DNA of 64,000 nucleotides from Kiritimatiellaeota bacterium B1221 (GTDB lineage Bacteria; Verrucomicrobiota; Kiritimatiellia; SS1-B-03-39; UBA6053): positions 186,001-250,000 of the forward strand of contig JARHXX010000001.1 of the NCBI GenBank assembly GCA_029269125.1, written 5' to 3'. The notes under the pieces are model-generated. The model searched no databases. It saw only the letters and a list, made by a program, of their open reading frames with translations, and had not been told where the DNA came from. The translations under genes and the position numbers were made by a program. This document shows, piece after piece, positions 1 through 64,000 of this stretch (its first letter is position 1; every line of letters starts with the position of its first letter).

Positions 1-27
1 CCAGCCAGCAAGGTGATTAATAAGTAC

Positions 28-45
28 GGGAAAGTAAACTTTCCC
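28..45. repeat. 18-bp inverted repeat at left edge
   Basis: Two 8-base arms (GGGAAAGT and ACTTTCCC) are separated by AA. No T-tract follows directly, so it looks more like a dyad binding site than a terminator. The flanking gene to the left is outside the window, so its role cannot be judged. Bases 46-121 hold nothing else that I recognise apart from a weak CACCGC/GCGGTG stem near the end of the leftward operon. Confidence 0.4.
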
Positions 46-121
46 CATTTCTGTTCTAAACGGTCCAAGAATTGCATGGGTTATGCATACCACCGCCCAC
101 ACTGCTTGCAAGCGGTGAGGC

Positions 122-568
122 TTAAGAATTCAACTCGTCCATCACCACTTCAACAATCTCTTCGGGTGAATACCACTTTCCCTGCCCGATCCCCGGACAC
201 TCTTTACAGGTCTTCTGCCACGCACGGTCATTGCGCACATTCTGAAACCAAAAAGGATAGGTGCGGCACTGCCGGGGTTTGACTTCGTGAATCTGACATC
301 GATTGTTCACAAAAAAAACACAGTCCCCATTTTCTTTTTCCTTCAGCAGAACCTCCCCCTTCACCACCCGGGTTTCCGAGCTTCGGAAATCTGTTTCTGA
401 CTGGTTCCGATATTCGGAAATTTCACGGATCTCCTCTTCGGAAACCCGCACTTTACCGGGAGCGCCACTACAACACAGCCCACAATCCGTACAGGAAAAC
501 CGGACTCCATCTGCCAAACAGGAAGGCAACTGGGAGTGGGCACGGGTCTTTTTTAATTCTTCATACAT
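122..568 (-). CDS. YkgJ-family cysteine cluster protein
   Basis: This 148-residue protein belongs to the YkgJ/CxxCxxCC family, thought to bind a zinc ion or an iron-sulfur cluster; no reaction is established for the family. The signature is the N-terminal run C-x2-C-x2-CC (around residues 26-33, in CTDCGLCC). It is followed by a cysteine in NGDCVFF, the C-x-IH element of NRCQIHE, RQCRTYPFW, and a final KTCKECPG. The spacing is typical of the family and the length is normal. It starts one base after the stop of the upstream histidine kinase gene, so the two are almost certainly co-transcribed and translationally coupled. A functional link to the kinase is unproven. Confidence 0.85.
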   Translation of the reverse strand: MYEELKKTRAHSQLPSCLADGVRFSCTDCGLCCSGAPGKVRVSEEEIREISEYRNQSETDFRSSETRVVKGEVLLKEKENGDCVFFVNNRCQIHEVKPRQCRTYPFWFQNVRNDRAWQKTCKECPGIGQGKWYSPEEIVEVVMDELNS

Positions 569-3500
569 TTACTTAGGATCCAACAACCCTCGAGTTCTCA
601 GTTCGATCACCAGCTCTTCAAAGTCCTGCTCAATTTTCTCGATCAGTTGCTGGGCTTCATGGTCTTTCTGAAGTTTGCACGCATGTTCAAATTTCAGCAT
701 ACGGTCGCAAAGACGGTCCGCAGCCAGGTTCAACAACGCTCCCCGTAGCCGATGCGCCGTTTTAGCCGCATCATCAAAAAGCTTACGGGCAAATTCCGTT
801 TGTAAATCAGGTAATTCCGCTTCGGTGGAAGCAATCACTTCTTCAATAATACTCTTAACCAAATCCAAATCCCCCAGTTCATCTTCCAAAGAAAAAGATG
901 AACCGATCACCGGCTGATTGGATTCGGGAAGTGCCAACACCGGTTGGGATGCCACCACGTCATCCGAGGGTTTCAGATAAAGAGAAAGCACCCGAATCAA
1001 TTCCAACTGGGATACCGGTTTTGCAATGTATTCAGACATGCCTCCCGCCAAGCACAGTTCACGATCTCCCTCCATCGCATTCGCGGTCATGGCCACAATT
1101 GGGATTTTACTGTCCAGAACCTGTGAGTCACCGGAGCGAATTCGCCGCGTCGCCTCTAACCCATCCAAAATCGGCATTTGCACATCCATTAACACCAGAT
1201 CGTAGGGCAAGGTCTCCAACGCATAAATCGCTTCTTCGCCGGAAGCCACCGCATCCGCATGAATATCAAAACGCTTTAACATGCCAATGGCAACCTGCTG
1301 ATTGATGGGATTGTCTTCCGCCACCAATACGCGGGACCCCCGATATGAAGCCATCACCGGCGCGGGCGGCGGGGTGTTCTCCATCTCTTCTTTGCTCACA
1401 GCCAGCGCATTCAGTAAAGCTTTCAACGTTTCATTTTGAGGCACCGGCTTCATCAACACCGAACTAAATCCAATCTGATGGATCAAAAATTTGGAGGGAG
1501 AGACGCCTACCGATGACATGAGGATCAACCGGGTCTCCGCGATGGTCGAGTCACTTTTGATTTTACGCGCCAGGGTGACCCCATCGATATCCGGCATCTG
1601 CATATCCAAAACCGCAATCATATACGGGTCCTGCAGCAACCGCGCCTCTTCCAGCATTTTCAGGGCACGTACCCCGCCCTCCGCTTCGGCCACCCGCATT
1701 TTCCAACTCAGCAGACGTTTTGTGATAATTTCACGGTTGGTCTGGTTGTCATCCACAACCAAAACCCGGACACCTTCCACCGAGTCCGGAATCACCAATG
1801 CGTCGGAATGCGTACGACTGGATTTTTCCAACTCCAAAACAAACCAGAATTCAGAACCTTTGCCCACCTCACTTTCCACGTGAATCTCCCCGCCCATCAA
1901 CTCAATCAACTGCTTAGAAATCGCCAGTCCCAATCCCGTGCCGCCAAAGCGACGGGTAATGGATGCATCCACCTGCGTAAATTTATCAAACAAATTATCC
2001 TTGGCCTCTTTGGGTATGCCAATTCCGGTATCGCGGACACTAAAACGGAGACGCACCGTTTCTGCTTTGGCTTCTTCCAGTTGGACCCCCAAAACCACCT
2101 CCCCGGCCTGCGTAAACTTAATGGCATTGCCCGCCAAATTGGTCAGCACCTGACGGAGTCGCCCGGAATCGCCATTGAGGTGATTCGGAATCTCGGAATC
2201 CACATCACAGAGGAATTCGATTTTCTTTTCCTGTGCGCGCACCGCCAGACTCAAAGAAAAATCTTCAACCATGGCATTCAAATCAAAATCCATGGCCTCC
2301 AATTCAATGCGGCCCGCTTCGATTTTGGAAAAATCCAGAATATCATTAATTAAATTCAACAGAGACTGGGCACTGCTTTCCACCGATTCGGCGTAACGCT
2401 TTTGCTCCTCACTTAAGTGGGTGTCCAACAATAAACCCGTCATCCCCAGCACTCCATTCATCGGGGTGCGGATTTCATGACTCATATTGGCAAGAAATTC
2501 ACTTTTAGAACGGGTTGCCGCTTCAGCCGCCATGGCAGCCGACTGCGCCTCTAAAAACGACAGTTGCAACAATTCATTGGTTTTGGCCTGCTCAATATTT
2601 GCCTCGTTGAGTTTCCGTTCGTTTCCTTTCTTACGGGTGATCTCAGTCAAATATCCATTCCAGCGGTCCGTCAATGCAGGATCTAACGAGGCACTCACCT
2701 CAAACCAACGATCCTCCCGCCCTTTTTCGCTCAATTTAAATTCGAGGACATCATGATGATTGACCGTTTCACCGGAAAACAAACCCAGAAAAACATTCCG
2801 TTGATCCTCTTCAAATTTATTCAGCAGCGAGGAAGGATCATCCACCACATCCCGCGGCGTCAACGCAAACAAACTCCGCACCGCCTCACTGCAATACGTA
2901 AACCGGAACGTTCCGGATTCCTCATCCCGCCGAATTTGAAAGATGACCCCCGGCAGTTGCGCCGCCATGGTCCGAAGATGCAAGGTGTAAATCCGCTCCT
3001 TAAACCGGCCGGCCAAATATAACTTCAGCCCCCCCGCACAAATGAAAATCAAAATTGCAGAACCCAAGAGGGTCCATCCACTCACTTTTTTATACGAGGC
3101 ATGAATCGCCAACAATTCAGGATCATTCACCTCCAAAAAGATCAAAACCGCACTGGGCTCCCCCTGCAGATCTGTGATGGGCAGATATCCGAAAATATTC
3201 CGGCTGGTATCATTTTTCACCACAAAAGCTTCCGGCTCCCCCTCTTTGTCGGCAAATCGAAACTGCCGGGTCATTTTATCTAAAAGTTCTTCCCGCTGGT
3301 TCGCATCTTCATTGCCCGCAAAGGCATGATCTTGCCAGCCCATCCCGGAAACCACCCGGTAGTCTTCGGATAAAATAGACAGTTCAAAGCCTTGAGGACG
3401 CTCTTTGGCATGCCTGCTTTCCAGAACCGATTCTTTGATCAGATACAAATAGTCCTTTGGACGCGTGGTCTCCTGCATATGCGCAATGAAAGGGGTGATG

Positions 3501-4108
3501 GGAAAACTGAAGACCACCGTTCCCACCACACGGCCACTGATGGTCACCGGATAGCTGGAGCGAAAGCCATTGAAAGGATTTCCAATCGAAAACCACGACT
3601 GTGCCTCCGTGTGGTTGGAGCTTTCAATCGGAGGAAAAGGATTCTCCTCATTTCCCACCAGCAATAGCGGTTCCCCCTCCGGACCATAATAAGCGACCTG
3701 AGACAGCCCCTGCGGCTGCACCCGCTCAAACACAGCCTGCGATGCCTCTTTCAACTCATGAAGGGTGAGATCCCGGTTTTCCCCCGCTTCCATGTATTGA
3801 ATGCGGTCCAACAGCACCGCGGCCGGCAAATGCGCCATCAAGTCTTCAAACATCATATTCGAGACATGTTCAAAATGTACCTGCGCCGACGCAAATTCCT
3901 GCTCATAGCCCGCCATCCGCCGCTCCAGCAGAAAATCAATCTCTTCCTTCCGGTCATTCCCCAAAATCAGCACCAAAACCCAGGAAAGTAATAAATAAAG
4001 AAGTGCAAAGGCGATCGACAGGGAAAAGAAATCCACTTTCCCTTTCACATCGTTCCGCGTTAAAGATTTTCTGGGTCGTTTCTGCATCATAATGAATAAC
4101 CGCACCAT
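569..4108 (-). CDS. Hybrid sensor histidine kinase with two receivers and Hpt
   Basis: This 1179-residue membrane sensor kinase carries a full internal phosphorelay. Two transmembrane segments (about residues 30-50 and 345-365) flank a large periplasmic sensor region. A PAS-like domain follows (about 375-490), then HisKA with [10 protein letters not shown] (phospho-His near 543). The HATPase domain has DTGIGIP and a GGTGLGLAI box (near 729). The first receiver has Asp in [10 protein letters not shown] (near 834), the second has Asp in [11 protein letters not shown] (near 973), and the C-terminal Hpt domain has TAHRLRG (His near 1119). The second receiver is closer to the classic sequence. Start alternatives exist at the internal MM seven residues in. 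No dedicated DNA-binding response regulator is adjacent, so the output target is unknown. Confidence 0.92.
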
Positions 4109-4257
4109 GCAATAGTTTTCATAGGAATGGAAAGCGAAAAGTTACTTGTAATAAAGGAGGTTTCTATCCCTTCTCTTCATTTTGATCTCCGTGGGCAATA
4201 TGCCTCCAGTCCTACTTAGACTTGACGCATCCGCCCATTTTCAAGTAAGGCACTGAC

Positions 4258-5319
4258 ATGTCCAATACCCTACCCGGCATCCCTCTCGCGGGCGATCAAC
4301 AAGACGCTCAAAATTTATGGAACCTCCTGCAGTCAATGCCGGTGGATGAAGACTGCACCGATCAGGCCCCCGAGCCCATTCGGAAACGGCGCACCACTAT
4401 TGCCAGCCCGGTATCCGTTCAAGGTCCCGGCACCTTTTTCGGAAAAGAGACCCGCACCATCGAATTTTTGCCCACCGAACGTGAAGGTTGGTGGTTTGAC
4501 CGCGGGGATCATCCGGACTGGCTGCGCATCCAGGTCGCCATCCAAAACGTCTGGACCACCGGGCAGGTTGTCAGCAATATCGTGTTGCGCAGCGGTCAGC
4601 CCCATAACTACGTCCGTTTGGTGGAACACATTATCGCCTTGCGTATGGGCATGGGCATCGACGACCTCACCATCAAAATCGACTCTGGAGATCCACCGCT
4701 TTTCGATGTGGGAAGCATGCCCCTGGTGGAAGCACTCGAATCTGTCGGCACCGTGGACTCGGCTTTTCCTTTGGAATATGTCACCGTTAAAGAACCCGTC
4801 CACTTCTCCACCCCCGAAGGCAAACTGCTGGTTTTCGAACCCGCGGACCCCAACGATCCCAAATTAGAACTGGATTGCGGTATTTCATTTCCCAATGTCA
4901 TCGGGGAACAGCGTATCAAATTGGTGGTCAACCGCGATACCTTCCGCCGGGGCGCCCATGCCCGCACCAATACCACCGCGCAGAAAAAACTGTACTGCCA
5001 AAGCATCGGAAAACTTTTCGCCGACGTGCGGAACCTGGGCTATACCGATAAAAATGTACTGATCGCCGGCACCAAAAAATACCACAACGAACCCGAACCC
5101 AGCCTCTGGGTAAATAACAAATCCCTGGAAGCCGTCTGGCACCGGGCCATCCTCGACCTGCTGGCGGCCATCGCGCTTATCGAAAGCGGAAATTTCATTG
5201 GCAAAGTATCCTCCTATAAAGCCGGACACGCCATGGACGTACAAGCGGTAAAAGCCCTGTACCGAAATGACCTTTTAACCAAAGTCGAAATGCCCGGCGA
5301 TGAGCCCCTGGCAGAATAA
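4258..5319 (+). CDS. lpxC: LpxC-family UDP-3-O-acyl-GlcNAc deacetylase-like protein
   Basis: LpxC is the zinc deacetylase that commits UDP-3-O-acyl-N-acetylglucosamine to lipid A synthesis. This 353-residue protein shows both LpxC halves: GPGTFFGKETRTIEF at the N-terminus, then VEHIIALRMGMGIDDL (Glu/His equivalent to E78/H79 of E. coli). The C-terminus has HRAILDLLAAIAL and SSYKAGHAMD, the latter matching the general-acid His of the GH loop. The zinc motif is unusual: E. coli has H-x3-D, here it is H-x4-D, and the following Asp of the IGD element is missing. It may therefore be a divergent enzyme or a paralogue. AAGG seven bases upstream supports the start. trmL follows with no gap. Confidence 0.7.
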   Translation: MSNTLPGIPLAGDQQDAQNLWNLLQSMPVDEDCTDQAPEPIRKRRTTIASPVSVQGPGTFFGKETRTIEFLPTEREGWWFDRGDHPDWLRIQVAIQNVWTTGQVVSNIVLRSGQPHNYVRLVEHIIALRMGMGIDDLTIKIDSGDPPLFDVGSMPLVEALESVGTVDSAFPLEYVTVKEPVHFSTPEGKLLVFEPADPNDPKLELDCGISFPNVIGEQRIKLVVNRDTFRRGAHARTNTTAQKKLYCQSIGKLFADVRNLGYTDKNVLIAGTKKYHNEPEPSLWVNNKSLEAVWHRAILDLLAAIALIESGNFIGKVSSYKAGHAMDVQAVKALYRNDLLTKVEMPGDEPLAE

Positions 5320-5790
5320 ATGAACCGTTCATGGCCCGACCCTCCCCTGCAAGTGGTATTGATGGAGCCGGAGATTCCCCCTAACACCGGAAATATCTCC
5401 CGGAGTTGCGCCGCCACCGGCAGCCGTCTGCATTTGATCCATCCCTTGGGCTTCGATCTTTCCGAAAAAGCCGTACGCCGCGCCGGACTCGACTATTGGC
5501 CCCACGTGGATTTACACGAACACGATTCACTGGAAACCTGTTTAAAACAGCCTCACCGAAAAGTTTGGTACCTCAGCACCAAAGCCACCCGGAACTATAC
5601 CGATGCCGACTTTGGCCCCGGTGACATGCTGGTTTTCGGCCCCGAAACCCGTGGTCTCCCCGAAGATGTGCTTGAAGCTGCCGGTGCCCAGGCCCTCACC
5701 ATCCCCATGCAGACCCACGCCGTCCGCTCCCTCAACCTCGCCACCTCCGTGGGCATCGTGCTCTTTGAAGCCCTGAGACAAGTAATGTAG
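5320..5790 (+). CDS. trmL: tRNA (cytidine/uridine-34 2'-O)-methyltransferase TrmL
   Basis: This 156-residue SPOUT methyltransferase is predicted to methylate the ribose of the wobble base (position 34) in leucine tRNAs, using SAM. Family features visible are the N-terminal EPEIPPNTGNISRSCA motif, the HPLGF segment with RAGLDYW, the FGPETRGLP SAM-binding loop, and the C-terminal knot sequence SLNLATSVGIVLFEA. Length is normal. The ATG directly follows the TAA of the LpxC-like gene, so translation is coupled. Its stop codon (ATG TAG) lies inside a hairpin repeat copy at 5785-5828, so the last residues (Val-Met) are adjacent to or within the repeat. Confidence 0.93.
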   Translation: MNRSWPDPPLQVVLMEPEIPPNTGNISRSCAATGSRLHLIHPLGFDLSEKAVRRAGLDYWPHVDLHEHDSLETCLKQPHRKVWYLSTKATRNYTDADFGPGDMLVFGPETRGLPEDVLEAAGAQALTIPMQTHAVRSLNLATSVGIVLFEALRQVM

Positions 5791-5828
5791 GCATTCCTGC
5801 CTGCAGGGCTCCAGACATTTTTGTCTGT
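5785..5828 (+). repeat. Double-hairpin repeat, copy A
   Basis: This copy contains two short stem-loops in tandem: AGGC/GCCT with a six-base loop, then CAGACA/TGTCTG around a T-rich loop. It begins ATGTAGGC, and the TAG is the stop of trmL. Copy C at 7194-7237 has the same layout on the opposite strand, with compensating changes in the second stem (CAGGC/GCCTG). It may act as a terminator or mRNA 3'-end stabiliser. Confidence 0.6.
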
Positions 5829-6438
5829 ATCTATTCCGCTGTATTTCAAACGCTGATTCCAAATATACAGGACATTCCCTATTATTTAATCAGTGAAAAA
5901 ACGGAAACCCATAAATATTGAGGTATGGCCTTTTTATAAGTGTAGGCCTGGTCCGAAAAACCAATTACTGCGCTTGCGCGGTATGCGGAGTACCTGGTTC
6001 TAGAAGTATGACGTTCAGACGACCCCCGCGCCCTCCGCCCACCGGGCAAACCCAGTGCCTGGGGAGAAAATCGGAAAGATCCTGCCAAAATTTCACATTG
6101 ACCAACCAGACCAATTATGGCCCAATAGATCATTATGATCGTTAACCTGTCAGAAGCGAAAGCACAGTTATCCCAGGGAATCGATTAGGTTCCCCATACA
6201 CCCAAAGGAAATCGCAAGCTTGGACGGTTAAAAGGTCAATTCACGGCCCCCGATAATTTTTGGGAAGACAGTGATAAAATCAATGACATGTTTTATGGTG
6301 AACATTCGTGAAGATATGAATCGATACGCATATTTTTCTCTGGGCCTTGTCCGAACCGGAAAAAATTCCGCAAAACCACCAACCTAACGTAGACATTCCT
6401 GCCTGTGGCAGGTTCATATATCATGTCTGCAAAAACAA
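5791..6438. other. Gene-poor intergenic stretch
   Basis: I see no convincing gene in these 650 bases. Short frames exist on both strands, but none has a recognisable protein, a Shine-Dalgarno sequence or normal composition. The stretch carries hairpin repeat copy A at its left end and copy B at its right end. No tRNA or known RNA family was recognised. Confidence 0.5.
6389..6429 (+). repeat. Double-hairpin repeat, copy B (divergent)
   Basis: This shares GTAGACATTCCTGCCTG with copy A, allowing one mismatch (copy A has GTAGGC). It then has its own CCTG/CAGG stem and ends in CATGTCTG. It lies just upstream of the start at 6439 and leaves no clear Shine-Dalgarno sequence there. Confidence 0.45.
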
Positions 6439-7185
6439 ATGATCCGCCTCTTTCTTCCTCTCGCTTTTTTCGCCCTCTACCTTCCTGCCGACCAAGGGCT
6501 GTTACCTCTGCAAATGTCCGGGATCGTGTACTCCCCTCTGCATACCTACTATGCGGTAGCAACCCACCATCCTACCGATGGCGTATATAAAAGCCAGCAA
6601 GGGAGCAGGCTCCAGATCTTCAATACCAAATCAGGGAAATCGGTTTGGAGCACCGACTTTCTTGGTTTGGTAAACAATCTAACTTTGGCCGATGACGGGG
6701 AACACATTGTGGTGGTCCAAAAAGGAATTCTACGAAATTTCTATGGCGATGAACTGACAAAAGAAACGACCAAAGCATTTCTGGAAACCACCGTACTTTC
6801 TTTTTATAAACGGGAGAAGTTAATTAAATCCTACACAGTTGAAGAACTAGGGTTGAGTGCGAAAGATCTTTTAAACTCATCTGGTCAGATCCAAATATTC
6901 CCCTATTCTAATCAGCACATCTATTTCGGAGATAGCGTAGAGGATGCCCGTCTAAAAAACTTCCCCATTCTTATGGGTCATTTTATGTTTTTGGTGTTCT
7001 CAAATGGAAACAATGCCTTTTTTGATATCCGTAGCGGAGAAAAGCTAAAAAAAATCCCCAAAGAATTTCAAATTTTCGACTGGGATGCTCACAATGCTAC
7101 TCCTACCCCAAAACCCGAAGAGATTATCCCGGAATCTGAAGATCAGAATACCGTAAAGGATCCCTTTGGTTTTGGTGCACCATAA
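6439..7185 (+). CDS. Secreted protein of unknown function
   Basis: I do not recognise this 248-residue protein. It starts with a Sec-type signal (IRLFLPLAFFALYLPA), which predicts export to the periplasm or beyond. The middle has strand-rich segments such as LQIFNTKSGKSVWSTDFLG and TLADDGEHIVVV, reminiscent of single beta-propeller blades (WD40/PQQ-like). At under 250 residues it is too short for a full propeller. The C-terminus is acidic and proline-rich. No good Shine-Dalgarno precedes the ATG. It stands alone between repeats, with recR convergent downstream. Confidence 0.6.
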   Translation: MIRLFLPLAFFALYLPADQGLLPLQMSGIVYSPLHTYYAVATHHPTDGVYKSQQGSRLQIFNTKSGKSVWSTDFLGLVNNLTLADDGEHIVVVQKGILRNFYGDELTKETTKAFLETTVLSFYKREKLIKSYTVEELGLSAKDLLNSSGQIQIFPYSNQHIYFGDSVEDARLKNFPILMGHFMFLVFSNGNNAFFDIRSGEKLKKIPKEFQIFDWDAHNATPTPKPEEIIPESEDQNTVKDPFGFGAP

Positions 7186-7193
7186 ACTGAAAG

Positions 7194-7237
7194 ACAGGCA
7201 GGAACGCCTGAAACCCTGCAGGCTCGAAAGCCTACAT
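7194..7237 (-). repeat. Double-hairpin repeat, copy C
   Basis: Read on the minus strand this starts ATGTAGGC, with TAG being the stop codon of recR, exactly as copy A provides the stop of trmL. The first hairpin is AGGC/GCCT and the second is CAGGC/GCCTG. Relative to copy A the loops and second stem differ, but pairing is kept. Confidence 0.6.
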
Positions 7238-7831
7238 GACTTCCTGCCGCCCTTTCATTGCCCGTTTAAGGGTTTCGGGATCGCTGTATGCCAGACCACT
7301 GCCCGCCGGCAGACCAAAGGCCAGGCGCGTCACCTTGATACCCAGCGGTTTCAACACATCCCCCAGCAGACTCGCGGTCGCATCACTTTCCACGTCGGTA
7401 TTGAGCCCCAGCATCACCTCTTCCACCCCGTCAGCCTCAATTCGGAGCAAAAGTTTTTCAATCAATTCCCGGGTCACCGTTTCATCCTGCATCGGCGATA
7501 TTTTTCCGCGCAGACAATAATACTTGCCGGGAAAACTGCCCGCTTGTTCAATCACTTGGATATCCGGGGCCCCCTCCACCACACACAGCACTTTGGATGT
7601 GCGTTTCGGATTGCGGCAAATCAGACAGGGATCACGATCCACCGCCGTCAGATTTCCGCAACGGCTGCACAACACAATTTCATTGCCGGCCCGTTCCAGA
7701 GAGACAATCAATTCTTTCAACAAATCCTGATTCCGCAGCAGCAGACGATAGGCCATCCGCTCCGCGGTTCGGCGGCCAATCCCGGGCAAACGGGAAAGGC
7801 TGCGTATCAGTTGTTGCAAAGCTTCAGGCAT
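7232..7831 (-). CDS. recR: Recombination mediator protein RecR
   Basis: RecR works with RecO (and RecF) to load RecA on SSB-coated single-stranded DNA during gap repair. The 199-residue protein shows the helix-hairpin-helix LPGIGRRTAERMA (about residues 15-27). A C4 zinc finger follows (CSRCGN and CLICRN), then the Toprim domain starting VLCVVEGAPDI and the conserved GLNTDVESDATA and RLAFGLPAGSGLAYSD segments. Length is normal. The gene follows ybaB by one base in the classic dnaX-ybaB-recR order. Its stop codon lies inside hairpin repeat copy C. Confidence 0.97.
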   Translation of the reverse strand: MPEALQQLIRSLSRLPGIGRRTAERMAYRLLLRNQDLLKELIVSLERAGNEIVLCSRCGNLTAVDRDPCLICRNPKRTSKVLCVVEGAPDIQVIEQAGSFPGKYYCLRGKISPMQDETVTRELIEKLLLRIEADGVEEVMLGLNTDVESDATASLLGDVLKPLGIKVTRLAFGLPAGSGLAYSDPETLKRAMKGRQEVM

Positions 7832-7832
7832 T

Positions 7833-8147
7833 TTAGAAAGGCATTCCGGGGATGTTCATCCCTTTGGTCAGTTCACCCATCTCGGAAGCCATGGTCTCTT
7901 TACCCTGGTTCACGGCTCCCTGCACCGCCGCCAACACCAAATCCTGCAGCATATCCACATCATCGGGATCCACCGCTTTAGGGTCAATTTTGATATCCCG
8001 CACGGTGCCGTCACAAGTAGCGGTGACCGAAACCATGCCTCCACCGGAACTAAAAGAAATCTCCCGCTCAGCCAGCTCTGCCTGAACCTTCTGCATTTGG
8101 GCTTGAAGACCTTGCGCCTGTTTCAACATTTTCATCATATTTGCCAT
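7833..8147 (-). CDS. ybaB: YbaB/EbfC family nucleoid-associated protein
   Basis: This small DNA-binding protein (104 residues) forms dimers of tweezer shape and coats DNA. The N-terminal coiled helix MANMMKMLKQAQGLQAQ, the GGGMVSVTATCDG strand pair, and the segment IDPKAVDPDDVDMLQDLV are all diagnostic. The N- and C-termini are Met- and Gly-rich, as usual. It sits between dnaX and recR with gaps of 18 and 1 bases, an arrangement conserved across bacteria. A Shine-Dalgarno (AAGGAG) precedes the ATG. Confidence 0.95.
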   Translation of the reverse strand: MANMMKMLKQAQGLQAQMQKVQAELAEREISFSSGGGMVSVTATCDGTVRDIKIDPKAVDPDDVDMLQDLVLAAVQGAVNQGKETMASEMGELTKGMNIPGMPF

Positions 8148-8165
8148 CTGTATTCTCCTTGTAAG

Positions 8166-8689
8166 TTAACGTTGTATTTCAAGTATATCGCCATGAAAAA
8201 CCTCTAACACATTCCGAATCGAGCTGTTTTTTACCCATTCCTCCGGATTGTTTCCCGCACTTTCCATCGAAAAGGGTTTATCTTTCTCCGGAATGACCTC
8301 GCCCGCTTCGGGGGCGTGGTGGGACCACTTCACCGATTCCTTCATCACCTGATATTCGATCCCGATCGAACGCCCCAACAGATTTGAAAATAATTTGTGC
8401 AATCCCCCGTGGTCCAGCATTTTCACTTCCGCCATCACCCCGGGAAATTCAGGATCAAATCCAATAACCAGTTGGGTCTCACTCAACCCCATCGGCCAGG
8501 AATCCCGCAAATCCCGTTTTAAAGCGGGCTGTAACACCAAACACTGCTCCACCAAATCCGGCCATTTTTCACGTAGTTTTTCTAAATCGGAGGCATAGAC
8601 CGTCTGATGTTCCTCCACCTCGGGTTGGGAAGGCTCGGAAGTGGATACGGGCTCAGGTTCAAGCGGAAGAACCGGTTTCGGCGGGGGCG
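8166..8689 (-). CDS. dnaX: DnaX tau-specific C-terminal part (-1 frame)
   Basis: After the A10 run at 8694-8703, the -1 frame reads on without a stop from the gamma frame into about 175 further residues. These comprise a Pro/Glu-rich linker (PPPKPVLPLEPEPVSTSEP) and a folded domain with VYASDLEKLREKWP, LVIGFDPEFPGVMAEV and LLGRSIGIEYQVM. That domain looks like the tau C-terminal domain of DnaX, which in other bacteria contacts the polymerase alpha subunit and the helicase. A GTG at 8618 could in principle start it alone, but it has no ribosome-binding site. The frame offset relative to the upstream part is exactly -1. Fusion by frameshifting or transcript slippage is the best reading; a sequencing error in the homopolymer is the alternative. 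Confidence 0.8.
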
Positions 8690-8703
8690 TTACTTTTTTT
8701 TTT
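8690..8703 (-). promoter_or_regulatory. dnaX: dnaX slippery site (A10 followed by G-TAA)
   Basis: On the minus strand the codons are GAA AAA AAA AAG TAA. The ten-A run allows ribosomal -1 slippage or polymerase slippage. Because the zero frame terminates immediately, slippage makes the long product. This is the reverse of E. coli and Thermus, where slippage makes the short gamma form. Confidence 0.75.
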
Positions 8704-9865
8704 CGGCTTCACCCGCTTCGGGCAAACCGTTTTTTAAACGCTCCACCTGATTCCAAACTTCATCCAGAGTCGCAAAATGCGCGGTGCGGGAAGCGGAAAT
8801 CAAAGCGGTTTCCAAGTGGGTGCGTTTCGACAGCGAATACTTCAGCTGCTCAGAGGCCGACATCAGTTTTTCCATCAGTGCGGATACCCGGGAGGGTTCC
8901 ACCCATTCCGCCTGTTCACGAATCACCGTGGCCTGAACATCCGGCAGTTCATTTAACAATCCGCCCTTCGGACTGTAAGCCTGCACCAAAATATGGCGAA
9001 GATGAATCACCAGATCCAATAACACCCGTTCCAAATCTTTTCCGGTTTGATCAAATTCCGCAATTGCAGACAAAATGCCGGGGATATCGTGCTGTAGAAT
9101 CGCGGCCGACAACTCTTCTAAATGCTTTTGAGAAACCAGTCCGAATACCGAGAGCACATCTTCTTCTTTCAGACTTTTCCCCCGGAAAGAAATCAACTGA
9201 TCCATGGCAGAAAGCGCATCGCGCATTCCTCCGCGGGCCCCGCGGGCAATGGCCAGCAAAGCGGCATCTTCCACTTCCACAGTTTCCGCCGTACAAATTT
9301 CTTTTAAACGCCCGGTAATGTCTTTGGCTAAAATCCGGCGCAAATCAAACCGCTGACAGCGGGAAAGAATCGTATCGGGAATTTTCTGGGGTTCAGTCGT
9401 CGCAAACAGAAATTTGACGTGGGGAGGCGGCTCTTCCAAAGTTTTCAGCAAGGCGTTAAACGCGCCCGGCGTGAGCATATGCACTTCGTCAATCAAATAA
9501 ATTTTGTAGAGAGAATTGTTGGTGCCGAACTTGGCATTTTCTCTGATTTCGCGGACATGATCCACCTTGTTATTACTCGCACCGTCAATTTCCAGAACGT
9601 CCATGGAATTACCGGCGGTGATTTCTTTGCAGCGACTACAGGTGTTACAAGGGGTGGCGGTCGGTCCTTTTTCGCAGTTCAAACACTTGGCAAAAATCCG
9701 GGCCATGGTGGTCTTGCCGGTTCCCCGCGAACCCACAAACAGATAAGCATGCCCCACCCGCTCCTGTTCAATCGCCCGACCCAGAGTTGCGGTGATATGC
9801 GATTGACCCACGACCTCGTTAAAGGACTGGGGACGGTATTTTCGTGCTAAAACTTCGTAGGCCAT
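8690..9865 (-). CDS. dnaX: DNA polymerase III subunit gamma (tau by frameshift)
   Basis: This is the clamp-loader ATPase. The zero-frame product has 391 residues: Walker A GSRGTGKTT, a four-cysteine zinc module (CLNC and CNTCSRC), Walker B YLIDEVHML, and the SRC arginine finger ILSRCQRFD. The collar domain III follows and the protein ends in EAEKKK. I chose the start MAYEVLARKYRPQSF at 9865 because it matches the family N-terminus; upstream codons overlap the SRP RNA. The ATG lies six bases past the T-run that ends the SRP RNA and has no Shine-Dalgarno. The zero frame stops right after the A10 run, giving gamma; tau needs a -1 shift. The operon continues with ybaB and recR. Confidence 0.95.
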   Translation of the reverse strand: MAYEVLARKYRPQSFNEVVGQSHITATLGRAIEQERVGHAYLFVGSRGTGKTTMARIFAKCLNCEKGPTATPCNTCSRCKEITAGNSMDVLEIDGASNNKVDHVREIRENAKFGTNNSLYKIYLIDEVHMLTPGAFNALLKTLEEPPPHVKFLFATTEPQKIPDTILSRCQRFDLRRILAKDITGRLKEICTAETVEVEDAALLAIARGARGGMRDALSAMDQLISFRGKSLKEEDVLSVFGLVSQKHLEELSAAILQHDIPGILSAIAEFDQTGKDLERVLLDLVIHLRHILVQAYSPKGGLLNELPDVQATVIREQAEWVEPSRVSALMEKLMSASEQLKYSLSKRTHLETALISASRTAHFATLDEVWNQVERLKNGLPEAGEAEKKK

Positions 9866-9870
9866 AAGAT

Positions 9871-10042
9871 AAAAAGTGCTCGGGACATGAGTTCCAGTGA
9901 TGCGGCTCAAGCCAGGTGGTCTACGGCGCCCAAACTGCCGGTCTTAGTGCTGCTACCTTCCGGTCCTGACACAGTTCGTCCGCGTCTGTCGCATAGGACC
10001 CAGCCTTCAACACCGCACCACCGGAACTCATGCTCCGAGTGA
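9871..10042 (-). ncRNA. ffs: Signal recognition particle RNA
   Basis: On the minus strand the domain IV hallmark is present: CAGGACCGGAAGGTAGCAGC, a GGAA tetraloop hairpin with the asymmetric AGCAGC bulge that binds Ffh. The flanks pair into one long rod: CATGAGTTCC with GGAACTCATG, TGCGG with CCGCA, and CTCGG with CCGAG at the base. This gives about 172 nt, longer than E. coli 4.5S RNA but with no clear Alu domain. The 3' end is a T5 run at 9871-9875, six bases before the dnaX ATG. A promoter is at 10049-10076. Confidence 0.92.
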
Positions 10043-10048
10043 AGGAGT

Positions 10049-10076
10049 TGTATAACACGCCGCCGGATGATGGCAA
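10049..10076 (-). promoter_or_regulatory. Promoter of SRP RNA gene
   Basis: On the minus strand a -35 box TTGCCA (10071-10076) and a -10 box TATACA (10049-10054) are separated by 16 bases. Initiation about seven bases downstream falls at the start of the paired SRP RNA stem. It may also supply dnaX-ybaB-recR by readthrough. Confidence 0.55.
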
Positions 10077-10179
10077 GCAAGGTTTGTAATTTTTGATGGT
10101 TTTAGAATATTGCATATCCAACCATAGCCTCCTCGTGGGAATTCGACGTTCATGGCGGAACCCTGCCTGTTCGATGTGC

Positions 10180-11664
10180 TTATCCCTCGACCTTAAACAC
10201 CATCAGGGTCATGTCATCATACTGCGGCATTTGACCCACAAATCGGAGTACCCGCTCGCGGACAATATCCGAAATTTGTGCAGGACTCCGCTCCCGCCCG
10301 GCCACCATCGCCCGGGAAAGGGGCTCCAAGCCCCATTCAGCATGCTTCGCATTCATCGCTTCAGTGATCCCATCGGTATAAACCAACACCACACTTCCCG
10401 GGTCCAAAGTGATTTTGACCGTTTCAATCAACTGATCAAACAACTCGGCATCGACCAGTCCCACGGCCATTCCCCCGCTTTCTTTCCGCAGCACTTCGGT
10501 CTGACCCGGACTTAAAATCATTGCCGGATCATGACCCGCACGCGCCATGGCCAATTCCCGGGTCTCCGTATCGTACACCATATAAATCATGGTCACAAAC
10601 ATGTCTTCGTAAATGTCACCGATCATGGTCTGATTCACTTCACGCAACACTTCCGCCGGATCCGTTTTCTTGGAGGCATGTGCCCGCAAAACGCTTCGAC
10701 AGATGGACATCATCAACGCGCCACCGATTCCCTTGCCCGACACATCCGCCACCGCAAATCCCACATACCGTTCATCAATGGGAATCACATCGTAGTAATC
10801 ACCGCCGACCTCCTGGGCCGCCAAATTAAAGGCATGCACATTCAAACCTTTTACATTCGGCAATTTCCGCGGGAGTAAACTGGTTTGAATGCGTTTGGCC
10901 AAATCCAAATCCTGATCCATCCGCCGCTTCTCATCCAGAGCTGCCCGGAACTGGGCATAATAAATCGAAAGCGAAGCCTGATCCGCCAGAGCCTGTAATA
11001 AATTTTGGTCACGCTCCCCGAGCGGCACGTGATCCACCCGGTTCACCACACAAACCACCCCAATCACTTCATGCCGAAAGCGCATGGGCACCAAGAGCAG
11101 ACTGTTGACATCCAGCAAACTGCGATCGTAATGAGGCACCCGGGGATCCAACTCGGCTTTGCTGATTAAAATCGGCGTCCCGAAATCCGCCCCCTGCCCG
11201 ATGAGCCCTTCCCCCACCGCCAACCGGGTGTTCAAAATCATTTCTTCAATCTGTTCGGTTTTCAGCGCACGGACATCCATTCCACCATAAAACTGATGCA
11301 AATTAAACATGGGAGGAAACACCCCGGAAACCGCACGGCACCGCAGCATATCGCCATCTTCCCGTAAATAAATGGCGCCACCCGAAGTGTGGGTTGTGCG
11401 CAGGGCGTAATACAGCACCCGCTGCATCAGCTTGTCGACGTCCAGGGTTTCGGATTCGGTAAACGTCTCCCCGATATTCTGCACATAGTTAAAGATGACT
11501 TCTTTTTCTTTAACCAAATTGTCCCGTTCCAACCGGATACGCCGCAACACACGTATACCGAAGTAAGCTGCAGCCACATTGGTGATGACCAGAAGCAGGA
11601 TGAGCCCTCCCATTACAGGAACAAGCGCAATCGCTAAAGGGGAGGGTTGAAGCCACATGATCAT
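10180..11664 (-). CDS. RsbU-like PP2C phosphatase with GAF domain
   Basis: This 494-residue protein is anchored by one N-terminal transmembrane helix (about residues 10-35). A short coiled segment and a GAF domain follow (about 75-235). The C-terminal SpoIIE/PP2C phosphatase starts at LAKRIQTSLLPRKLP, a linker typical of RsbU proteins. Metal-binding acidic residues are visible in EVGGDYYDV, FAVADVSGKGIGGAL, VYTDGITEAMN and PQYDDMTLMVF. Such enzymes dephosphorylate a STAS-domain anti-sigma antagonist. A STAS gene lies just upstream (gap nine bases), making a likely enzyme-substrate pair. No anti-sigma kinase is present in the window. The GAF domain probably senses a small ligand. Confidence 0.9.
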   Translation of the reverse strand: MIMWLQPSPLAIALVPVMGGLILLLVITNVAAAYFGIRVLRRIRLERDNLVKEKEVIFNYVQNIGETFTESETLDVDKLMQRVLYYALRTTHTSGGAIYLREDGDMLRCRAVSGVFPPMFNLHQFYGGMDVRALKTEQIEEMILNTRLAVGEGLIGQGADFGTPILISKAELDPRVPHYDRSLLDVNSLLLVPMRFRHEVIGVVCVVNRVDHVPLGERDQNLLQALADQASLSIYYAQFRAALDEKRRMDQDLDLAKRIQTSLLPRKLPNVKGLNVHAFNLAAQEVGGDYYDVIPIDERYVGFAVADVSGKGIGGALMMSICRSVLRAHASKKTDPAEVLREVNQTMIGDIYEDMFVTMIYMVYDTETRELAMARAGHDPAMILSPGQTEVLRKESGGMAVGLVDAELFDQLIETVKITLDPGSVVLVYTDGITEAMNAKHAEWGLEPLSRAMVAGRERSPAQISDIVRERVLRFVGQMPQYDDMTLMVFKVEG

Positions 11665-11673
11665 TCCTGAGAA

Positions 11674-12204
11674 CTAACTTTGACGCTTAATGTCCTCGCG
11701 CAGATAATCGAGTACATCCTGAAACCTCAATTGATTGTCATCATCAATCTCCACGAGTTTTTCGTGCGCTTCAAGCATGGTGTGCGCCGAGTCCAGGGGT
11801 GTTTCATTTCCCCGGTCCAACTCGGAGAGATCTTGAGGAGCTTGATCAGGCAGTTCCTCTTGAATATCCACGAGTTGGTTGAGCCCCAGCGTTTTCATAA
11901 GGTTGATTAACTTGTCAGAAACACTGCATAAAATGATTTTTTTACCGAGCTCTTTCTGTTGCCGCTGACTGATACCCGCAAGCACGCCCATAAATGTGCT
12001 GTCCATGCCTACGCAATATTTCAGGTCCAACACAAATACCGGATGCCCGGAATCTATCACGCTGGCCGCAAATTCTTTTAAGGATTTACTGACTTTATAT
12101 GAACCCCTGCCCACAATTCGGGCCAGGGCATACGCGTCATCTACCGTCACAAGAACACGGTCGTCTTGAGGAGAGTTGTCTTGGGTCGTTGAAGTTGGTT
12201 CCAT
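11674..12204 (-). CDS. STAS-domain protein (anti-sigma factor antagonist type)
   Basis: I place the start at MEPTSTTQDN (176 residues) because the longer frame overlaps the upstream nuclease gene. A STAS domain covers about residues 15-115. Its phosphorylatable site region is YCVGMDSTFMGVLAGIS, where a Ser/Thr after the Asp is the usual target of anti-sigma kinases. VFVLDLKY and KKIILCSVSDKLINLMKTLGL are typical flanking elements. An acidic C-terminal extension of about 50 residues (ending DYLREDIKRQS) is unusual. It is co-directional with the RsbU-like phosphatase nine bases downstream, the expected enzyme for dephosphorylating it. Target sigma factor unknown. Confidence 0.85.
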   Translation of the reverse strand: MEPTSTTQDNSPQDDRVLVTVDDAYALARIVGRGSYKVSKSLKEFAASVIDSGHPVFVLDLKYCVGMDSTFMGVLAGISQRQQKELGKKIILCSVSDKLINLMKTLGLNQLVDIQEELPDQAPQDLSELDRGNETPLDSAHTMLEAHEKLVEIDDDNQLRFQDVLDYLREDIKRQS

Positions 12205-12256
12205 CTTAGGTAGTAAATAACACCGGGTATGCTCGAAGTCAACAATCCCACATCGA

Positions 12257-13222
12257 CTAATCGACTTCATTTCCCAGTGCATCCTTCAATTCCCGGCGAC
12301 AAAGTTCAAAAAAGGAGCACCCGCGACAAATTGACATTTCATAACACAAATCCCATTCCGGTTTCGGCAAGGCGATATTCTTTTTTATATCCCCATCCTC
12401 AAGGTACTGCGTCATATCCTGAACCGACTCCCGAATGTACGAGATCACCTCCGCCAAATCCTCTTCCGTCACCGAAAATTCATGGTGGGTACCCTGCTGC
12501 AGATACTCCAAACGCAACTTCACCCTTTCCGGAGGAATCCCGTGTTTCACTTTTGCCCACAGTGCATACAATTTCAGTTGCTGTTTGTGCTCTTCTTTTT
12601 CGGAACCGCTTTTCCAATCCACAATCATCCAGCTTCCGTCTTCAACATACACATAATCGGGAATGGCATAAATTTTCATCCCCCCCAGCAGAAAATGCTC
12701 GGCATCCCCCTTTCCCACCACCGCAATCGGAATCTCCATATCCGGTGTCACATGCTTTAAGCGCGGCCACACATCCTGTTGAAAATTTTCCAAACAGGCA
12801 TTCACCACTTTGGCAATCGCTTTCATAATCTCCAAATCTTCCAGATCGCAAAATTGCGGATAATAGTGCTCATGCAAACAGGAGGCTTTGGGACGTTTTA
12901 ACCACGTCTTCCCCTTCGATTCATCCCAGGCCTGCCGCAACAGAGGACGCGCCACCTGATCATAAGCCTGCTGCACCGTCACCTCACGCCCCTGCTGAAA
13001 CTGTTTCAGCATCCACATCACCGCATCTTCGGCCGCGATGCCATAAAGACAAAACCGGTTGGTCATCTTGTTCAACCGGTAGGCCGTTTTGCATTCCACC
13101 GTGGCATCACGCTCCCAGCCCCCCCACGCACCGTATTTAGACCAGTAGCGCTTGCGGCGGCATAATTCGAAATCGCCAGAAGCGGAATGAGACCAGGAAA
13201 AAACATTTTGAAGTTTAGCCAT
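12257..13222 (-). CDS. PD-(D/E)XK nuclease family protein with probable Fe-S cluster
   Basis: The start MAKLQNVFSWSHSA gives 321 residues; the longer frame runs antisense into pheS and reads as noise. The fold is like the RecB/AddB/Cas4 C-terminal nucleases: an N-terminal FELCRRKRYWSKYG motif, a central IYAIPDYVYVEDG then MIVDWKSGS (the D-x-K catalytic pair) with KLYALWA, and a C-terminal cysteine group CYEMSICRGCSFFELC. One N-terminal plus several C-terminal cysteines suggests a 4Fe-4S cluster that staples the fold. No helicase or Cas gene is nearby, so the role in DNA repair is inferred only from the family. It is divergent from pheS. Confidence 0.8.
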   Translation of the reverse strand: MAKLQNVFSWSHSASGDFELCRRKRYWSKYGAWGGWERDATVECKTAYRLNKMTNRFCLYGIAAEDAVMWMLKQFQQGREVTVQQAYDQVARPLLRQAWDESKGKTWLKRPKASCLHEHYYPQFCDLEDLEIMKAIAKVVNACLENFQQDVWPRLKHVTPDMEIPIAVVGKGDAEHFLLGGMKIYAIPDYVYVEDGSWMIVDWKSGSEKEEHKQQLKLYALWAKVKHGIPPERVKLRLEYLQQGTHHEFSVTEEDLAEVISYIRESVQDMTQYLEDGDIKKNIALPKPEWDLCYEMSICRGCSFFELCRRELKDALGNEVD

Positions 13223-13328
13223 AGGATTCCGATAGCACCTGTAGCTCATTTTGGCGAGAAGGGGCTGAATGAAAATGCCGGATTCTCCTTTCCCTGTCCC
13301 CTTTTGCCCGCTATATCCACCCGCAGTT

Positions 13329-14342
13329 ATGCAACTCGAAGATCTCCAATCTCTTACCCAACAGGCCCTCAGCGAAATCGAAGCCGCCCCCTCCGCGGAT
13401 GCTTTGGAAAATTTGCGGGTCCAGTACCTTGGCCGCAAAGGAAAACTGCCTGAAATTATGGCCAGTCTTAAGGACGTCGCTCCGGAAGACCGCCCGGCCT
13501 TCGGGCAAGGCGCCAACGCCTTTAAAGTACAAGTCACCAGCGCCATCCAATCCCGCAAAGACGACTTGTTAAGCACCGCAACCCCGGCAGATGCGCTGGA
13601 TGTTACCCTGCCCGGAAATGCCGGTCAGCCCGGAAGCCTCCACCCCATCCACCAAATCTTGGCACGGGTCATCAATATTTTTGACCGTATCGGATTTAAT
13701 GTGGCAACCGGTCCGGATGTAGATACGGTATTCAACAACTTCGACGCACTCAACACACCCGCCGATCATCCATCAAGAGATGAACAGGACACCTTCTATT
13801 TGAAAGACGGCAGCCTGCTGCGCACCCAAACCAGCCCCATTCAAATCCGGCACATGTTAAACAACCCGCCGCCGGTTCGGATCATCGCGCCCGGACGCGC
13901 CTATCGACGGGATACCCCCGATGCCACCCACAGTGCAACCTTCCATCAGGTCGAAGGACTCTATGTGGCGGAAAAAGTTTCCATGGCCGATTTGAAAGGC
14001 GATCTCACCTACTTTGCCCATGAAATTGTGGGTAAAAACACCCAGGTGCGTTTCCGCCCCCATTTCTTTCCTTTCACCGAACCCAGTGTGGAAGTGGATT
14101 TCACCTGCCACGTTTGCAAAGGCAAAGGCTGCAGAGTCTGCAAAAACTCCGGCTGGATCGAAATTCTCGGTGCGGGAATGGTCGATCCTCAAGTCTTTGA
14201 AAATGTGGGATACAACCCAGAAACGACATCCGGTTACGCCTTTGGCATGGGGCTGGAACGGATTGCTATGATCATGCTTGAAATCGACGACATCCGTCGT
14301 CTCTACGAAAACGACGCGCGTTTCCTGCGTCAATTCGCTTAA
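13329..14342 (+). CDS. pheS: Phenylalanine-tRNA ligase alpha subunit
   Basis: PheS pairs with PheT as an alpha2-beta2 enzyme charging tRNA-Phe. The start at MQLEDLQSLTQQAL (337 residues) fits the family; upstream codons are atypical. The N-terminal coiled coil contains VQYLGRKGKL. Class II motif 1 lies in HPIHQILARVINIFDRIGF, and motif 2 is RTQTSPIQIRHM followed by PGRAYRRDTPDATHS with FHQVEG. Late elements are FRPHFFPFTEPSVEVD and motif 3 GYAFGMGLERIAM. CHVCKGKGCRVCKNSG is a cysteine-rich insertion seen in many bacterial PheS. pheT follows after 12 bases. Confidence 0.97.
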   Translation: MQLEDLQSLTQQALSEIEAAPSADALENLRVQYLGRKGKLPEIMASLKDVAPEDRPAFGQGANAFKVQVTSAIQSRKDDLLSTATPADALDVTLPGNAGQPGSLHPIHQILARVINIFDRIGFNVATGPDVDTVFNNFDALNTPADHPSRDEQDTFYLKDGSLLRTQTSPIQIRHMLNNPPPVRIIAPGRAYRRDTPDATHSATFHQVEGLYVAEKVSMADLKGDLTYFAHEIVGKNTQVRFRPHFFPFTEPSVEVDFTCHVCKGKGCRVCKNSGWIEILGAGMVDPQVFENVGYNPETTSGYAFGMGLERIAMIMLEIDDIRRLYENDARFLRQFA

Positions 14343-14354
14343 GGAGCTCATCCC

Positions 14355-16763
14355 ATGTTGGTCCCTCTCAGCTGGCTTAAAGAATTAATTGATATCCCCG
14401 AATCTATCGAAGAATTGCGGGACAACCTCACCTACTCCGGATTGGAAGTCGAAGGCATCGAACGCCACGGTTCCGATTTTGAAGGACTGGTCGTCGCCGA
14501 AATCATCGCCGTCGATCCCCACCCCAATGCGGATAAATTGACCTTATGTACAGTGAAACTGAATGACGAAGAACGCATGCAGGTCGTTTGCGGCGCTCCC
14601 AATGTCAAAGTGGGACTCAAAACCATTTATGCACCCGTCGGAGCCGTCCTCCCCACCGGACTCAAACTCAAAAAAGCAAAAATCCGGGGTGTGGAAAGCC
14701 TGGGCATGCTCTGTGCAGAAGACGAACTGGGCCTCTCCGGAGATCACCGGGGCATCATGGAACTCTCCCCCGACCTCGCCCCCGGCACCCCCGCGGTCGA
14801 AGTGCTCGGCGGACCCGAAATCGTCTTCGATCTTGAAGTGACACCCAACCGTCCCGACTGCCTGAGCATCATCGGAGTCGCCCGCGAACTGGCAGCCCTC
14901 ACCGGGCGCAGCTTCCGGCTCCCGGAAGTCCGTTTCCCCGACGTTCCGAAGAACGGAATCTCCATGCAGGTGGATATCCGGGACGCGGAAAGCTGCCCAC
15001 GCTATACCGCACAGCTTTTGGAAGGCGCAACAGTCGCTCCCAGCCCGAACTGGATGCAGCAGCGTCTTCGCCTTTGCGGATTACGCCCCATCAATAATCT
15101 GGTGGACATCACCAATTACGTGATGCTCGAAACCGGACAGCCCCTGCACGCGTTTGACCGGAGTTTGATCAAAGGAGACTGCATGATTGTCCGCCCGGCA
15201 GAAGCAGGCGAAATCATGCAGACCCTCGATGGCGGTGAACAAAAACTGCAGGCCGGAGATTTGGTCATTGCCGATCAGGAACGGGCCGTCGCCCTTGCCG
15301 GCATCATGGGCGGTGCCAACAGCGAAATTCAGGACAGCTCCAGCACCATTTTAGTCGAGTCCGCCGCCTTTTCCCCTTCCCTGGTACGCGGAACCGCCAA
15401 ACGTCTCAATTTGCACACCGACTCCTCTTACCGCTTTGCCCGTGGCAGCGATATGTATGCTGCGGATTGGGCAAGCCAGCGCGCTTCCGCCCTTATCTGT
15501 GAACTCGCCGGGGCGAAACCTGCGGGTCCTTTGCAGGATGTATGGCCGGGGAAAACCCCTTTGCGGACATTGCAGTGCAAATGGCACAAAATCTGTGACC
15601 TGATCGGCATCGATATTCCTGTCAGCACCATGCGGGGGTACTTCGAACGTCTGGACTTAAAAATCCTGGAAGAGCATCCGGAGGGATGCACTCTGGAAAT
15701 TCCGGGCTTCCGTTCTGATCTCACCCGTCCCGTGGATTTGGTGGAGGAAATTGCCCGTTTAAATGGCCTGGATAAAATCCCCGTGCGCCCCCCCCATGCC
15801 CGGATCGTTCCCAATGTAAACGATTTTGAGATTCGGATCCGCATACGCCTGATGCACAATTTAGCCAGCCGTGGATTTTTAGAATCGCTGAATTACAGCC
15901 TGAGTTCATCCGAAGTATTAAATGACCTGGATGAGAGCAACCGCGACCGGCAAGTCATTCTCCCCAACCCCATCAGTCAGGACCAATCCGTGCTGCGCAC
16001 CTCACTGTTGCCGCAAATGGTCGAAACCCTCGCGTTCAACAAGGCGCACCAAACCGAAGAAGTCGCGTTCTTCGAAATCGGCAAAACCTACCTGCAACGG
16101 GAAGACGGGGTTGAAGAACACGAGCGGGTTTGTTTGGGAACCATGGGCCCCTGGAAACGTCCTCTGCTTGACAAACAAGCATCCGTCAGTGATCGGGAAG
16201 CCTTCACCGACCTTAGAGGCGAAGTCGAAAATGTTCTCCACCAGTTGCGTTGCACGGATAAAGTTACTTTTGTGGCCAATGAGGATCCCGCGTTCGCCCC
16301 CGGGCAATCCGCCGAACTCCAATGTGCCGGAAATGTGATTGGCCGCATCGGACTTTTATCCGCAAAAATTAAAACCCGCTTCAAACTCAGTGGCCCCGTC
16401 GCTTTGGCGGAAATCAATTTAGACATGCTGATTCCGGAACGGAGCCTGCCCCCCACCATGCAACCGGTACCGGGATTCCCCTCCATCACCCGCGATGTGG
16501 CATTGATTTTGGACCGGAGCAAAACCCATCAAATGGTGTTGGACCTGGTAAATCATCAGCGTCCCAAAGATTTGGTTCAGGTCACCCTCTTCGATCTCTT
16601 TGAGAGCGACAAACTGGGTGAAAACAAAAAGAGCATGGCCTACCGGTTCACCTACCGCAATCCGAAGAAAACGCTCACGGACAAGTCTGTGGAGAAAATG
16701 CATCTCCGCATTACCCAACGTCTGATCAGCGAACTCAACGCTACGATTGTGGGTCAGGACTAG
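14355..16763 (+). CDS. pheT: Phenylalanine-tRNA ligase beta subunit
   Basis: This 802-residue beta subunit has the normal length. Domains in order are B1 and an EMAP-II-like tRNA-binding fold (about residues 40-150, with HPNADKLTLC and QVVCGAPNV), B3/B4 editing (about 200-390, with NRPDCLSIIGVARE and HAFD), B5 (about 400-480), a catalytic-like module (about 490-690), and the C-terminal ferredoxin-like anticodon-binding domain (about 710-802, with PGFPSITRDVALI and KSMAYRFTYRNPKKTLTD). AAGGAG ten bases upstream of the ATG serves as ribosome-binding site. A strong rho-independent terminator follows. Confidence 0.97.
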   Translation: MLVPLSWLKELIDIPESIEELRDNLTYSGLEVEGIERHGSDFEGLVVAEIIAVDPHPNADKLTLCTVKLNDEERMQVVCGAPNVKVGLKTIYAPVGAVLPTGLKLKKAKIRGVESLGMLCAEDELGLSGDHRGIMELSPDLAPGTPAVEVLGGPEIVFDLEVTPNRPDCLSIIGVARELAALTGRSFRLPEVRFPDVPKNGISMQVDIRDAESCPRYTAQLLEGATVAPSPNWMQQRLRLCGLRPINNLVDITNYVMLETGQPLHAFDRSLIKGDCMIVRPAEAGEIMQTLDGGEQKLQAGDLVIADQERAVALAGIMGGANSEIQDSSSTILVESAAFSPSLVRGTAKRLNLHTDSSYRFARGSDMYAADWASQRASALICELAGAKPAGPLQDVWPGKTPLRTLQCKWHKICDLIGIDIPVSTMRGYFERLDLKILEEHPEGCTLEIPGFRSDLTRPVDLVEEIARLNGLDKIPVRPPHARIVPNVNDFEIRIRIRLMHNLASRGFLESLNYSLSSSEVLNDLDESNRDRQVILPNPISQDQSVLRTSLLPQMVETLAFNKAHQTEEVAFFEIGKTYLQREDGVEEHERVCLGTMGPWKRPLLDKQASVSDREAFTDLRGEVENVLHQLRCTDKVTFVANEDPAFAPGQSAELQCAGNVIGRIGLLSAKIKTRFKLSGPVALAEINLDMLIPERSLPPTMQPVPGFPSITRDVALILDRSKTHQMVLDLVNHQRPKDLVQVTLFDLFESDKLGENKKSMAYRFTYRNPKKTLTDKSVEKMHLRITQRLISELNATIVGQD

Positions 16764-16789
16764 GGCTTCGGGGAAGGCCCAAAGGGCCT

Positions 16790-16836
16790 ATCGCAAAGGG
16801 ATATCCGCGACTGCGGCTCCCTTTGCGATTTTTTTC
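16790..16836 (+). terminator. Rho-independent terminator of pheST
   Basis: The stem ATCGCAAAGGG pairs with CCCTTTGCGAT around an 18-base loop and is followed by six or more T. It also sits at the 3' end of the convergent exosortase gene and may serve both. Confidence 0.85.
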
Positions 16837-18883
16837 ATTCCCCTTCTTCAGCCACAGCGGCAACATCCGCCCTCTTGAGGGACGCTTCGATATTATCCAA
16901 GTCCAAACGTTGCAAAGGCTTCAGCCCGAAGGGTGCAATTTCTTTGCGAATCTCCAAGGCGAAATCCTGTGCCAAGGCGATGGTTTCATCCACGCCACCT
17001 TGCTCTGGCACATAAATACCCACGGAGTATTGATAACGGCTGTAATCTTTCGGACGGTTCCAGGACCGCACCATATGTTTCATCCGCGCCAAATAGCTGG
17101 AATCGCCTTTCTCCTCGGCTGCGGCACGGCTGCGTGCCACTTCCTCGCGGGTGCGATCATCCATTTTCTCCTCAAACATCCGGTCATCCTCTCCCTCTAA
17201 ATCCTCATTGATGAACGCGTTCATGATACGGGTCACTTCATCACGATTATACCAATAGAGCACCATCTGCCGACTGAGATTGTTTTTATAGAGACGCGAG
17301 AACATGATTTCATATTCATCGTTCATCTCTTCCGGAAGCGGAACCACCTGTTCAATTTCCCAGCCCGCTTCACGGAAGCAAACATCAGGAGAATGCGGGA
17401 AAGCCCATGAAGATCCGTTAAATCCAATCACAGGTTCCCAAAAGTTAATAATCACATTGATATGCCGGTTATCCGGACTCGCATACCATGCGACATAACT
17501 CTCGGTGGGTTTCAAAATACGCAGAGCCACCTCGGGAAGCTCCCCCCAGTAAATGCGTTTGTACTCGCCGATTTGCCCCGGGAAAACATCCAGAGTGCGG
17601 CGCTGTTGGGCAATTTCATACTGCACCCGGTTGCGAATGGCATAACGTTGAAAAATCAACATCTGTCCAAGCAACATCAAGATCAGCAGACTGTATACGC
17701 CCACCCGGATACGGCTCACCTTGGAAAAGAAGTATTCCCGTTGCTGTTCCGCACTGACAAAATCATCATTTTCCTCTTCGCCGGCTTCCGGATCATTGTC
17801 CGCGTGGTATGCCGCATTACTGGCACTCCCCCCGTAACCGTAACCACTGGACATTCCATAGGTGCCATAAACCCCATACGAAGAATAAGAACCCACGGTC
17901 TCAATCTTTTTCCCCGGCGGGGGCGCAAGCACCCGGGCCAAAATAATCATGACAATGGAGGAGAGGAAAAAGGACACCCCACCCACCATGTCGTGTTTGT
18001 GTCCACTGGCCCAACTCATATCGAACCAACTGCAAAGCAAAGCTGTGGCGACCACCCGAATAACATTTTGGAAAACCGCCAGAAAGATCCCCAGAGGAAT
18101 AAACAGCGCGATCAGGAAAGGCCGCAATCGTAAAAACCAGGCCGCCGCGGGTGCCACCGCCAGCATCGCCCATAAGGAACGAATCCCGGAACAGGCATCC
18201 GCCACCCCCAAAACCACTCCGGGAATTTCAATCACATTTTTGGTCACATAAACACTGTATCCAAACATGCCCAAAATGCTGGAGGAAGCCGTGGTCACCA
18301 CATCTTTCAAAGCCCCTTTCAGCCAAACTTCCGGCGGTCCGGGCAAACCGGGAACCATGAATCCTAAATACAACAAGGGAAACCAGTATAACCGCAGGGC
18401 CCGCACGCCATAAAAGGAAATAAACAATCCCCAAATGGAGATCACCAGTCCCACAGCGGTGAAGTATTCACTGACAATCCCCCCGGCAACCAGCCCAATT
18501 TCGTACCACAAAGCCACAAACTGAATACACAGACCGACCAATAAGACCGGCAGGCCCCAGTAGTCGCCCACCACATGCAACTTCTCCTCCGACAAAGTCC
18601 AGACCCGCCACGCCGCGGCGGCCGAAATCAGGGGCACCAAAATCGCATGGGAATAATCTTCAAAGTTCAAATAAAATTTAAACAGGCTGATGATCATAAA
18701 CGCATTGGCAATCAGCAGCAATACGCCCACGGCCACCAGATCCACCAAGGAGAGCTGGGGAACACGAACCGGCATCACCCCGCCGTAATACCCATATCCC
18801 GCATCCGCACCCGGTCGGGTCTTGCGGGGTTCCAAAGAGGATGTCCCTTTGTCTTTTTTCTTATTTAAAAAATCAAACTTCAT
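16835..18883 (-). CDS. Exosortase with fused EpsI-type domain
   Basis: Exosortases are membrane cysteine transpeptidases that process C-terminal PEP-CTERM sorting tails. This 682-residue protein has about eight membrane helices in its first half. The catalytic triad candidates are Cys in ADACSGIRSLWAM (near 231), Arg in FQNVIRVVATALL and His in SGHKHDMVGGVSFF. A Gly/Tyr/Ser-rich cytosolic linker follows (about 315-350, YGTYGMSSGYGYGG), then an acidic stretch, one more membrane helix, and an EpsI-like domain (about 415-650) that is usually a separate protein in proteobacteria. It overlaps the TPR gene by one base (TGATG), so the two are translationally coupled. A PEP-CTERM substrate is at 53.2 kb. 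The exact exosortase subtype is not assigned. Confidence 0.9.
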   Translation of the reverse strand: MKFDFLNKKKDKGTSSLEPRKTRPGADAGYGYYGGVMPVRVPQLSLVDLVAVGVLLLIANAFMIISLFKFYLNFEDYSHAILVPLISAAAAWRVWTLSEEKLHVVGDYWGLPVLLVGLCIQFVALWYEIGLVAGGIVSEYFTAVGLVISIWGLFISFYGVRALRLYWFPLLYLGFMVPGLPGPPEVWLKGALKDVVTTASSSILGMFGYSVYVTKNVIEIPGVVLGVADACSGIRSLWAMLAVAPAAAWFLRLRPFLIALFIPLGIFLAVFQNVIRVVATALLCSWFDMSWASGHKHDMVGGVSFFLSSIVMIILARVLAPPPGKKIETVGSYSSYGVYGTYGMSSGYGYGGSASNAAYHADNDPEAGEEENDDFVSAEQQREYFFSKVSRIRVGVYSLLILMLLGQMLIFQRYAIRNRVQYEIAQQRRTLDVFPGQIGEYKRIYWGELPEVALRILKPTESYVAWYASPDNRHINVIINFWEPVIGFNGSSWAFPHSPDVCFREAGWEIEQVVPLPEEMNDEYEIMFSRLYKNNLSRQMVLYWYNRDEVTRIMNAFINEDLEGEDDRMFEEKMDDRTREEVARSRAAAEEKGDSSYLARMKHMVRSWNRPKDYSRYQYSVGIYVPEQGGVDETIALAQDFALEIRKEIAPFGLKPLQRLDLDNIEASLKRADVAAVAEEGE

Positions 18884-20976
18884 CAGCTATTCTCCCCTTG
18901 CAAGGACTCAAGCAATGTCCGGGCATCCTGCGACTGGGGGAAATTCGGATTGATCATGAGCAAAGCCTGCAGTTGCCTGACCGCATCATTCGCTCGACCC
19001 AGCGCCGCCAGACTTTTCGCATAATGATAGCGAATCACCACATTGTCTCCCGCTTTGGCAAGCGCTCCCTCATAAACCATCAAAGCCTCTTCATGCTGAC
19101 CGGATGCCGCCATCACGTACGCACGGGTATCCATAATAATCGGATTGTCAGAAAAAGCTTTTGCCAATTCGACGGACAGCACCTGCGCTTTGGAGAGATC
19201 CTGACCGCTCCGGGCCAACAGAAAGGCCAGGTTGTTTTTCAGCGGTGCGTTATCCGGATACTTCGCATTTAACATCCGGGTATCCGGCAGGGCTTCCGCC
19301 CATCTATCACTCTGCATCAGAATTTCGATTCGCCGCATCCGTAAAGTATCCGAATCCGGATACTCTTCCAGCAAACCATCCAACAATGCAATCGCCTGAT
19401 CCAGCTCATCTTGTAAAACCATGGCTTGCGTCACCAAGTTTACGGCACGAAGGTCCTGGCGGTTTTGCGCCAACGCCAGTTCAGCTTCCCGGCGCGCTTC
19501 CCCGATTTCCTCACTCGCCATTAACTGCTGAGAAAGGAATAAATGGATATTCTGACCGCTGGGGGTCAGCCGCAACGCACTGCGGGCGTGTTGAATGGCT
19601 TCATCATGCATGCGGACTTGAGCATACATTTGCGCCAGCATCCAATGGGCCGCTCTTTCGTATCGGGGTTCCCGACTGGCGGTAATTTGCTGCGCCAACT
19701 TTTTCCCCTCGGAAATCTTACCCGCCCGCAACAACAATTCGGCATAACGCAACCGCAACGCCATATTTCCGCCAAAACGGTTTAAAAGCTGGGTATAAGC
19801 GCGAAGTCCCGCCGACATGCCGTAACGGTTGAGAATCATTTCCGCCTGTAAACGCAAGGCTTCCAGATTGTCAGGCTCCAAAACCAAAATTTCATTCAAG
19901 GTCGCGTCCACCTTTTCAATTTGGTTTTCCTGCACAAAAATGGAGATCATCGCCAATTTAGCGGGCACAAAATCATCTTTCAAACTCAGTGCGGCCTGCA
20001 GCCGGGCTTTTGCAGTTTCCATGTCTTGGAAAACAGACATCTCCAAACGTGCAAGCACGGTCAAGGTGTCCGGGTTTTTCCCATCCATCGCATACAACTT
20101 GTCCATCAATTCACGGGTTTTCTCCTTTTCTCCTCCCGCGGCAAGTAGACCTGCATTCATGCGAATCGCCATGAGATTATCCGGTTCCAGCTCCAACGCT
20201 TTTGCCGCAAGCTTCAGTGCTTCAACCCGATCCTCGCGATTTTCCATGTACTGCGCCAGCAAAAGCATCGCCTCCACATGTTCCGGATCGTATTCCAAGG
20301 TGTCTTCAATACTGCCGATGGCCTTCACTTCCTGCCCCATGACCCGGTACGCCTTCGCCAAATGAAAATGGTAGTTGGCTTCAGTCGGATTTTCCTGAAT
20401 GGCAATTTTAAAGTCCACCTGCGCATTGGGATATTTTCCCTGATCGAAATACTTCAGACCCGAAAGGAAATAACGCTCCGCCCGCTCCGGATTTAACCGA
20501 ACGGCCGTTTGATTAAGAAAATCCACGTTTTCATCCTCTTCCCCCAATGTGGAAGGCGCAAAAGTGGATACAAAATTTTTGCCGAAATTATCCGGATCAG
20601 ACGAAAAGCCACGTAGCACCAAGTAACTTCCAAACACCCAAAAACAGATCATGCCCACCGTAATGAAAGGCACCCAAACCGGCGGCCGGGTCATATAGCC
20701 ATCGTTTTTACAAAAGCCCAGGGTCCGTTTCCCGACCTTTTTGAAATAAACACAGGGTGTCAGCAGAGTGACCATCCACTTGTTCTGATACTTCAGTACC
20801 GACCTTACCGGATGGTCATCCTCCTGATTGGACTCTCCCTGGCAAAAATGGCAGCGTTGCTGTTTTTTCTTTTTAAGTAGCCGCTTAATCATCCGCCAGG
20901 TAACGATACAGGAATCTGCAGTGAAATAGAGCAGATCTAAAGGGAAAAAGATGATTTTAAACAGAATTTGTTTCAT
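18883..20976 (-). CDS. Membrane-anchored TPR protein of the exosortase locus
   Basis: This 697-residue protein starts with an amphipathic membrane-associated segment, a cysteine pair (CHFCQGES) and two later cysteines that may form a zinc ribbon (about residues 40-95). One transmembrane helix follows (about 105-130). The rest is about 14 tetratricopeptide-like repeats, clear in AERYFLSGLKYFDQGKYPNA, LAKAYRVMGQEVKAIGSIE and AAKALELEPDNLMAIRMNA. TPR proteins (PrsT-like) commonly accompany exosortases and probably act as scaffolds for polysaccharide or protein export. The TGATG overlap with the exosortase gene supports a joint role. AGGAG ten bases upstream marks the start. Confidence 0.85.
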   Translation of the reverse strand: MKQILFKIIFFPLDLLYFTADSCIVTWRMIKRLLKKKKQQRCHFCQGESNQEDDHPVRSVLKYQNKWMVTLLTPCVYFKKVGKRTLGFCKNDGYMTRPPVWVPFITVGMICFWVFGSYLVLRGFSSDPDNFGKNFVSTFAPSTLGEEDENVDFLNQTAVRLNPERAERYFLSGLKYFDQGKYPNAQVDFKIAIQENPTEANYHFHLAKAYRVMGQEVKAIGSIEDTLEYDPEHVEAMLLLAQYMENREDRVEALKLAAKALELEPDNLMAIRMNAGLLAAGGEKEKTRELMDKLYAMDGKNPDTLTVLARLEMSVFQDMETAKARLQAALSLKDDFVPAKLAMISIFVQENQIEKVDATLNEILVLEPDNLEALRLQAEMILNRYGMSAGLRAYTQLLNRFGGNMALRLRYAELLLRAGKISEGKKLAQQITASREPRYERAAHWMLAQMYAQVRMHDEAIQHARSALRLTPSGQNIHLFLSQQLMASEEIGEARREAELALAQNRQDLRAVNLVTQAMVLQDELDQAIALLDGLLEEYPDSDTLRMRRIEILMQSDRWAEALPDTRMLNAKYPDNAPLKNNLAFLLARSGQDLSKAQVLSVELAKAFSDNPIIMDTRAYVMAASGQHEEALMVYEGALAKAGDNVVIRYHYAKSLAALGRANDAVRQLQALLMINPNFPQSQDARTLLESLQGENS

Positions 20977-21132
20977 GGGGGAAGGACTCCTGGGAATAAT
21001 ATGGACCTGCTTACTGGCAAACAGCCCAAAATCAACTTGCCTTTTTAAATGGCAATCAAAATTACGTTGAATACAGATGGCACAAACAAAGCAAAAATCA
21101 AATGATTAAATCGGGTACCTCAGGTCTAAAAC

Positions 21133-21360
21133 ATGGAAATATTTGAAACTTTTTTAAGGGGGCTGTCCCTCTGGACCCTATTGGAAGGTGCATGGGTCCT
21201 CTTTTTTCCAAAAACCTCTATTCGCTTAAGCCTGAAGCTCTTCCCCAACTGGGGGCGATTTCTCAACGAAATCGAACCCGCCGAATTAAAAAAGCTTGCG
21301 GCCATCGAGCTCGCTTTTGGCCTCATTCTGGGGGTCTATCTCTATTTTATGGCAGGCTGA
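21133..21360 (+). CDS. Small membrane protein, DUF2065-like
   Basis: This 75-residue protein has two hydrophobic segments, one near the start (LRGLSLWTLLEGAWVLFFP) and one at the end (LAAIELAFGLILGVYLYFM), joined by a basic loop RLSLKLFPNW. The pattern of LLEG...FP followed by an IE-x4-GL tail resembles the DUF2065 (YjeT-like) family of inner-membrane proteins of unknown function. The start lacks a strong ribosome-binding site. It is isolated between divergent and convergent neighbours, so context gives no role. Confidence 0.55.
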   Translation: MEIFETFLRGLSLWTLLEGAWVLFFPKTSIRLSLKLFPNWGRFLNEIEPAELKKLAAIELAFGLILGVYLYFMAG

Positions 21361-21436
21361 ATGGAAAAGGAAGGCGGGGAAAAACGCAAATCTGGTCAGA
21401 CCCACGCTCATTTTCCAAATGTGAAACCCGTTCCCT

Positions 21437-21454
21437 GCCTGGCTGTCGCCAGGC
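21437..21454. repeat. Short hairpin between convergent genes
   Basis: GCCTGG pairs with CCAGGC around a six-base loop, between the small membrane protein and the end of the glycosyltransferase gene. No T-tract follows. The sequence resembles the CCTG-rich stems of the repeats near 5.8-7.2 kb, but it is too short to class with them. Confidence 0.35.
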
Positions 21455-21465
21455 TCCCGCGCTCC

Positions 21466-22542
21466 CTAAATCAAAGGCTGCAACAGCTCCCGCAAGCGCC
21501 CTTCAATGTCCTGTGCGTCATAGGCCTCGAGGCGACGGCGCTGCCCCGCCAAAATTTCCTCCCGTAAAACGCCCTCACCCGCCAGCCGGGGAATCCAGGC
21601 CGCCAACTCATCAAAAATCTTTTCTTTAAACAAAAAACCGGCCCCGGCCATGGTCTCCGGAACCGCAGAAGACGCATAAGCCATCACCGGCAATTCCGCC
21701 TGCATCGCCTCTAGCAGCGGAATGCCAAATCCCTCATGTTCACTCATGCACAAAAATAAATCCGCCACTTGATAGTAGGCACAAAGATCGGCCTCGGGTA
21801 CCGACCCGACAAAATTCACATGCTCCAGTCCCAATTCCCGCTTCAACGATTGCAACATCGCCAGATAGGCCTCGGCCCCCGCAAAACTTCCCACATGAAT
21901 CAGCCGGCAGTTCGGCGTCTGAAACTTCTGCAAGTAATAAAAAGCATATAACAAATCTTCCAAACGCTTGTTGGGCACGCAGCGTCCGACAAACAGCACA
22001 TTGATTTTTCCATCCCGGTATTTCTCGATCACTTCCCGGTTGGGTTTGGCATCCAGTCGACGCAGTTCCAAAGCCAAAGGCAGGACCTGAATGTCCTGGT
22101 AGCCCGCTTCGGATAACTCACCCGCGTTGTATGAACTCACCGCCAAATTCAGATCTGCCACTCCCGCCAACGCCTTCATCTGCACCCGGCCCTTTGCCAG
22201 CAAACCGGCCAAATGCTCGTCCAACGCCCTGAAATACCCTTCCGGTGTCACATTGTGATAGCGAATAACGGTTTTGCACTTCAGCTGAGGCAGGATGTCA
22301 TTTACATCCGAACCTATAGACAAATGAAGCATCACCACATCCCCTTCATCCACATCCGTCAGCAAAGTGGAAACATCCCGGGAGACCTTTCTCAGTTCCG
22401 GTAAAATACGGGCTGCTTCGCAGTAAATCTCACTTTCGAAGCCCCATTTTTGAAACCAACTCCGCAAGGTGCGGGCTTCATTTGAAATTGCATCCCCATT
22501 GCTGTACCCTGCCAAAAGTTGATGAATCGCCCTTGTCGCCAT
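21466..22542 (-). CDS. Glycosyltransferase family 4 protein
   Basis: This 358-residue GT-B fold enzyme is expected to transfer a sugar from a nucleotide donor to a glycan or lipid acceptor at the inner membrane face. The donor-binding domain is clear: NVLFVGRCVPNKRLEDLL (about residue 175), CRLIHVGSF, VNFVGSVPEADLCAYY, and the E-x7-E signature in SEHEGFGIPLLEAMQAELPV. The N-terminal acceptor half is less conserved (HLSIGSDVNDILP, VIRYHNVTP). It overlaps the upstream unknown gene by one base (TGATG), suggesting joint function. Substrate unknown. Confidence 0.9.
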   Translation of the reverse strand: MATRAIHQLLAGYSNGDAISNEARTLRSWFQKWGFESEIYCEAARILPELRKVSRDVSTLLTDVDEGDVVMLHLSIGSDVNDILPQLKCKTVIRYHNVTPEGYFRALDEHLAGLLAKGRVQMKALAGVADLNLAVSSYNAGELSEAGYQDIQVLPLALELRRLDAKPNREVIEKYRDGKINVLFVGRCVPNKRLEDLLYAFYYLQKFQTPNCRLIHVGSFAGAEAYLAMLQSLKRELGLEHVNFVGSVPEADLCAYYQVADLFLCMSEHEGFGIPLLEAMQAELPVMAYASSAVPETMAGAGFLFKEKIFDELAAWIPRLAGEGVLREEILAGQRRRLEAYDAQDIEGRLRELLQPLI

Positions 22543-23240
22543 CAGCCCATCCCACCACTGCGACGAACCAGATCAAAGAACCGGTCCTGATACAGATCGA
22601 AAACCTGTCGCTGCTGTAACTTTTTGTGCAGATAGGGAATTCGGGTATGATCCCGTTGCGCCGCCGCAAAATCTTCTTCGATTTCCTGCTGGCCCAACTG
22701 TGGATTCGGCAGGAGGTTCCGTCCCTGCATTTCTTTCACATGATGCGGCATCGATTTTTCCACCAAGTCCACCATCAGCTTCAGAAGACACACTTCCCAG
22801 GGTTGATCAACTCCCCGCAAGACCGCATTGAATCCGTCCTTTTCTTTGGACAGGGCTTCCAGCACATTGCCTTCCACCACCTCCAAACTTTCATGAATGA
22901 TATTTTCACTCACTTCCGTTTTACTGATTTTGAATCCATAATGTAAAAAACGCAAATCCGGTTTGTGCTGCTTGAGCCACTGCATAAACGCTTCACTTTC
23001 CTCATCCTGAAAACCTTCAATCGGACTCTCCGCCCCAAAATTCGGGGTCAAAATCTGAGGTTGCGCCGCATTCAGAATCCCTTCACGAACCCGCACCTGA
23101 TTCACCGCATCCATTACCTCGGTAATCAAATGATACTTGATCCGGGTCGCACCAAAAGTCTCCAAAGACCGTTCAGGCCCCTGGAGAAGTTGTGTATTTT
23201 GCAGCGCATACCAAAAATCAAATGAATCTTTATCCGACAT
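22542..23240 (-). CDS. Unknown protein coupled to glycosyltransferase
   Basis: I do not recognise this 232-residue protein. It has no signal peptide or membrane helix and appears cytosolic and mostly helical. Segments such as FDFWYALQNTQLLQGPER, EAFMQWLKQHKPDLRFLHYGF and PWEVCLLKLMVDLVEKSMPHH are distinctive and could seed a profile search. The C-terminus is basic (YQDRFFDLVRRSGGMG). Its stop overlaps the start of the glycosyltransferase (TGATG), so the pair is made together. A role in the same glycan pathway, perhaps as a chaperone or regulator, is inferred from this alone. Confidence 0.65.
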   Translation of the reverse strand: MSDKDSFDFWYALQNTQLLQGPERSLETFGATRIKYHLITEVMDAVNQVRVREGILNAAQPQILTPNFGAESPIEGFQDEESEAFMQWLKQHKPDLRFLHYGFKISKTEVSENIIHESLEVVEGNVLEALSKEKDGFNAVLRGVDQPWEVCLLKLMVDLVEKSMPHHVKEMQGRNLLPNPQLGQQEIEEDFAAAQRDHTRIPYLHKKLQQRQVFDLYQDRFFDLVRRSGGMG

Positions 23241-23340
23241 CCGGCCACCTTATCCGATTTCGGACCTGAGGCAAGTTAGGAATGGGGCGGATGTCGAAGG
23301 ACGGAGGTCGCCCCCGCCCGCCAGAGGAGGTCCGGGTTCC

Positions 23341-23368
23341 GCTCAACGTTCAATGTTCGATGTTCGAA
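23341..23368 (+). repeat. Short heptamer array (GTTCRAN x4)
   Basis: Four consecutive 7-base units read GCTCAAC, GTTCAAT, GTTCGAT and GTTCGAA. The unit is close to the NGGTCAN heptamer of the longer array at 37531. It lies in the gap between two minus-strand genes. Confidence 0.55.
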
Positions 23369-23383
23369 ATATTCCCCCACCTG

Positions 23384-23968
23384 CTAAGGCAGCTTCCCGA
23401 ACAGCAACACGCCTTCTCTGGCAATCCGTTTCCACAGCACCTGAAATTCGGGATCATCCATGTTCCGCATGTCCATGAACGTAACCGAGAGATCCAGCGC
23501 ATATCGCTGATCCACTTTTTCCCGCAAACGTTCCAGACAGCGGTAAGCCTGCAGCCGCTGACGCCCCCCTTCATACAGCAGGTGCAGATCGATGACGCCT
23601 TCCTCGGCATCATCTTCCCTCGCTAAACGCCCCGTGACCATCGCCGCCTCCGGCACCGGTTTTACGGAGCGGCGGACCAACTTTCGTAAATCATCCCAAA
23701 ACAACTCCTCTGCATCCAAGGCCGGACGCAGAGATTTGGTCCACAGAAAATTCTTGGGATTGGGTTCGTAAAAATAGTGTACGGACGTGATTTCCGCGCG
23801 CAAAACTCTGCGTTGCGCCAACTCTTCCAAAGCCAACATGGTTGCCCGGTTGCTCAAGCCGCTGCGCCGCTGAATTTCGCGGCCACTCAGTTTTTCTTTG
23901 GCCCGGTGAAGGACCCGTAAAACTTTTACGTGACTCGCCTTCCCCAATATCGGATTTAGTCCGTGCAT
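23384..23968 (-). CDS. Winged-helix protein with degenerate nucleotidyltransferase-like domain
   Basis: The N-terminal 75 residues of this 194-residue protein look like a winged helix: VLRVLHRAKEKLSGREIQ, RSGLSNRATMLALEELAQRRVL, and a wing with FYEPNP. The C-terminal part, AAMVTGRLAREDDAEEGVIDLHLL, follows the outline of the G-S-x-A-R-G...S-D-I-D-L core of minimal nucleotidyltransferases. The Ser after Gly is Arg, and the first Asp of D-x-D is Val. The active site therefore appears lost. Similar fusions are known among MNT-type proteins. It is probably a regulator; targets are unknown. Confidence 0.6.
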   Translation of the reverse strand: MHGLNPILGKASHVKVLRVLHRAKEKLSGREIQRRSGLSNRATMLALEELAQRRVLRAEITSVHYFYEPNPKNFLWTKSLRPALDAEELFWDDLRKLVRRSVKPVPEAAMVTGRLAREDDAEEGVIDLHLLYEGGRQRLQAYRCLERLREKVDQRYALDLSVTFMDMRNMDDPEFQVLWKRIAREGVLLFGKLP

Positions 23969-23999
23969 GGGGAAAGCCTAAAGGAGGAGGCCCTCAGGA

Positions 24000-24353
24000 T
24001 CAACCCTCTTTATTTGTTCGCGCCTTGATAAAGGATTGCACATACGCCCCCACCAAAATGAAACACAAGATACACATCGACCACAGGGCGGATGATTTCA
24101 CCGACCCGAACTCTTCCAGTTTCGCGACCTGCATTGCAGACGCCACAAAACCCACAATGGCCAAGGTCACTGCGACATGCATGTAAATTTTTGCTTTGGA
24201 GGGTTGGCGAAGCGTCAGCCAGGCAAACAGCATAATCGGCAGACCAAAGAAGAGCGGAATAAACGCGGTGAGACTTTTAATATCCGAAGCGGCATATCCG
24301 GCAATTCCAGTCAAACAAAGCATCGCACCGATAAAAATAGAAATTTTGGGCAT
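24000..24353 (-). CDS. Small four-helix membrane protein, unknown
   Basis: This 117-residue protein has four predicted membrane helices: IFIGAMLCLTGIAGYAA, AFIPLFFGLPIMLFAWL, HVAVTLAIVGFVASAM and WSMCILCFILVGAYVQSF. A short polar C-terminus ends in KARTNKEG. I recognise no family with certainty. It lies alone on the minus strand, divergent from the M48 protease gene, and the roughly 100-base gap between them must hold both promoters. No function can be assigned. Confidence 0.6.
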   Translation of the reverse strand: MPKISIFIGAMLCLTGIAGYAASDIKSLTAFIPLFFGLPIMLFAWLTLRQPSKAKIYMHVAVTLAIVGFVASAMQVAKLEEFGSVKSSALWSMCILCFILVGAYVQSFIKARTNKEG

Positions 24354-24452
24354 AAGGGTCCTTTTTTAGATTGAGGAAGTCAACCTGCCCCAGGAAACAA
24401 AAATGGCAAGTAGGATGATGAAGTTTTCATGCGAATGATGTAAGCTTCACTC

Positions 24453-25592
24453 ATGAAAATGATTTTGTACGGATTCCTCCTCTGCTTGCTGATGCTCAGC
24501 GGCTGCGCCACCAACCCCGTCACCGGCAAAAGTGAATTTCAAATGCTGTCGGAACAGGAGGAAATCGCCTTGGGCATTCAGGAATACCCCCAGCAAATCC
24601 AACTTGCGGGGGGACCCTACCTCATCGATCCGGAACTGAATGATTATGTGAACCGGGTGGGTCAAAAATTGGCCGGCGAAAGTGACCGGCCCCACCTGCC
24701 CTATGAATTCACCATCGTGAATGACAGCTCCTGGAATGCCTGGGCCTTACCCGGCGGCAAGATTGCCATCAACCGCGGATTGCTCGAAGCCCTCCGCAAC
24801 GAAAGCGAATTGGCCGCCGTGCTCGGGCACGAAATCGTGCATGCCGCCGCCCGTCACTCCGCCCAACAAATGGAACGGGGCATGTGGATGCAGGCCGGCC
24901 TGCTGGGACTCACTCTGGCCGCGGGCGAAGATTACCAAAATGCGGTTTATGAGACAGGGTCCATGGCCGCCGGAATTGGCATGCTGAAATACAGCCGGGA
25001 TGCCGAAACCGAAGCCGACTACTATGGGATGAAATACATGGATAAATCCGGATACGACCCGGTGGGAGCCGTCTCCCTACAGGAATTGTTTGCCGAAAAT
25101 ATGGACAGCGCGGGCGGATGGCTGGCTTCCCACCCCGCATCCATTGAAAGGGTTAGACAAAACCAGGCATCGCTCAGGGACCTGAAGAATGATGGCTACC
25201 TCGGCTCTGCGGAATATCGAATTCACACCCGCAATCTTAAAGAACGTGCCCCGGCATATGATCTCTACGATCAAGGCCGGAAAGCCCTCCAAAACCATCA
25301 ACCCCAACAGGCTTTACAACTCTCATTGGCCGCCAGGAAACAGGTAAAAGAAGAAGCCCTTTTCTACGGACTCAGTGCCGAAGCCTATGAACAATTGGGG
25401 AACCGGAAAGCCGCCCTGCAGGCTTGGGATCAAGCCATCCGGCGCAATCCGGAATGGTTCTACTTTTATTTAAAACGAGGGATGGCAAATGAAAAAGCGG
25501 GCAACCCAAACGAAGCCGCATCCGACTTTAAAAACAGTTACCGCCTGCTCCCCACTGAAGAGGCGAAAAACGGTTATAATCGAAACCGGTAA
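24453..25592 (+). CDS. M48-family metalloprotease lipoprotein with TPR tail
   Basis: This 379-residue protein begins with a lipoprotein signal whose lipobox is LSGC (Cys near residue 18), so it is predicted to be lipidated. The M48 catalytic motif is HEIVH (near 126, in GHEIVHAAARHSAQ), and the third zinc ligand is in DAETEADYYGMKYM. SEFQMLSEQEEIALG is the usual N-terminal marker of the BepA/YfgC-LoiP branch. The last 120 residues are TPR-like (RKALQNHQPQQAL, AEAYEQLGNRKAALQAWDQAI). By analogy with BepA it may degrade or help assemble outer-membrane proteins. Its stop meets the stop of the convergent glycoside hydrolase gene. Confidence 0.9.
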   Translation: MKMILYGFLLCLLMLSGCATNPVTGKSEFQMLSEQEEIALGIQEYPQQIQLAGGPYLIDPELNDYVNRVGQKLAGESDRPHLPYEFTIVNDSSWNAWALPGGKIAINRGLLEALRNESELAAVLGHEIVHAAARHSAQQMERGMWMQAGLLGLTLAAGEDYQNAVYETGSMAAGIGMLKYSRDAETEADYYGMKYMDKSGYDPVGAVSLQELFAENMDSAGGWLASHPASIERVRQNQASLRDLKNDGYLGSAEYRIHTRNLKERAPAYDLYDQGRKALQNHQPQQALQLSLAARKQVKEEALFYGLSAEAYEQLGNRKAALQAWDQAIRRNPEWFYFYLKRGMANEKAGNPNEAASDFKNSYRLLPTEEAKNGYNRNR

Positions 25593-26942
25593 TCAGGGTG
25601 AAATTTTCAGGTAAACCGGACTCTCCCCTACCCGAATCTGCATACGCTTCCGATCTATCTCAACCGGAAGACCGCCCGCTTCGGTAAGCGACATGGCAAC
25701 CGCCTCCCCCGCTTTACCCGGAAGCCCCTGCAGAGTAAAAAACGTTTCATTCCCCTCCCCGGTCGCTGACCATAATACCCATACCCATTCCGGTTGGGGC
25801 AGGTCTTTTTGATACGAAAATACATAACAGCCCCCCGGCTCTTTGGAAACCACCCGGTGAAAACGATAATCGCCCAAAATTTCATACAGCTGTTTCACCG
25901 CCCAAAAGGAAGGTTTGGGTTCAAAATTCCGGGTAAGACCCGAAGCGGCATGCACCGAGGCCTGATCTTGATCATTAAAATAGTACAAGTAGGCCCGCTC
26001 CACATCCATTTCGGAAAAACACAAAAAAGACCGAACCAAATACTGCGCCTGCTGCACATCAGTCTGCCCCTCCCAATTTAATTTTTTGGCCCAGCTTTCC
26101 CGTTTCTCCATCGCCTCCGGCGTACAGGCATCATAGCCAAATTCGGTAATCCAAACTTCTTTGCCCGGTGCTTCGCGGTTTCGGAAACCGACAGCCGCAT
26201 CCACCACTTTCAAATAATCGATTTGCGGATCTTCAGGAAAACTCCGGGCCCAAGGCTGCCTCCCTTTTTGTGGGGGGAGCGTCGCGTATACATGCAAATT
26301 GATCACATCGTAAAGTGCTTTAATTTCCGGCGAAGAAAAAGTTTCCTCCAAAGATTTCACATACTTGTCCGCCTCCCCCGCCTGCGCAGTGGCGGTTACG
26401 ATCTTCAATTCCGGATCCGCATCCCGAATTCCCCGGGCCATTTGCAGAAAGAGTTTTTGATACAGCGCATCATCAAAGTCATTCCCCGGTTCGTTGCCGA
26501 TTTCAATCGAGGTCACCCCTGCTCTTTTACCTGAAGCCCCGAGGGTTTTCGCCAGTTCAAATCCATAACGGTAACTCCACGCTTCCTGTCCCTGCCAAAG
26601 CGTCTGATAATGTTCATTCGATTCTCCAAAGGTGCCGAACTGCACACAGAGATCGATTTCGAAGCCCTCCTTGGCCCATTTCCCATACACATCCCGTATC
26701 CAGTTCACCCCGTTGGGACATTGCGGAAATGTCAGTTCATCTCCCGGCGCTTTCACATCCCAGTTCACATTATGATAATTCCGTGCCAAACGACAAACCT
26801 CTGCATACAAGTCAGGTTTAAACTGAAAGTGACCATTAATCCCCATGAAATCCTTCATGAAAGGCTTTTCCGTCGATTCAGGAAATCCCCCCGAAAATCC
26901 GGTTCCCCAGAAACATATCAGTACACACCAAAGAATTTTCAT
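25593..26942 (-). CDS. Secreted clan GH-A glycoside hydrolase
   Basis: This 449-residue exported enzyme has a signal peptide (ILWCVLICFWGTGFSGG). A TIM-barrel hydrolase follows: the acid/base Glu sits in SIEIGNEPGND (N-E-P, near residue 147) and the nucleophile Glu in VWITEFGYD (near 267). Both are in the positions expected for clan GH-A. NYHNVNWDVKAPG and YDVINLHVYA are further barrel strands. A beta-sandwich tail runs from about 380 to the end. I cannot fix the family: GH39-like or an uncharacterised GH-A group is possible. It stands alone in its orientation, so the substrate is unknown. Confidence 0.75.
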   Translation of the reverse strand: MKILWCVLICFWGTGFSGGFPESTEKPFMKDFMGINGHFQFKPDLYAEVCRLARNYHNVNWDVKAPGDELTFPQCPNGVNWIRDVYGKWAKEGFEIDLCVQFGTFGESNEHYQTLWQGQEAWSYRYGFELAKTLGASGKRAGVTSIEIGNEPGNDFDDALYQKLFLQMARGIRDADPELKIVTATAQAGEADKYVKSLEETFSSPEIKALYDVINLHVYATLPPQKGRQPWARSFPEDPQIDYLKVVDAAVGFRNREAPGKEVWITEFGYDACTPEAMEKRESWAKKLNWEGQTDVQQAQYLVRSFLCFSEMDVERAYLYYFNDQDQASVHAASGLTRNFEPKPSFWAVKQLYEILGDYRFHRVVSKEPGGCYVFSYQKDLPQPEWVWVLWSATGEGNETFFTLQGLPGKAGEAVAMSLTEAGGLPVEIDRKRMQIRVGESPVYLKISP

Positions 26943-27032
26943 CTATCCATCCTCCCCAATTCCACCAAAAAATCGAGTCAATTTATTGGCACCTTTCCTC
27001 CAATCTGTTAGTTCAGAACAAAGGAGTTCCAT

Positions 27033-27881
27033 ATGATTACGTACCGTCAAGCCACCCATGATGAACTGAACCTCGCTGTTGAATGGGCCGCCCGGGAAGG
27101 CTGGAACCCCGGACATCATGATGCGGAGATTTTCTATGACACCGACCCGGACGGATTTGTCTGCGCCGAACGGGAAGGCGAAATCATCGCCACCGGTTCG
27201 GTGGTTGCCTATGAAAAGACCTTTGGTTTTATGGGATTTTTCATGGTTCGACCCGACCTGCGCGGGCAAGGCATCGGACGCGATTTTTGGATCTGGCGAC
27301 GGGATCTCCTCCGAAGCCGTCTCGCCCCCGGTGCCGCCATCGGCATGGACGGTGTATTTGACATGCAGGCCTTCTACAGCAAAGGCGGATTTCAATTCAC
27401 CCATCGCAACTTGCGGATGGAAGGAATCGGACAAGCGTTTCCACCCTCAAACCACACCCAGCCCTTGCAAAACATCCCTTTTGAAACAGTGGCCGCCTTT
27501 GATCAAAAACATTTTGGATTCGCCCGGGAAAATTTCTTAAAACAATGGATCCAACCCGCGGGCGGATGCGCTTTGGGAATTCTCAGACACGAACAACTCA
27601 TCGGCATGGGGATCATCCGCCCCTGCCTGAATGGGTTTAAAATCGGCCCTCTGTTTGCCGGAGAAGCCGCCACCGCCGATCAGCTTTTCCAAGATCTCTC
27701 CGCCTTTGCCAAAGGGCAGCCCCTCTATCTGGATATTCCCGAAAACAATCCCCAAGCCTGTGCCCTCGCCCAGCGCCATCAACTCAAAGAGGTCTTTGGC
27801 TGTGCCCGCATGTACCTTGGCGCCCCTCCTGAGCTTCCCTGGAACAGGATCTTCGGCATCACCACATTTGAACTGGGGTAA
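27033..27881 (+). CDS. GNAT family N-acetyltransferase (tandem domain)
   Basis: In this 282-residue protein the N-terminal half is a standard GNAT fold (acetyl-CoA pyrophosphate loop in VRPDLRGQGIGRDFW, about residues 73-90; IGMDGVFDMQAFYSKGGF near 110). The C-terminal half (about 150-282) resembles the second GNAT-like domain of two-domain acetyltransferases (GMGIIRPCLNGFKIGPLFA, LYLDIPENNPQACALAQRH). AAAGGAG precedes the ATG at good spacing. The substrate could be an amine, amino acid or antibiotic-like compound; nothing in the context decides. Confidence 0.88.
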   Translation: MITYRQATHDELNLAVEWAAREGWNPGHHDAEIFYDTDPDGFVCAEREGEIIATGSVVAYEKTFGFMGFFMVRPDLRGQGIGRDFWIWRRDLLRSRLAPGAAIGMDGVFDMQAFYSKGGFQFTHRNLRMEGIGQAFPPSNHTQPLQNIPFETVAAFDQKHFGFARENFLKQWIQPAGGCALGILRHEQLIGMGIIRPCLNGFKIGPLFAGEAATADQLFQDLSAFAKGQPLYLDIPENNPQACALAQRHQLKEVFGCARMYLGAPPELPWNRIFGITTFELG

Positions 27882-27950
27882 CGCGGGCATTTGTATCTTC
27901 TGAATGTGCTATACTCCACATTGCCCCAGAGGGCCTTTGCCCCCTAAGGA

Positions 27951-27982
27951 GTCCTAGCCGGGGTGGCCACCCCAGCCAGGAC
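27951..27982. repeat. 32-nt near-perfect palindrome between convergent genes
   Basis: Arms beginning GTCCT and ending AGGAC close on the self-complementary core GGTGGCCACC, with only two unpaired positions. It lies between the GNAT gene and the convergent AraC-type gene, so a bidirectional terminator is plausible, although no long T-run follows. The rest of 27882-28127 holds no gene I can support. Confidence 0.5.
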
Positions 27983-28127
27983 GGTGTGAGTGAGATTCGT
28001 CAGGCATAAGAACCCTGAGTCCGCGCTTGCGTGGGCTGGGAACATACATTCCCCCCTTTTATGGCGGACGAAGGTTTGCCCCAAAACAATAGCGGCCCTT
28101 GGTGTGCATGAGCGGTTCAATCCGATG

Positions 28128-28916
28128 TCACTCCTCCACATAGCGCTTTCGGAAAGCCAGAGGCGACACCCCCGCTTTTTGTTTAAACTGTCGGGAGAAG
28201 TATCCCACATCCTTGTAACCTAGCGATTCCGCAATTTCTCCCACGGTCATTTGACTTTCCCGCAGTTGGGCCCGGGCTTTATTGATTCGCTGCTCGATCA
28301 GAAAATCGTGGGGAGACATTTCGTACAGCCGTTGAAAACGTCGGGCGAACTGCGAAAATGACAATCCCACTTCCGCAGCCAATTCCTGTCCGGAACGTGT
28401 CCGCTCCGGGTCAGCGCGCATCGCTTCCGCCTGCTTGCGGATCAGTCGGTCCATTGGCCCCTCCGGCCCCATTTTCAGATTTCGTAAAAAGATGGATAAC
28501 AAATTTCCTCCAATGCGGTTTTCCTCCGCTTGACTCTCATGATGAACCTGAAAAAGCAGAAAATCCAAATAAGAGGCGAGCTCCCGCACCAAGAGGAAAT
28601 GCTGCAGCTGTACCGGTCGGGAGGAATGCGCGATCAATGCAAGTGAGTCTTCCGGATTTTCCGGCAAAAAATGCAAGCCGATATTACAAATCAGTCCCGG
28701 AGAAACTTTTACCCCTTTCACCTGATCTTCAGGCTTCAATAAAACCCCAACCCCCGGAAATACTTCAATTTTATGTTGGTTTAAGTGCATTTCCGCCTCC
28801 CCATCCAAACAAATCCATAAATTATAATAAGGGCGTCCTCCCGAATACCAATTCCAATGCAGCGAGGAATAATTGATCAAAGGGTGCTTTTTATGGAGTA
28901 AGGAAATATTCATCAC
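28128..28916 (-). CDS. AraC-family transcriptional regulator
   Basis: This 262-residue regulator has an N-terminal cupin-like sensor (NWYSGGRPYYNLWICLDGEAEMHL, PGVGVLLKPEDQVKG; about residues 15-150). A C-terminal pair of helix-turn-helix motifs follows (LAAEVGLSFSQFARRFQRLYEMSPHDFLIEQRI and VGEIAESLGYKDVGYFSRQFKQKAGVSPLAFRKRY). It is divergent from the sugar-catabolic cluster at 29.0 kb with an 87-base gap that contains a 10-base direct repeat, so it very likely controls that cluster in response to a sugar-derived ligand. Confidence 0.93.
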   Translation of the reverse strand: MMNISLLHKKHPLINYSSLHWNWYSGGRPYYNLWICLDGEAEMHLNQHKIEVFPGVGVLLKPEDQVKGVKVSPGLICNIGLHFLPENPEDSLALIAHSSRPVQLQHFLLVRELASYLDFLLFQVHHESQAEENRIGGNLLSIFLRNLKMGPEGPMDRLIRKQAEAMRADPERTRSGQELAAEVGLSFSQFARRFQRLYEMSPHDFLIEQRINKARAQLRESQMTVGEIAESLGYKDVGYFSRQFKQKAGVSPLAFRKRYVEE

Positions 28917-28957
28917 TTTTTTTATTTAATGCGCAATTTGTACAAAAAATTACTTCA

Positions 28958-28994
28958 TTCGTCCATAGCATTTCGTCCATACTTTTGATATAAG
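28958..28994 (+). promoter_or_regulatory. Direct-repeat operator and -10 box of sugar cluster
   Basis: TTCGTCCATA occurs twice (28958-28967 and 28972-28981) with a 14-base period. TATAAG at 28989-28994 is a good -10 box, but the -35 position (about 28966-28971) has no consensus and overlaps the repeats. That is what an activator-dependent promoter would show. The likely binder is the divergent AraC-type protein. Confidence 0.5.
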
Positions 28995-29003
28995 CTCCCC
29001 ACT

Positions 29004-30164
29004 ATGACATCTACAAAAACTGTTCGACTCGGCATTATCGGAATTGGAAATATGGGCAAAGCCCATTCACAAAGCGTCACAGACGGCAAAGTTCCCGGAA
29101 TGGAATTGGCCGCAATTGCGGATCTGCTTCCTGAAAAAGCGGAACTTTTCCCCCAGGCAAAATTCTTCAACTCCGGAGCGGAACTGATTGCTTCGGGCGA
29201 AGTGGATGCCGTGATCATTGCCACCCCTCATTATGATCACACCACTTTGGGCATTGCGGCTCTGGAGGCGGGACTGCATTTGATTGTGGAAAAACCCATT
29301 TCTGTTCACAAAGCGGATTGTGAAAAACTTATTGCGGCCCATACCAACAAAGATCAGGTTTTCGCGGCCATGTTTAATCAACGGACCGATCCCCGCTACA
29401 TCAAATTGAAAAAGATGATCGATTCCGGTGAATTCGGAAAAATCAACCGCGTGCAGTGGACCATCACCGACTGGTTCCGCAGTGAGCAGTACTATTCCTC
29501 CGGCGGCTGGCGTGCAACGTGGAAAGGAGAAGGCGGAGGCGTGCTTCTGAATCAGTGTCCCCATCAACTGGACCTCTGGCAATGGCTTTTCGGGGTGCCC
29601 TCATCTGTGCGGGCCCACATTGAAATCGGTCGTTTTCACGACATCGAGGTTGAAGATGATGTCACCGCCTATTTGCGTTACGACGATGGAATGTCCGGAG
29701 TATTCATCACCACGACCGGAGAAGCGCCCGGAACCAACCGACTTGAAATTGCCGCGGAAAAAGGACGGATCATTGTGGAAGGCACCAATATCTCATGGAC
29801 CCGCAATGAAGTGGAGACATCCGAACACTCCAGCACCACCGACCAGGGCTTTGCCAGACCGGAGACTTGGGATATCGAAATCCCCTTCCAGGATAAGGGC
29901 GAGCAACACTTGGGTATCATGAAAAACTTCGCCAACACCATTCTGAAAGGTGAAAAGCTGATTGCACCCGCAGAAGAAGGCATTCACTCTGTCGAGTTGG
30001 CCAACGCCATGATCTACTCCGGTACAAATGACTGCACCGTAACCATGCCTCTGGATGCGGCGGCCTATGAGACCATGCTCATGGACAAAATCAAAAATTC
30101 CACCCACGTTAAAAAAGTGAAAAATACCGGTGCCAGCACCGATGATTTCTCCAACTCTTTCTAA
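29004..30164 (+). CDS. Gfo/Idh/MocA family oxidoreductase (first)
   Basis: This 386-residue NAD(P)-dependent sugar dehydrogenase-like enzyme has a Rossmann fingerprint GIIGIGNMGKAH at the N-terminus, DAVIIATPHYDHT, and the family EKP motif in LIVEKPISVHKADCEKL, where Lys is catalytic. The C-terminal substrate domain carries GGGVLLNQCPHQLDLWQWLFG, with the Asp-x3-His-like active-site pattern partly changed to CPHQLDLW. It is first in the cluster downstream of the AraC operator. A second family member follows after ten bases, so two different redox steps or a heteromeric enzyme are possible. Substrate unknown. Confidence 0.92.
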   Translation: MTSTKTVRLGIIGIGNMGKAHSQSVTDGKVPGMELAAIADLLPEKAELFPQAKFFNSGAELIASGEVDAVIIATPHYDHTTLGIAALEAGLHLIVEKPISVHKADCEKLIAAHTNKDQVFAAMFNQRTDPRYIKLKKMIDSGEFGKINRVQWTITDWFRSEQYYSSGGWRATWKGEGGGVLLNQCPHQLDLWQWLFGVPSSVRAHIEIGRFHDIEVEDDVTAYLRYDDGMSGVFITTTGEAPGTNRLEIAAEKGRIIVEGTNISWTRNEVETSEHSSTTDQGFARPETWDIEIPFQDKGEQHLGIMKNFANTILKGEKLIAPAEEGIHSVELANAMIYSGTNDCTVTMPLDAAAYETMLMDKIKNSTHVKKVKNTGASTDDFSNSF

Positions 30165-30174
30165 GGAGCACCCC

Positions 30175-31266
30175 ATGTCAGAAGCACGCGACGGAATGAA
30201 CTGGGCCCCCACTGCGGCCAAACCTGAACCGGTAGTTGCCAAAGGTGAATTCATCTTTGCCTCCGCCTTTTTTAATCATGGTCATATCTACGGTCAAACC
30301 AACGGACTGACCGAAGCCGGGGGCGTATGTAAATGGGCCTGGGATCCGGACAGCGATCGCCTGGATGCCTTTTGTGAGAAGTACCCGGAAGTGCAACGCG
30401 CCTCCTCCTACGAACAAATTTTGGAAGATCCGGAAGTCCAACTGATCACCGCGGCAGCCATTCCTTCCGACCGGTGCGAATTCGGTATCCAAGCCCTGCG
30501 TGCAGGCAAAGACTACTTCACCGACAAATCCCCTTTCACCAGCTTGGCACAATTGGCGGAAGCCAAAAAAGCGGTTGAAGAAACCGGAAAGAAATACATG
30601 TGTGATTTCTCCGAACGTCTTCATACCGAAGCCGGTTGGTATGCGGGAGAATTGATCAGGGAAGGCGCCATCGGGAAAGTAATTCAAGTCATGACCCTCG
30701 CTCCCCACAACCTGGCCAAAGAGAGCCGTCCCGACTGGTTCTTTGATAAAGAAAAGTACGGAGGCATCCTTACCGATATTGGCTCGCATCAGTTTGAACA
30801 ATTCCTCTCTTACGCCGGTGCAAAAGATGCAACTGTCAATTTTGCCCGCGTGGACAATATTGCAAATGCCGACACTCCCGGACTCGAGGATTTCGGTGAA
30901 GCTTCACTCACCACCGACAACGGTGTCTCCTGTTATTGCCGTATTGATTGGTTCAATCCCCGCGGACACCGCTCCTGGGGCGATGGCCGAACCTTTATTT
31001 TAGGCACCGACGGATATATCGAAGTACGCAAGTACAACGACATCACCCGTGAACCCAAAGAAGACCAAGTGGTGTACCTCGTCGACCACGAAGGCGAAAA
31101 ACGCATTCCCTGTTCCGGAAAAATCGGATTCCCTTTTTACGGTCAATTCATTCTCGATATTCTGAACCGTACCGAGAAAGCCATGACCCAGGCCCACTGC
31201 TTCAAAGCTGCGGAGCTTTCCATGAAAGCCCAAAAATTTGCCGACGAAGCCAACCTTTCAAAATAA
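30175..31266 (+). CDS. Gfo/Idh/MocA family oxidoreductase (second)
   Basis: The start MSEARDGMNWAP at 30175 (363 residues) is chosen because AAGGAG lies at proper spacing; the longer frame overlaps the upstream gene. The Rossmann part is less canonical than in the first enzyme (FASAFFNHGHIYGQTNG in place of the usual G-x-G-x-x-G). The Lys motif is changed to DYFTDKSPFTSLAQL, with D-K-S-P where E-K-P is usual. The C-terminal domain has YGGILTDIGSHQFEQFLSYAG, with the Asp-x3-His pair intact. This form is typical of a large subgroup in polysaccharide-degrading bacteria. It is probably a sugar dehydrogenase acting with its neighbour. Confidence 0.9.
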   Translation: MSEARDGMNWAPTAAKPEPVVAKGEFIFASAFFNHGHIYGQTNGLTEAGGVCKWAWDPDSDRLDAFCEKYPEVQRASSYEQILEDPEVQLITAAAIPSDRCEFGIQALRAGKDYFTDKSPFTSLAQLAEAKKAVEETGKKYMCDFSERLHTEAGWYAGELIREGAIGKVIQVMTLAPHNLAKESRPDWFFDKEKYGGILTDIGSHQFEQFLSYAGAKDATVNFARVDNIANADTPGLEDFGEASLTTDNGVSCYCRIDWFNPRGHRSWGDGRTFILGTDGYIEVRKYNDITREPKEDQVVYLVDHEGEKRIPCSGKIGFPFYGQFILDILNRTEKAMTQAHCFKAAELSMKAQKFADEANLSK

Positions 31267-31282
31267 CCCCCAGGAGACCCCT

Positions 31283-32062
31283 ATGCCAAAAATTGATCAA
31301 TTTGCCGTTATTCTTTACACCTTAAGAGATCATATTAAAACCCGGGAGGATGCCCTCAAGAGTTTTGATAAAGTCGCCGCAATCGGCTACAAATCTGTGC
31401 AAGTAAGCGGAATGGATCCCTCCCTCTTCCCCGAAGAAGAATTACGGGACCTCCTCTTGGAACGCGGCCTTACCATCTGCGCAACCCATGAACCCGGTGT
31501 AAATATCCTGAACGAAACCGAAGCCGTTATCGAACGTCTGCAAAAGCTCGGCACCAAATACACCGCCTACCCTTTCCCTGCCGGCATCGAATTCAATAAA
31601 GAAGAATCTGTCGCCGGTTTGATTAAAGGACTGGATGAAGCCGGTAAAAAAATGGCGGATGCCGGATTGGTACTGACATACCACAATCACGCCCATGAGT
31701 TCTTCCAGAAAGATGGACGTACCGTCCTCTCCCGCATTTACGACGAAACCAACCCCCAGCACCTGCAAGCGGAAATTGACATTCATTGGGTACAACGTGG
31801 CGGCGAAAACCCCATCACCTGGATGGAAAAATTGAACGGCCGTTTACCTCTTCTCCACTTGAAAGATTACATGGTCGATCCGGGCGGCGCCCCCATGTTT
31901 GCCGAACTTGGGAATGGAACCCTTCCCTTGAAAGAGATTGTGGCGGCGGCTGAGAAGTCCGGTTGCCAACACTACATTGTGGAACAGGACGTTTGCCCCG
32001 GTGACCCCTTCGATTCCATCGCCACCAGCTTTGCGTATATTCAAAAAGAACTGGCAGACTAA
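31283..32062 (+). CDS. Sugar phosphate isomerase/epimerase (xylose isomerase-like TIM barrel)
   Basis: The start MPKIDQFAVILYTLRD (259 residues) has AGGAG seven bases upstream. The fold is the AP-endonuclease-2/IolE-type barrel: YTLRDHIKTREDAL, KVAAIGYKSVQVSGMD, GLTICATHEPG, LVLTYHNHAHEFFQ, LQAEIDIHWVQRGG, LLHLKDY and YIVEQDVCPGD. Metal-binding candidates are the His of YHNH, the Glu/Asp of EIDIHW and the terminal Glu of VEQD. It lies directly downstream of the two oxidoreductases, the usual arrangement for keto-sugar handling. A strong hairpin follows the stop. Confidence 0.9.
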   Translation: MPKIDQFAVILYTLRDHIKTREDALKSFDKVAAIGYKSVQVSGMDPSLFPEEELRDLLLERGLTICATHEPGVNILNETEAVIERLQKLGTKYTAYPFPAGIEFNKEESVAGLIKGLDEAGKKMADAGLVLTYHNHAHEFFQKDGRTVLSRIYDETNPQHLQAEIDIHWVQRGGENPITWMEKLNGRLPLLHLKDYMVDPGGAPMFAELGNGTLPLKEIVAAAEKSGCQHYIVEQDVCPGDPFDSIATSFAYIQKELAD

Positions 32063-32091
32063 ATCCCTCCTCAAGAGGTAAAACCGAAATC

Positions 32092-32124
32092 GGGGCGCAA
32101 ACAGCTGTTTGCGCCCCTTTCCTT
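32092..32124 (+). terminator. Rho-independent hairpin between isomerase and GH31 genes
   Basis: A perfect 26-base palindrome (GGGGCGCAAACAG and its complement, 32092-32117) is followed by TTTCCTT. It stands 27-60 bases before the GH31 start, so it may lower rather than abolish GH31 expression. Confidence 0.7.
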
Positions 32125-32150
32125 GAAAAGAGTTTACACAGGCATCCCGC

Positions 32151-34793
32151 ATGAAATACATCCCACAGGGCAATCCCCGAAACACCTATCATTTTGGCAA
32201 CGCACGCTTCACCTTTTTTACAGAACGGTTTCTGAGGATCGAATGGGATCCGGAAAAGAATTTCACGGATGAGCCCACCTTTGCCGCGGTTCACCGGTAC
32301 TGTGATGATGTCACCGTGGAAAAAACGGAAAAGGGAGCAACCATCTGTTTAAAAACAGCACAGATCGAACTCAACTATCAGGATCAGGCCGGCCCCTTAA
32401 ACCGCAATATGCTTTCCATTGCATTTAAAAATGGTGAAAGAACCGACACCTGGCATTTCGGTGACACAGACCCGGAAAACCTCGGAGGTACCGTCCGCAC
32501 GCTGGACGGCATGAAGGGCGACAAACTTCATATCCGCGGCGCAGAAAGAGAGGTCGTGGGCTGGAAAGACAATCCGCCTGACAACGGACTCATTTCCCGC
32601 TCCGGTTATGCGGTTTTTGATGATTCAGACAACGTCTGCTTTCAGCAACATGAAGGACACTTTTCCACTTGGCCGGCCGCACGCACGGAAGGCAGCACCG
32701 ACCTTTATTTCATGGCCTATGGCCACGACCACAAAGCGGCCGTCAAAGACGCAAGCCTCGTATTCGGCAAAATCCCTCTCCCCCCGCGCTATGCGCTCGG
32801 CTACTGGTATTCCCGATACTTCCCCTTCACGGATCATGACATTCGGGATTTGGTAACCACCACCCGCACCCTCGAAATGCCGATGGACGTGATGGTGATT
32901 GATATGGAGTGGCATCAACCCGGTTGGACCGGATACACCTGGGACCGCTCTTACTTTCCCGCACCTGAAAAATTGCTCGAATGGCTTCATAACCAAAACA
33001 TCAAAACCACCCTCAACCTGCATCCGGCAGCCGGAATCGCCGCACACGAAGAATGCTATCCCGCTTTTGCCAAAGCAATGGGAATCAATCCGGAGAGCAA
33101 AGAAACCATTCCTTTTGATGCGACCAATCCCCAATTCATGGAGAACTATTTTAAAATCCTCCACAACCCGCTTGAGGAAGAAGGGGTTGATTTCTGGTGG
33201 ATGGATTGGCAACAGGGAAAAACCTGTTCGATCCGCAATCTTGATCCGCTCATGATGCTGAATAAATTGCATTACGAGGATCTGGAACGGACCCGTCCGG
33301 AGCAGCGCCCCCTCAACTTTTCCCGCTACAGCGGACTGGGATCCGGCCGATATCCCATCGGTTTTTCCGGAGACACTTACATCTGCTGGGAATCACTGGC
33401 TTACCAACCCGGACTCACAGCAGGCAGTGCGAATATTCTCTACGGCTATTGGAGTCATGACATCGGTGGCCATTACCGCGGAGAACTCACCCCCGAACTG
33501 TTTTCCCGCTGGATACAGCTGGGACTCTACTCCCCCATTCTCCGCGTACACAGCGGCGCCGACAGAAGACTGTGGGAACAAGCGTCTCCCTATCGCTGGA
33601 TGATGATTGAACAGGTGCGCCGGCGGTATGAGCTCATCCCTTATATCTACAGTGAAATGTATCGGGGCCATGAAACCGGCCTCGCCCTTTGTTACCCCCT
33701 GTATTACGATTTTCCGGATAAGGAAAATGCCTACCAAAACAAATCGCAGTACATGTTTGGCGAAAAAATGCTCTGCGCGCCCATCACCACGAAAGCCGAT
33801 CCTGAAAGTGGACTGGCAACCCAAAAGGTATGGCTCCCGGAAGGGCGCTGGATTGATACCGCCCATGGTACCACTGTCGAAGGCAACCAAACCTATGCCG
33901 CCGAATATACACTGGATCAGATACCGGTATTTGTAAAAACCGGCACTCTTATTCCAGGACTTGACGGGGCACAGCACCTTGACTTCAGCTCTTACGAAAA
34001 CCTCCACCTTACCTGCCACCGGGGAGGCACCGGAAGCTATCGGCTCTACGAAGACGACGGGAGCAGTCCCTCCTACATAGATGAAAAAAGAGTTACTCTC
34101 GATATTTCACAACAGCAGGACGGTGAGAGCCGGGAAATAATTTTAGAAGCAAGGTCCGGAGATTACCCCGGCTATCAGGCCCGCAAAGAAATCAAACTCT
34201 CCCTGCCTCTGACGCCCTACCCCACAGCCGTCACCCTCAACGGACACCCCCTCGATTTGTCTGCAGCCGCTGAATACAAAGCGGCCACCTTGACTTCCAT
34301 CATTTCAGCGGGTGTTCTGGATCTGGATCAGAAAAACACCCTCCGGGTCGAATTCCCCCCACACGACCCCGGTCTTTTCGACGGTATTCCCGGTGAGCTT
34401 GCGAAACTCCTGACCCTCAAGGAAGATATCCGGGGACTGGGACGCGGAGGAAAAGTCCTGCTCGACGTCAATGAGGACCGTTTCTATTTTGATCTGATCG
34501 GAATCATCGAACGGATTTCATACTATCCGGAAACCGTCTTAAGCGAACTGGAAGCGTTTAAAAAGAAAAAAGCCCGAGCACTCCGCCTGTGTGACAAATA
34601 CCTTAAGGTTGCCCATGCCGTCCTCGCCTACACCCAGACGGAAGCTGAACCTGAAAAAGTCCGGGAAAAATTTCCGACCATCTGCTTCAACCGTACAGTC
34701 CAAAATGTGATTGACTGGTCGAACAATGCAGCGGGCGCCCTGCCGAAACTTGAAGAAATGCTTAAAAGTTTCGAAACTGAAAAACCCGCTTGA
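32151..34793 (+). CDS. GH31 family alpha-glycosidase
   Basis: This 880-residue retaining alpha-glycosidase has the catalytic nucleophile Asp in VDFWWMDWQQG (near residue 352) and the acid/base Asp in GFSGDTYICWESL (near 408). YSRYFPF, MDVMVIDMEWH, YWSHDIGGH and SPILRVHSG are standard family blocks. An N-terminal beta-sandwich occupies about residues 1-215, and YRLYEDDGSS marks the distal sandwich. An extra helical tail of about 130 residues (750-880, FDGIPGELAKLLTL through VIDWSNNAAGALPKLEEML) is not part of the usual domain set. There is no signal peptide, so it should act in the cytosol on an imported oligosaccharide or glycoside. No Shine-Dalgarno is evident. Confidence 0.92.
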   Translation: MKYIPQGNPRNTYHFGNARFTFFTERFLRIEWDPEKNFTDEPTFAAVHRYCDDVTVEKTEKGATICLKTAQIELNYQDQAGPLNRNMLSIAFKNGERTDTWHFGDTDPENLGGTVRTLDGMKGDKLHIRGAEREVVGWKDNPPDNGLISRSGYAVFDDSDNVCFQQHEGHFSTWPAARTEGSTDLYFMAYGHDHKAAVKDASLVFGKIPLPPRYALGYWYSRYFPFTDHDIRDLVTTTRTLEMPMDVMVIDMEWHQPGWTGYTWDRSYFPAPEKLLEWLHNQNIKTTLNLHPAAGIAAHEECYPAFAKAMGINPESKETIPFDATNPQFMENYFKILHNPLEEEGVDFWWMDWQQGKTCSIRNLDPLMMLNKLHYEDLERTRPEQRPLNFSRYSGLGSGRYPIGFSGDTYICWESLAYQPGLTAGSANILYGYWSHDIGGHYRGELTPELFSRWIQLGLYSPILRVHSGADRRLWEQASPYRWMMIEQVRRRYELIPYIYSEMYRGHETGLALCYPLYYDFPDKENAYQNKSQYMFGEKMLCAPITTKADPESGLATQKVWLPEGRWIDTAHGTTVEGNQTYAAEYTLDQIPVFVKTGTLIPGLDGAQHLDFSSYENLHLTCHRGGTGSYRLYEDDGSSPSYIDEKRVTLDISQQQDGESREIILEARSGDYPGYQARKEIKLSLPLTPYPTAVTLNGHPLDLSAAAEYKAATLTSIISAGVLDLDQKNTLRVEFPPHDPGLFDGIPGELAKLLTLKEDIRGLGRGGKVLLDVNEDRFYFDLIGIIERISYYPETVLSELEAFKKKKARALRLCDKYLKVAHAVLAYTQTEAEPEKVREKFPTICFNRTVQNVIDWSNNAAGALPKLEEMLKSFETEKPA

Positions 34794-34808
34794 TTTTTCA
34801 GCATACCC

Positions 34809-34834
34809 GCCCGCTTCCCCTTGAGGAAGCGGGC
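34809..34834 (+). terminator. Hairpin after GH31 gene
   Basis: GCCCGCTTCC pairs with GGAAGCGGGC around CCTTGA, 16 bases past the GH31 stop. There is no T-run, so termination efficiency is uncertain. The remaining bases to 35039 contain no gene I can support. Confidence 0.45.
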
Positions 34835-34994
34835 CATCCTGATTTCAAACGGCCTTCGTTTTATTTAGAATCTCCACTCATCGCGACATTTGATCCCTGG
34901 GCGCACATCATCACGAGGAGTGCGGAGCACATCCACCCACTTTTCCCAGGTGAATCGAAAACGCCGAAGTCCCGGCGGCCGGAGGTCGCAGATC

Positions 34995-35021
34995 GAAAAA
35001 ATGCAGACGCATTGCAGCGTC
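34995..35021 (-). terminator. Possible terminator of M42 peptidase gene
   Basis: On the minus strand GACGC-TGCAAT-GCGTC is followed by TGCATTTTTT. The five-base stem is short, but the T-run supports a leftward terminator. Confidence 0.4.
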
Positions 35022-35039
35022 CCTGGCGCCCCCCCCCCC

Positions 35040-36113
35040 TTAAAATGGGGTCAAATCGGTATCCGCTTCGAGGTCAATCACCACTTTAGCCATCAACTCA
35101 ATGCACGCTTCAACATCACGCAGATCCACCATCTCGGAGGGACTGTGCATGTAACGGTTGGGGATACTTAACAATGCAGTGGCCATGCCGGAGCGGCTCA
35201 GCTGCATCGCATTGGCATCGGTGCCGGTACTCCGCCCTTCCGCTGTAATCTGCAAAGGAATTTTGTACTTCCTGGCGGTATCGACAATACGGTCAAAAAT
35301 TTTGGGATGCGTATTGGGTCCACGGGTTAAAACCGGTCCTTTTCCCAACTCACAGGCATTCACCTGTTTCTTGGCATCGCCCAATCCGGGATGATCACCG
35401 GCAAAAGTGACATCCACCGCAATGCCCACTTGAGCATCGATATCAAAAGAAGCGGTGATCGCCCCCCGCAATCCAATTTCCTCCTGAACGGTGGCGACAC
35501 TGTACAGGGTGGAAGCCGCTTTATTATCAGAAGCCGCCACCCGGCGCGCGGCTTCCAGCACTACAAAAGCTCCAATGCGATTATCCATCCCCCGGGCCGC
35601 AATCACATCGCCCTGCAGCGCCTGCATACCATAACCCAAAACCAGAGGATCCCCTACCGCGACCAACTTTTCAGCTTCTTTTTTATTCGCCACCCCAATG
35701 TCAACCCACAAATTTTTCAGCTCAACCACCCGTTTACGATCCTCAGGCGACATTAAATGAATGGGCTTCTTGCCAATCACGCCCGGTACAATCCCTTTCT
35801 TGCCGCGGATCTGCACCCGTTGGCCCTGGGCAATCTGCGGATCCCAGCCGCCAATGGGGTCAAGCCACAAATAACCTTGTGAATCGATATGGGTAATGAG
35901 AAAACCAATTTCATCGCAATGACCCGCAAACATCACCCTCAAATCAGAGTTCCCTTTCACAATTGCCAAAGTGTTACCGTGACGGTCGCGCTTCACCTCA
36001 TCCGCAAATCCTTTCGCCTCGTCGCGGAAAATATTGGCGGCCGGACCTTCATAGCCAGAGGGACTCACAGATTCCAAAAAGTCTTTTAATATCGTCAACG
36101 TTTTCTTTTTCAT
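35040..36113 (-). CDS. M42-family metallopeptidase (glutamyl/leucyl aminopeptidase-like)
   Basis: This 357-residue dinuclear-metal aminopeptidase has its metal ligands in MFAGHCDEIGFLIT (His), ARGMDNRIGAFVVLE (Asp) and ATVQEEIGLRGA (catalytic Glu and ligand Glu). VTFAGDHPG and the terminal MHSPSEMVDLRD (His) complete the set. The domain order matches the FrvX/YsdC/TET family, which assemble as dodecameric cytosolic tetrahedra that trim peptides. A run of 11 C residues lies right after the stop on the plus strand. No operon partner; pcnB diverges from it. Confidence 0.92.
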   Translation of the reverse strand: MKKKTLTILKDFLESVSPSGYEGPAANIFRDEAKGFADEVKRDRHGNTLAIVKGNSDLRVMFAGHCDEIGFLITHIDSQGYLWLDPIGGWDPQIAQGQRVQIRGKKGIVPGVIGKKPIHLMSPEDRKRVVELKNLWVDIGVANKKEAEKLVAVGDPLVLGYGMQALQGDVIAARGMDNRIGAFVVLEAARRVAASDNKAASTLYSVATVQEEIGLRGAITASFDIDAQVGIAVDVTFAGDHPGLGDAKKQVNACELGKGPVLTRGPNTHPKIFDRIVDTARKYKIPLQITAEGRSTGTDANAMQLSRSGMATALLSIPNRYMHSPSEMVDLRDVEACIELMAKVVIDLEADTDLTPF

Positions 36114-36207
36114 CAGGTTTTCCTACCGGGTTGTACACCGGATTTCAGTTGCGTTTCCAAAAAGGAGGCCATAAGAACTTCCCCATCAAATTTAATCAGT
36201 AATATAC

Positions 36208-37533
36208 ATGGAACCAAAAATACTTCAACGCTCCGATCATTGCGTCAGCCGTAAAAATATCAGCAAGAATGCACTTACCGTACTCTATCGGCTAAATGAG
36301 TCCGGCTACAAAGCTTACCTTGCTGGCGGTTGTGTGCGTGACCTCATGCTGGGCCGCCAACCGAAAGATTTTGACGTGGCCACCGATGCCAGCCCCCAGG
36401 AAGTAAAAAAATGTTTCCGGAATTGCCGGCTTATCGGACGCCGTTTCCGTCTGGCCCATGTGATGTTCCGCGGGGAAATCATTGAAGTTGCCACGTTCCG
36501 CGCCCCCACCTCCGGCACCCTGCCTGATGCCGAGGGCGATGAAGAACCTAACAATGAAGAGAATGAGAAACGGGATGTCGTCATCAACGAAGATGGCGTA
36601 GTGGTTCGCGACAACGAATACGGAACCCCCGAAGAGGATGCGTTCCGCCGTGATTTCACCGTGAACGCCCTTTTTTATGATATTGCCGACTTTTCGATTA
36701 TCGATTACGTGGGCGGTCTGGACGACTTGGACAAGAAGGTGATTCACTGTATCGGGGATCCGGAAATCAGGTATAAAGAAGATCCGGTTCGCATGATCCG
36801 GGCGGTTCGCTTTGCCGCCACCTTGGGATTGGAAATTGAGCAAAACACCTACGATGCCATTCTCAGTCAATGCAGTCAAATGTTGCACGCCAGCCACGCA
36901 CGGATGTATGAAGAAATTCTGAAATTTTTCTATTCCGGCGCCATGGAACCCGCTTTTAAATTATGGAAAGACACCGGTTTACTGGATGTGATGTTCCCGG
37001 GCTTCAGCACCTGGTATCGGGAACAGGCCACACCTGAAGAAATTCATTGGCATCACATGGCTTTGCAGCAATTAGACAAGTGGAAAACCCATAACATCAA
37101 GGCCTCGCAAGAATTGGCCTACACCCTCTTTTTAACGCCATATATTCGGTCCGTGCGCAATGAAATTTTTGCCAGGGGAGATCTTTCTCCCCGCAATGCA
37201 TACATGGAAGCCGTAGAACAAATACAACGCGTGCTCTCTGCCCGCATTTTGATCCCCAAGCGGATTGCATTTAAGATCTTCGATCTCACCTCCTCCCAGG
37301 ACCGCTTCCTCGACCGGAAAAACGAGCAACGCACCATACGCTTCTTACACCGCAGCTACTTCAGAGATGCCCTGGTGTTGTTTAAATTTGATGCCTTGGC
37401 CAGCGGAAACCCACAATCGGATCTCATTGAAGCGTGGACCGAAGACCTTAAAAAAGCGCCTCCCCCGTCTGAACACAAAGAGCGCCCTCACAAGCCGCGC
37501 CGGAAACGCAGAAGACGGCGCCCGCAACACTAG
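36208..37533 (+). CDS. pcnB: Poly(A) polymerase PcnB / CCA-adding family
   Basis: This 441-residue class II nucleotidyltransferase is likely to add 3' A tails to RNA. The NT domain has AYLAGGCVRDLMLGRQPKDFDV, with the catalytic D-x-D in FDVATDA, and RRFRLAHV. The head domain has GTPEEDAFRRDFTVNALFYD and DYVGGLDDL; the neck has YKEDPVRMIRAVRFAA. The long segment before RDFTVNA and the strongly basic C-terminus (HKPRRKRRRRRPQH) favour PcnB over the CCA enzyme. A heptamer repeat array begins exactly at its TAG stop codon. Confidence 0.88.
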   Translation: MEPKILQRSDHCVSRKNISKNALTVLYRLNESGYKAYLAGGCVRDLMLGRQPKDFDVATDASPQEVKKCFRNCRLIGRRFRLAHVMFRGEIIEVATFRAPTSGTLPDAEGDEEPNNEENEKRDVVINEDGVVVRDNEYGTPEEDAFRRDFTVNALFYDIADFSIIDYVGGLDDLDKKVIHCIGDPEIRYKEDPVRMIRAVRFAATLGLEIEQNTYDAILSQCSQMLHASHARMYEEILKFFYSGAMEPAFKLWKDTGLLDVMFPGFSTWYREQATPEEIHWHHMALQQLDKWKTHNIKASQELAYTLFLTPYIRSVRNEIFARGDLSPRNAYMEAVEQIQRVLSARILIPKRIAFKIFDLTSSQDRFLDRKNEQRTIRFLHRSYFRDALVLFKFDALASGNPQSDLIEAWTEDLKKAPPPSEHKERPHKPRRKRRRRRPQH

Positions 37534-37660
37534 TCACGGGTCACGGGCCAACGGTCATGGGTCAATGGTCATGGGTCAATGGCCAACGGTCACAGGTCAA
37601 CGGTCACTGGAAGGCTACATCCCCCGTTCCAAGTGACCAGTGACTAATGACACATTGACG
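37531..37660 (+). repeat. Heptamer array (NGGTCAN direct, then inverted units)
   Basis: From 37531 to 37607, eleven consecutive 7-base units fit NGGTCAN with few exceptions (e.g. CGGTCAT, GGGTCAA, TGGCCAA, CGGTCAC). After a 25-base spacer, four units in inverted orientation (GTGACCA, GTGACTA, ATGACAC, ATTGACG) occupy 37633-37660. The two blocks can fold on each other. The first unit TAGTCAC supplies the stop codon of pcnB. The array lies between pcnB and convergent fabB. Confidence 0.75.
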
Positions 37661-37687
37661 CATCACGCAACAGAATCGCGCCCGCCT

Positions 37688-38908
37688 TTAGTCCTGATAC
37701 TTACGCATGATCAGTGTGGCATTGGTGCCACCGAAACCGAAGCTATTGCTCATTACGGTTTTTAACCCCGCATTTTTCAGAGGCTCACCCAGAACGATGG
37801 GCAAATCACCAGCCGCAGGATCCAGGTTTTCCACATGCGCATTGGCAGCCACAAAATCATGCTCCAGCATCAACAAGCTGTAAACCGCCTCGTTGGATCC
37901 GGCCGCACCCAGAGCATGACCGGTGATTGATTTGGTAGAGCTGATGTGCGGCGCATTTTCAGGGAACACTTCGCGAATCGCTTTCAATTCTGCAATATCG
38001 CCGGCAGGCGTACTGGTACCGTGGGTATTGATATAATCGATAGGGGTATCACAGGTTTCCATGGCCATACGCATGCAACGAACGGCCCCTTCCCCGGAAG
38101 GTGCCACCATATCGGCACCATCAGAAGTTGCACCGTATCCGACGACTTCACCATAAATAGTGGCTCCGCGGGCTTTGGCATGCTCGAGTTCCTCAAGCAC
38201 CACAATACTGCCACCGCCGGAAATCACAAATCCGTCGCGATTCACATCGTAGGGACGTGAAGCCTCCGCAGGATTGTCATTATACTGGGAGCTCAGTGCA
38301 CCCATGGCGTCAAACATCACCGTGGAAGCCCAGAAAATTTCTTCGCCACCACCGGCAAAAATGATGTCCTGTTTTCCGGCCTGAATCAGTTCCATGCCAT
38401 TGCCAATACAATGTGCGGAAGTCGCACAGGCTGAACTGATACTGTAGTTATGACCACGAATTTTAAAGGCTGTGGCCAAACAGGCACTGTTGGTACTGGC
38501 CATGGTACGGGGCACCATATAGGGGCCAACCCGTTTCGCGCCTTTTTCACGGCATAAATCAATGGTCGCAGCCACGTTTTCAGTGGAAGTGCCGCCGGTA
38601 CCGGTGATCAAACCACTGCGGTTACTGGAAACCAGTTCGGGAGGCAAACCTGCATGTTCGATCGCCTCTTTCATGGCGACGTAGTTGAAGGCTGAACCGC
38701 CACCCATGAAACGAAGCAGTTTGCGGTCAACGTGCTGGCTCAGATCAATGTCGATCGGACCATAAACATGACTACGGAACCCTTTGTCGGCATATTCCTG
38801 CGAAAAGGCGAGACCGGATTTGGTGTTCACCAATGAATCCAGGACTTCCTCCCGGTTATTTCCGATACTACTGACGATTCCATAACCTGTAACAACTACA
38901 CGACGCAT
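37688..38908 (-). CDS. fabB: 3-oxoacyl-ACP synthase I (FabB type)
   Basis: This condensing enzyme elongates acyl-ACP with malonyl-ACP in fatty acid synthesis. The protein has 406 residues, the same length as E. coli FabB, and the same opening pattern ([35 protein letters not shown]). The catalytic Cys is in [12 protein letters not shown] (near 163), with His in [13 protein letters not shown] and His in [24 protein letters not shown] closes the protein. No FabA gene is adjacent, so whether it serves unsaturated fatty acid synthesis is open. It appears monocistronic. Confidence 0.92.
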
Positions 38909-38973
38909 GTTTATTCTCCAAAAATATTCTATATCAAAATTGGGTGCTCAAAGAACTGTGTTTATAGGCAAAT

Positions 38974-40020
38974 TCAAGGGGTTTCGTCGATCAAAAAATC
39001 AGCTTTTCCTACATCCTCTTTGCCAGTGTTCATTTGAAGTTGCGCCACCACGGCCTCAAACACCTTTGAAACGGAAATCCGGGAAATAAATGCGTTTCCG
39101 CCCTTTTTATAACTGCGGTGAGGCGGATACCCCTCCGGACCGGGTTCCGGCCTTAACACCCGGATCGCATCTCCCCGGGGACCGGTCAGCGCAGGGTCGG
39201 TTGGACCAAAAAGCGCCACCAAAGGCGTGCCCACAGCAGCCGCAAAATGCATGGGACCTGAATCATTGCTGACCAGACAATCCACTTGTTTTAATAAAGG
39301 CCCCAAGGCAAGTAAGGGATGTCTGCCGCAAAGATTTTCCACCCCCGCCCCCATTTCCTGCCGGCAACGCTCGCCTATTTCCTGATCATCCGGCCCACCC
39401 AGGATCCAAATTTTCGCATGTAGTTCTGCAATAAGCCGCTTCCCCAACTCAATAAAATGTCCTTCGGGCCAGTCTTTAGCCGGCCAGCGGGAACGGGGAG
39501 CCAACGCAACCAGGGGCGAACCCGGATGCTGAAGATGTGCAAGAGGCGGAAACCGCAGCGGATACCGAAGCGGTTCCGGCCTGATTCCCAAATGCACCAG
39601 AGAATCCAACAATCCATCCAGCGCGTGCACACTGTCCGGACCCGCAACCGGCGTCTCCCCCGCAAAAAATTTAGCCGCTTCTCGCGGATGACTGCTGCCA
39701 ATTTTCCGGCGGGCCCGACAAAGCCCTAAAACCAGCCCGCTCTTGGTCAATCCCTGTAAGTCCAAAGCCAAATCATAATGCCGAACCCGCAGCTGACGTA
39801 AAAATGTTTTGGAATCCGCCATCCCCCCTTTCCTTGGGAAGGAGATCACCCGATCCACATTTTGGTGACATTCAACCAAAGCCGCATATTCTGGCTGGGT
39901 CACCCAGTCCACTTTGCAGCCGTAATGCTCCGCAAGCAGATGCACCACCGGCATCGCATGAAAAAGGTCGCCCAATGCGCTGAGCTTCACCACCAAAATT
40001 CGTTTTACCTCAGTCATCAA
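38974..40020 (-). CDS. GT9-family glycosyltransferase (heptosyltransferase type)
   Basis: This 348-residue enzyme resembles WaaC/WaaF, which add L-glycero-D-manno-heptose from ADP-heptose to the LPS inner core. The N-terminus shows ILVVKLSALGDLFHAMPVV and DWVTQPEYAALVE. The middle has LALDLQGLTKSGLVLGLCRARRKIG, and the donor site shows VALAPRSRWPAKDWPEGHF, CLVSNDSGPMHFAAAVGTPLVALFGPTDPALTGP. It overlaps argF by 11 bases on the same strand, though the functions are unrelated. Together with the LpxC-like protein it indicates an LPS-type outer membrane. Which sugar it moves is not shown. Confidence 0.88.
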   Translation of the reverse strand: MMTEVKRILVVKLSALGDLFHAMPVVHLLAEHYGCKVDWVTQPEYAALVECHQNVDRVISFPRKGGMADSKTFLRQLRVRHYDLALDLQGLTKSGLVLGLCRARRKIGSSHPREAAKFFAGETPVAGPDSVHALDGLLDSLVHLGIRPEPLRYPLRFPPLAHLQHPGSPLVALAPRSRWPAKDWPEGHFIELGKRLIAELHAKIWILGGPDDQEIGERCRQEMGAGVENLCGRHPLLALGPLLKQVDCLVSNDSGPMHFAAAVGTPLVALFGPTDPALTGPRGDAIRVLRPEPGPEGYPPHRSYKKGGNAFISRISVSKVFEAVVAQLQMNTGKEDVGKADFLIDETP

Positions 40021-40957
40021 GTGAGTCGCATGGGGAGAGCAAACGCAACATCACCGCATTCTGGGCATGCAAACGGTTTTCAGCCTGGTCAAACACCACG
40101 GACTGGGGACCATCAATCACTTCCGCGGTCTGTTCGTAACCCCGGGCTGCCGGCAGACAATTCATGAAAATTGCATCTTTGTGCGCGCGGTCCATAATGG
40201 CCTGCGTAACCTGATAAGGCATAAATTCAGCAACCCGCTTGTCCAATTCAGCCGGATCGATATGATAACTCATCCAGCTGTCCGTATACACCACATCCGC
40301 CCCGCTGGCCGCTTCGTGGGCATCTTGAGAAACCAGGATGTGTCCTCCATGGGGCGCCGCCAATTCGCGAGCCTTATCCAAAACGTCCTGCAACGGTTCA
40401 AAATCTTCTCCGCCGGGACAGCCAATCCGCACATTCATACCTGCCATCGCACATCCAAACAGCAGGGAGTGTGTCACATTATTATAGCCGTCACCAAGAA
40501 AACAAAGGGTCTTGCCTTTCAACAAACCTTTGTGCTCCCGAATCGTGAGCAGATCCGCCATAATTTGGCAGGGGTGACTGTAGTCGGTAAGCCCATTAAT
40601 CACGGGCACACCCGCATGGGCAATCATTTCCGTCAAATCGGAATGCTTAAACAACCGGGCAACAATTAAATCGGCATAACGACTGACGACTTTAATAGTA
40701 TCCGGTAAACTTTCTTTTCCGGCACCCAGCGGACTGGTGGTGACATCATAATTAATGGCATGCCCCCCCATACGCACAATCCCCGTTTCAAAACTCACCC
40801 GGGTCCGCAAACTGGGTTTTTCAAAAATCATAAACAGCACTTTCTGTTCTGCCGCCCGTGCAAAAGCTTTAGGATCCGCTTTAAGTTTGCCGGCAAGGTC
40901 AAGGACCTCCGTCATAATTTCCGGTGTCCAATCAGTTAAAGATGATAAATGTTCCAT
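40010..40957 (-). CDS. argF: Ornithine carbamoyltransferase family protein
   Basis: OTCase makes citrulline from ornithine and carbamoyl phosphate. This 315-residue protein has the carbamoyl-phosphate site FEKPSLRTRVSFE, GGHAINYD, LIVARLFKHSDL, and INGLTDYSHPCQIMADLLT. Two ornithine-site elements differ from the classic form: the SMG loop reads TDSWMSYHIDP, and the H-C-L-P motif reads MNCLPAARG. The C-terminal SVVFDQAENRLHAQNAVM is canonical. The changes could be a lineage variant or reflect another amine substrate. No other arg gene is in the window. Confidence 0.85.
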   Translation of the reverse strand: MEHLSSLTDWTPEIMTEVLDLAGKLKADPKAFARAAEQKVLFMIFEKPSLRTRVSFETGIVRMGGHAINYDVTTSPLGAGKESLPDTIKVVSRYADLIVARLFKHSDLTEMIAHAGVPVINGLTDYSHPCQIMADLLTIREHKGLLKGKTLCFLGDGYNNVTHSLLFGCAMAGMNVRIGCPGGEDFEPLQDVLDKARELAAPHGGHILVSQDAHEAASGADVVYTDSWMSYHIDPAELDKRVAEFMPYQVTQAIMDRAHKDAIFMNCLPAARGYEQTAEVIDGPQSVVFDQAENRLHAQNAVMLRLLSPCDSLDD

Positions 40958-41039
40958 AAAATTCCCCGTTTTTGGGTGAAAAGAATTAGTATAACGTCAA
41001 GCGCGGATTGAGGAAAGCAGAAAGCACCACTTGAAATAT

Positions 41040-41537
41040 TCAGGCCGCCCGCAGCAACAGAACCCCGAAAACCACCACGCCCACCAAAGTCAGCCAGCCA
41101 CAAATCAAACTGTAACGCAGCCAGGGAATACTCCCGGCAGGGACTTCCGCAGGCTCAGCGACCGCATCCTCCCCGGAGGCCGGCTCCCATTTCTTTTGCG
41201 GAGGGTGGACATCCAGCAGCCGTAACTGCTTCAAAACCAGGGTCGCATTCCCTTCAATAAATTCAATTTGTTTGATCTGCTCCGATTGGCGGCGCATTAA
41301 AGTGTAAAGGCCCCTTTCCAAACCCAGAAGGTCATCCATTAATTCAGATTTCCGCACCAGATGGTTGAAGTGGGGAATCTGCTGACTGCGCAAACGGGGA
41401 TTAAGTCCATCACGGATATCCGGCACTTTAAATTCGTTCGCGCAATCCGGACATTCAACCAATACCCCTACCAAATCAGAAGAAACCTTGATGGTATGGC
41501 TACAATTAGGACAGTCAAAAAAGATGTCGTGAATCAT
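41040..41537 (-). CDS. Zinc-ribbon membrane protein, unknown
   Basis: This 165-residue protein starts with a zinc ribbon, two C-x2-C knuckles in FDCPNCSHTIKV and VECPDCANEF (residues about 9-37), like MJ0042-type finger domains. A helical, partly coiled middle follows (VRKSELMDDLLGLERG to VLKQLRLLDV). The C-terminus is a single membrane helix (LICGWLTLVGVVVFGVLLL). It is probably a tail-anchored cytosolic protein. I know no specific function; such proteins are common in PVC-group genomes. Confidence 0.7.
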   Translation of the reverse strand: MIHDIFFDCPNCSHTIKVSSDLVGVLVECPDCANEFKVPDIRDGLNPRLRSQQIPHFNHLVRKSELMDDLLGLERGLYTLMRRQSEQIKQIEFIEGNATLVLKQLRLLDVHPPQKKWEPASGEDAVAEPAEVPAGSIPWLRYSLICGWLTLVGVVVFGVLLLRAA

Positions 41538-41675
41538 GACACATTACCTGAAGCATACAAACGATACAACCAAGCCAAAAATAGAAAAACCGATAGAGAT
41601 TTTCTTGGGCCGGCACTCCGAAGCGGCCGTGCGTATCAAAGAATGGGCGCCGGACAAAGGGCGCAGCATCAGGCT

Positions 41676-41906
41676 TCAGGTACGGTGACGGAAAATAATC
41701 CGTCCTTTGGTCAGGTCATAAGGAGACATTTCCACCTGAACTTTATCCCCGGTCGTAATACGGATAAAATGCTTGCGCATTTTCCCGCTGATGTGAGCGA
41801 GAATCTGATGGCCGTTTTCCAACTCCACCCGATACATGGTTGCAGGAAGGACTTGGTTGACGACACCGTCGACTTGAATGAGATCTTGATCTTTTTTAGC
41901 TGGCAT
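41676..41906 (-). CDS. infA: Translation initiation factor IF-1
   Basis: IF-1 binds the ribosomal A site during initiation. The protein has 76 residues with the single OB fold: [61 protein letters not shown]. All core features including SGKMRK and the D-L-T-K-G-R-I turn are present. It is not within a ribosomal protein operon here. The 138-base gap to the zinc-ribbon gene holds no further gene I recognise. Confidence 0.96.
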
Positions 41907-42086
41907 ACAATTTTGTAAATGTTTGGAGCCCCTCCATTAATGTAAAATCGAAGAAATAGCAATACTTTCCTACAAAAAAGGCCCTTTATTGAACAAACAC
42001 GATATTCCGTATCTAAAGAGGTTGATTTTCATCCATTCGAGTGCAAGAGAATCCTCGTCACCTAATTCGGAACCACTGATTTTATT

Positions 42087-45000
42087 ATGAAAAACCTTAA
42101 AGACAGCATTGGATATACGAACCCCGAGCAGACTGGACATGAATCCGTAACGGATTTAATCCATTACATTAATATTAAATTATCTGCATTGGATCTCCCC
42201 ATATACGGAAAAGACGAAGACAATCCTTTTCTGGAATTAGGCAAGAGCCTTTTAGCCACCGCCAAAGCCAAGGACAGGCTGCTCGCGGACTACATGTGCC
42301 CGGTTGACCGCCATATTGACAATTTTATCCGCGAGTTCTTTAAAGATCACGGTATTGAGGAAGAACAGTCCTGGTTGCCCAAACACAGTTTTGTTTTAGA
42401 CCGCCACGGAATTGCCCGCACCCTTTCAATCCCCCCCGATCGGGATGATTTCAAATCAGACATTATCGAAAGCTACCGCACAGCCAATGGCGTTTTGCAC
42501 AATCCGAAACATGACCGCCGCACCACCAAGGGCGTCTTCCATGTTTGTGAAAAAGGTTTACCCATTCCCGATGACAAAAAAGCTGTACCGGTGCTGACGT
42601 TCAGCCGCTTGCTTAGCGCGGCACTGAATCCGCCAAAATCCTTGATGGATCTGCCTTTCACCAACAATCAGGAACAGAAAGCCAGCACCTGGGTTTCCCT
42701 TTTGCTTCGCCCACTGGTTTGCCCCGCCGTCTCCGGCGTCACCGGCCGCAAAACCATGGAAGTGCGCTTCTTTGCCCCCGGCAATATGGTCGCGAACCTC
42801 GATTTTGTGGAAAGTATTTTCGGAAATGCGGGCAACCCCCTGCTCCCTGAAAATGACGCGCGTTTAGACACGGCAGAATGGTCCGGCCACACCGGTTGCG
42901 TTATTCTGGCTCCGCACCTGCTCGAACTGACAAAAAAAGAACTGGGACTTCCCCATATCGATGAGGCCACCGAACGCCAAAAACGTGACAGCATGTGCTG
43001 GAGCGACGAAAACGAGAAATACAATGACGGCACCGCCTTCAAAGTAACCCTTCGCAACGAAGAAGGCGTGATCGTCACCCTGATTGCCGACAACTATTTT
43101 GGCTACTGCAAAAAAGAAGTCAAAACCCAACTCAGCTACGCCTCCAATTTATATGGCATGGTGGAAGAGGAACACGCCGGGGGCGCAATGACCTTCCCCA
43201 GTTTTGACCTTGGCGAAGATTTCCGTCTCAGCTTTCTCAACAAAGATGTAGACCATTCTATCGATGAAGTCATTGAGCGCTACGCTTCACGTATTGATGT
43301 GCAACCCGAAGGTTACGCCATCGATAAAAACTTCCCCGATATTATTTATGTACCGGAAACGTCCTACTTTGAACTCCGCACCCAAAGTATTCAGTGGACG
43401 AATGAACAGGGACCGCAAAGCATAAAACTTTCACCGGAAAACACCTACGTGTTGCCCAGCGGATATAAAGTCAAGATGTTCAATCCCCAGACAGGTCAGC
43501 GCTGGCGCCTCATAGGAACCAACGCAGAAGGTCTGCTTTGCCACAAACCCTGTACGGTTTCTGGTGGCGGTAAATCTGAAATCTCGAAACCGATTACAGA
43601 CGCGATGGTAAATGCCCCCGTGTTCACGCCCAACTTCTCTGAAGATATGGACATGGTGGAAATGATTACCCAAAAAGATTATTCTGATCGCTTCACCTCC
43701 CCCAAAGAACCGGGTAAACCCAGCCGCCCCCTCTTAAGCCCGGAGCGCTCTTTAGGTTCTGTGGTTCGGATGCTGACTCCAAATCCCGAATACACGGAAG
43801 AATTTAACACCTGGCTCTACGCCATCCCGCACCGGGTACGTGATTTGGTTCTCACCGTGAAACGGTACTACCGTCCGCATTGGGGCGAAAACTGGCGTGA
43901 ACGTTTTAATGTCGATACCATCAATGGTCAACAGGGAGTGGAACTCCGCTACCGTCAACGTCAGGTTATCGGTTCCTATGTCCGTTTAGGCTATACCGAG
44001 CAAGGAGCCTGGAGGCTCTTCAGCCTGCGTAAAGATTTTTGGCCCGCCACAAAATTGCAGCGTGAAGATGACATCACCGCGTCTGTGATCATTCCCAGTT
44101 CGCAAATCCACAACCTGCCCTCCCATATTTCCTCTCCTTCCTGTAAGTTTGTGCAGAACTGCGAGTACCGGTTGTTCCAGCGTCCGGATGACGCGATTAT
44201 CCCCGGATACGATAAAAGCACCGAGTATGATTACGCCACCAAGAAAAGCTTTTTCTCCAACTACGCCCCTCTCAGCCGGGCAGATGTGGAAGAAATGGTG
44301 CAAGACGTCATCAAATTCGAACAGTACACGCCGGAAATGCAGGAGGCGATGCGCAACTTTGTTGAAGACAAAGAGGGTCCGGATTACTTTGTAAGTAACA
44401 ACTGCCCCCGCATCGTGGACGGCGCGCCGACCAAAAACCCGCGCTATCTGCAAAATCGTCCCGATTTGGGCGCGGACCACGAAGAGTATCTCGCGGATAT
44501 CGGCACACGCCTCTATCGCCGCCTTCCCGATAACGCCGCGGTATTCAATCCCGTAGGTGCGGTACTGCCCGGACGCCGGAACAATCCACCGGAACCCAAA
44601 GCCGGTATCCGGCCACTCGCAGTATACAACCCGATTCATTATCAGGAACTGCCTGAGCTGTTTATGGATTTCGTAGCCAGTCTCACCGGAAAATCTCCGT
44701 CTACCACCGGTGCGGGATCTGAGGGAGCCCTCACCAAAGCGCCTTTTAATGCGCTGCTCCCCGTCACCGACCTGAACAACGCCCTGATCAGCTATATTCT
44801 GACCCAGAGCCACGCTTTCAGCACGGCGGCCGGATACGTGGGGCATAAATACCGTGTGGACCACGATATCAGCTTGTTGGTACCGGAAATTTGGTGCCGG
44901 ATGTACCCGCAGGAACGTGACCCTCAGTGGTTGATCAAAGAAGGCTATTTGGAAGCGCTCGAAGATTTTGAGTACGAAGGCAAAACCGTGATGGCCAGCC

Positions 45001-45566
45001 GTCTCGGTTACCGAATCACCAAAAGCTTCGCACTGAATATCTTCGGCCGTATCTTCAGTCATCCTGAAGCAGTCTTGAACGAAGAAATGCTTAAACCCGA
45101 ACTGCAAAGTATGGAGTACTATGTGGACGGCATCAGCAATATTGTGGAAGCCCAAAGAAAAGCCGCCCTCAGTTACTTCGAAGACGGAGGAATTGATTTG
45201 GCCATTCCCCCATTGAAAGCCCTGCTTCACATCATGGCATATGGTGAATACGAAGGCAAAAAATTACACGATCCCGAAATTCGCGGCTTGTTCACTCTGG
45301 AATCTGTATTGGAAAGCGACTGGTATGCAGATCGTCTGCAGGCCAAAGTGAATCTGGAAATTAAAACGCTGGAAAAACAAGCGAAATACCTGCATCACTA
45401 CATGAGCAAAGAAAATCCGGATAACATCACCCGTCTCTCCATCCGTACCCAGCTGGAGCGCGTAAGCCTTCAGTTGGAAGAGCTGCGGACAGATCCTAAA
45501 ATCTACCGTGATAAATTGGTAGGCACCCTGGCCTGTGATCCCTCACTTGCCTCAAAAAAAGACTAA
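42087..45566 (+). CDS. Probable PPi-type phosphoenolpyruvate carboxykinase
   Basis: This 1159-residue cytosolic protein fits the PPi-dependent PEPCK family (about 1100-1200 residues; known from Entamoeba and Propionibacterium), which interconverts PEP, CO2 and phosphate with oxaloacetate and pyrophosphate. The PEPCK-like active site is visible: GRKTMEVRFF (near 220) parallels GRTMYVIPF of GTP enzymes. DNYFGYCKKEVKTQLSY (near 338) parallels the Y-G-G-x-x-K-K metal-Lys motif, followed by EEEHAGGAM (His near 361). A nucleotide P-loop of ATP/GTP enzymes is not seen; TGKSPSTTGAGSEGALTK (near 870) may mark the pyrophosphate region, by guess. uxaE follows after nine bases. The assignment rests on motif reading only. 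Confidence 0.65.
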   Translation: MKNLKDSIGYTNPEQTGHESVTDLIHYINIKLSALDLPIYGKDEDNPFLELGKSLLATAKAKDRLLADYMCPVDRHIDNFIREFFKDHGIEEEQSWLPKHSFVLDRHGIARTLSIPPDRDDFKSDIIESYRTANGVLHNPKHDRRTTKGVFHVCEKGLPIPDDKKAVPVLTFSRLLSAALNPPKSLMDLPFTNNQEQKASTWVSLLLRPLVCPAVSGVTGRKTMEVRFFAPGNMVANLDFVESIFGNAGNPLLPENDARLDTAEWSGHTGCVILAPHLLELTKKELGLPHIDEATERQKRDSMCWSDENEKYNDGTAFKVTLRNEEGVIVTLIADNYFGYCKKEVKTQLSYASNLYGMVEEEHAGGAMTFPSFDLGEDFRLSFLNKDVDHSIDEVIERYASRIDVQPEGYAIDKNFPDIIYVPETSYFELRTQSIQWTNEQGPQSIKLSPENTYVLPSGYKVKMFNPQTGQRWRLIGTNAEGLLCHKPCTVSGGGKSEISKPITDAMVNAPVFTPNFSEDMDMVEMITQKDYSDRFTSPKEPGKPSRPLLSPERSLGSVVRMLTPNPEYTEEFNTWLYAIPHRVRDLVLTVKRYYRPHWGENWRERFNVDTINGQQGVELRYRQRQVIGSYVRLGYTEQGAWRLFSLRKDFWPATKLQREDDITASVIIPSSQIHNLPSHISSPSCKFVQNCEYRLFQRPDDAIIPGYDKSTEYDYATKKSFFSNYAPLSRADVEEMVQDVIKFEQYTPEMQEAMRNFVEDKEGPDYFVSNNCPRIVDGAPTKNPRYLQNRPDLGADHEEYLADIGTRLYRRLPDNAAVFNPVGAVLPGRRNNPPEPKAGIRPLAVYNPIHYQELPELFMDFVASLTGKSPSTTGAGSEGALTKAPFNALLPVTDLNNALISYILTQSHAFSTAAGYVGHKYRVDHDISLLVPEIWCRMYPQERDPQWLIKEGYLEALEDFEYEGKTVMASRLGYRITKSFALNIFGRIFSHPEAVLNEEMLKPELQSMEYYVDGISNIVEAQRKAALSYFEDGGIDLAIPPLKALLHIMAYGEYEGKKLHDPEIRGLFTLESVLESDWYADRLQAKVNLEIKTLEKQAKYLHHYMSKENPDNITRLSIRTQLERVSLQLEELRTDPKIYRDKLVGTLACDPSLASKKD

Positions 45567-45575
45567 GGACACTGA

Positions 45576-46850
45576 ATGACCAAACCCACTATTAGTACCC
45601 TCGATCTCCAACCCAGTTTTGGGTTCGGAGACCGGATAGGACTCGCCACCCCGGGGCATGTTGCCGCACTCGAACAATACGGCAGTGGCATCCTGCCGAT
45701 TTTCCCCCAGCAATCGATACGGGAAATGAGCCGCACCTGCCGCACACCTGAAGGGGTAATGAAAGATGCTCTGGACGGTCTGGCTGCCTCCGGTTGGAGT
45801 GGATTGAGCGGTGCGGATGCGGACCATCTCAAAACCGAAGAAGATATCGCCAGCACCATGGATGCCGGCTTTACCTTTTTCACCATCGATCCATCTGATG
45901 TGGTAGATGAAAAAGCAGACAACTACGACCGCGACACTTTGGCCAAAAAATTTGCCGAAGTGGCCCCTTTAATTGATTGGGTAGACACCTATTTGGAAAC
46001 CTCCAAAACCCTGTCCAGCGGAACGGTGATTGAATTTGATGAAGACGCCGTCCGGCGCGCCGCGGTCAAATACGGCCCGGCATTAATAAAAGCTTCAGAA
46101 CTGGCAAGCTTCATCCGCAAACGCGCCGAGAACAAAGGACTTCCTTACGAAATCGAAGTTAGCGTGGATGAAACCGAGCAACCCACCACCTTGGCTGAAC
46201 ATTTTATTATTGCTGATCAACTGATCAAAAATGAGGTTAAACTGGTTTCCCTCGCACCGCGCTTCATCGGAGAAATGGAAAAAGGCGTTGATTTTATTGG
46301 TGACGTGGATGCACTCGAAGCCTCCATGGCCGACCATAACGAAATCTGCGAAATCCTCGGCCCCTACAAACTAAGTTTACACAGTGGTTCAGATAAAATC
46401 TCCATGTACACGCCGTTTGCCCGCGCTACCAAAGGCCGTTTTCATGTGAAAACCGCGGGAACCTCCTACTTGGAAGCCCTGCGTGTCGCGGCTTTAAAGA
46501 ATGAAGAACTGTTTGCCCGGATTGTAACCCTTTCCCGTGAAAACTATATGCGGGACAAAGCAACTTACCACGTGCACGCCACGTTGGAGGATTCTCCCGC
46601 GGCCGGAAGCGTGAGCGCAAAAGATCTTGAGCGCGCCTATCTCGAATGCTGGGAAGATGTCCTGGCCGGTATTGGATTCACCGCTCCCGGACGTCAGATC
46701 CTGCACTGCTGCTTCGGCACAGTGTTGACCCATCCCGAACTGGGCAAATCCCTGATGGACACCCTGCGTGCCCACCCGGACACCTATGCAGAAGTTCTTT
46801 GCCTGCATTTCGGCAAACACCTGGAAGCCCTCAAAGCCGGCATGGTGTAA
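45576..46850 (+). CDS. uxaE: Tagaturonate/fructuronate epimerase (UxaE family)
   Basis: UxaE is a metal-dependent 3-epimerase that converts D-tagaturonate to D-fructuronate in galacturonate breakdown. This 424-residue protein carries the family opening PSFGFGDRIGLATPGHVAAL, and then SVDETEQPTTLAEHFI, VKLVSLAPRFIGEMEKGVDFIGD, YKLSLHSGSDKISMY, KTAGTSYLEALRVAA and ATYHVHATLEDSP. It is co-transcribed with the PEPCK candidate nine bases upstream and ends in a clear terminator. No uxaC, uxuA or kdg gene is in the window, so the rest of the pathway must lie elsewhere. Confidence 0.85.
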   Translation: MTKPTISTLDLQPSFGFGDRIGLATPGHVAALEQYGSGILPIFPQQSIREMSRTCRTPEGVMKDALDGLAASGWSGLSGADADHLKTEEDIASTMDAGFTFFTIDPSDVVDEKADNYDRDTLAKKFAEVAPLIDWVDTYLETSKTLSSGTVIEFDEDAVRRAAVKYGPALIKASELASFIRKRAENKGLPYEIEVSVDETEQPTTLAEHFIIADQLIKNEVKLVSLAPRFIGEMEKGVDFIGDVDALEASMADHNEICEILGPYKLSLHSGSDKISMYTPFARATKGRFHVKTAGTSYLEALRVAALKNEELFARIVTLSRENYMRDKATYHVHATLEDSPAAGSVSAKDLERAYLECWEDVLAGIGFTAPGRQILHCCFGTVLTHPELGKSLMDTLRAHPDTYAEVLCLHFGKHLEALKAGMV

Positions 46851-46903
46851 GCCCGCACCATTACGTCTCACCCGACTTCCACAGGGGACGCGTCCTCTCT
46901 CGA

Positions 46904-46939
46904 AAAGATCGCAAAGCATCAGGCTTTGCGATCTTTTTA
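46904..46939 (+). terminator. Rho-independent terminator after uxaE
   Basis: A 14-base stem (AAAGATCGCAAAGC with GCTTTGCGATCTTT) closes a five-base loop ATCAG and runs into T-rich sequence. It ends the PEPCK-uxaE operon. Confidence 0.9.
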
Positions 46940-47021
46940 TATTTGAAGCGGAGACAGAGCGGGAATTCGGCGGTTCTATTTATGAATTGACGAAAAAGAT
47001 TTCACAGGTGATGAATACCGG

Positions 47022-48377
47022 ATGAATAGAATCCCCCTCTTCTTTTCCTGCGCTTTTCTTTTTTTACTTGAGAGCAGGGTGAATGCCCGGGAATGGGATA
47101 TGGAAAAGTTCTATGCACAAATCCGCTCCACCCCGGACATCTTCACCGAAATCCCCTTTGAAAATGGGCAGCAAAGTGATGTCATCCGCCTCAGACTTCA
47201 CCCGGTAAAATTGGTCAGCGAAGAGGGACAACGATTTGACGGACTTCAGTTTACCGTGCCCCGAAGCGCGAAAGGAATGGATTTGGTTTGGTACTTCAAT
47301 GCACCTGCAAACTGGGCTCACTGGTATATTCTCCCCCTGGCCGCTGACGAAGAAATGCAAGGATTCCGAAATTGGATTCCCGCAGATGTGTTGTACCGGG
47401 ATGTGGATCTCCCACAGGAAGCCGATCGTTTCAGAACCTTGCAAACCTTGGACAGTGAAAACCTTGTCCCCGGGCATACGTACATCATCTGGTTCAGAGA
47501 AACCCAGGCGGGTGAAGATCTTGACCTGCGGGTGAAACTTTGCTTTTCGAAACCTGAAGAGGACTGGACCCATAAAAATGCAGAAGCCGCATTGGCACTG
47601 GAATGGCAGTCACTGGACATCCAAGCGGCGCATTTAGAATCCAGAGGAGGAAAAATGCTGCTCGACCCAGCGTTCTTCGAAAAAAATTATGCGGAGACCC
47701 AAATAAAAAGTGTCATTTCAGAAAGACGCATGACTCAACAGTTTCCCGGAGGCTTTTTTGTCACCATGGAAACCGCAACCCCACCCTGCCGGACCCGCCC
47801 TGATTTTCATGAACTGCAAAAGAAATACGGTCCAGCGGATTTTATTGAAACGGCCACCCAAAAACGCGCGCGGGCATTGTTTGATGATCCGGATCGCGGA
47901 CAAGTAGATGAAGCGGAGGATGCGAATCCAGTCGACACCCACTATTATGATTACTTTGCTTTTGAAGTTCAGAAAATCGGGGACGAAAAAATCGTAACCC
48001 GCGTGCGGACCCAGGCCGTCAACTTTTCAGCTCTGCAACCTGCAGGAGACGAACCCACATTTGAAATATTGGGGATGAAAAACCTTACCGTCTTCTACAG
48101 AAAAAGAAAAGAAGTGGGACGGGCCTATTACTTCATGGAAGGCCCCGGGGACGTCTTACTGATGACAGAACCGCCCCCTGGGGTTTATCAGCGGAAAAAC
48201 GAGACACTGGCGTATCTGGGCCAGGAAAAGTGGCTTCTACAAAGCTGGTCAAATGACCATAAACTCTATCGGGAAATTCCTTTGGCCGGAAACCAATGGA
48301 GCGGAAGCGCGAAGGGATATTATGAGGATGGCACCCTCCGCTGGGAAGCCCACTACCTTAAGGGGGAACTAAACTGA
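47022..48377 (+). CDS. Secreted MORN-like protein, truncated by in-frame TGA
   Basis: The 451-residue product has a signal peptide (IPLFFSCAFLFLLESRVNA) and no family I can name for its first 350 residues (KGMDLVWYFNAPANWAHWYIL, GHTYIIWFRETQAGEDLDLRV). The end, GYYEDGTLRWEAHYLKGELN, is a MORN/YwqK-type repeat that stops mid-repeat at TGA 48375-48377. The same frame then continues for 32 codons with a perfect repeat continuation and stops at TAA 48474, just before the convergent NtrC-type gene. This suggests a recent nonsense change, a sequence error or readthrough. Confidence 0.75.
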   Translation: MNRIPLFFSCAFLFLLESRVNAREWDMEKFYAQIRSTPDIFTEIPFENGQQSDVIRLRLHPVKLVSEEGQRFDGLQFTVPRSAKGMDLVWYFNAPANWAHWYILPLAADEEMQGFRNWIPADVLYRDVDLPQEADRFRTLQTLDSENLVPGHTYIIWFRETQAGEDLDLRVKLCFSKPEEDWTHKNAEAALALEWQSLDIQAAHLESRGGKMLLDPAFFEKNYAETQIKSVISERRMTQQFPGGFFVTMETATPPCRTRPDFHELQKKYGPADFIETATQKRARALFDDPDRGQVDEAEDANPVDTHYYDYFAFEVQKIGDEKIVTRVRTQAVNFSALQPAGDEPTFEILGMKNLTVFYRKRKEVGRAYYFMEGPGDVLLMTEPPPGVYQRKNETLAYLGQEKWLLQSWSNDHKLYREIPLAGNQWSGSAKGYYEDGTLRWEAHYLKGELN

Positions 48378-48476
48378 ACCCTTTCAGAATTCGATGCACA
48401 AGGCACTCCTTTACGGGAACGGCTTTTTAAAGCCGGGATAGAAATCGGAGAAGAATCCCTCCCCCAAGCCAATTAA
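48378..48476 (+). pseudogene. In-frame continuation beyond the TGA at 48375
   Basis: Thirty-two open codons follow the TGA in frame, encoding TLSEFDAQGTPLRERLF and then KAGIEIGEESLPQAN before TAA. The E-F-D-A-Q-G-x-P-L pattern matches the MORN-like repeat begun upstream. The true or ancestral 3' end is therefore 48476. Confidence 0.65.
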
Positions 48477-48479
48477 AAC

Positions 48480-49856
48480 TCAATCCGCGTCCGGCAGTTT
48501 ACGGTACAGCGTAGCCAAACTCACTTTCAGCGACTTGGCCGCCGCTTCTTTATCCCCGTGAAATTCATTGATGGTGTCAGTAATAAACTGCTTTTCCATT
48601 TCCCGTAAATATCCTTTTAAAGAACGACCACGATACTCTTCCGACGACGAATAAGGCATGGGAGAATTCGGGGTTGAGAGTTTCGATCTCGTCACCACGC
48701 GCGCAGGCAGGTCATCTGACCTCAACACCCCGTTCTGGGCAAAGGTGCAGCCGTGTCGAATCGCATTCTCCAACTCCCGCACATTCCCCGGCCAATTGTA
48801 GGATTCGAGAATGATTTGCACTTCCGGTGAGAGCTCCGGCATCGGCACCCCGGCCTTTTCGGATATCATATTCATGAAGAAATGCGCCAAAGGAATAATA
48901 TCCTCCGTACGATTGCGTAAGGGAGAAATCACCAAGGGAATCACACTCAAACGATAGTAAAGATCCTCACGAAACTTTCCTTCTGAAATTAATTTCTCCA
49001 AATCATCATTTGAAGCGGCAATCACCCGCGGATCCACTTTAATCTCCCGGGTGCCCCCTACCCGACGGATTTCTTTTTCCTGCAGCACCCGTAAAAGTTT
49101 ACTTTGCAGGTTCAGTGACATCGAACCAATCTCATCCAGAAAAATGGTGCCGCCACTGGCCACCTCAAACAACCCTTCCTTTTCAGAACTGGCCCCGGTA
49201 AAAGCTCCTTTTACGTGACCGAACAACTCCGATTCCAACAGCGGTTCAGGCAAAGCCGCGCAGTTGATCGGAACAAAATTCTGTTGTTTACGGATACTGT
49301 TGGCATGAATGGCTTTGGCAATCACTTCTTTACCCACACCACTCTCTCCCCCGATGAGCACAGTCTGATCCGTAGGCGCCACCCGCTCAATCATGGTACA
49401 AATTTTCCGCATATCCGCACTTTCTGCCACAATATCAGATAAACCATACCGGAAGTCCAACTGGGCCTTCAACTGTTGATTTTCGTGCAAGGCCCGGCGG
49501 TATTCCAAAGCCCGCTGCACCGTAATCATCAACTCATCGACTTTAAACGGCTTGGTCACATAATCAAATGCCCCCTCTTTCATGGCCTGGACAGCGGTCT
49601 CCACCGACCCATACGCCGTCACCACCATCACACTCATCGTGGGATGAACCGACTTGGCAATTTTTAATAACTCCATGCCATCAACCGGATCCATGCGAAT
49701 ATCGGTCAGCATGAGATCAAAACTTTCCGCATTTAAATACTCAACCGCTTTCTCCCCCCCCAACGAAGGTTGAATATCGAATCCCTGTCCTTTTAATAAA
49801 TTAGACAAAACAGACAAAACACTTGGTTCATCATCCACAATTAAAATTTTAGCCAT
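48480..49856 (-). CDS. NtrC-family sigma-54-dependent response regulator
   Basis: This 458-residue protein has a receiver domain (about 1-120, phospho-Asp in LMLTDIRMDPVDG, Lys in VTKPFKVDE). A sigma-54 AAA+ domain follows (about 145-375, Walker A GESGVGKEVIAKA, the sigma-54 contact loop GAFTGA in VKGAFTGASSEKEG, Walker B GTIFLDEIGSM). A Fis-type helix-turn-helix at the end has DKEAAAKSLKVSLATLYRKL. It activates sigma-54 promoters when phosphorylated. No cognate kinase is adjacent. In other bacteria PEP-CTERM genes depend on such regulators (PrsR), and a sigma-54-like site precedes the PEP-CTERM gene at 53.8 kb; a link is inference. Confidence 0.94.
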   Translation of the reverse strand: MAKILIVDDEPSVLSVLSNLLKGQGFDIQPSLGGEKAVEYLNAESFDLMLTDIRMDPVDGMELLKIAKSVHPTMSVMVVTAYGSVETAVQAMKEGAFDYVTKPFKVDELMITVQRALEYRRALHENQQLKAQLDFRYGLSDIVAESADMRKICTMIERVAPTDQTVLIGGESGVGKEVIAKAIHANSIRKQQNFVPINCAALPEPLLESELFGHVKGAFTGASSEKEGLFEVASGGTIFLDEIGSMSLNLQSKLLRVLQEKEIRRVGGTREIKVDPRVIAASNDDLEKLISEGKFREDLYYRLSVIPLVISPLRNRTEDIIPLAHFFMNMISEKAGVPMPELSPEVQIILESYNWPGNVRELENAIRHGCTFAQNGVLRSDDLPARVVTRSKLSTPNSPMPYSSSEEYRGRSLKGYLREMEKQFITDTINEFHGDKEAAAKSLKVSLATLYRKLPDAD

Positions 49857-49975
49857 ATTTTCAGTGCCTTTAAATAAATTCCTTTCTCTCTACCCCTAAA
49901 ATGAGCAGGATTCTCATTTTGGCAACTTCAAAAAGAAAAGAATTTCCTTTCGTTTTCTCTGCATTGAAATACAAA

Positions 49976-50359
49976 ATGCCTATGAAAATGTTCATCTACG
50001 TCATAGCAGCACTTTTCTATTTATGTGGATGTACCAGCACAAAACCGGTTGAACCCCCTCCGCCACCACGACCCTACAATGCGGGAATCATTCGACAAGT
50101 AAACCAGGCCGAACACTATTTCGTATTTGAAAGTGGAAAAATTCTTCCCGAGAACACCGAGTTGACCCTGTTAAGAAAAGGACGAATAATAGGGAAAGCC
50201 CGGGTGAATCCCATTCAGGATAAAAAACTTCAAACTGCAGATATTTTAAGAGGGGCACCTTTACCCGGCGACCTCTGTGAACCGGAAATCTCCTCCCTGC
50301 CCCAGATTTTAGAGCCGCAATCGAGCCAACAGGGCCAACGCCGCAGTTTCCGCCCGTAA
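49976..50359 (+). CDS. Small lipoprotein, unknown
   Basis: I start this at MPMKMFIYVIAAL (127 residues; MKMF two codons later is equally possible). A lipobox LCGC follows, then a Pro-rich spacer (VEPPPPPRPYN). The mature domain (IIRQVNQAEHYFVFESGKIL, LTLLRKGRIIGKARVN) looks like a small beta barrel of the kind found in trypsin-like or FlgT-like C-terminal modules. The final Gln/Ser-rich tail overlaps the 3' end of rsmE on the other strand. Function unknown; lipid-anchored in the envelope. Confidence 0.65.
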   Translation: MPMKMFIYVIAALFYLCGCTSTKPVEPPPPPRPYNAGIIRQVNQAEHYFVFESGKILPENTELTLLRKGRIIGKARVNPIQDKKLQTADILRGAPLPGDLCEPEISSLPQILEPQSSQQGQRRSFRP

Positions 50360-51043
50360 AATACGGGGACCCAAACTGATTTGCTGCGCTCCCCCGGCTT
50401 CAATGATTGAATATTCCTGATCTGAAAAATCCCCCTCCGGCCCGACCCAAAGGCAAATTTCATCTTCTCTTTCCCCCGTTAGATAGGCGGAAAGTGGTTT
50501 CGCCCCCTGCTTCAAACCCGCAAAAAATTGACAGGAACCCCCCTTTACGCTTTCCCCCGCCTGCTCCACACTTTCTGCAAATTCCAAAGAGGGCCACCAG
50601 GGATTGCCCGACTGTTTGCAGGCTTCGGTCATGCACTCGCCCCAGCGTTGCGCCTTTTTCTCCAACTTGTCCCCGGAAACCTCACTCACCGCATGATCAC
50701 TTTGGATGCGCACGATGCGATTGACCCCCAGCTCCACGGCGTGCTTGAGAAGTTCGTCCCAAGCGGATTGTTTTAAAGCCCCGATCAATAAGGTCAACCG
50801 GGGCTGCGGTTCAGGTAGGCTGAGTCGCTCAGATATTTCAACCTCCACCCGATCCCGATCCACCGAGACCACCTTTGCCAGTCCGACTTCGCCGCATCCG
50901 TTTAACACCGATACTTTTGAATCTATACCGATTCTGCGAACCCGGCTGAGATGCCGCCCCTCCGGTTTGGACAGCAGCAGAACCCCCGGTCGTAGAGGGG
51001 TTTCCGCAACAAAACAGCGAGGGGCCGACAGCCAGGGGTGCAT
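50309..51043 (-). CDS. rsmE: 16S rRNA (uracil-1498-N3)-methyltransferase
   Basis: RsmE methylates N3 of U1498 in 16S rRNA using SAM. The start MHPWLSAPRCFVAE (244 residues) avoids overlap with dnaJ. An N-terminal PUA-like domain is seen in HLSRVRRIGIDSKVSVLNGCGE. The SPOUT domain follows with LLIGALKQSAWDELLKHAVELGV, IRIQSDHAVSE, RWGECMTEACKQSGNPWWP, and the knotted C-terminus LWVGPEGDFSDQE, QQISLGPRILRAETAAL. It is the last gene of a grpE-dnaJ-rsmE operon, an order common in bacteria. Confidence 0.95.
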   Translation of the reverse strand: MHPWLSAPRCFVAETPLRPGVLLLSKPEGRHLSRVRRIGIDSKVSVLNGCGEVGLAKVVSVDRDRVEVEISERLSLPEPQPRLTLLIGALKQSAWDELLKHAVELGVNRIVRIQSDHAVSEVSGDKLEKKAQRWGECMTEACKQSGNPWWPSLEFAESVEQAGESVKGGSCQFFAGLKQGAKPLSAYLTGEREDEICLWVGPEGDFSDQEYSIIEAGGAQQISLGPRILRAETAALALLARLRL

Positions 51044-51047
51044 ATCT

Positions 51048-52250
51048 TCAGCTCTTTTCAGCCCGGAGCTTTTCCAGTTCTTCACGACGATGGCCGAACT
51101 CTTCCGCCTGACGGTTAAATTTGGTTTGGTCGGGATACTGGGAATCGCCCAAATTTTCCTCCAACTGCTGGAAGAGTTTTTTCACTTTGCCGTGGAGATG
51201 CGTGGGCACTTCCACTTTCACCCGGATATGCAGATCGCCATGTCCATATCCCCGCGGATCTTTTACCCCTTTGTTCTTCAAACGCAGCATACGTCCGTTC
51301 TGGGTGCCCGAAGGAATTTTAATTTTAGAAAACCCATCCAAGGTCGGCACTTTCACCTCTCCCCCCAAGGCCGCAGTTTGAATCGTAATGGGCAATTCCA
51401 CCACCAAATCCAAATCATGCCGTTCAAAAACGGGATGATCTTTCACATGCATAATCACATAAAGGTCGCCGGCAGCGCCCCCCATCAAACCGCCCTCACC
51501 CTTCCCCTTCACCCGTAAACGGGATCCGGTCTCCACTCCCGGAGGAATGCGAACCGTGATGGAACGTTTTCCTTTCGCCTGACCGGTACCGTGACACTTA
51601 CTGCAAGGGTTACTGATCACCTGGCCCGCGCCACCACAGTTCGGGCAAGTCTGGCGCATATGAAAGAGTCCGTTGGAAGTCAAAACCTGACCCTGCCCTT
51701 TACAGGTCGAACAGGTTTCTTTTTTGGATCCCGGAGCGGCCCCTTTGCCGTCACAGGCATCACACTCGATATTTACCGAGTAAGAAAGGTCGCGCTTCGA
51801 ACCGAACACCGCTTCTTCAAAATCGATTTCCAAATCAAAACGCAAATCGGAACCGCGGTTATTGCTCTCGCGACCTCCCCCGCCACCGCCTCCGAAAAAG
51901 TTTTCAAAGATGGATCCACCCCCTCCGCCTCCACCGCCGAAAGCTCCCATAAATGTACGCAGCGCCTCTTCAAGGTCCACCCCTCCAAACCCTCCGGCGC
52001 CACCACCGCCACCCCGGCCGGGGCCAAATGCGGCATGCCCAAACTGGTCATATTTATGACGTTTGTCTTCATCGCTAAGCACTTCATAAGCTTCGGTTGC
52101 AACTTTAAATTGTTCTTCAGCTGCGGTATCTCCGGGATTTTTATCCGGATGATATTTAATCGCCAGTTTGCGATACGCTTTTTTTATTTCATCTTTGCTG
52201 GCGTCCTTACTTACACCCAGCACTTTATAATAATCTTCTTTCTCTGACAT
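51048..52250 (-). CDS. dnaJ: Chaperone DnaJ
   Basis: This 400-residue type I Hsp40 delivers clients to DnaK and stimulates its ATPase. The J domain has KYHPDKNPG (HPD motif, near residue 33). A Gly/Phe region is unusually rich in glycine runs ([14 protein letters not shown] and long G stretches, about 75-125). The zinc-binding region has four repeats: [24 protein letters not shown] and CSKCHGTG. The C-terminal substrate domains end with [16 protein letters not shown]. The C-terminal tail ([17 protein letters not shown]) is slightly extended. It overlaps grpE by one base. dnaK is not in the window. Confidence 0.97.
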
Positions 52251-52873
52251 TACGCGTTCTCCTCCGCTTCTTCAGACTTTTCAGACTCTTCACCTTCCGG
52301 CGCACCAGCCGAAACCACCACTTGTACAGGGCGTAACAGCCGGCTTCCCAACTGATAGCCTTTGCGGGTCACCGCCACAATCCCGCCCTCTGCGACTTCC
52401 TGACTGGGCATATGCGTAATCGCTTCATGCAGATTGGGGTCAAAATTGCCATCGGCCACTTCCACCTCCTTTAAGCCATAGGTACCCAGAGTGCTGGATA
52501 ATTGTCCACGCACCAACTCAAATCCTTTGAGCGTCTCTTCGGTAAACTCTTTGCCTTTGGAGTTTTCAATCCCCAAATCAAAACTGTCCAATACCTTCAA
52601 CAAATCCGTCACCACATTATCCAAAGAACGCTGGGTCCATTCTTCTTTCTCCCGGCGGGTACGTTTCCGGAAATTATCAAAGTCCGCACGCAGGCGCAGA
52701 TACTGATCTTTATAATCCTCCTGCTCCTCTTCTTCTTTTTTCTTTTCGCCTGCCTCGGCCGCGTCTGCGGCAGCTTCCACTTCAGGCTCCAGCACTTCAA
52801 GGGTTTCTTCCCCTGCCGGGATTTCTTCCACAGGATCTTCAGGTTTCTCTTCTTTCTTCGTTTTTTTACTCAT
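52250..52873 (-). CDS. grpE: Nucleotide exchange factor GrpE
   Basis: GrpE releases ADP from DnaK. The 207-residue protein starts with a long acidic and lysine-rich tail (about 60 residues), then the coiled-coil [20 protein letters not shown]. The four-helix region follows ([17 protein letters not shown]), and the beta wing has [15 protein letters not shown] and [18 protein letters not shown] further acidic tail ends the protein. It is first of the grpE-dnaJ-rsmE set. The 276-base upstream gap shows no CIRCE element; a heat-shock promoter cannot be identified with confidence. Confidence 0.96.
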
Positions 52874-53149
52874 GTTTTAAATCTCCAGTTATAAATTGGG
52901 TTGGAAATATGGGTTTCCAGAAGCTGGAGAAGATACCCTCAACTTACCCGATTGGCAAGCGGGATTCAGCCGGAACTTAAAGGATGCGCAGACATGTGGC
53001 ACAGCAAAACGCATCCGGACGATCAACAGCAATTCAGCCCTTTCCCCTCCCCCGCCGCAGACCGGAAACTGCTTTAATCCAGTCCTGTAGAACCCGCCCC
53101 GGAATTCCTGCAAGGATCGTTCACAAAGGTCCTCAATCGCGGAAGCACA

Positions 53150-53767
53150 CTATCGACGGTGAAAAGCCAGCACCCCCAGCAACGCAAGCACGAGCAAGCT
53201 CAGGCTCGAAGCTTCCGGCACCATCACCACCTCGCCCCAATACACCGTCCTGCCGCTCCCGGTTGCATTTTGCATGGCGATGCGTGTATTTAATATGGTG
53301 GTGCCGGCAACAAAGTCGGGGATGCTGGTTAAATCCATTTCCACCGTATGCCAACTCTCCGGCGTTAACAAGGAGGTGTTTCCCGCCATGCCATCCACCG
53401 TCCAGGTCCCTGTACTATTCCCAAAAGTAAACGTGCTGCCACTCGTACTGGTATCCACTTTAAAACCGCTTGCCACCGTGTTGGCCCCGGCGTAGTAAGC
53501 TATTTTGAGCAGGGTCGTTTCCGCGGGCACCACCAAGTCCGTCCCCCAGATACCACCTTGTTCCCAATTCCCTCCAAACGCGATTTTAATGACATCGTGA
53601 CCTTTGTACATCTGTTCACTCGAGAGTTCAGTGACCGTACTGCCTTCACTCCAGAGCCCCCCCTCCTTCAAAGTGCCGTCAAAAATAATGAGATCCGCAT
53701 TTGCTGAGGTGAAGAACCCGAGCGTTAATAAACCGACCCACAGGGAAAAATTAAGATGAAAATTCAT
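53150..53767 (-). CDS. PEP-CTERM sorting domain protein
   Basis: The start MNFHLNFSLWVGLL (205 residues) is set by GAGG seven bases upstream; the longer frame has no such site. A signal peptide ends near TSANA. The mature part resembles a beta-sandwich binding module (LIIFDGTLKEGGLW, GHDVIKIAFGGNWEQGG, STFTFGNSTGTWTVDG). The C-terminus has VPEASSLSLLVLALLGVLAF then HRR: a V-P-E-A motif, membrane helix and Arg pair, the exosortase sorting signal. It should be cleaved and exported by the exosortase encoded at 16.8-18.9 kb. Upstream is a candidate sigma-54 site. Confidence 0.9.
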   Translation of the reverse strand: MNFHLNFSLWVGLLTLGFFTSANADLIIFDGTLKEGGLWSEGSTVTELSSEQMYKGHDVIKIAFGGNWEQGGIWGTDLVVPAETTLLKIAYYAGANTVASGFKVDTSTSGSTFTFGNSTGTWTVDGMAGNTSLLTPESWHTVEMDLTSIPDFVAGTTILNTRIAMQNATGSGRTVYWGEVVMVPEASSLSLLVLALLGVLAFHRR

Positions 53768-53841
53768 AACCATACCTCGAAAGAAACAAACCAACTGGCA
53801 AGTAAAACGTTTTATAAACAGGATCACAGCATAAACAGTAA

Positions 53842-53858
53842 CGCAAGTATAATCCCCC
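53842..53858 (-). promoter_or_regulatory. Candidate sigma-54 promoter of PEP-CTERM gene
   Basis: On the minus strand GG (53856-53855) and GC (53844-53843) are spaced by ten bases, with TTGC at the -12 element. This fits the -24/-12 pattern, although the -24 box (GGGGAT) is imperfect. It overlaps a CCCCC/GGGGG inverted repeat at 53854-53866. Transcription would start about 65 bases before the ATG. Confidence 0.35.
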
Positions 53859-53962
53859 ACCGGGGGTATAAAAATAAGCCCCCCCCCATCCCACGCCAAA
53901 TATCTTCATAATACACATATCATAAGATTGACATATATAACAAAACCGCTATACATCAATAC

Positions 53963-54379
53963 ATGAAACAGCCTCTGGATGTCTTTTACCACCTGATGTA
54001 TGAGCATGGACGCGGACTCCGCGACCTCGCTCTTTATACCATTCACACAGATCAAGTGGACACGGTTAAACAAAGCTTGGAACTTGAAAAAGTCGCTTAC
54101 CTTTTCAAAAAGTTGGATGACGGCAGAGTCAATGTTTATTTCGGACATGAAGCCTGCGTCAACATTGTGAATTCCTTCGGATCCTGCCCCCATTTTCAGC
54201 ATACGCCTGAGCAGGATTTTATGCTGGGAATTATGCTCGGTTACGACCGCACCCGTCAATGTGAACGCTATTTGGCTCGGAAAGAAGCACACCAGCCCTC
54301 CCTCCCTGATTGCGCAAAAACAGATAAAGTATGCAAAACCTGTATCCCGGAAAGGGATGCAGCCCACACCATCGCTTAA
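53963..54379 (+). CDS. DUF2023 family protein
   Basis: This 138-residue protein matches the DUF2023 pattern: FYHLMYEHGRGLRDLALYTIHTD, DDGRVNVYFGHEACVNIVNSFG, TPEQDFMLGIMLGYDRTRQCERYL. The family is often next to flavodoxin genes and of unknown function. An extra C-terminal stretch carries four cysteines in the order CAKTDKVCKTC plus an earlier one, which could bind a metal. The neighbour, ending convergently, is a ferredoxin, so an electron-transfer role is a reasonable guess. The 195-base upstream gap is AT-rich and shared with the divergent PEP-CTERM gene. Confidence 0.8.
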   Translation: MKQPLDVFYHLMYEHGRGLRDLALYTIHTDQVDTVKQSLELEKVAYLFKKLDDGRVNVYFGHEACVNIVNSFGSCPHFQHTPEQDFMLGIMLGYDRTRQCERYLARKEAHQPSLPDCAKTDKVCKTCIPERDAAHTIA

Positions 54380-54391
54380 GTCTCTAAAAGA

Positions 54392-54592
54392 CTAGGCTTC
54401 AGGCTGAAAAATTATCGCACCCGATTCAGGGCAAATCGGCATACAGCGGGGTCCGCCCATCACACCTTCACAATTGTTGCAGGCATCCCTGTCAATTTTG
54501 TATATGGGGCTCCCCTTACTGACCGCCTGCGTAGGACAAGCCACCCGACAGGCATCACAAGCAGTACAACGATCGGTAATAATAAATGACAT
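54392..54592 (-). CDS. 2x[4Fe-4S] ferredoxin
   Basis: The start MSFIITDRCTACDAC (66 residues) is chosen because GAGGAG lies six bases upstream; nine further residues in the longer frame lack support. The first cluster site is C-x2-C-x2-C-x3-CP (CTACDACRVACP). The second is CNNCEGVMGGPRCMPICPE, with a C-x2-C-x8-C-x3-C spacing. The eight-residue insertion is typical of ferredoxins with one high- and one low-potential cluster. It is a low-potential electron carrier in the cytosol. It converges with the DUF2023 gene, 12 bases apart. Confidence 0.92.
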   Translation of the reverse strand: MSFIITDRCTACDACRVACPTQAVSKGSPIYKIDRDACNNCEGVMGGPRCMPICPESGAIIFQPEA

Positions 54593-54821
54593 AAGAGACT
54601 CCTCGGTTTTGCATGACAATTATGGACTTCCTTTTAAGGCCCCCTACCCACTTCCTCAATATAAATTTTAATAAATCATTAACAAGCAACGCTTTACACC
54701 TATTACAAAATATAATTTCCTCAACGCATGTTTGACAAAGCAATCAATAAGCAGACCACTGCATTATATATTGAGGTTCCCCTAAAGGATTCAAATTCAA
54801 ACGCTTTCGGGATTCGCTGTA

Positions 54822-56591
54822 TTAGATTGATTCATTTTCGGACTGTAACCGATCCAGGTAATCAGTCACATCCACCAATTCCGGTTTCGCGTATTCCGGG
54901 GCTGCACCCGCCACTCGTTTAAGTTTTTTTCTTTTAATCCAAAACTCTGAATGCCCCTCCAGCAACGCAATGGTTTTACTGTGCTTTACGATGCGGTCCA
55001 ATGCGTCCACATATTTGGTCAAATAAATTCCCGCCTCCGGTGACATGGTTCCCTCTTTGCCTGCCAACCGGTCATTGTAATGGGAGCGAAAATCCAAGCT
55101 GCTTTTCATGTAATCATCTCTGGCCTCCAATATGGACCGGGCCATCTTTTGAAATTTTTTCAATTCAGGATCCAGAGAATGGATGGTGAGACGCAGCACT
55201 TTTAAGGCGGAACCATACAGCTGAAACCACTCCGCCAAAAGATCTTCTTCAAACAAAACCTGCCTGCCTGTCAGCCGGACCACCGTAATTTCACGTAACC
55301 GGTCCACATGATCCCCGATCCGCTCCAAATTTGACATACAGCGGTTCACATGCTGAATCATCACCGCCTGCCGCTTGGAGAGGCGCTGCCTCGTCAATTT
55401 CTTCACATAGGACTCCATCTCCACTTTAATTTCATTCACCACTTCCTCGTTTCGGATAATGGCCCGAACCGTTTTCCGATCAACGGAACGAAACAATTCC
55501 GCATGCAAGAGCATACTTCGCTTTGTCAAAATCGCGGCCCGCCGCAACTCCCGCACGCAGGCCGAAATTGCCTGTTCCGGATGGGTGAGCAACTCATCAT
55601 CCAGAAAGCTACCATCCGGCATCGCTTTTTTGGAAGGGGTGATCCAGACCACCCCTTTCGCATAGAATCCCGCCACGGGTAAAAGCAACAAGGCGCTCAA
55701 GACCATGCGCATCATATTGGCATTCGCCGCCTGATGCACCAGATCTCCCGGAATCGCCCCCATCCATTTGTAGATCCAGGGCGAAATTGCCAGACCCACC
55801 GCAACCGAAAAAAGATTAAATACCAGATGGCTGACTGCGGTACGGCGCGCCTGGATACTGGTACCGATACTCCCCAGTAATGCCGTTACACAGGTGCCGA
55901 TTCCCGCCCCAATCACAATGGGATAGGCGCCGGGCAAGCTGGTGATCGCCCCGGCATGTATAAGTGCAAACACCATGCCAATCGTCGCACCACTGCTTTG
56001 AATCACCGCGGTAATCCCTGCTGCGATCCCCACCCCCATCAGGGCCCCTCGCCAGTGGGTGCCATCGACCACCGCCAAAAATGGGGCAAGTGTATCCCGA
56101 TAAGGGGCAACCGCATCGCTCATGGTGCTCATCCCCAAAAACAAAAGTCCAAATCCTAAAAAAGCTTTGCAGCCGGCTTTTTTCTTTTCCCCCCGCAGCA
56201 ACATGCTCCCCAAAAAACCTACCGCAATCGCAAATAAACTGTACTCGCTGATTTTAAATGAAATCAATTGCATCGACAACGTGGTGCCGACATTGGCGCC
56301 AAAGATTACCGGCACCGCTTGAGGCAAAGTGATAAGACCCGCATTCACAAAACCCACCAGCATCACGGTGGCGGCAGAACTTTGTACCAGAAACCCCAAA
56401 CCACTCCCCAAGCCCAAGCCCGTTACCCGGTTACGGGTGGCCCGGTGAATCAGCGACCGCATTCCCTGACCCGCCAGCCCCACCAAACCGGCAGTCATGG
56501 TCTGCATGCCAAACAAAAACAAAGCCAGTCCGCCCAGCAAACTGAAAATAAGTAAAAAGCCCTCTTTTGAAAAAATCCATGCCCAGTTCAT
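54822..56591 (-). CDS. Na/Pi cotransporter family protein with PhoU-like tail
   Basis: This 589-residue protein is related to NptA/YjbB and SLC34-type sodium-phosphate cotransporters. The two inverted repeats carry LVQSSAATVMLVGFVNAGL and AVIQSSGATIGMVFALIHAG, the Q-S-S-A-T motifs of substrate sites, with FGANVGTTLS and IGAGIGTCVTALLGSIG. About nine membrane helices fill residues 10-330. The C-terminal 240 residues form a PhoU-like helical domain (RAAILTKRSMLLHAEL, NRCMSNLERIGDHVDRLREI). Probable role: phosphate uptake or efflux with regulation through the PhoU part. Confidence 0.92.
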   Translation of the reverse strand: MNWAWIFSKEGFLLIFSLLGGLALFLFGMQTMTAGLVGLAGQGMRSLIHRATRNRVTGLGLGSGLGFLVQSSAATVMLVGFVNAGLITLPQAVPVIFGANVGTTLSMQLISFKISEYSLFAIAVGFLGSMLLRGEKKKAGCKAFLGFGLLFLGMSTMSDAVAPYRDTLAPFLAVVDGTHWRGALMGVGIAAGITAVIQSSGATIGMVFALIHAGAITSLPGAYPIVIGAGIGTCVTALLGSIGTSIQARRTAVSHLVFNLFSVAVGLAISPWIYKWMGAIPGDLVHQAANANMMRMVLSALLLLPVAGFYAKGVVWITPSKKAMPDGSFLDDELLTHPEQAISACVRELRRAAILTKRSMLLHAELFRSVDRKTVRAIIRNEEVVNEIKVEMESYVKKLTRQRLSKRQAVMIQHVNRCMSNLERIGDHVDRLREITVVRLTGRQVLFEEDLLAEWFQLYGSALKVLRLTIHSLDPELKKFQKMARSILEARDDYMKSSLDFRSHYNDRLAGKEGTMSPEAGIYLTKYVDALDRIVKHSKTIALLEGHSEFWIKRKKLKRVAGAAPEYAKPELVDVTDYLDRLQSENESI

Positions 56592-56727
56592 CCTTAAAGC
56601 TTACCTTACTCACTGAAGATAAGACCAGAGAAAAGTGGGGCGGCGGACGACACAGCCTGATTCAAACCGTCCAAAACATAAAAATTTCACATAGAATTGA
56701 TTAATATTCTAAATAATTTATTCAGGA

Positions 56728-57192
56728 ATGATGAATGATGCAGAAAAGATAGATTTCATTTTCCAAACCGGAAAAAACACACGTATGCACCTGGAAGAAA
56801 AGGTTTTCCGACAGCTAAACGCCAAAAACCCCCTCTTTTCAGAACTCTCTTCTGTGCAAATGAAAGTGGCGATGTATATCCATCAGTCACAACCGATCGG
56901 TCTCACCCAACTTGCGGATCATCTGGGGCTCTCCCACCCATCCGCTTCGGTCATTGTGGAAAAGTTAGTCGAAAAAGAAGTCGTCAGCCGCGAAACAGAT
57001 CCCGCGGATCGCAGACGCATCCAATTACGGATTCACGCGAAATCGGAAACCAGGGTCAATGAGATCATGAACCGTTTTCAAAGTGGATTTGCAGATATTG
57101 CCTGTAAGGTTGGAGATGAAAATTTAGAACGTTGGTATCAGGTTGCCCTAAAGTTAAATGAAATTCTTGAAATTGAAAAATCCCCTAAATGA
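56728..57192 (+). CDS. MarR-family transcriptional regulator
   Basis: This 154-residue winged-helix regulator has QMKVAMYIHQSQPIGLTQLADHLGLSHPSASVIVEKLVEKEVVSRETDPADRRRIQLRI as helices 2-4 and wing, with the D-x-R-R-x-x-L/I hallmark of MarR. The last helix (WYQVALKLNEILEIE) serves dimerisation. AGGA lies just upstream of the tandem ATG codons; either could be used. It overlaps the membrane fusion gene by four bases (ATGA), so it is the first gene of a four-gene efflux operon and probably represses it in response to a toxic ligand. Confidence 0.92.
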   Translation: MMNDAEKIDFIFQTGKNTRMHLEEKVFRQLNAKNPLFSELSSVQMKVAMYIHQSQPIGLTQLADHLGLSHPSASVIVEKLVEKEVVSRETDPADRRRIQLRIHAKSETRVNEIMNRFQSGFADIACKVGDENLERWYQVALKLNEILEIEKSPK

Positions 57193-58508
57193 ATAAGCAT
57201 ACCCCCACCCCTCTCCTATTCGCCCGGTCCGGTTGCTCGATTGCGGTCGTTATTGTTGCAATCTTCATTGCAATCCTCTTGGTGAAATCACGGCCTGAAA
57301 CCCAAACCCAGGAACCTGAAGAGCCGGTTCTCGCAGTGAACCTGCAAACGGTTCGCCCCACCGAGTTGGTGGTGGACATTGAAACCCAGGGCATTGTGAA
57401 ACCCGTAAGAAAAGTCATGCTCTCCCCCCAGGTGGGTGGCGAAGTGCTGGAAATGCCCGTAGAGCTGAAAGCAGGAGACCTGGTTAAAAAAGATCAACTC
57501 CTGCTCAAGATCAATCCCGTCGATTACGAAACCGCACTGGCGGAAGCGAGATCCGCGGTGTCCCGTATCGAAGCGGGGCTCTCCCTCCTGGACATCAATG
57601 AGAAAGCAGACCAGGCACAGTTAAAACTTTCAGAACGTTCACGTGACTTAACCCGCAAAGACTACGAACGGACCAAAAAGCTTTCGGATGAAGGACAAGC
57701 CGTATCCGTTTCAGTTGTGGAAAGTAACGAACGGGCACTGACCCAATCAGAAAGCCAGGTCCTGCAGCTCCGACAATCTTTGGCGCAAGTGCCCAGCCGG
57801 AAAAAAGAACTGCAAAGTGAACTCGCCGCCGCAAAAGCACGGGTGAAACAAAATGAATTACAATGGGCACGCACATCCATCCGCTCGCCTTTTGATGCGC
57901 GGGTAATAGAATCCAGGGTGGAAATCGGTGAGGTACTGAATCCGGGAGAGATGATTTTTGAACTTGCCGATGACTCGAGCCTGGAAATCGCCGTCCCTGT
58001 AACCGCATCGGATTTACGCAACTGGATCCCCTTCGAGAAAAGAAGTCCGGCCGATCAAGGTTGGTTCCCTCCCCTGCAAAAAGTTCCGGTGTCCATCCGC
58101 TGGTCCGAGTCCAGTCAAGACCTTGAATGGCAGGGAAGGTTAGACCGGCTGATCCGCTTTGACGCCACTACCCGCACCGCCATGTTAGCCGTTCGGATTT
58201 CCGGAGAACAGTTGGTTGCACGGGATAGCGGCCTTCCCCTTACCGAAGGAATGTTTTGCCAGGTGAGCATCCCCGGAAAAGAACTGAAAAATGTGTTCAA
58301 ACTCCCCAGGACCGCTGTCACCTTCGACAATCAGTGCTATGTGGAAAAAGATGGCAAACTTAAAACTGTACAGGTGACCATCGCCAGATCCCAGGGCGAT
58401 GATGTTTATATCTCCGACGGCATTGCATCCGGGGACCGCGTGATCACCACCCGTTTGGTGGCTCCCCTGGAAGGAATCAAATTGGTCGAAGCCGGAGGCG
58501 AAGAATGA
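57189..58508 (+). CDS. RND efflux periplasmic adaptor (membrane fusion protein)
   Basis: This 439-residue protein has an N-terminal membrane helix (SIAVVIVAIFIAILLV). The lipoyl-like halves are seen in QGIVKPVRKVMLSPQVGGEVLEMPVELKAGDLVKK and the return segment RVKQNELQWARTSIRSPFDARVIESRVEIGEVL. The helical hairpin lies between (about 110-215), and a beta-barrel and proximal domain end with GIASGDRVITTRLVAPLEGI. It joins the RND pump to the TolC-type channel. Both flanking genes overlap by four bases, so stoichiometric translation is likely. Confidence 0.94.
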   Translation: MNKHTPTPLLFARSGCSIAVVIVAIFIAILLVKSRPETQTQEPEEPVLAVNLQTVRPTELVVDIETQGIVKPVRKVMLSPQVGGEVLEMPVELKAGDLVKKDQLLLKINPVDYETALAEARSAVSRIEAGLSLLDINEKADQAQLKLSERSRDLTRKDYERTKKLSDEGQAVSVSVVESNERALTQSESQVLQLRQSLAQVPSRKKELQSELAAAKARVKQNELQWARTSIRSPFDARVIESRVEIGEVLNPGEMIFELADDSSLEIAVPVTASDLRNWIPFEKRSPADQGWFPPLQKVPVSIRWSESSQDLEWQGRLDRLIRFDATTRTAMLAVRISGEQLVARDSGLPLTEGMFCQVSIPGKELKNVFKLPRTAVTFDNQCYVEKDGKLKTVQVTIARSQGDDVYISDGIASGDRVITTRLVAPLEGIKLVEAGGEE

Positions 58509-61500
58509 TGATCTCTCATCGACGCCGGCTGGCGAACAGGCGTTCCCGGGAAAAACGCGAAGGAAGCAAACCCAAAAGCACCCTGCTCTCGGCCTTTGCC
58601 TCGAATGTGGTGTTTGCCAACATCATGATCTTTTTGATGTTCCTGATGGGACTGGTAGCGATCAATTTAATGCGGCGGGAAATGTTTCCAGAAATGTCGT
58701 TGGATTTAATCTCCGTAAATGTCGCCTATCCCGGTGCCGACCCTGAAGAAGTTGAAGAAGGAATCCTCCGGAAAATCGAGGATGTCCTGCAGGGTGAATC
58801 CGGAATTAAGGAACTGCAAACCAGCGCAAATGAAAATTTGGGAACGGCCATTATTACCGTCGACGAAAAATCAGATACCCAAAAAGTTCTGGATCGGGTC
58901 ACTTCCAAAATCAATAGCATCAGCACTTTCCCTGCAGATGCAGAGAACCCGGTCATCACCGAACTCATTTTAGAGGATCCCGTCATGATTTTATCCCTCT
59001 CGGGAAACATGGATGAAGCTCGCCTCAAAGAATGGGCAGAGCGGGTCAAAGAAGATTTACTGCAACGGGATGCCATCACCATTGTCGATATTTTCGGTGC
59101 CCGGGACTATGAGATTTCCGTGGAAATTTCCGAGGAAAAACTCCGGGAATATCAACTGAACCTGGAACAGGTCATGCGAAGCATTCAAGCGCATAATCTG
59201 AATGTGCCGGGAGGACTGCTCCGCAGTAATGCCGAAGTCGTTCGCATTCGGACCCTGGGCAGGAAATACACCGGCGAAGAGATTTCAAAAATTCCAGTTG
59301 CCTATGATCCGGATGGGCGCACCGTCACCCTGGATATGGTGGCGGAAGTCATTGATGGTTTTACCGAAGATGCGATTCGCCCCGGCATTGACGGTCAACC
59401 CGCCCTCTTCCTCTACATCAAAAAAACCAGCCAGCAGGATGCGATTGATATTTCGGAGAGCACTCTGGAATTTCTGGCCGAGCGTAAAGAAGTTCTGCCT
59501 GAAAATTTAAAGCTGGGATTAATTTTTGACTCCACCGATATGCTGCGCGCACGTATCGATCTATTGGTCAAAAATGGGATCATCGGCTTGATTCTGGTCT
59601 TTCTCCTGCTCTGGTTGTTTTTGGATTTGCGTTTAAGCTTTTGGGCCGGCATGGGCATGCCGATTTCGATTGCAGGCGCGCTGGTCATCCTCTGGGCTGT
59701 GGGCGGTTCCCTGAACATGATTTCTCTGTTCGGACTCATCATGGTTTTGGGGATTATTGTAGATGATGCCATTGTGGTGGGTGAAGCCATCTACCATCAC
59801 CAACAGCAACCCGGTGCCAATGCGCTGGAATCCGCAATCAAAGGCGTCAGCGAGGTGGGCATGCCCGTATTGGGAGCCGTGCTTACCACCATCCTGGCCT
59901 TCATTCCGCTGATGTTTGTGGGAGGGATCATGGGAAAATTCATTTCCATCCTTCCCGTGGTGGTGATTGCCTGTTTGCTGGTATCTCTCTACGAATGCCT
60001 GTTTCTGCTTCCCGCACATTTGGGGGTGCACCTGCCCGCAAAACGTAAAACCAGCAACCGGATGGAACGATTCTTCCACAGCCTGCACCACCATACCGGC
60101 AAGCGCCTGGAACGCTTTTCCGCCGGCCCCTATCAACAGTTCCTGAATTTAGCCCTCTCATGGCGCTATATGGCACTCGCGATTGCCGTCAGTATTTTAG
60201 TCATCACCCTCGGCGTGGTGGCCAGTGGACGCATCCGCATTCAAATGTTTCCCACCTTCGACAGTTTTATGCTTACCGCAGTTGTCGAATTTCCGAATGG
60301 GACTCCGATTGAAGAAACCGAAAAGGCATTGGATCAAATTGACGAAGCCACCGCCCGTCTCAACCAAAAAATTGAGACCCGGAGCGGGAAACCCGGAGTG
60401 GAAAAAGTTCAGCGCCTCTCCGGACAAAACCTCAATGATCCTTATGCGGCCACCGGCGAAAATATCGGCTCGGTCCAAATCATTCTGGTGGAAAGTACCG
60501 ACAGGAAATTGGGCTCGGAAGAAATTATGACCTTGTGGGAAGAGGAAATTGGATTTATCGCCGGAGCCGAAGCCCTGTCAGTTGAAGAACTCAACGCCGG
60601 CCCCCCGGGAAAACCCGTGGATGTGCGAATCAAAGGATCTGATTTGAATGAAATGCGCGAGGTGTCGGATAAACTCAAACGGGTCCTCGCCCGCTATCCG
60701 GGAACCAGCCAAATTCAAAGCGACATGCGTCCCGGAAAAAATGAGATTCGGTTTACGTTAAAACCCGAAGCCGTAAATCTCGGAATAACCGTTGCGGATC
60801 TGGGGCAGCAGCTGAACCGTGCCTATTACGGCGGGGAGGCGCTCCGCCTGCAGCGCGGACGCGACGAAATCAAAGTGATGGTCCGCAACACCGCAACAGA
60901 AAGAAGTCAATTGGCGGACTTGGAAAAAATCCGTATCCGCACCGCAGATGGACGGGAGGTCCCCCTGCTCGCGGTGGCGGAAATGAACACCGGCCCCGGC
61001 TTTGCCAGCATCACCCGTATCGACGGCCTCCGTTCCATTGGAGTGAGTTGCAACGTCGACAAAAAGAAAACGCCGGCCTCGAAAATCATTAAAGATTTAG
61101 AAACCAAAGTGTTTCCAGAACTGTTAAAAGACCACCACGGTATCTATCTGGAATTTCAAGGACAACAAAAAGATTCAGCAGAGTCTTTTGAATCCCTGCT
61201 CATTGGTTTTCCCATTGCGTTGGTGGGCATTTATGTGATCATTGCCACCATTTTCCGCTCCTACATTCAACCACTCATCATCATGCTGACCGTCCCCTTT
61301 GGCATTATCGGTGCGGTGCTGGGTCATGTGTTCAAAGGGGTGGATTTATCTCTCATGAGTTTGTTCGGTATCGTCGCCCTTGCGGGGGTGGTGGTGAACG
61401 ATGCGATTGTGCTGATTGAATCCTTTAACCACAACATTCAGGAAGGCAAAGATGTGGTCGAAGCTTTGCATGAAGCGGGTAAACGACGCTTCCGCGCAGT

Positions 61501-61753
61501 GTTCCTCACCACCCTCAGTACGGTGGGCGGTCTCTCCCCACTTATTATGGAAAAAGACCTTCAGGCACAGTTCCTGATCCCCATGGCACTCTCCATTGCC
61601 GCCGGCGTCGCATTTGCCACTTTGCTGACCTTACTTTTAATCCCAAGTTTACTTTTAATTTTAAGTGATCTACGCATAGGATGGCACTACTTGCGACATG
61701 GGGATAAGCCCAAAACCCGTGCAGAACTTGAACCCGCAAAACTGCGAAAATAA
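58505..61753 (+). CDS. RND-family multidrug efflux permease
   Basis: This 1082-residue inner-membrane proton antiporter has twelve membrane helices in two halves. It has large periplasmic loops: DLISVNVAYPGADPEEVEEGILRKIE in the first porter domain and VEFPNGTPIEETEKALDQ in the second. TM4 carries the proton relay acids (LGIIVDDAIVVGEAIYHH), and TM10 shows VVVNDAIVLIESFNH. The N-terminal 30 residues are basic and longer than usual. It is closest to the HAE-type branch rather than to metal pumps, so amphiphilic drugs or lipids are likely substrates. Confidence 0.94.
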   Translation: MMISHRRRLANRRSREKREGSKPKSTLLSAFASNVVFANIMIFLMFLMGLVAINLMRREMFPEMSLDLISVNVAYPGADPEEVEEGILRKIEDVLQGESGIKELQTSANENLGTAIITVDEKSDTQKVLDRVTSKINSISTFPADAENPVITELILEDPVMILSLSGNMDEARLKEWAERVKEDLLQRDAITIVDIFGARDYEISVEISEEKLREYQLNLEQVMRSIQAHNLNVPGGLLRSNAEVVRIRTLGRKYTGEEISKIPVAYDPDGRTVTLDMVAEVIDGFTEDAIRPGIDGQPALFLYIKKTSQQDAIDISESTLEFLAERKEVLPENLKLGLIFDSTDMLRARIDLLVKNGIIGLILVFLLLWLFLDLRLSFWAGMGMPISIAGALVILWAVGGSLNMISLFGLIMVLGIIVDDAIVVGEAIYHHQQQPGANALESAIKGVSEVGMPVLGAVLTTILAFIPLMFVGGIMGKFISILPVVVIACLLVSLYECLFLLPAHLGVHLPAKRKTSNRMERFFHSLHHHTGKRLERFSAGPYQQFLNLALSWRYMALAIAVSILVITLGVVASGRIRIQMFPTFDSFMLTAVVEFPNGTPIEETEKALDQIDEATARLNQKIETRSGKPGVEKVQRLSGQNLNDPYAATGENIGSVQIILVESTDRKLGSEEIMTLWEEEIGFIAGAEALSVEELNAGPPGKPVDVRIKGSDLNEMREVSDKLKRVLARYPGTSQIQSDMRPGKNEIRFTLKPEAVNLGITVADLGQQLNRAYYGGEALRLQRGRDEIKVMVRNTATERSQLADLEKIRIRTADGREVPLLAVAEMNTGPGFASITRIDGLRSIGVSCNVDKKKTPASKIIKDLETKVFPELLKDHHGIYLEFQGQQKDSAESFESLLIGFPIALVGIYVIIATIFRSYIQPLIIMLTVPFGIIGAVLGHVFKGVDLSLMSLFGIVALAGVVVNDAIVLIESFNHNIQEGKDVVEALHEAGKRRFRAVFLTTLSTVGGLSPLIMEKDLQAQFLIPMALSIAAGVAFATLLTLLLIPSLLLILSDLRIGWHYLRHGDKPKTRAELEPAKLRK

Positions 61754-61766
61754 ATCAGCTCTTTTT

Positions 61767-63089
61767 ATGAAAACCTTTATCAGTCTCGTATTACTCTTTC
61801 CCGCATCTCTTTTCGCCCAAGCTGAATTCCTCACTTTAGAAAAAGCCTGGGAAATGGCGCTGCAGGAGAACCCCAGCGAAGAAGTCGCCCGGGCTCGGCT
61901 GAACCAGGCAAAAGCCCGCTATCAACAAGCCCGAAGCCGTTATCAACCCACCTTGGGTTTGAGCGCATCCGGCTACAAAGTAAAATATTCCGATACCGCG
62001 CTGGATCAATATCCCAGCGGCACCCCCGACAATGCCGAATTATATGATGCGAGTCTACAAGCCACATGGCTGCTTTGGGACAGCGGTGTACGCAAAAACA
62101 CCGTTGCCTCATCGGACTACCTGCAGCAAGCTTCTGAAGCCTCACAAATGGACAGTCGGGAACAGTTGCTGGCCGAAGTGGGACAAGCGTTTACGGCCGC
62201 CCAATTGGCCCGGGCAAACCTTCGAATTGCCGAAGCGGATGTGGAATTCCAAAACCGCCAATTGGAAAACAGTATCCGTAAAGAACAAGCCGGTCTGGAT
62301 AGCCGCACCGACCGACTCAATTTTGAGATTCGTAAACTGGACGCCGAAAACACCGCGGTCCAGCAGGAGGCCAACTTCGTCAGTTCCATGGCAGCCCTGG
62401 GCGCGCTTTTGGGGCAGCCGATCGGTAATCAGCTTCCCCCTCCCGTCACCCTTAAACCTGACGATGACAGCCTTCCCACAGAAATCCCCGATGTGGAAAC
62501 TTTGTGGAATCAGGCCCGGGAAAGCTTACCTCTTCTTCGCCAAAGTCATTTCCAGGTTGAAGCTTCACGTGCCAATATGAATGCGCTTAAAGGAGAATAT
62601 GGACCGGACCTTTCCCTCTTTGGGAATCTGAATGCGGAACGGGAAAGCGACCCCGCTTTCGCTTCTGACGATTTAGGAAATGCCGTTGGCATTCAACTCT
62701 CTTGGGATCTTTGGACCGGCAACGTCCGAAAGCAAAGAGTGATAGAAGCTGATTATCAACTACGTGAATCCCAAGCCACATTCCGCCAACAGCAACTGCA
62801 GGCCTTATCCGTGATAAAGCAGGCCCATGCGGAGTTTCTCGCCAGTGTTGCATCCGAAAACCTCAGTGCAAAAACCTTGGCTCTCAGCGAAGAAAACCGG
62901 AACTTGGTGGAAGCTTCTTACCAGGCCGGACGGGAAACCCTCCTCCGCCTCAATGAAGCCCAGCGGGATTTCAACAATGCCGGCTCCCGCTACGTGGCCT
63001 CGCGTCTGCAACGCCAACTCGCCTGGATCCGCATCCAGCAAGCCACCGGCACTTTACGGAACCAAGTCGGCGCACCTGAAGACAACTAA
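61767..63089 (+). CDS. TolC-family outer membrane channel protein
   Basis: The start MKTFISLVLLFPASLFAQA (440 residues) gives a clean signal peptide; the longer frame overlaps the permease gene. Two OEP repeats are seen: LEKAWEMALQENPSEEVARARLNQAKARYQQARSRYQP and the later ALKGEYGPDLSLFGNLNAE, followed by VGIQLSWDLWTGNVRKQR. Long helical coils form the periplasmic tunnel. It completes the MarR-MFP-RND-TolC operon, giving a full tripartite pump spanning both membranes. Confidence 0.93.
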   Translation: MKTFISLVLLFPASLFAQAEFLTLEKAWEMALQENPSEEVARARLNQAKARYQQARSRYQPTLGLSASGYKVKYSDTALDQYPSGTPDNAELYDASLQATWLLWDSGVRKNTVASSDYLQQASEASQMDSREQLLAEVGQAFTAAQLARANLRIAEADVEFQNRQLENSIRKEQAGLDSRTDRLNFEIRKLDAENTAVQQEANFVSSMAALGALLGQPIGNQLPPPVTLKPDDDSLPTEIPDVETLWNQARESLPLLRQSHFQVEASRANMNALKGEYGPDLSLFGNLNAERESDPAFASDDLGNAVGIQLSWDLWTGNVRKQRVIEADYQLRESQATFRQQQLQALSVIKQAHAEFLASVASENLSAKTLALSEENRNLVEASYQAGRETLLRLNEAQRDFNNAGSRYVASRLQRQLAWIRIQQATGTLRNQVGAPEDN

Positions 63090-63345
63090 ACGGAGCCTTC
63101 ACTCACCCGCAGCTTCCCCGGGCGGTCCCCCGAAGTCTGGGTGGCCTCTCGGCATATTCCACAACTGAAAGATTCCCGGCTTTCGTGTCCAGGGGGTCAA
63201 TACCCGCTGTGCCCCCCCAAATAAGCACGGGTTGACCCTCGACGCGTTGAATGACCCCAACCGCAGGCATGGATAAACCCTCGCAGGAAGGTGCCCCTCT
63301 CTCTGCTGCAAACCATATCCAACATTTTGTATTTTGCCATTGACA

Positions 63346-63360
63346 GGTGGCTAGTCCACC
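63346..63360 (+). promoter_or_regulatory. Palindromic operator before GntR gene
   Basis: GGTGG-CTAGT-CCACC lies directly after a TTGACA at 63340-63345 and 15 bases before the GntR-type start. Its 5-base arms and centre suit a GntR dimer, suggesting autoregulation. Bases 63090-63339 contain no gene I can support. Confidence 0.45.
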
Positions 63361-63375
63361 ATCCACTATAGACGC

Positions 63376-64000
63376 ATGATAGATACACGTTCCATTCATG
63401 TACAGCTCTTAGAGCAATGCCAGCAGGATCTCACAACCGGAAAATGGGCCCCCGGGGATCGTTTTCCTTCCGAACGGGAATTGGCTGGCCAGCACGGCAT
63501 CAGTCGCGCCACCGCTAATAAAGTATTGGCCCGTCTGATTAGTGAAGGGTGGCTGGAGCATCAACGGGGAATCGGTTGCTTTGTTACCGAACGCCCCACC
63601 TTGTTTGCTTCCCTACAACAACTCGAGAGTTTCACTGATTTTGCCCACAAACTGAAATCCACCCCTGTCACTGAAGTGCTGAGTTTTGAAAAACAATCCA
63701 CCGGTGACCCGATCATCCGCAAAATTCTGAACCTCCCCGCCCAAGAGCCCATGTGGTTCATGGAGAGAAGACGTTCATTGGATTCATTAAAGGTCATCTA
63801 CGAACAGCGTTGGCTTCCGACCTCCCTGTTTCCGGACCTCACCCAAGACATGCTTTGCGGATCTTTTTACAAATTGTGCCGCGATAAATTTAAGCTGGAA
63901 ATCGGTGGAGAGACCCTCAACATCCGCGTCTACACCAGCCGTCACAGCGAAATGGCCGATTGGAAAGAAGGCGCATTCGCTTTCACCGGTACCGGCAACT
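63376..64000 (+). CDS. GntR-family regulator with UTRA domain (partial)
   Basis: The frame is open from ATG 63376 to the window edge (208 codons, C-terminus missing). The N-terminal winged helix has IHVQLLEQCQQDLTTGKW, APGDRFPSERELAGQHGISR and ATANKVLARLISEGWLEHQRG, the HutC/FadR-type pattern. The following part, from VTEVLSF through DPIIRKILNLPAQEPMWFMERRR and VIYEQRWLPTSLFPDLT, is a UTRA-type effector domain (HutC subfamily). It probably senses a sugar or amino-sugar phosphate or an amino acid derivative. Its target genes presumably lie outside the window to the right. Confidence 0.88.
   Translation, partial: MIDTRSIHVQLLEQCQQDLTTGKWAPGDRFPSERELAGQHGISRATANKVLARLISEGWLEHQRGIGCFVTERPTLFASLQQLESFTDFAHKLKSTPVTEVLSFEKQSTGDPIIRKILNLPAQEPMWFMERRRSLDSLKVIYEQRWLPTSLFPDLTQDMLCGSFYKLCRDKFKLEIGGETLNIRVYTSRHSEMADWKEGAFAFTGTGN

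Follow-up and report, generated by a model that had tools for sequence, protein, structure and literature searches.

Tandem-hairpin repeats with a stop-codon tag in a Kiritimatiellota genus resemble RAYT-associated REP elements

Introduction

To our knowledge, why REP sequences cluster at the ends of genes, whether through targeting, survival or function, is an open question. In the excerpts of the papers cited here, to which all our statements about them refer, REPs of the GTAG class lie mostly downstream of coding regions, and their ends often provide a TAG stop codon to flanking ORFs (PMC3733652). In many instances the REPs that flank rayt genes lie directly behind the rayt stop codon or very near it (PMC2817692), and in E. 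coli 446 of 4,072 REPs lie within 15 nt of a stop codon (PMC12306157); the latter paper also cites a report that E. coli REPs no more than 15 nt from a stop stall ribosomes. The RAYTs of other systems recognise single-stranded REP, and a REP tetranucleotide has been proposed to guide the choice of cleavage site, with experimental support in one system (PMC8266576).

Here we describe a repeat family from a genus of Kiritimatiellota, starting from a window of 64,000 nucleotides of Kiritimatiellaeota bacterium B1221 (contig JARHXX010000001.1, positions 186,001 to 250,000), in which it is represented by copies A and C. As in the available descriptions of RAYT-associated REPs and REPINs (PMC2817692, PMC8266576), the units are short palindromes present in tens of copies, they occur singly and as inverted pairs, and they border Y1 transposase genes. 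Unlike the plain GTAG of those elements, the tag here is GTAAC-N-YAG or GTGAC-AYAG; the main unit consists of two tandem hairpins and about half of the copies supply a stop codon. Stop donation, a downstream location, alternative complementary stem residues and dimers, which in Opitutus terrae have 1-2 bp spacers, are shared with the GTAG REP superfamily of Di Nocera et al. (2013), which includes that member of the Verrucomicrobia (PMC3733652, as excerpted). As with the E. coli REPs near stops described in the accessible part of PMC12306157, the hairpin follows the stop codon immediately, and an effect on translation or mRNA decay is plausible. Integron attC sites were considered on account of the AAC/GTT ends and set aside by reasoning only.

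Results

Copy A (5782-5830, + strand) begins GTA ATG TAG GC (5782-5792) and consists of the tag GTAAT-GTAG (5782-5790), a first hairpin (5787-5804), a linker and a second hairpin (5812-5827). The TAG at 5788-5790 is the stop codon of trmL (ORF 5320-5790, +), the product of which scored 179.2 bits against TIGR00185 (cut-off 190.6) and matched Pfam SpoU_methylase above the cut-off. Copy C (7192-7240, - strand) begins GTC ATG TAG GC (7240-7230), with the tag GTCAT-GTAG (7240-7232), a first hairpin at about 7218-7235, a linker and a second hairpin (7195-7210); its TAG (7232-7234) terminates recR (ORF 7232-7831, -; TIGR00615, 190.4 bits, above the cut-off). Both genes end Val-Met-stop, each TAG lying within its repeat, and a sequence-only reading of the window that had described two double hairpins starting ATG TAG GC and ending genes on opposite strands was borne out by sequence, ORFs and folds alike. 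Folded as single-stranded DNA, each copy forms two hairpins (fold z -4.9 for copy A and -4.7 for copy C), and none of 200 shuffles was equally stable; over 49 nt the arms of the two copies share 78% complementarity. Against the family model described below, they score 51.9 and 53.8 bits, respectively. Inspection of the sequence 3' of copies A and C revealed no T run of the kind that marks a Rho-independent terminator, and the Rfam 15 covariance models gave no match at E ≤1 between positions 5000 and 8000 of the window.

The third copy that the same reading had placed near 6389 is there in part. Its tag and first arm (6384-6416, +; direct repeat D1, 90% over 21 nt) are all that copy B has in common with A and C, and it is a weak remnant (10.3 bits, E 5e-4) that folds differently and feebly (z -2.1; 10 of 200 shuffles equally stable) and terminates no same-strand ORF of at least 60 aa. 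Copy B is probably a decayed copy. A 17-nt core searched with up to 3 mismatches had 4 matches in the window against 0.30 expected, two of the four being the hairpins of copy C. Between the trmL and recR repeats lies an ORF of 248 aa (6439-7185, +) with only sub-threshold BamB/WD40-like matches; in the closest relative (locus L207) the two repeats are about 225 bp apart, an interval that differs from that of the window by about 1.1 kb.

We built a covariance model from 15 copies. Scoring was confined to 150 of 2,682 first-look candidates in the window's own genome, so copies there may have been missed; at least 61 matches were obtained at E ≤10, of which the 41 with at least 13 bits were kept, and 21 reached at least 40 bits with the full two-hairpin model. 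The search for further copies that the earlier reading had called for thus uncovered a genome-wide family. Simpler probes were uninformative: the pattern GTAGRCNTNCCTGYCTG matched only copies A and B, and a single-hairpin pattern was too loose (47 matches against 36 in the control), as was a 21-nt pattern with 3 mismatches (18 across the whole genome against 12 for the reversed control). Only the two-hairpin model separated the family from background.

Relatives came from one protein search and comprised a CAKZLZ metagenome-assembled genome (G001; recR 93%), Kiritimatiellota bacterium B12222 (recR 85%; complete), UBA6053 (G005) and M50B83 (G007). The window's genome (G000) is a draft of 144 contigs estimated at 94.6% complete, and ORFs were called mechanically. 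At the cut-offs used, strong copies were found in three of the five members of the genus: 41 in G000, 47 in G001 and 31 in B12222. These make up 119 listed matches, of which 118 were examined (G001 C179:11128 was left out). At E ≤1e-4, UBA6053 had 3 matches (best 15.4 bits) and M50B83 had 10 (best 24.6 bits), and 30 of 39 genomes had at least one match to the model, mostly weak; the best match outside the genus (30.5 bits) was in G013, a genome of the same family. It could be argued that short GC hairpins near two genes are alike by accident or through faulty assembly, given stems of 5-8 bp, the poor state of copy B and a 21-nt pattern barely above its control. The 21 own-genome matches of at least 40 bits, the orthologous copies in two other assemblies, one of them a complete chromosome, and the histogram of stop offsets presented below make such a coincidence scarcely credible.

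The consensus, GTAAC-N-YAGRC-loop-GYCTG-linker-YAGRC-loop-GYCTG, comprises a 5' tag, GTAAC-N-YAG, and two covarying hairpins. Of the 76 copies that score 28 bits or more, 55 have an exact GTAAC, 31 have GYAG and just 12 have a strict GTAG in the corresponding position; the stop is mostly TAA. As most copies lack the strict GTAG, we do not file the family in the GTAG REP superfamily, although it works like it. Across 73 aligned copies, pairing is kept in 96.5% of cells, and doubly changed cells number 43, compared with 8.6 in shuffles, in an alignment that was itself fitted to the structure. Two of five covariation measures were no higher than in shuffles: the number of pairs with a double change was equalled in 98 of 500 shuffles and that of further pair types in 248 of 500. 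The suggestion that the stems change while pairing is retained therefore holds for a dispersed set of copies, and what emerges is a repeated extragenic palindrome with compensatory stem changes. One double-hairpin copy in G001 (L217:1481-1561) carries some 33 extra, partly palindromic bases in the loop of hairpin 1 and keeps the outer stem. A different repeat, CTACGCCAAAGGCGTT-N2-GCCTG, occurs in L063 and L072 of G000, in L072 close to a further Y1_Tnp gene, situated at the end of contig C133; it may form a REP family of its own in the window's genome.

Copies also meet on opposite strands. Twenty such neighbours lie within 130 bp of each other, 11 of them spaced 2-7 bp apart, and a few weak matches overlap their partner; wherever both genes were visible, the inverted pairs sit between convergent genes. 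Copy identities are 0.70-0.74 within genomes, 0.68-0.71 between genomes and 0.44-0.88 for 10 orthologous pairs. Linkers that looked species-specific had raised the suspicion of concerted evolution at orthologous sites, which was not clearly supported.

Several of these observations bear on the idea that the units are not mobile at all and are instead hairpins at 3' ends, acting as terminators or exonuclease shields, that evolved with their genes while the stop context became GTAAC. Stem pairing is preserved, orthologous positions, C50, C67, C122, trmL and recR among them, are occupied in two or three species by copies whose stems differ, and 7 of the 10 orthologous pairs, at more than 0.71, exceed the mean between-genome pair. 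A structure tied to its gene fits poorly, however, with copies present at one gene and missing at its orthologue, with the occurrence of inverted pairs, with mere tens of copies per genome of several Mb, and with the lack of a T run after A or C. The RAYT-like genes bordered by the same repeats, and a near-identical single-hairpin set in G001 with 32 exact pattern matches, both described below, also count against it, and we regard the idea as improbable.

We scored the position of each stop codon relative to the first base of the tag, using same-strand ORFs of at least 100 aa, for the 118 matches in the three genomes. In 61 matches the repeat supplies the stop, 48 times at offset 1, with G-TAA-C giving TAA or GTAGC giving TAG, and 13 times at offset 6 (the TAG of NTAG), counts that still include the three ORFs judged spurious below where these reach 100 aa; the other 57 supply no such stop. 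These two offsets account for 61 of the 85 stops within 60 nt, and any other offset occurs at most three times; of 49 opposite-strand stops within 60 nt, no more than 7 share one offset. The stop-supplying share is 22 of 41 in G000, 31 of 46 in G001 and 8 of 31 in B12222 and, for matches of at least 40 bits, 11 of 21, 23 of 26 and 5 of 16, respectively. TAG had been taken as the donated stop; the usual one is in fact the TAA of GTAAC, the TAG frame being a minority of 13 in 61.

Controls were low. GTAAC outside the elements at the same loci formed such a stop in 10 of 206 cases, after masking of elements and de-duplication of loci (48 of 368 before masking, a figure inflated by neighbouring elements and overlapping loci), and, of 171 stops that end ORFs of 150 aa or more outside elements, 6 fell in GTAAC. 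In five 50-kb stretches of E. coli K-12 (250 kb), the TAG of REP heads was such a stop in only 1 of 44. The present family supplies stops far more often than the E. coli REPs compared.

We next compared orthologues with and without the element, starting from 45 gene families. Three were dropped as spurious ORFs (G000 C89:38006, G001 C139:16024 and G001 C139:15931), and in 36 of the remaining 42 there was an element-free orthologue with at least 60% identity; the element-free list was curated by hand, with visible remnants counted as elements. For genes with the stop at offset 1, the closest element-free orthologue stops at the same codon in 19 of 29 families and is 1 to 8 codons longer in the other 10; over all 56 element-free orthologues, 33 stop at the same codon, 21 are longer and 2 are shorter. 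In most copies, therefore, the element appears to have landed on or replaced an existing stop position. The last amino acid can be kept while the wobble base and stop become those of the tag, as in ACC TGA (B12222) versus ACG TAA C (G001), CTC TAA versus CTG TAA C, and AAA TGA (G000) versus AAG TAA C (G001).

At offset 6 the tag encodes residues. All 13 such genes end Val-X-TAG (9 VT, 2 VM, 1 VN and 1 VI, the last a doubtful ORF), with the Val-X residues tag-encoded, whereas element-free relatives end otherwise: RLM-VT contrasts with RLM-WM and RLM-LS, LLR-VT with LLQ-KT, and LK-VT with LK-IK and LK-KS. For seven offset-6 families with an element-free orthologue, the stop of the closest one precedes that of the tag by one codon in 1, coincides with it in 3 and follows it by 2 to 4 codons in 3. 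Element-free recR ends GTT-TGA in B12222 and GTT-TAA in M50B83, with the valine followed by a stop one codon earlier; element-free trmL ends CCG-TAG in B12222, GCG-TAG in UBA6053 and AGT-TGA in M50B83, so TAG alone is not special to the repeat. Neither gene, then, ends ATG-TAG in the element-free relatives seen, and none of these has the ATG-TAG ends without hairpins that would have undone the earlier reading. In the closest relative trmL ends GTA-ACG-TAG within a copy of its own, and B12222 trmL ends three codons later (...RVTP-TAG), an end that might hold a relic of the element. The supply of stops at gene ends is thus upheld; at offset 6 the Val-X-TAG termini are encoded by the tag, and in 19 of 29 offset-1 families the element seems to occupy a stop position that was there before.

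Clean empty sites were not seen among the listed 3' UTR alignments of 18 genes with and without the element. Even in the closest pair of genomes these regions mostly do not align, so exact insertion points and target duplications cannot be read from them. The best near-empty case is a G001 gene at C22:20348, presumably hisH, which relative to G000 has an extra second single-hairpin unit including GTAAC.

A rival reading is homing, in which a RAYT guided by the tag would pick tag-like targets (G-TRA-C) and insert REPINs on gene ends. The variation of the tag between GTAAC and GTGAC, that is, G followed by TAA or TGA and then C, is what such guidance would predict, and the excess of offset 1 over offset 6, the same-codon stops in element-free orthologues and the cleavage-guiding role proposed for the REP tetranucleotide in the excerpt of PMC8266576 point the same way. 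Yet of the 29 closest element-free orthologues, no more than 9 have GTAA at the stop; as far as available relatives tell, the tag sequence was mostly absent beforehand, and the target match would have to be loose or the site overwritten. In G000 the copy at the orthologue of C134 lies one base past an intact stop, from which it follows that the tag travels with the element, and intergenic TAAs should be targets too. We consider homing unlikely overall, though a serious contender. If it does operate, the tag would provide the wobble base and a new stop, the protein would be preserved and the element could spread through important genes at little cost, with its hairpin placed against terminating ribosomes.

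RAYT-like genes adjoin the repeats in two relatives. RAYT-A of G001 (L204:1689-2261) encodes a 191-aa protein (Pfam Y1_Tnp, 39.6 bits; cut-off 23) whose sole PDB match at E ≤0.01 is E. coli TnpAREP (4er8). The gene, next to what we take to be leuS, has an element on each side, the upstream copy oriented the same as the downstream one, and its stop is the TAA of the tag downstream. The corresponding position in B12222 is occupied by a gene of 68% identity that ends likewise; an in-frame TAG interrupts it, and inverted pairs, partly weak, border it on both sides. RAYT-B of G001 (L250:1489-2070), 54% identical to RAYT-A, is bordered on both sides by whole inverted REPINs with the tag GTGAC, in which its own TGA lies. 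REP_Tyr_transpos is the best NCBIfam family for both proteins, below its cut-off of 80 (73.4 for RAYT-A and 58.0 for RAYT-B). At all three loci, a Y1 (IS200-like) transposase gene is bordered by the repeat.

The REPINs on either side of RAYT-B (L250:1350-2250, on G001 C179) are about 100 bp long and closely alike. Their hairpin pattern, searched without the GTRA of the tag and with the final C kept, had 47 matches in G001; among the 30 retrieved, GTRAC is present in 28 and a stop is provided by 12, several of these matches being also among the 118. The RAYT-B REPINs are possibly the source of the single-hairpin set of G001.

In all, 37 RAYT-like matches were found in 19 of the 39 genomes. We inspected the ends of 30, reaching the stop in 27, and three of these 27 end in such a tag and hairpin: RAYT-A, RAYT-B and the B12222 gene. 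In G029 (L256), a distant RAYT-like gene ends ATAAC, a TAA and then C, before another GC-rich hairpin, which may be a similar arrangement in a different repeat family. The genome of the window, 94.6% complete, yielded no cognate RAYT: its best match is 39% identical to RAYT-A and not so flanked. The genes flanking the B12222 RAYT locus are adjacent there (L062), with a single element and no RAYT; the enzyme has either been lost or lies in an assembly gap. The B12222 locus itself (L181:2261-5339) holds three inverted element pairs within 3 kb and, between them, a 296-aa ORF, the interrupted RAYT and a gene at 3551-4486 that by eye looks like an IS110 transposase.

Discussion

Copies A and C are, in our judgement, probably members of a RAYT-associated REP/REPIN family with a stop-codon tag in this Kiritimatiellota genus. 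The family, its structure, its overlap with stop codons, its association with RAYTs in a relative and the altered C-termini were observed directly, and the mechanism set out next is built on them. Each unit joins the 5' tag GTAAC-N-YAG to two short hairpins and is found singly or, between convergent genes, as part of an inverted pair. A RAYT, a single-strand HUH/tyrosine transposase, probably recognises hairpin and tag and spreads the units, judging from the RAYT-like genes in the relative; that these enzymes act as do those of the systems in PMC8266576, of which parts were available, is an inference.

The tag carries a stop codon in each of two frames, offset 1 being the TAA of G-TAA-C and offset 6 the TAG, so a unit landing on a gene end would close the frame at once. 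At offset 1 the leading G of the tag would take the wobble position of the last codon, and protein length would for this reason usually be unchanged; at offset 6, of which trmL and recR are examples, the tag encodes Val-Thr/Met-stop. Insertion at a gene end should be nearly harmless, given these two stop frames and a first base that suits the wobble position. Such harmlessness would account for the survival of copies, though not for their large excess on the stop over positions just behind it. Copies may accumulate on stops by targeted insertion, by survival of harmless insertions or through a benefit of hairpins adjacent to stops of the kind reported for E. coli REPs; the excess itself would call for the first or the last of these.

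The sequence-only reading had envisaged a distinct kind of mobile or selected element. This is too strong, since stop donation by GTAG REPs is in print (PMC3733652, in the excerpt) and the family resembles RAYT-associated REPs and REPINs. Stop donation by REPs is known; for the family itself, its GTRAC-type two-frame stop tag, its tandem hairpins and the measured precision, we found no description in openly licensed PubMed Central papers.

The tag itself encodes a stop, many copies coincide exactly with the stop codon, and two RAYT-like genes of one relative adjoin such repeats, so targeting is directly testable in vitro. For the genus, the repeats would represent a near-harmless route by which mobile DNA reaches gene ends, those of recR and trmL among them, as well as those of the RAYT-like genes.
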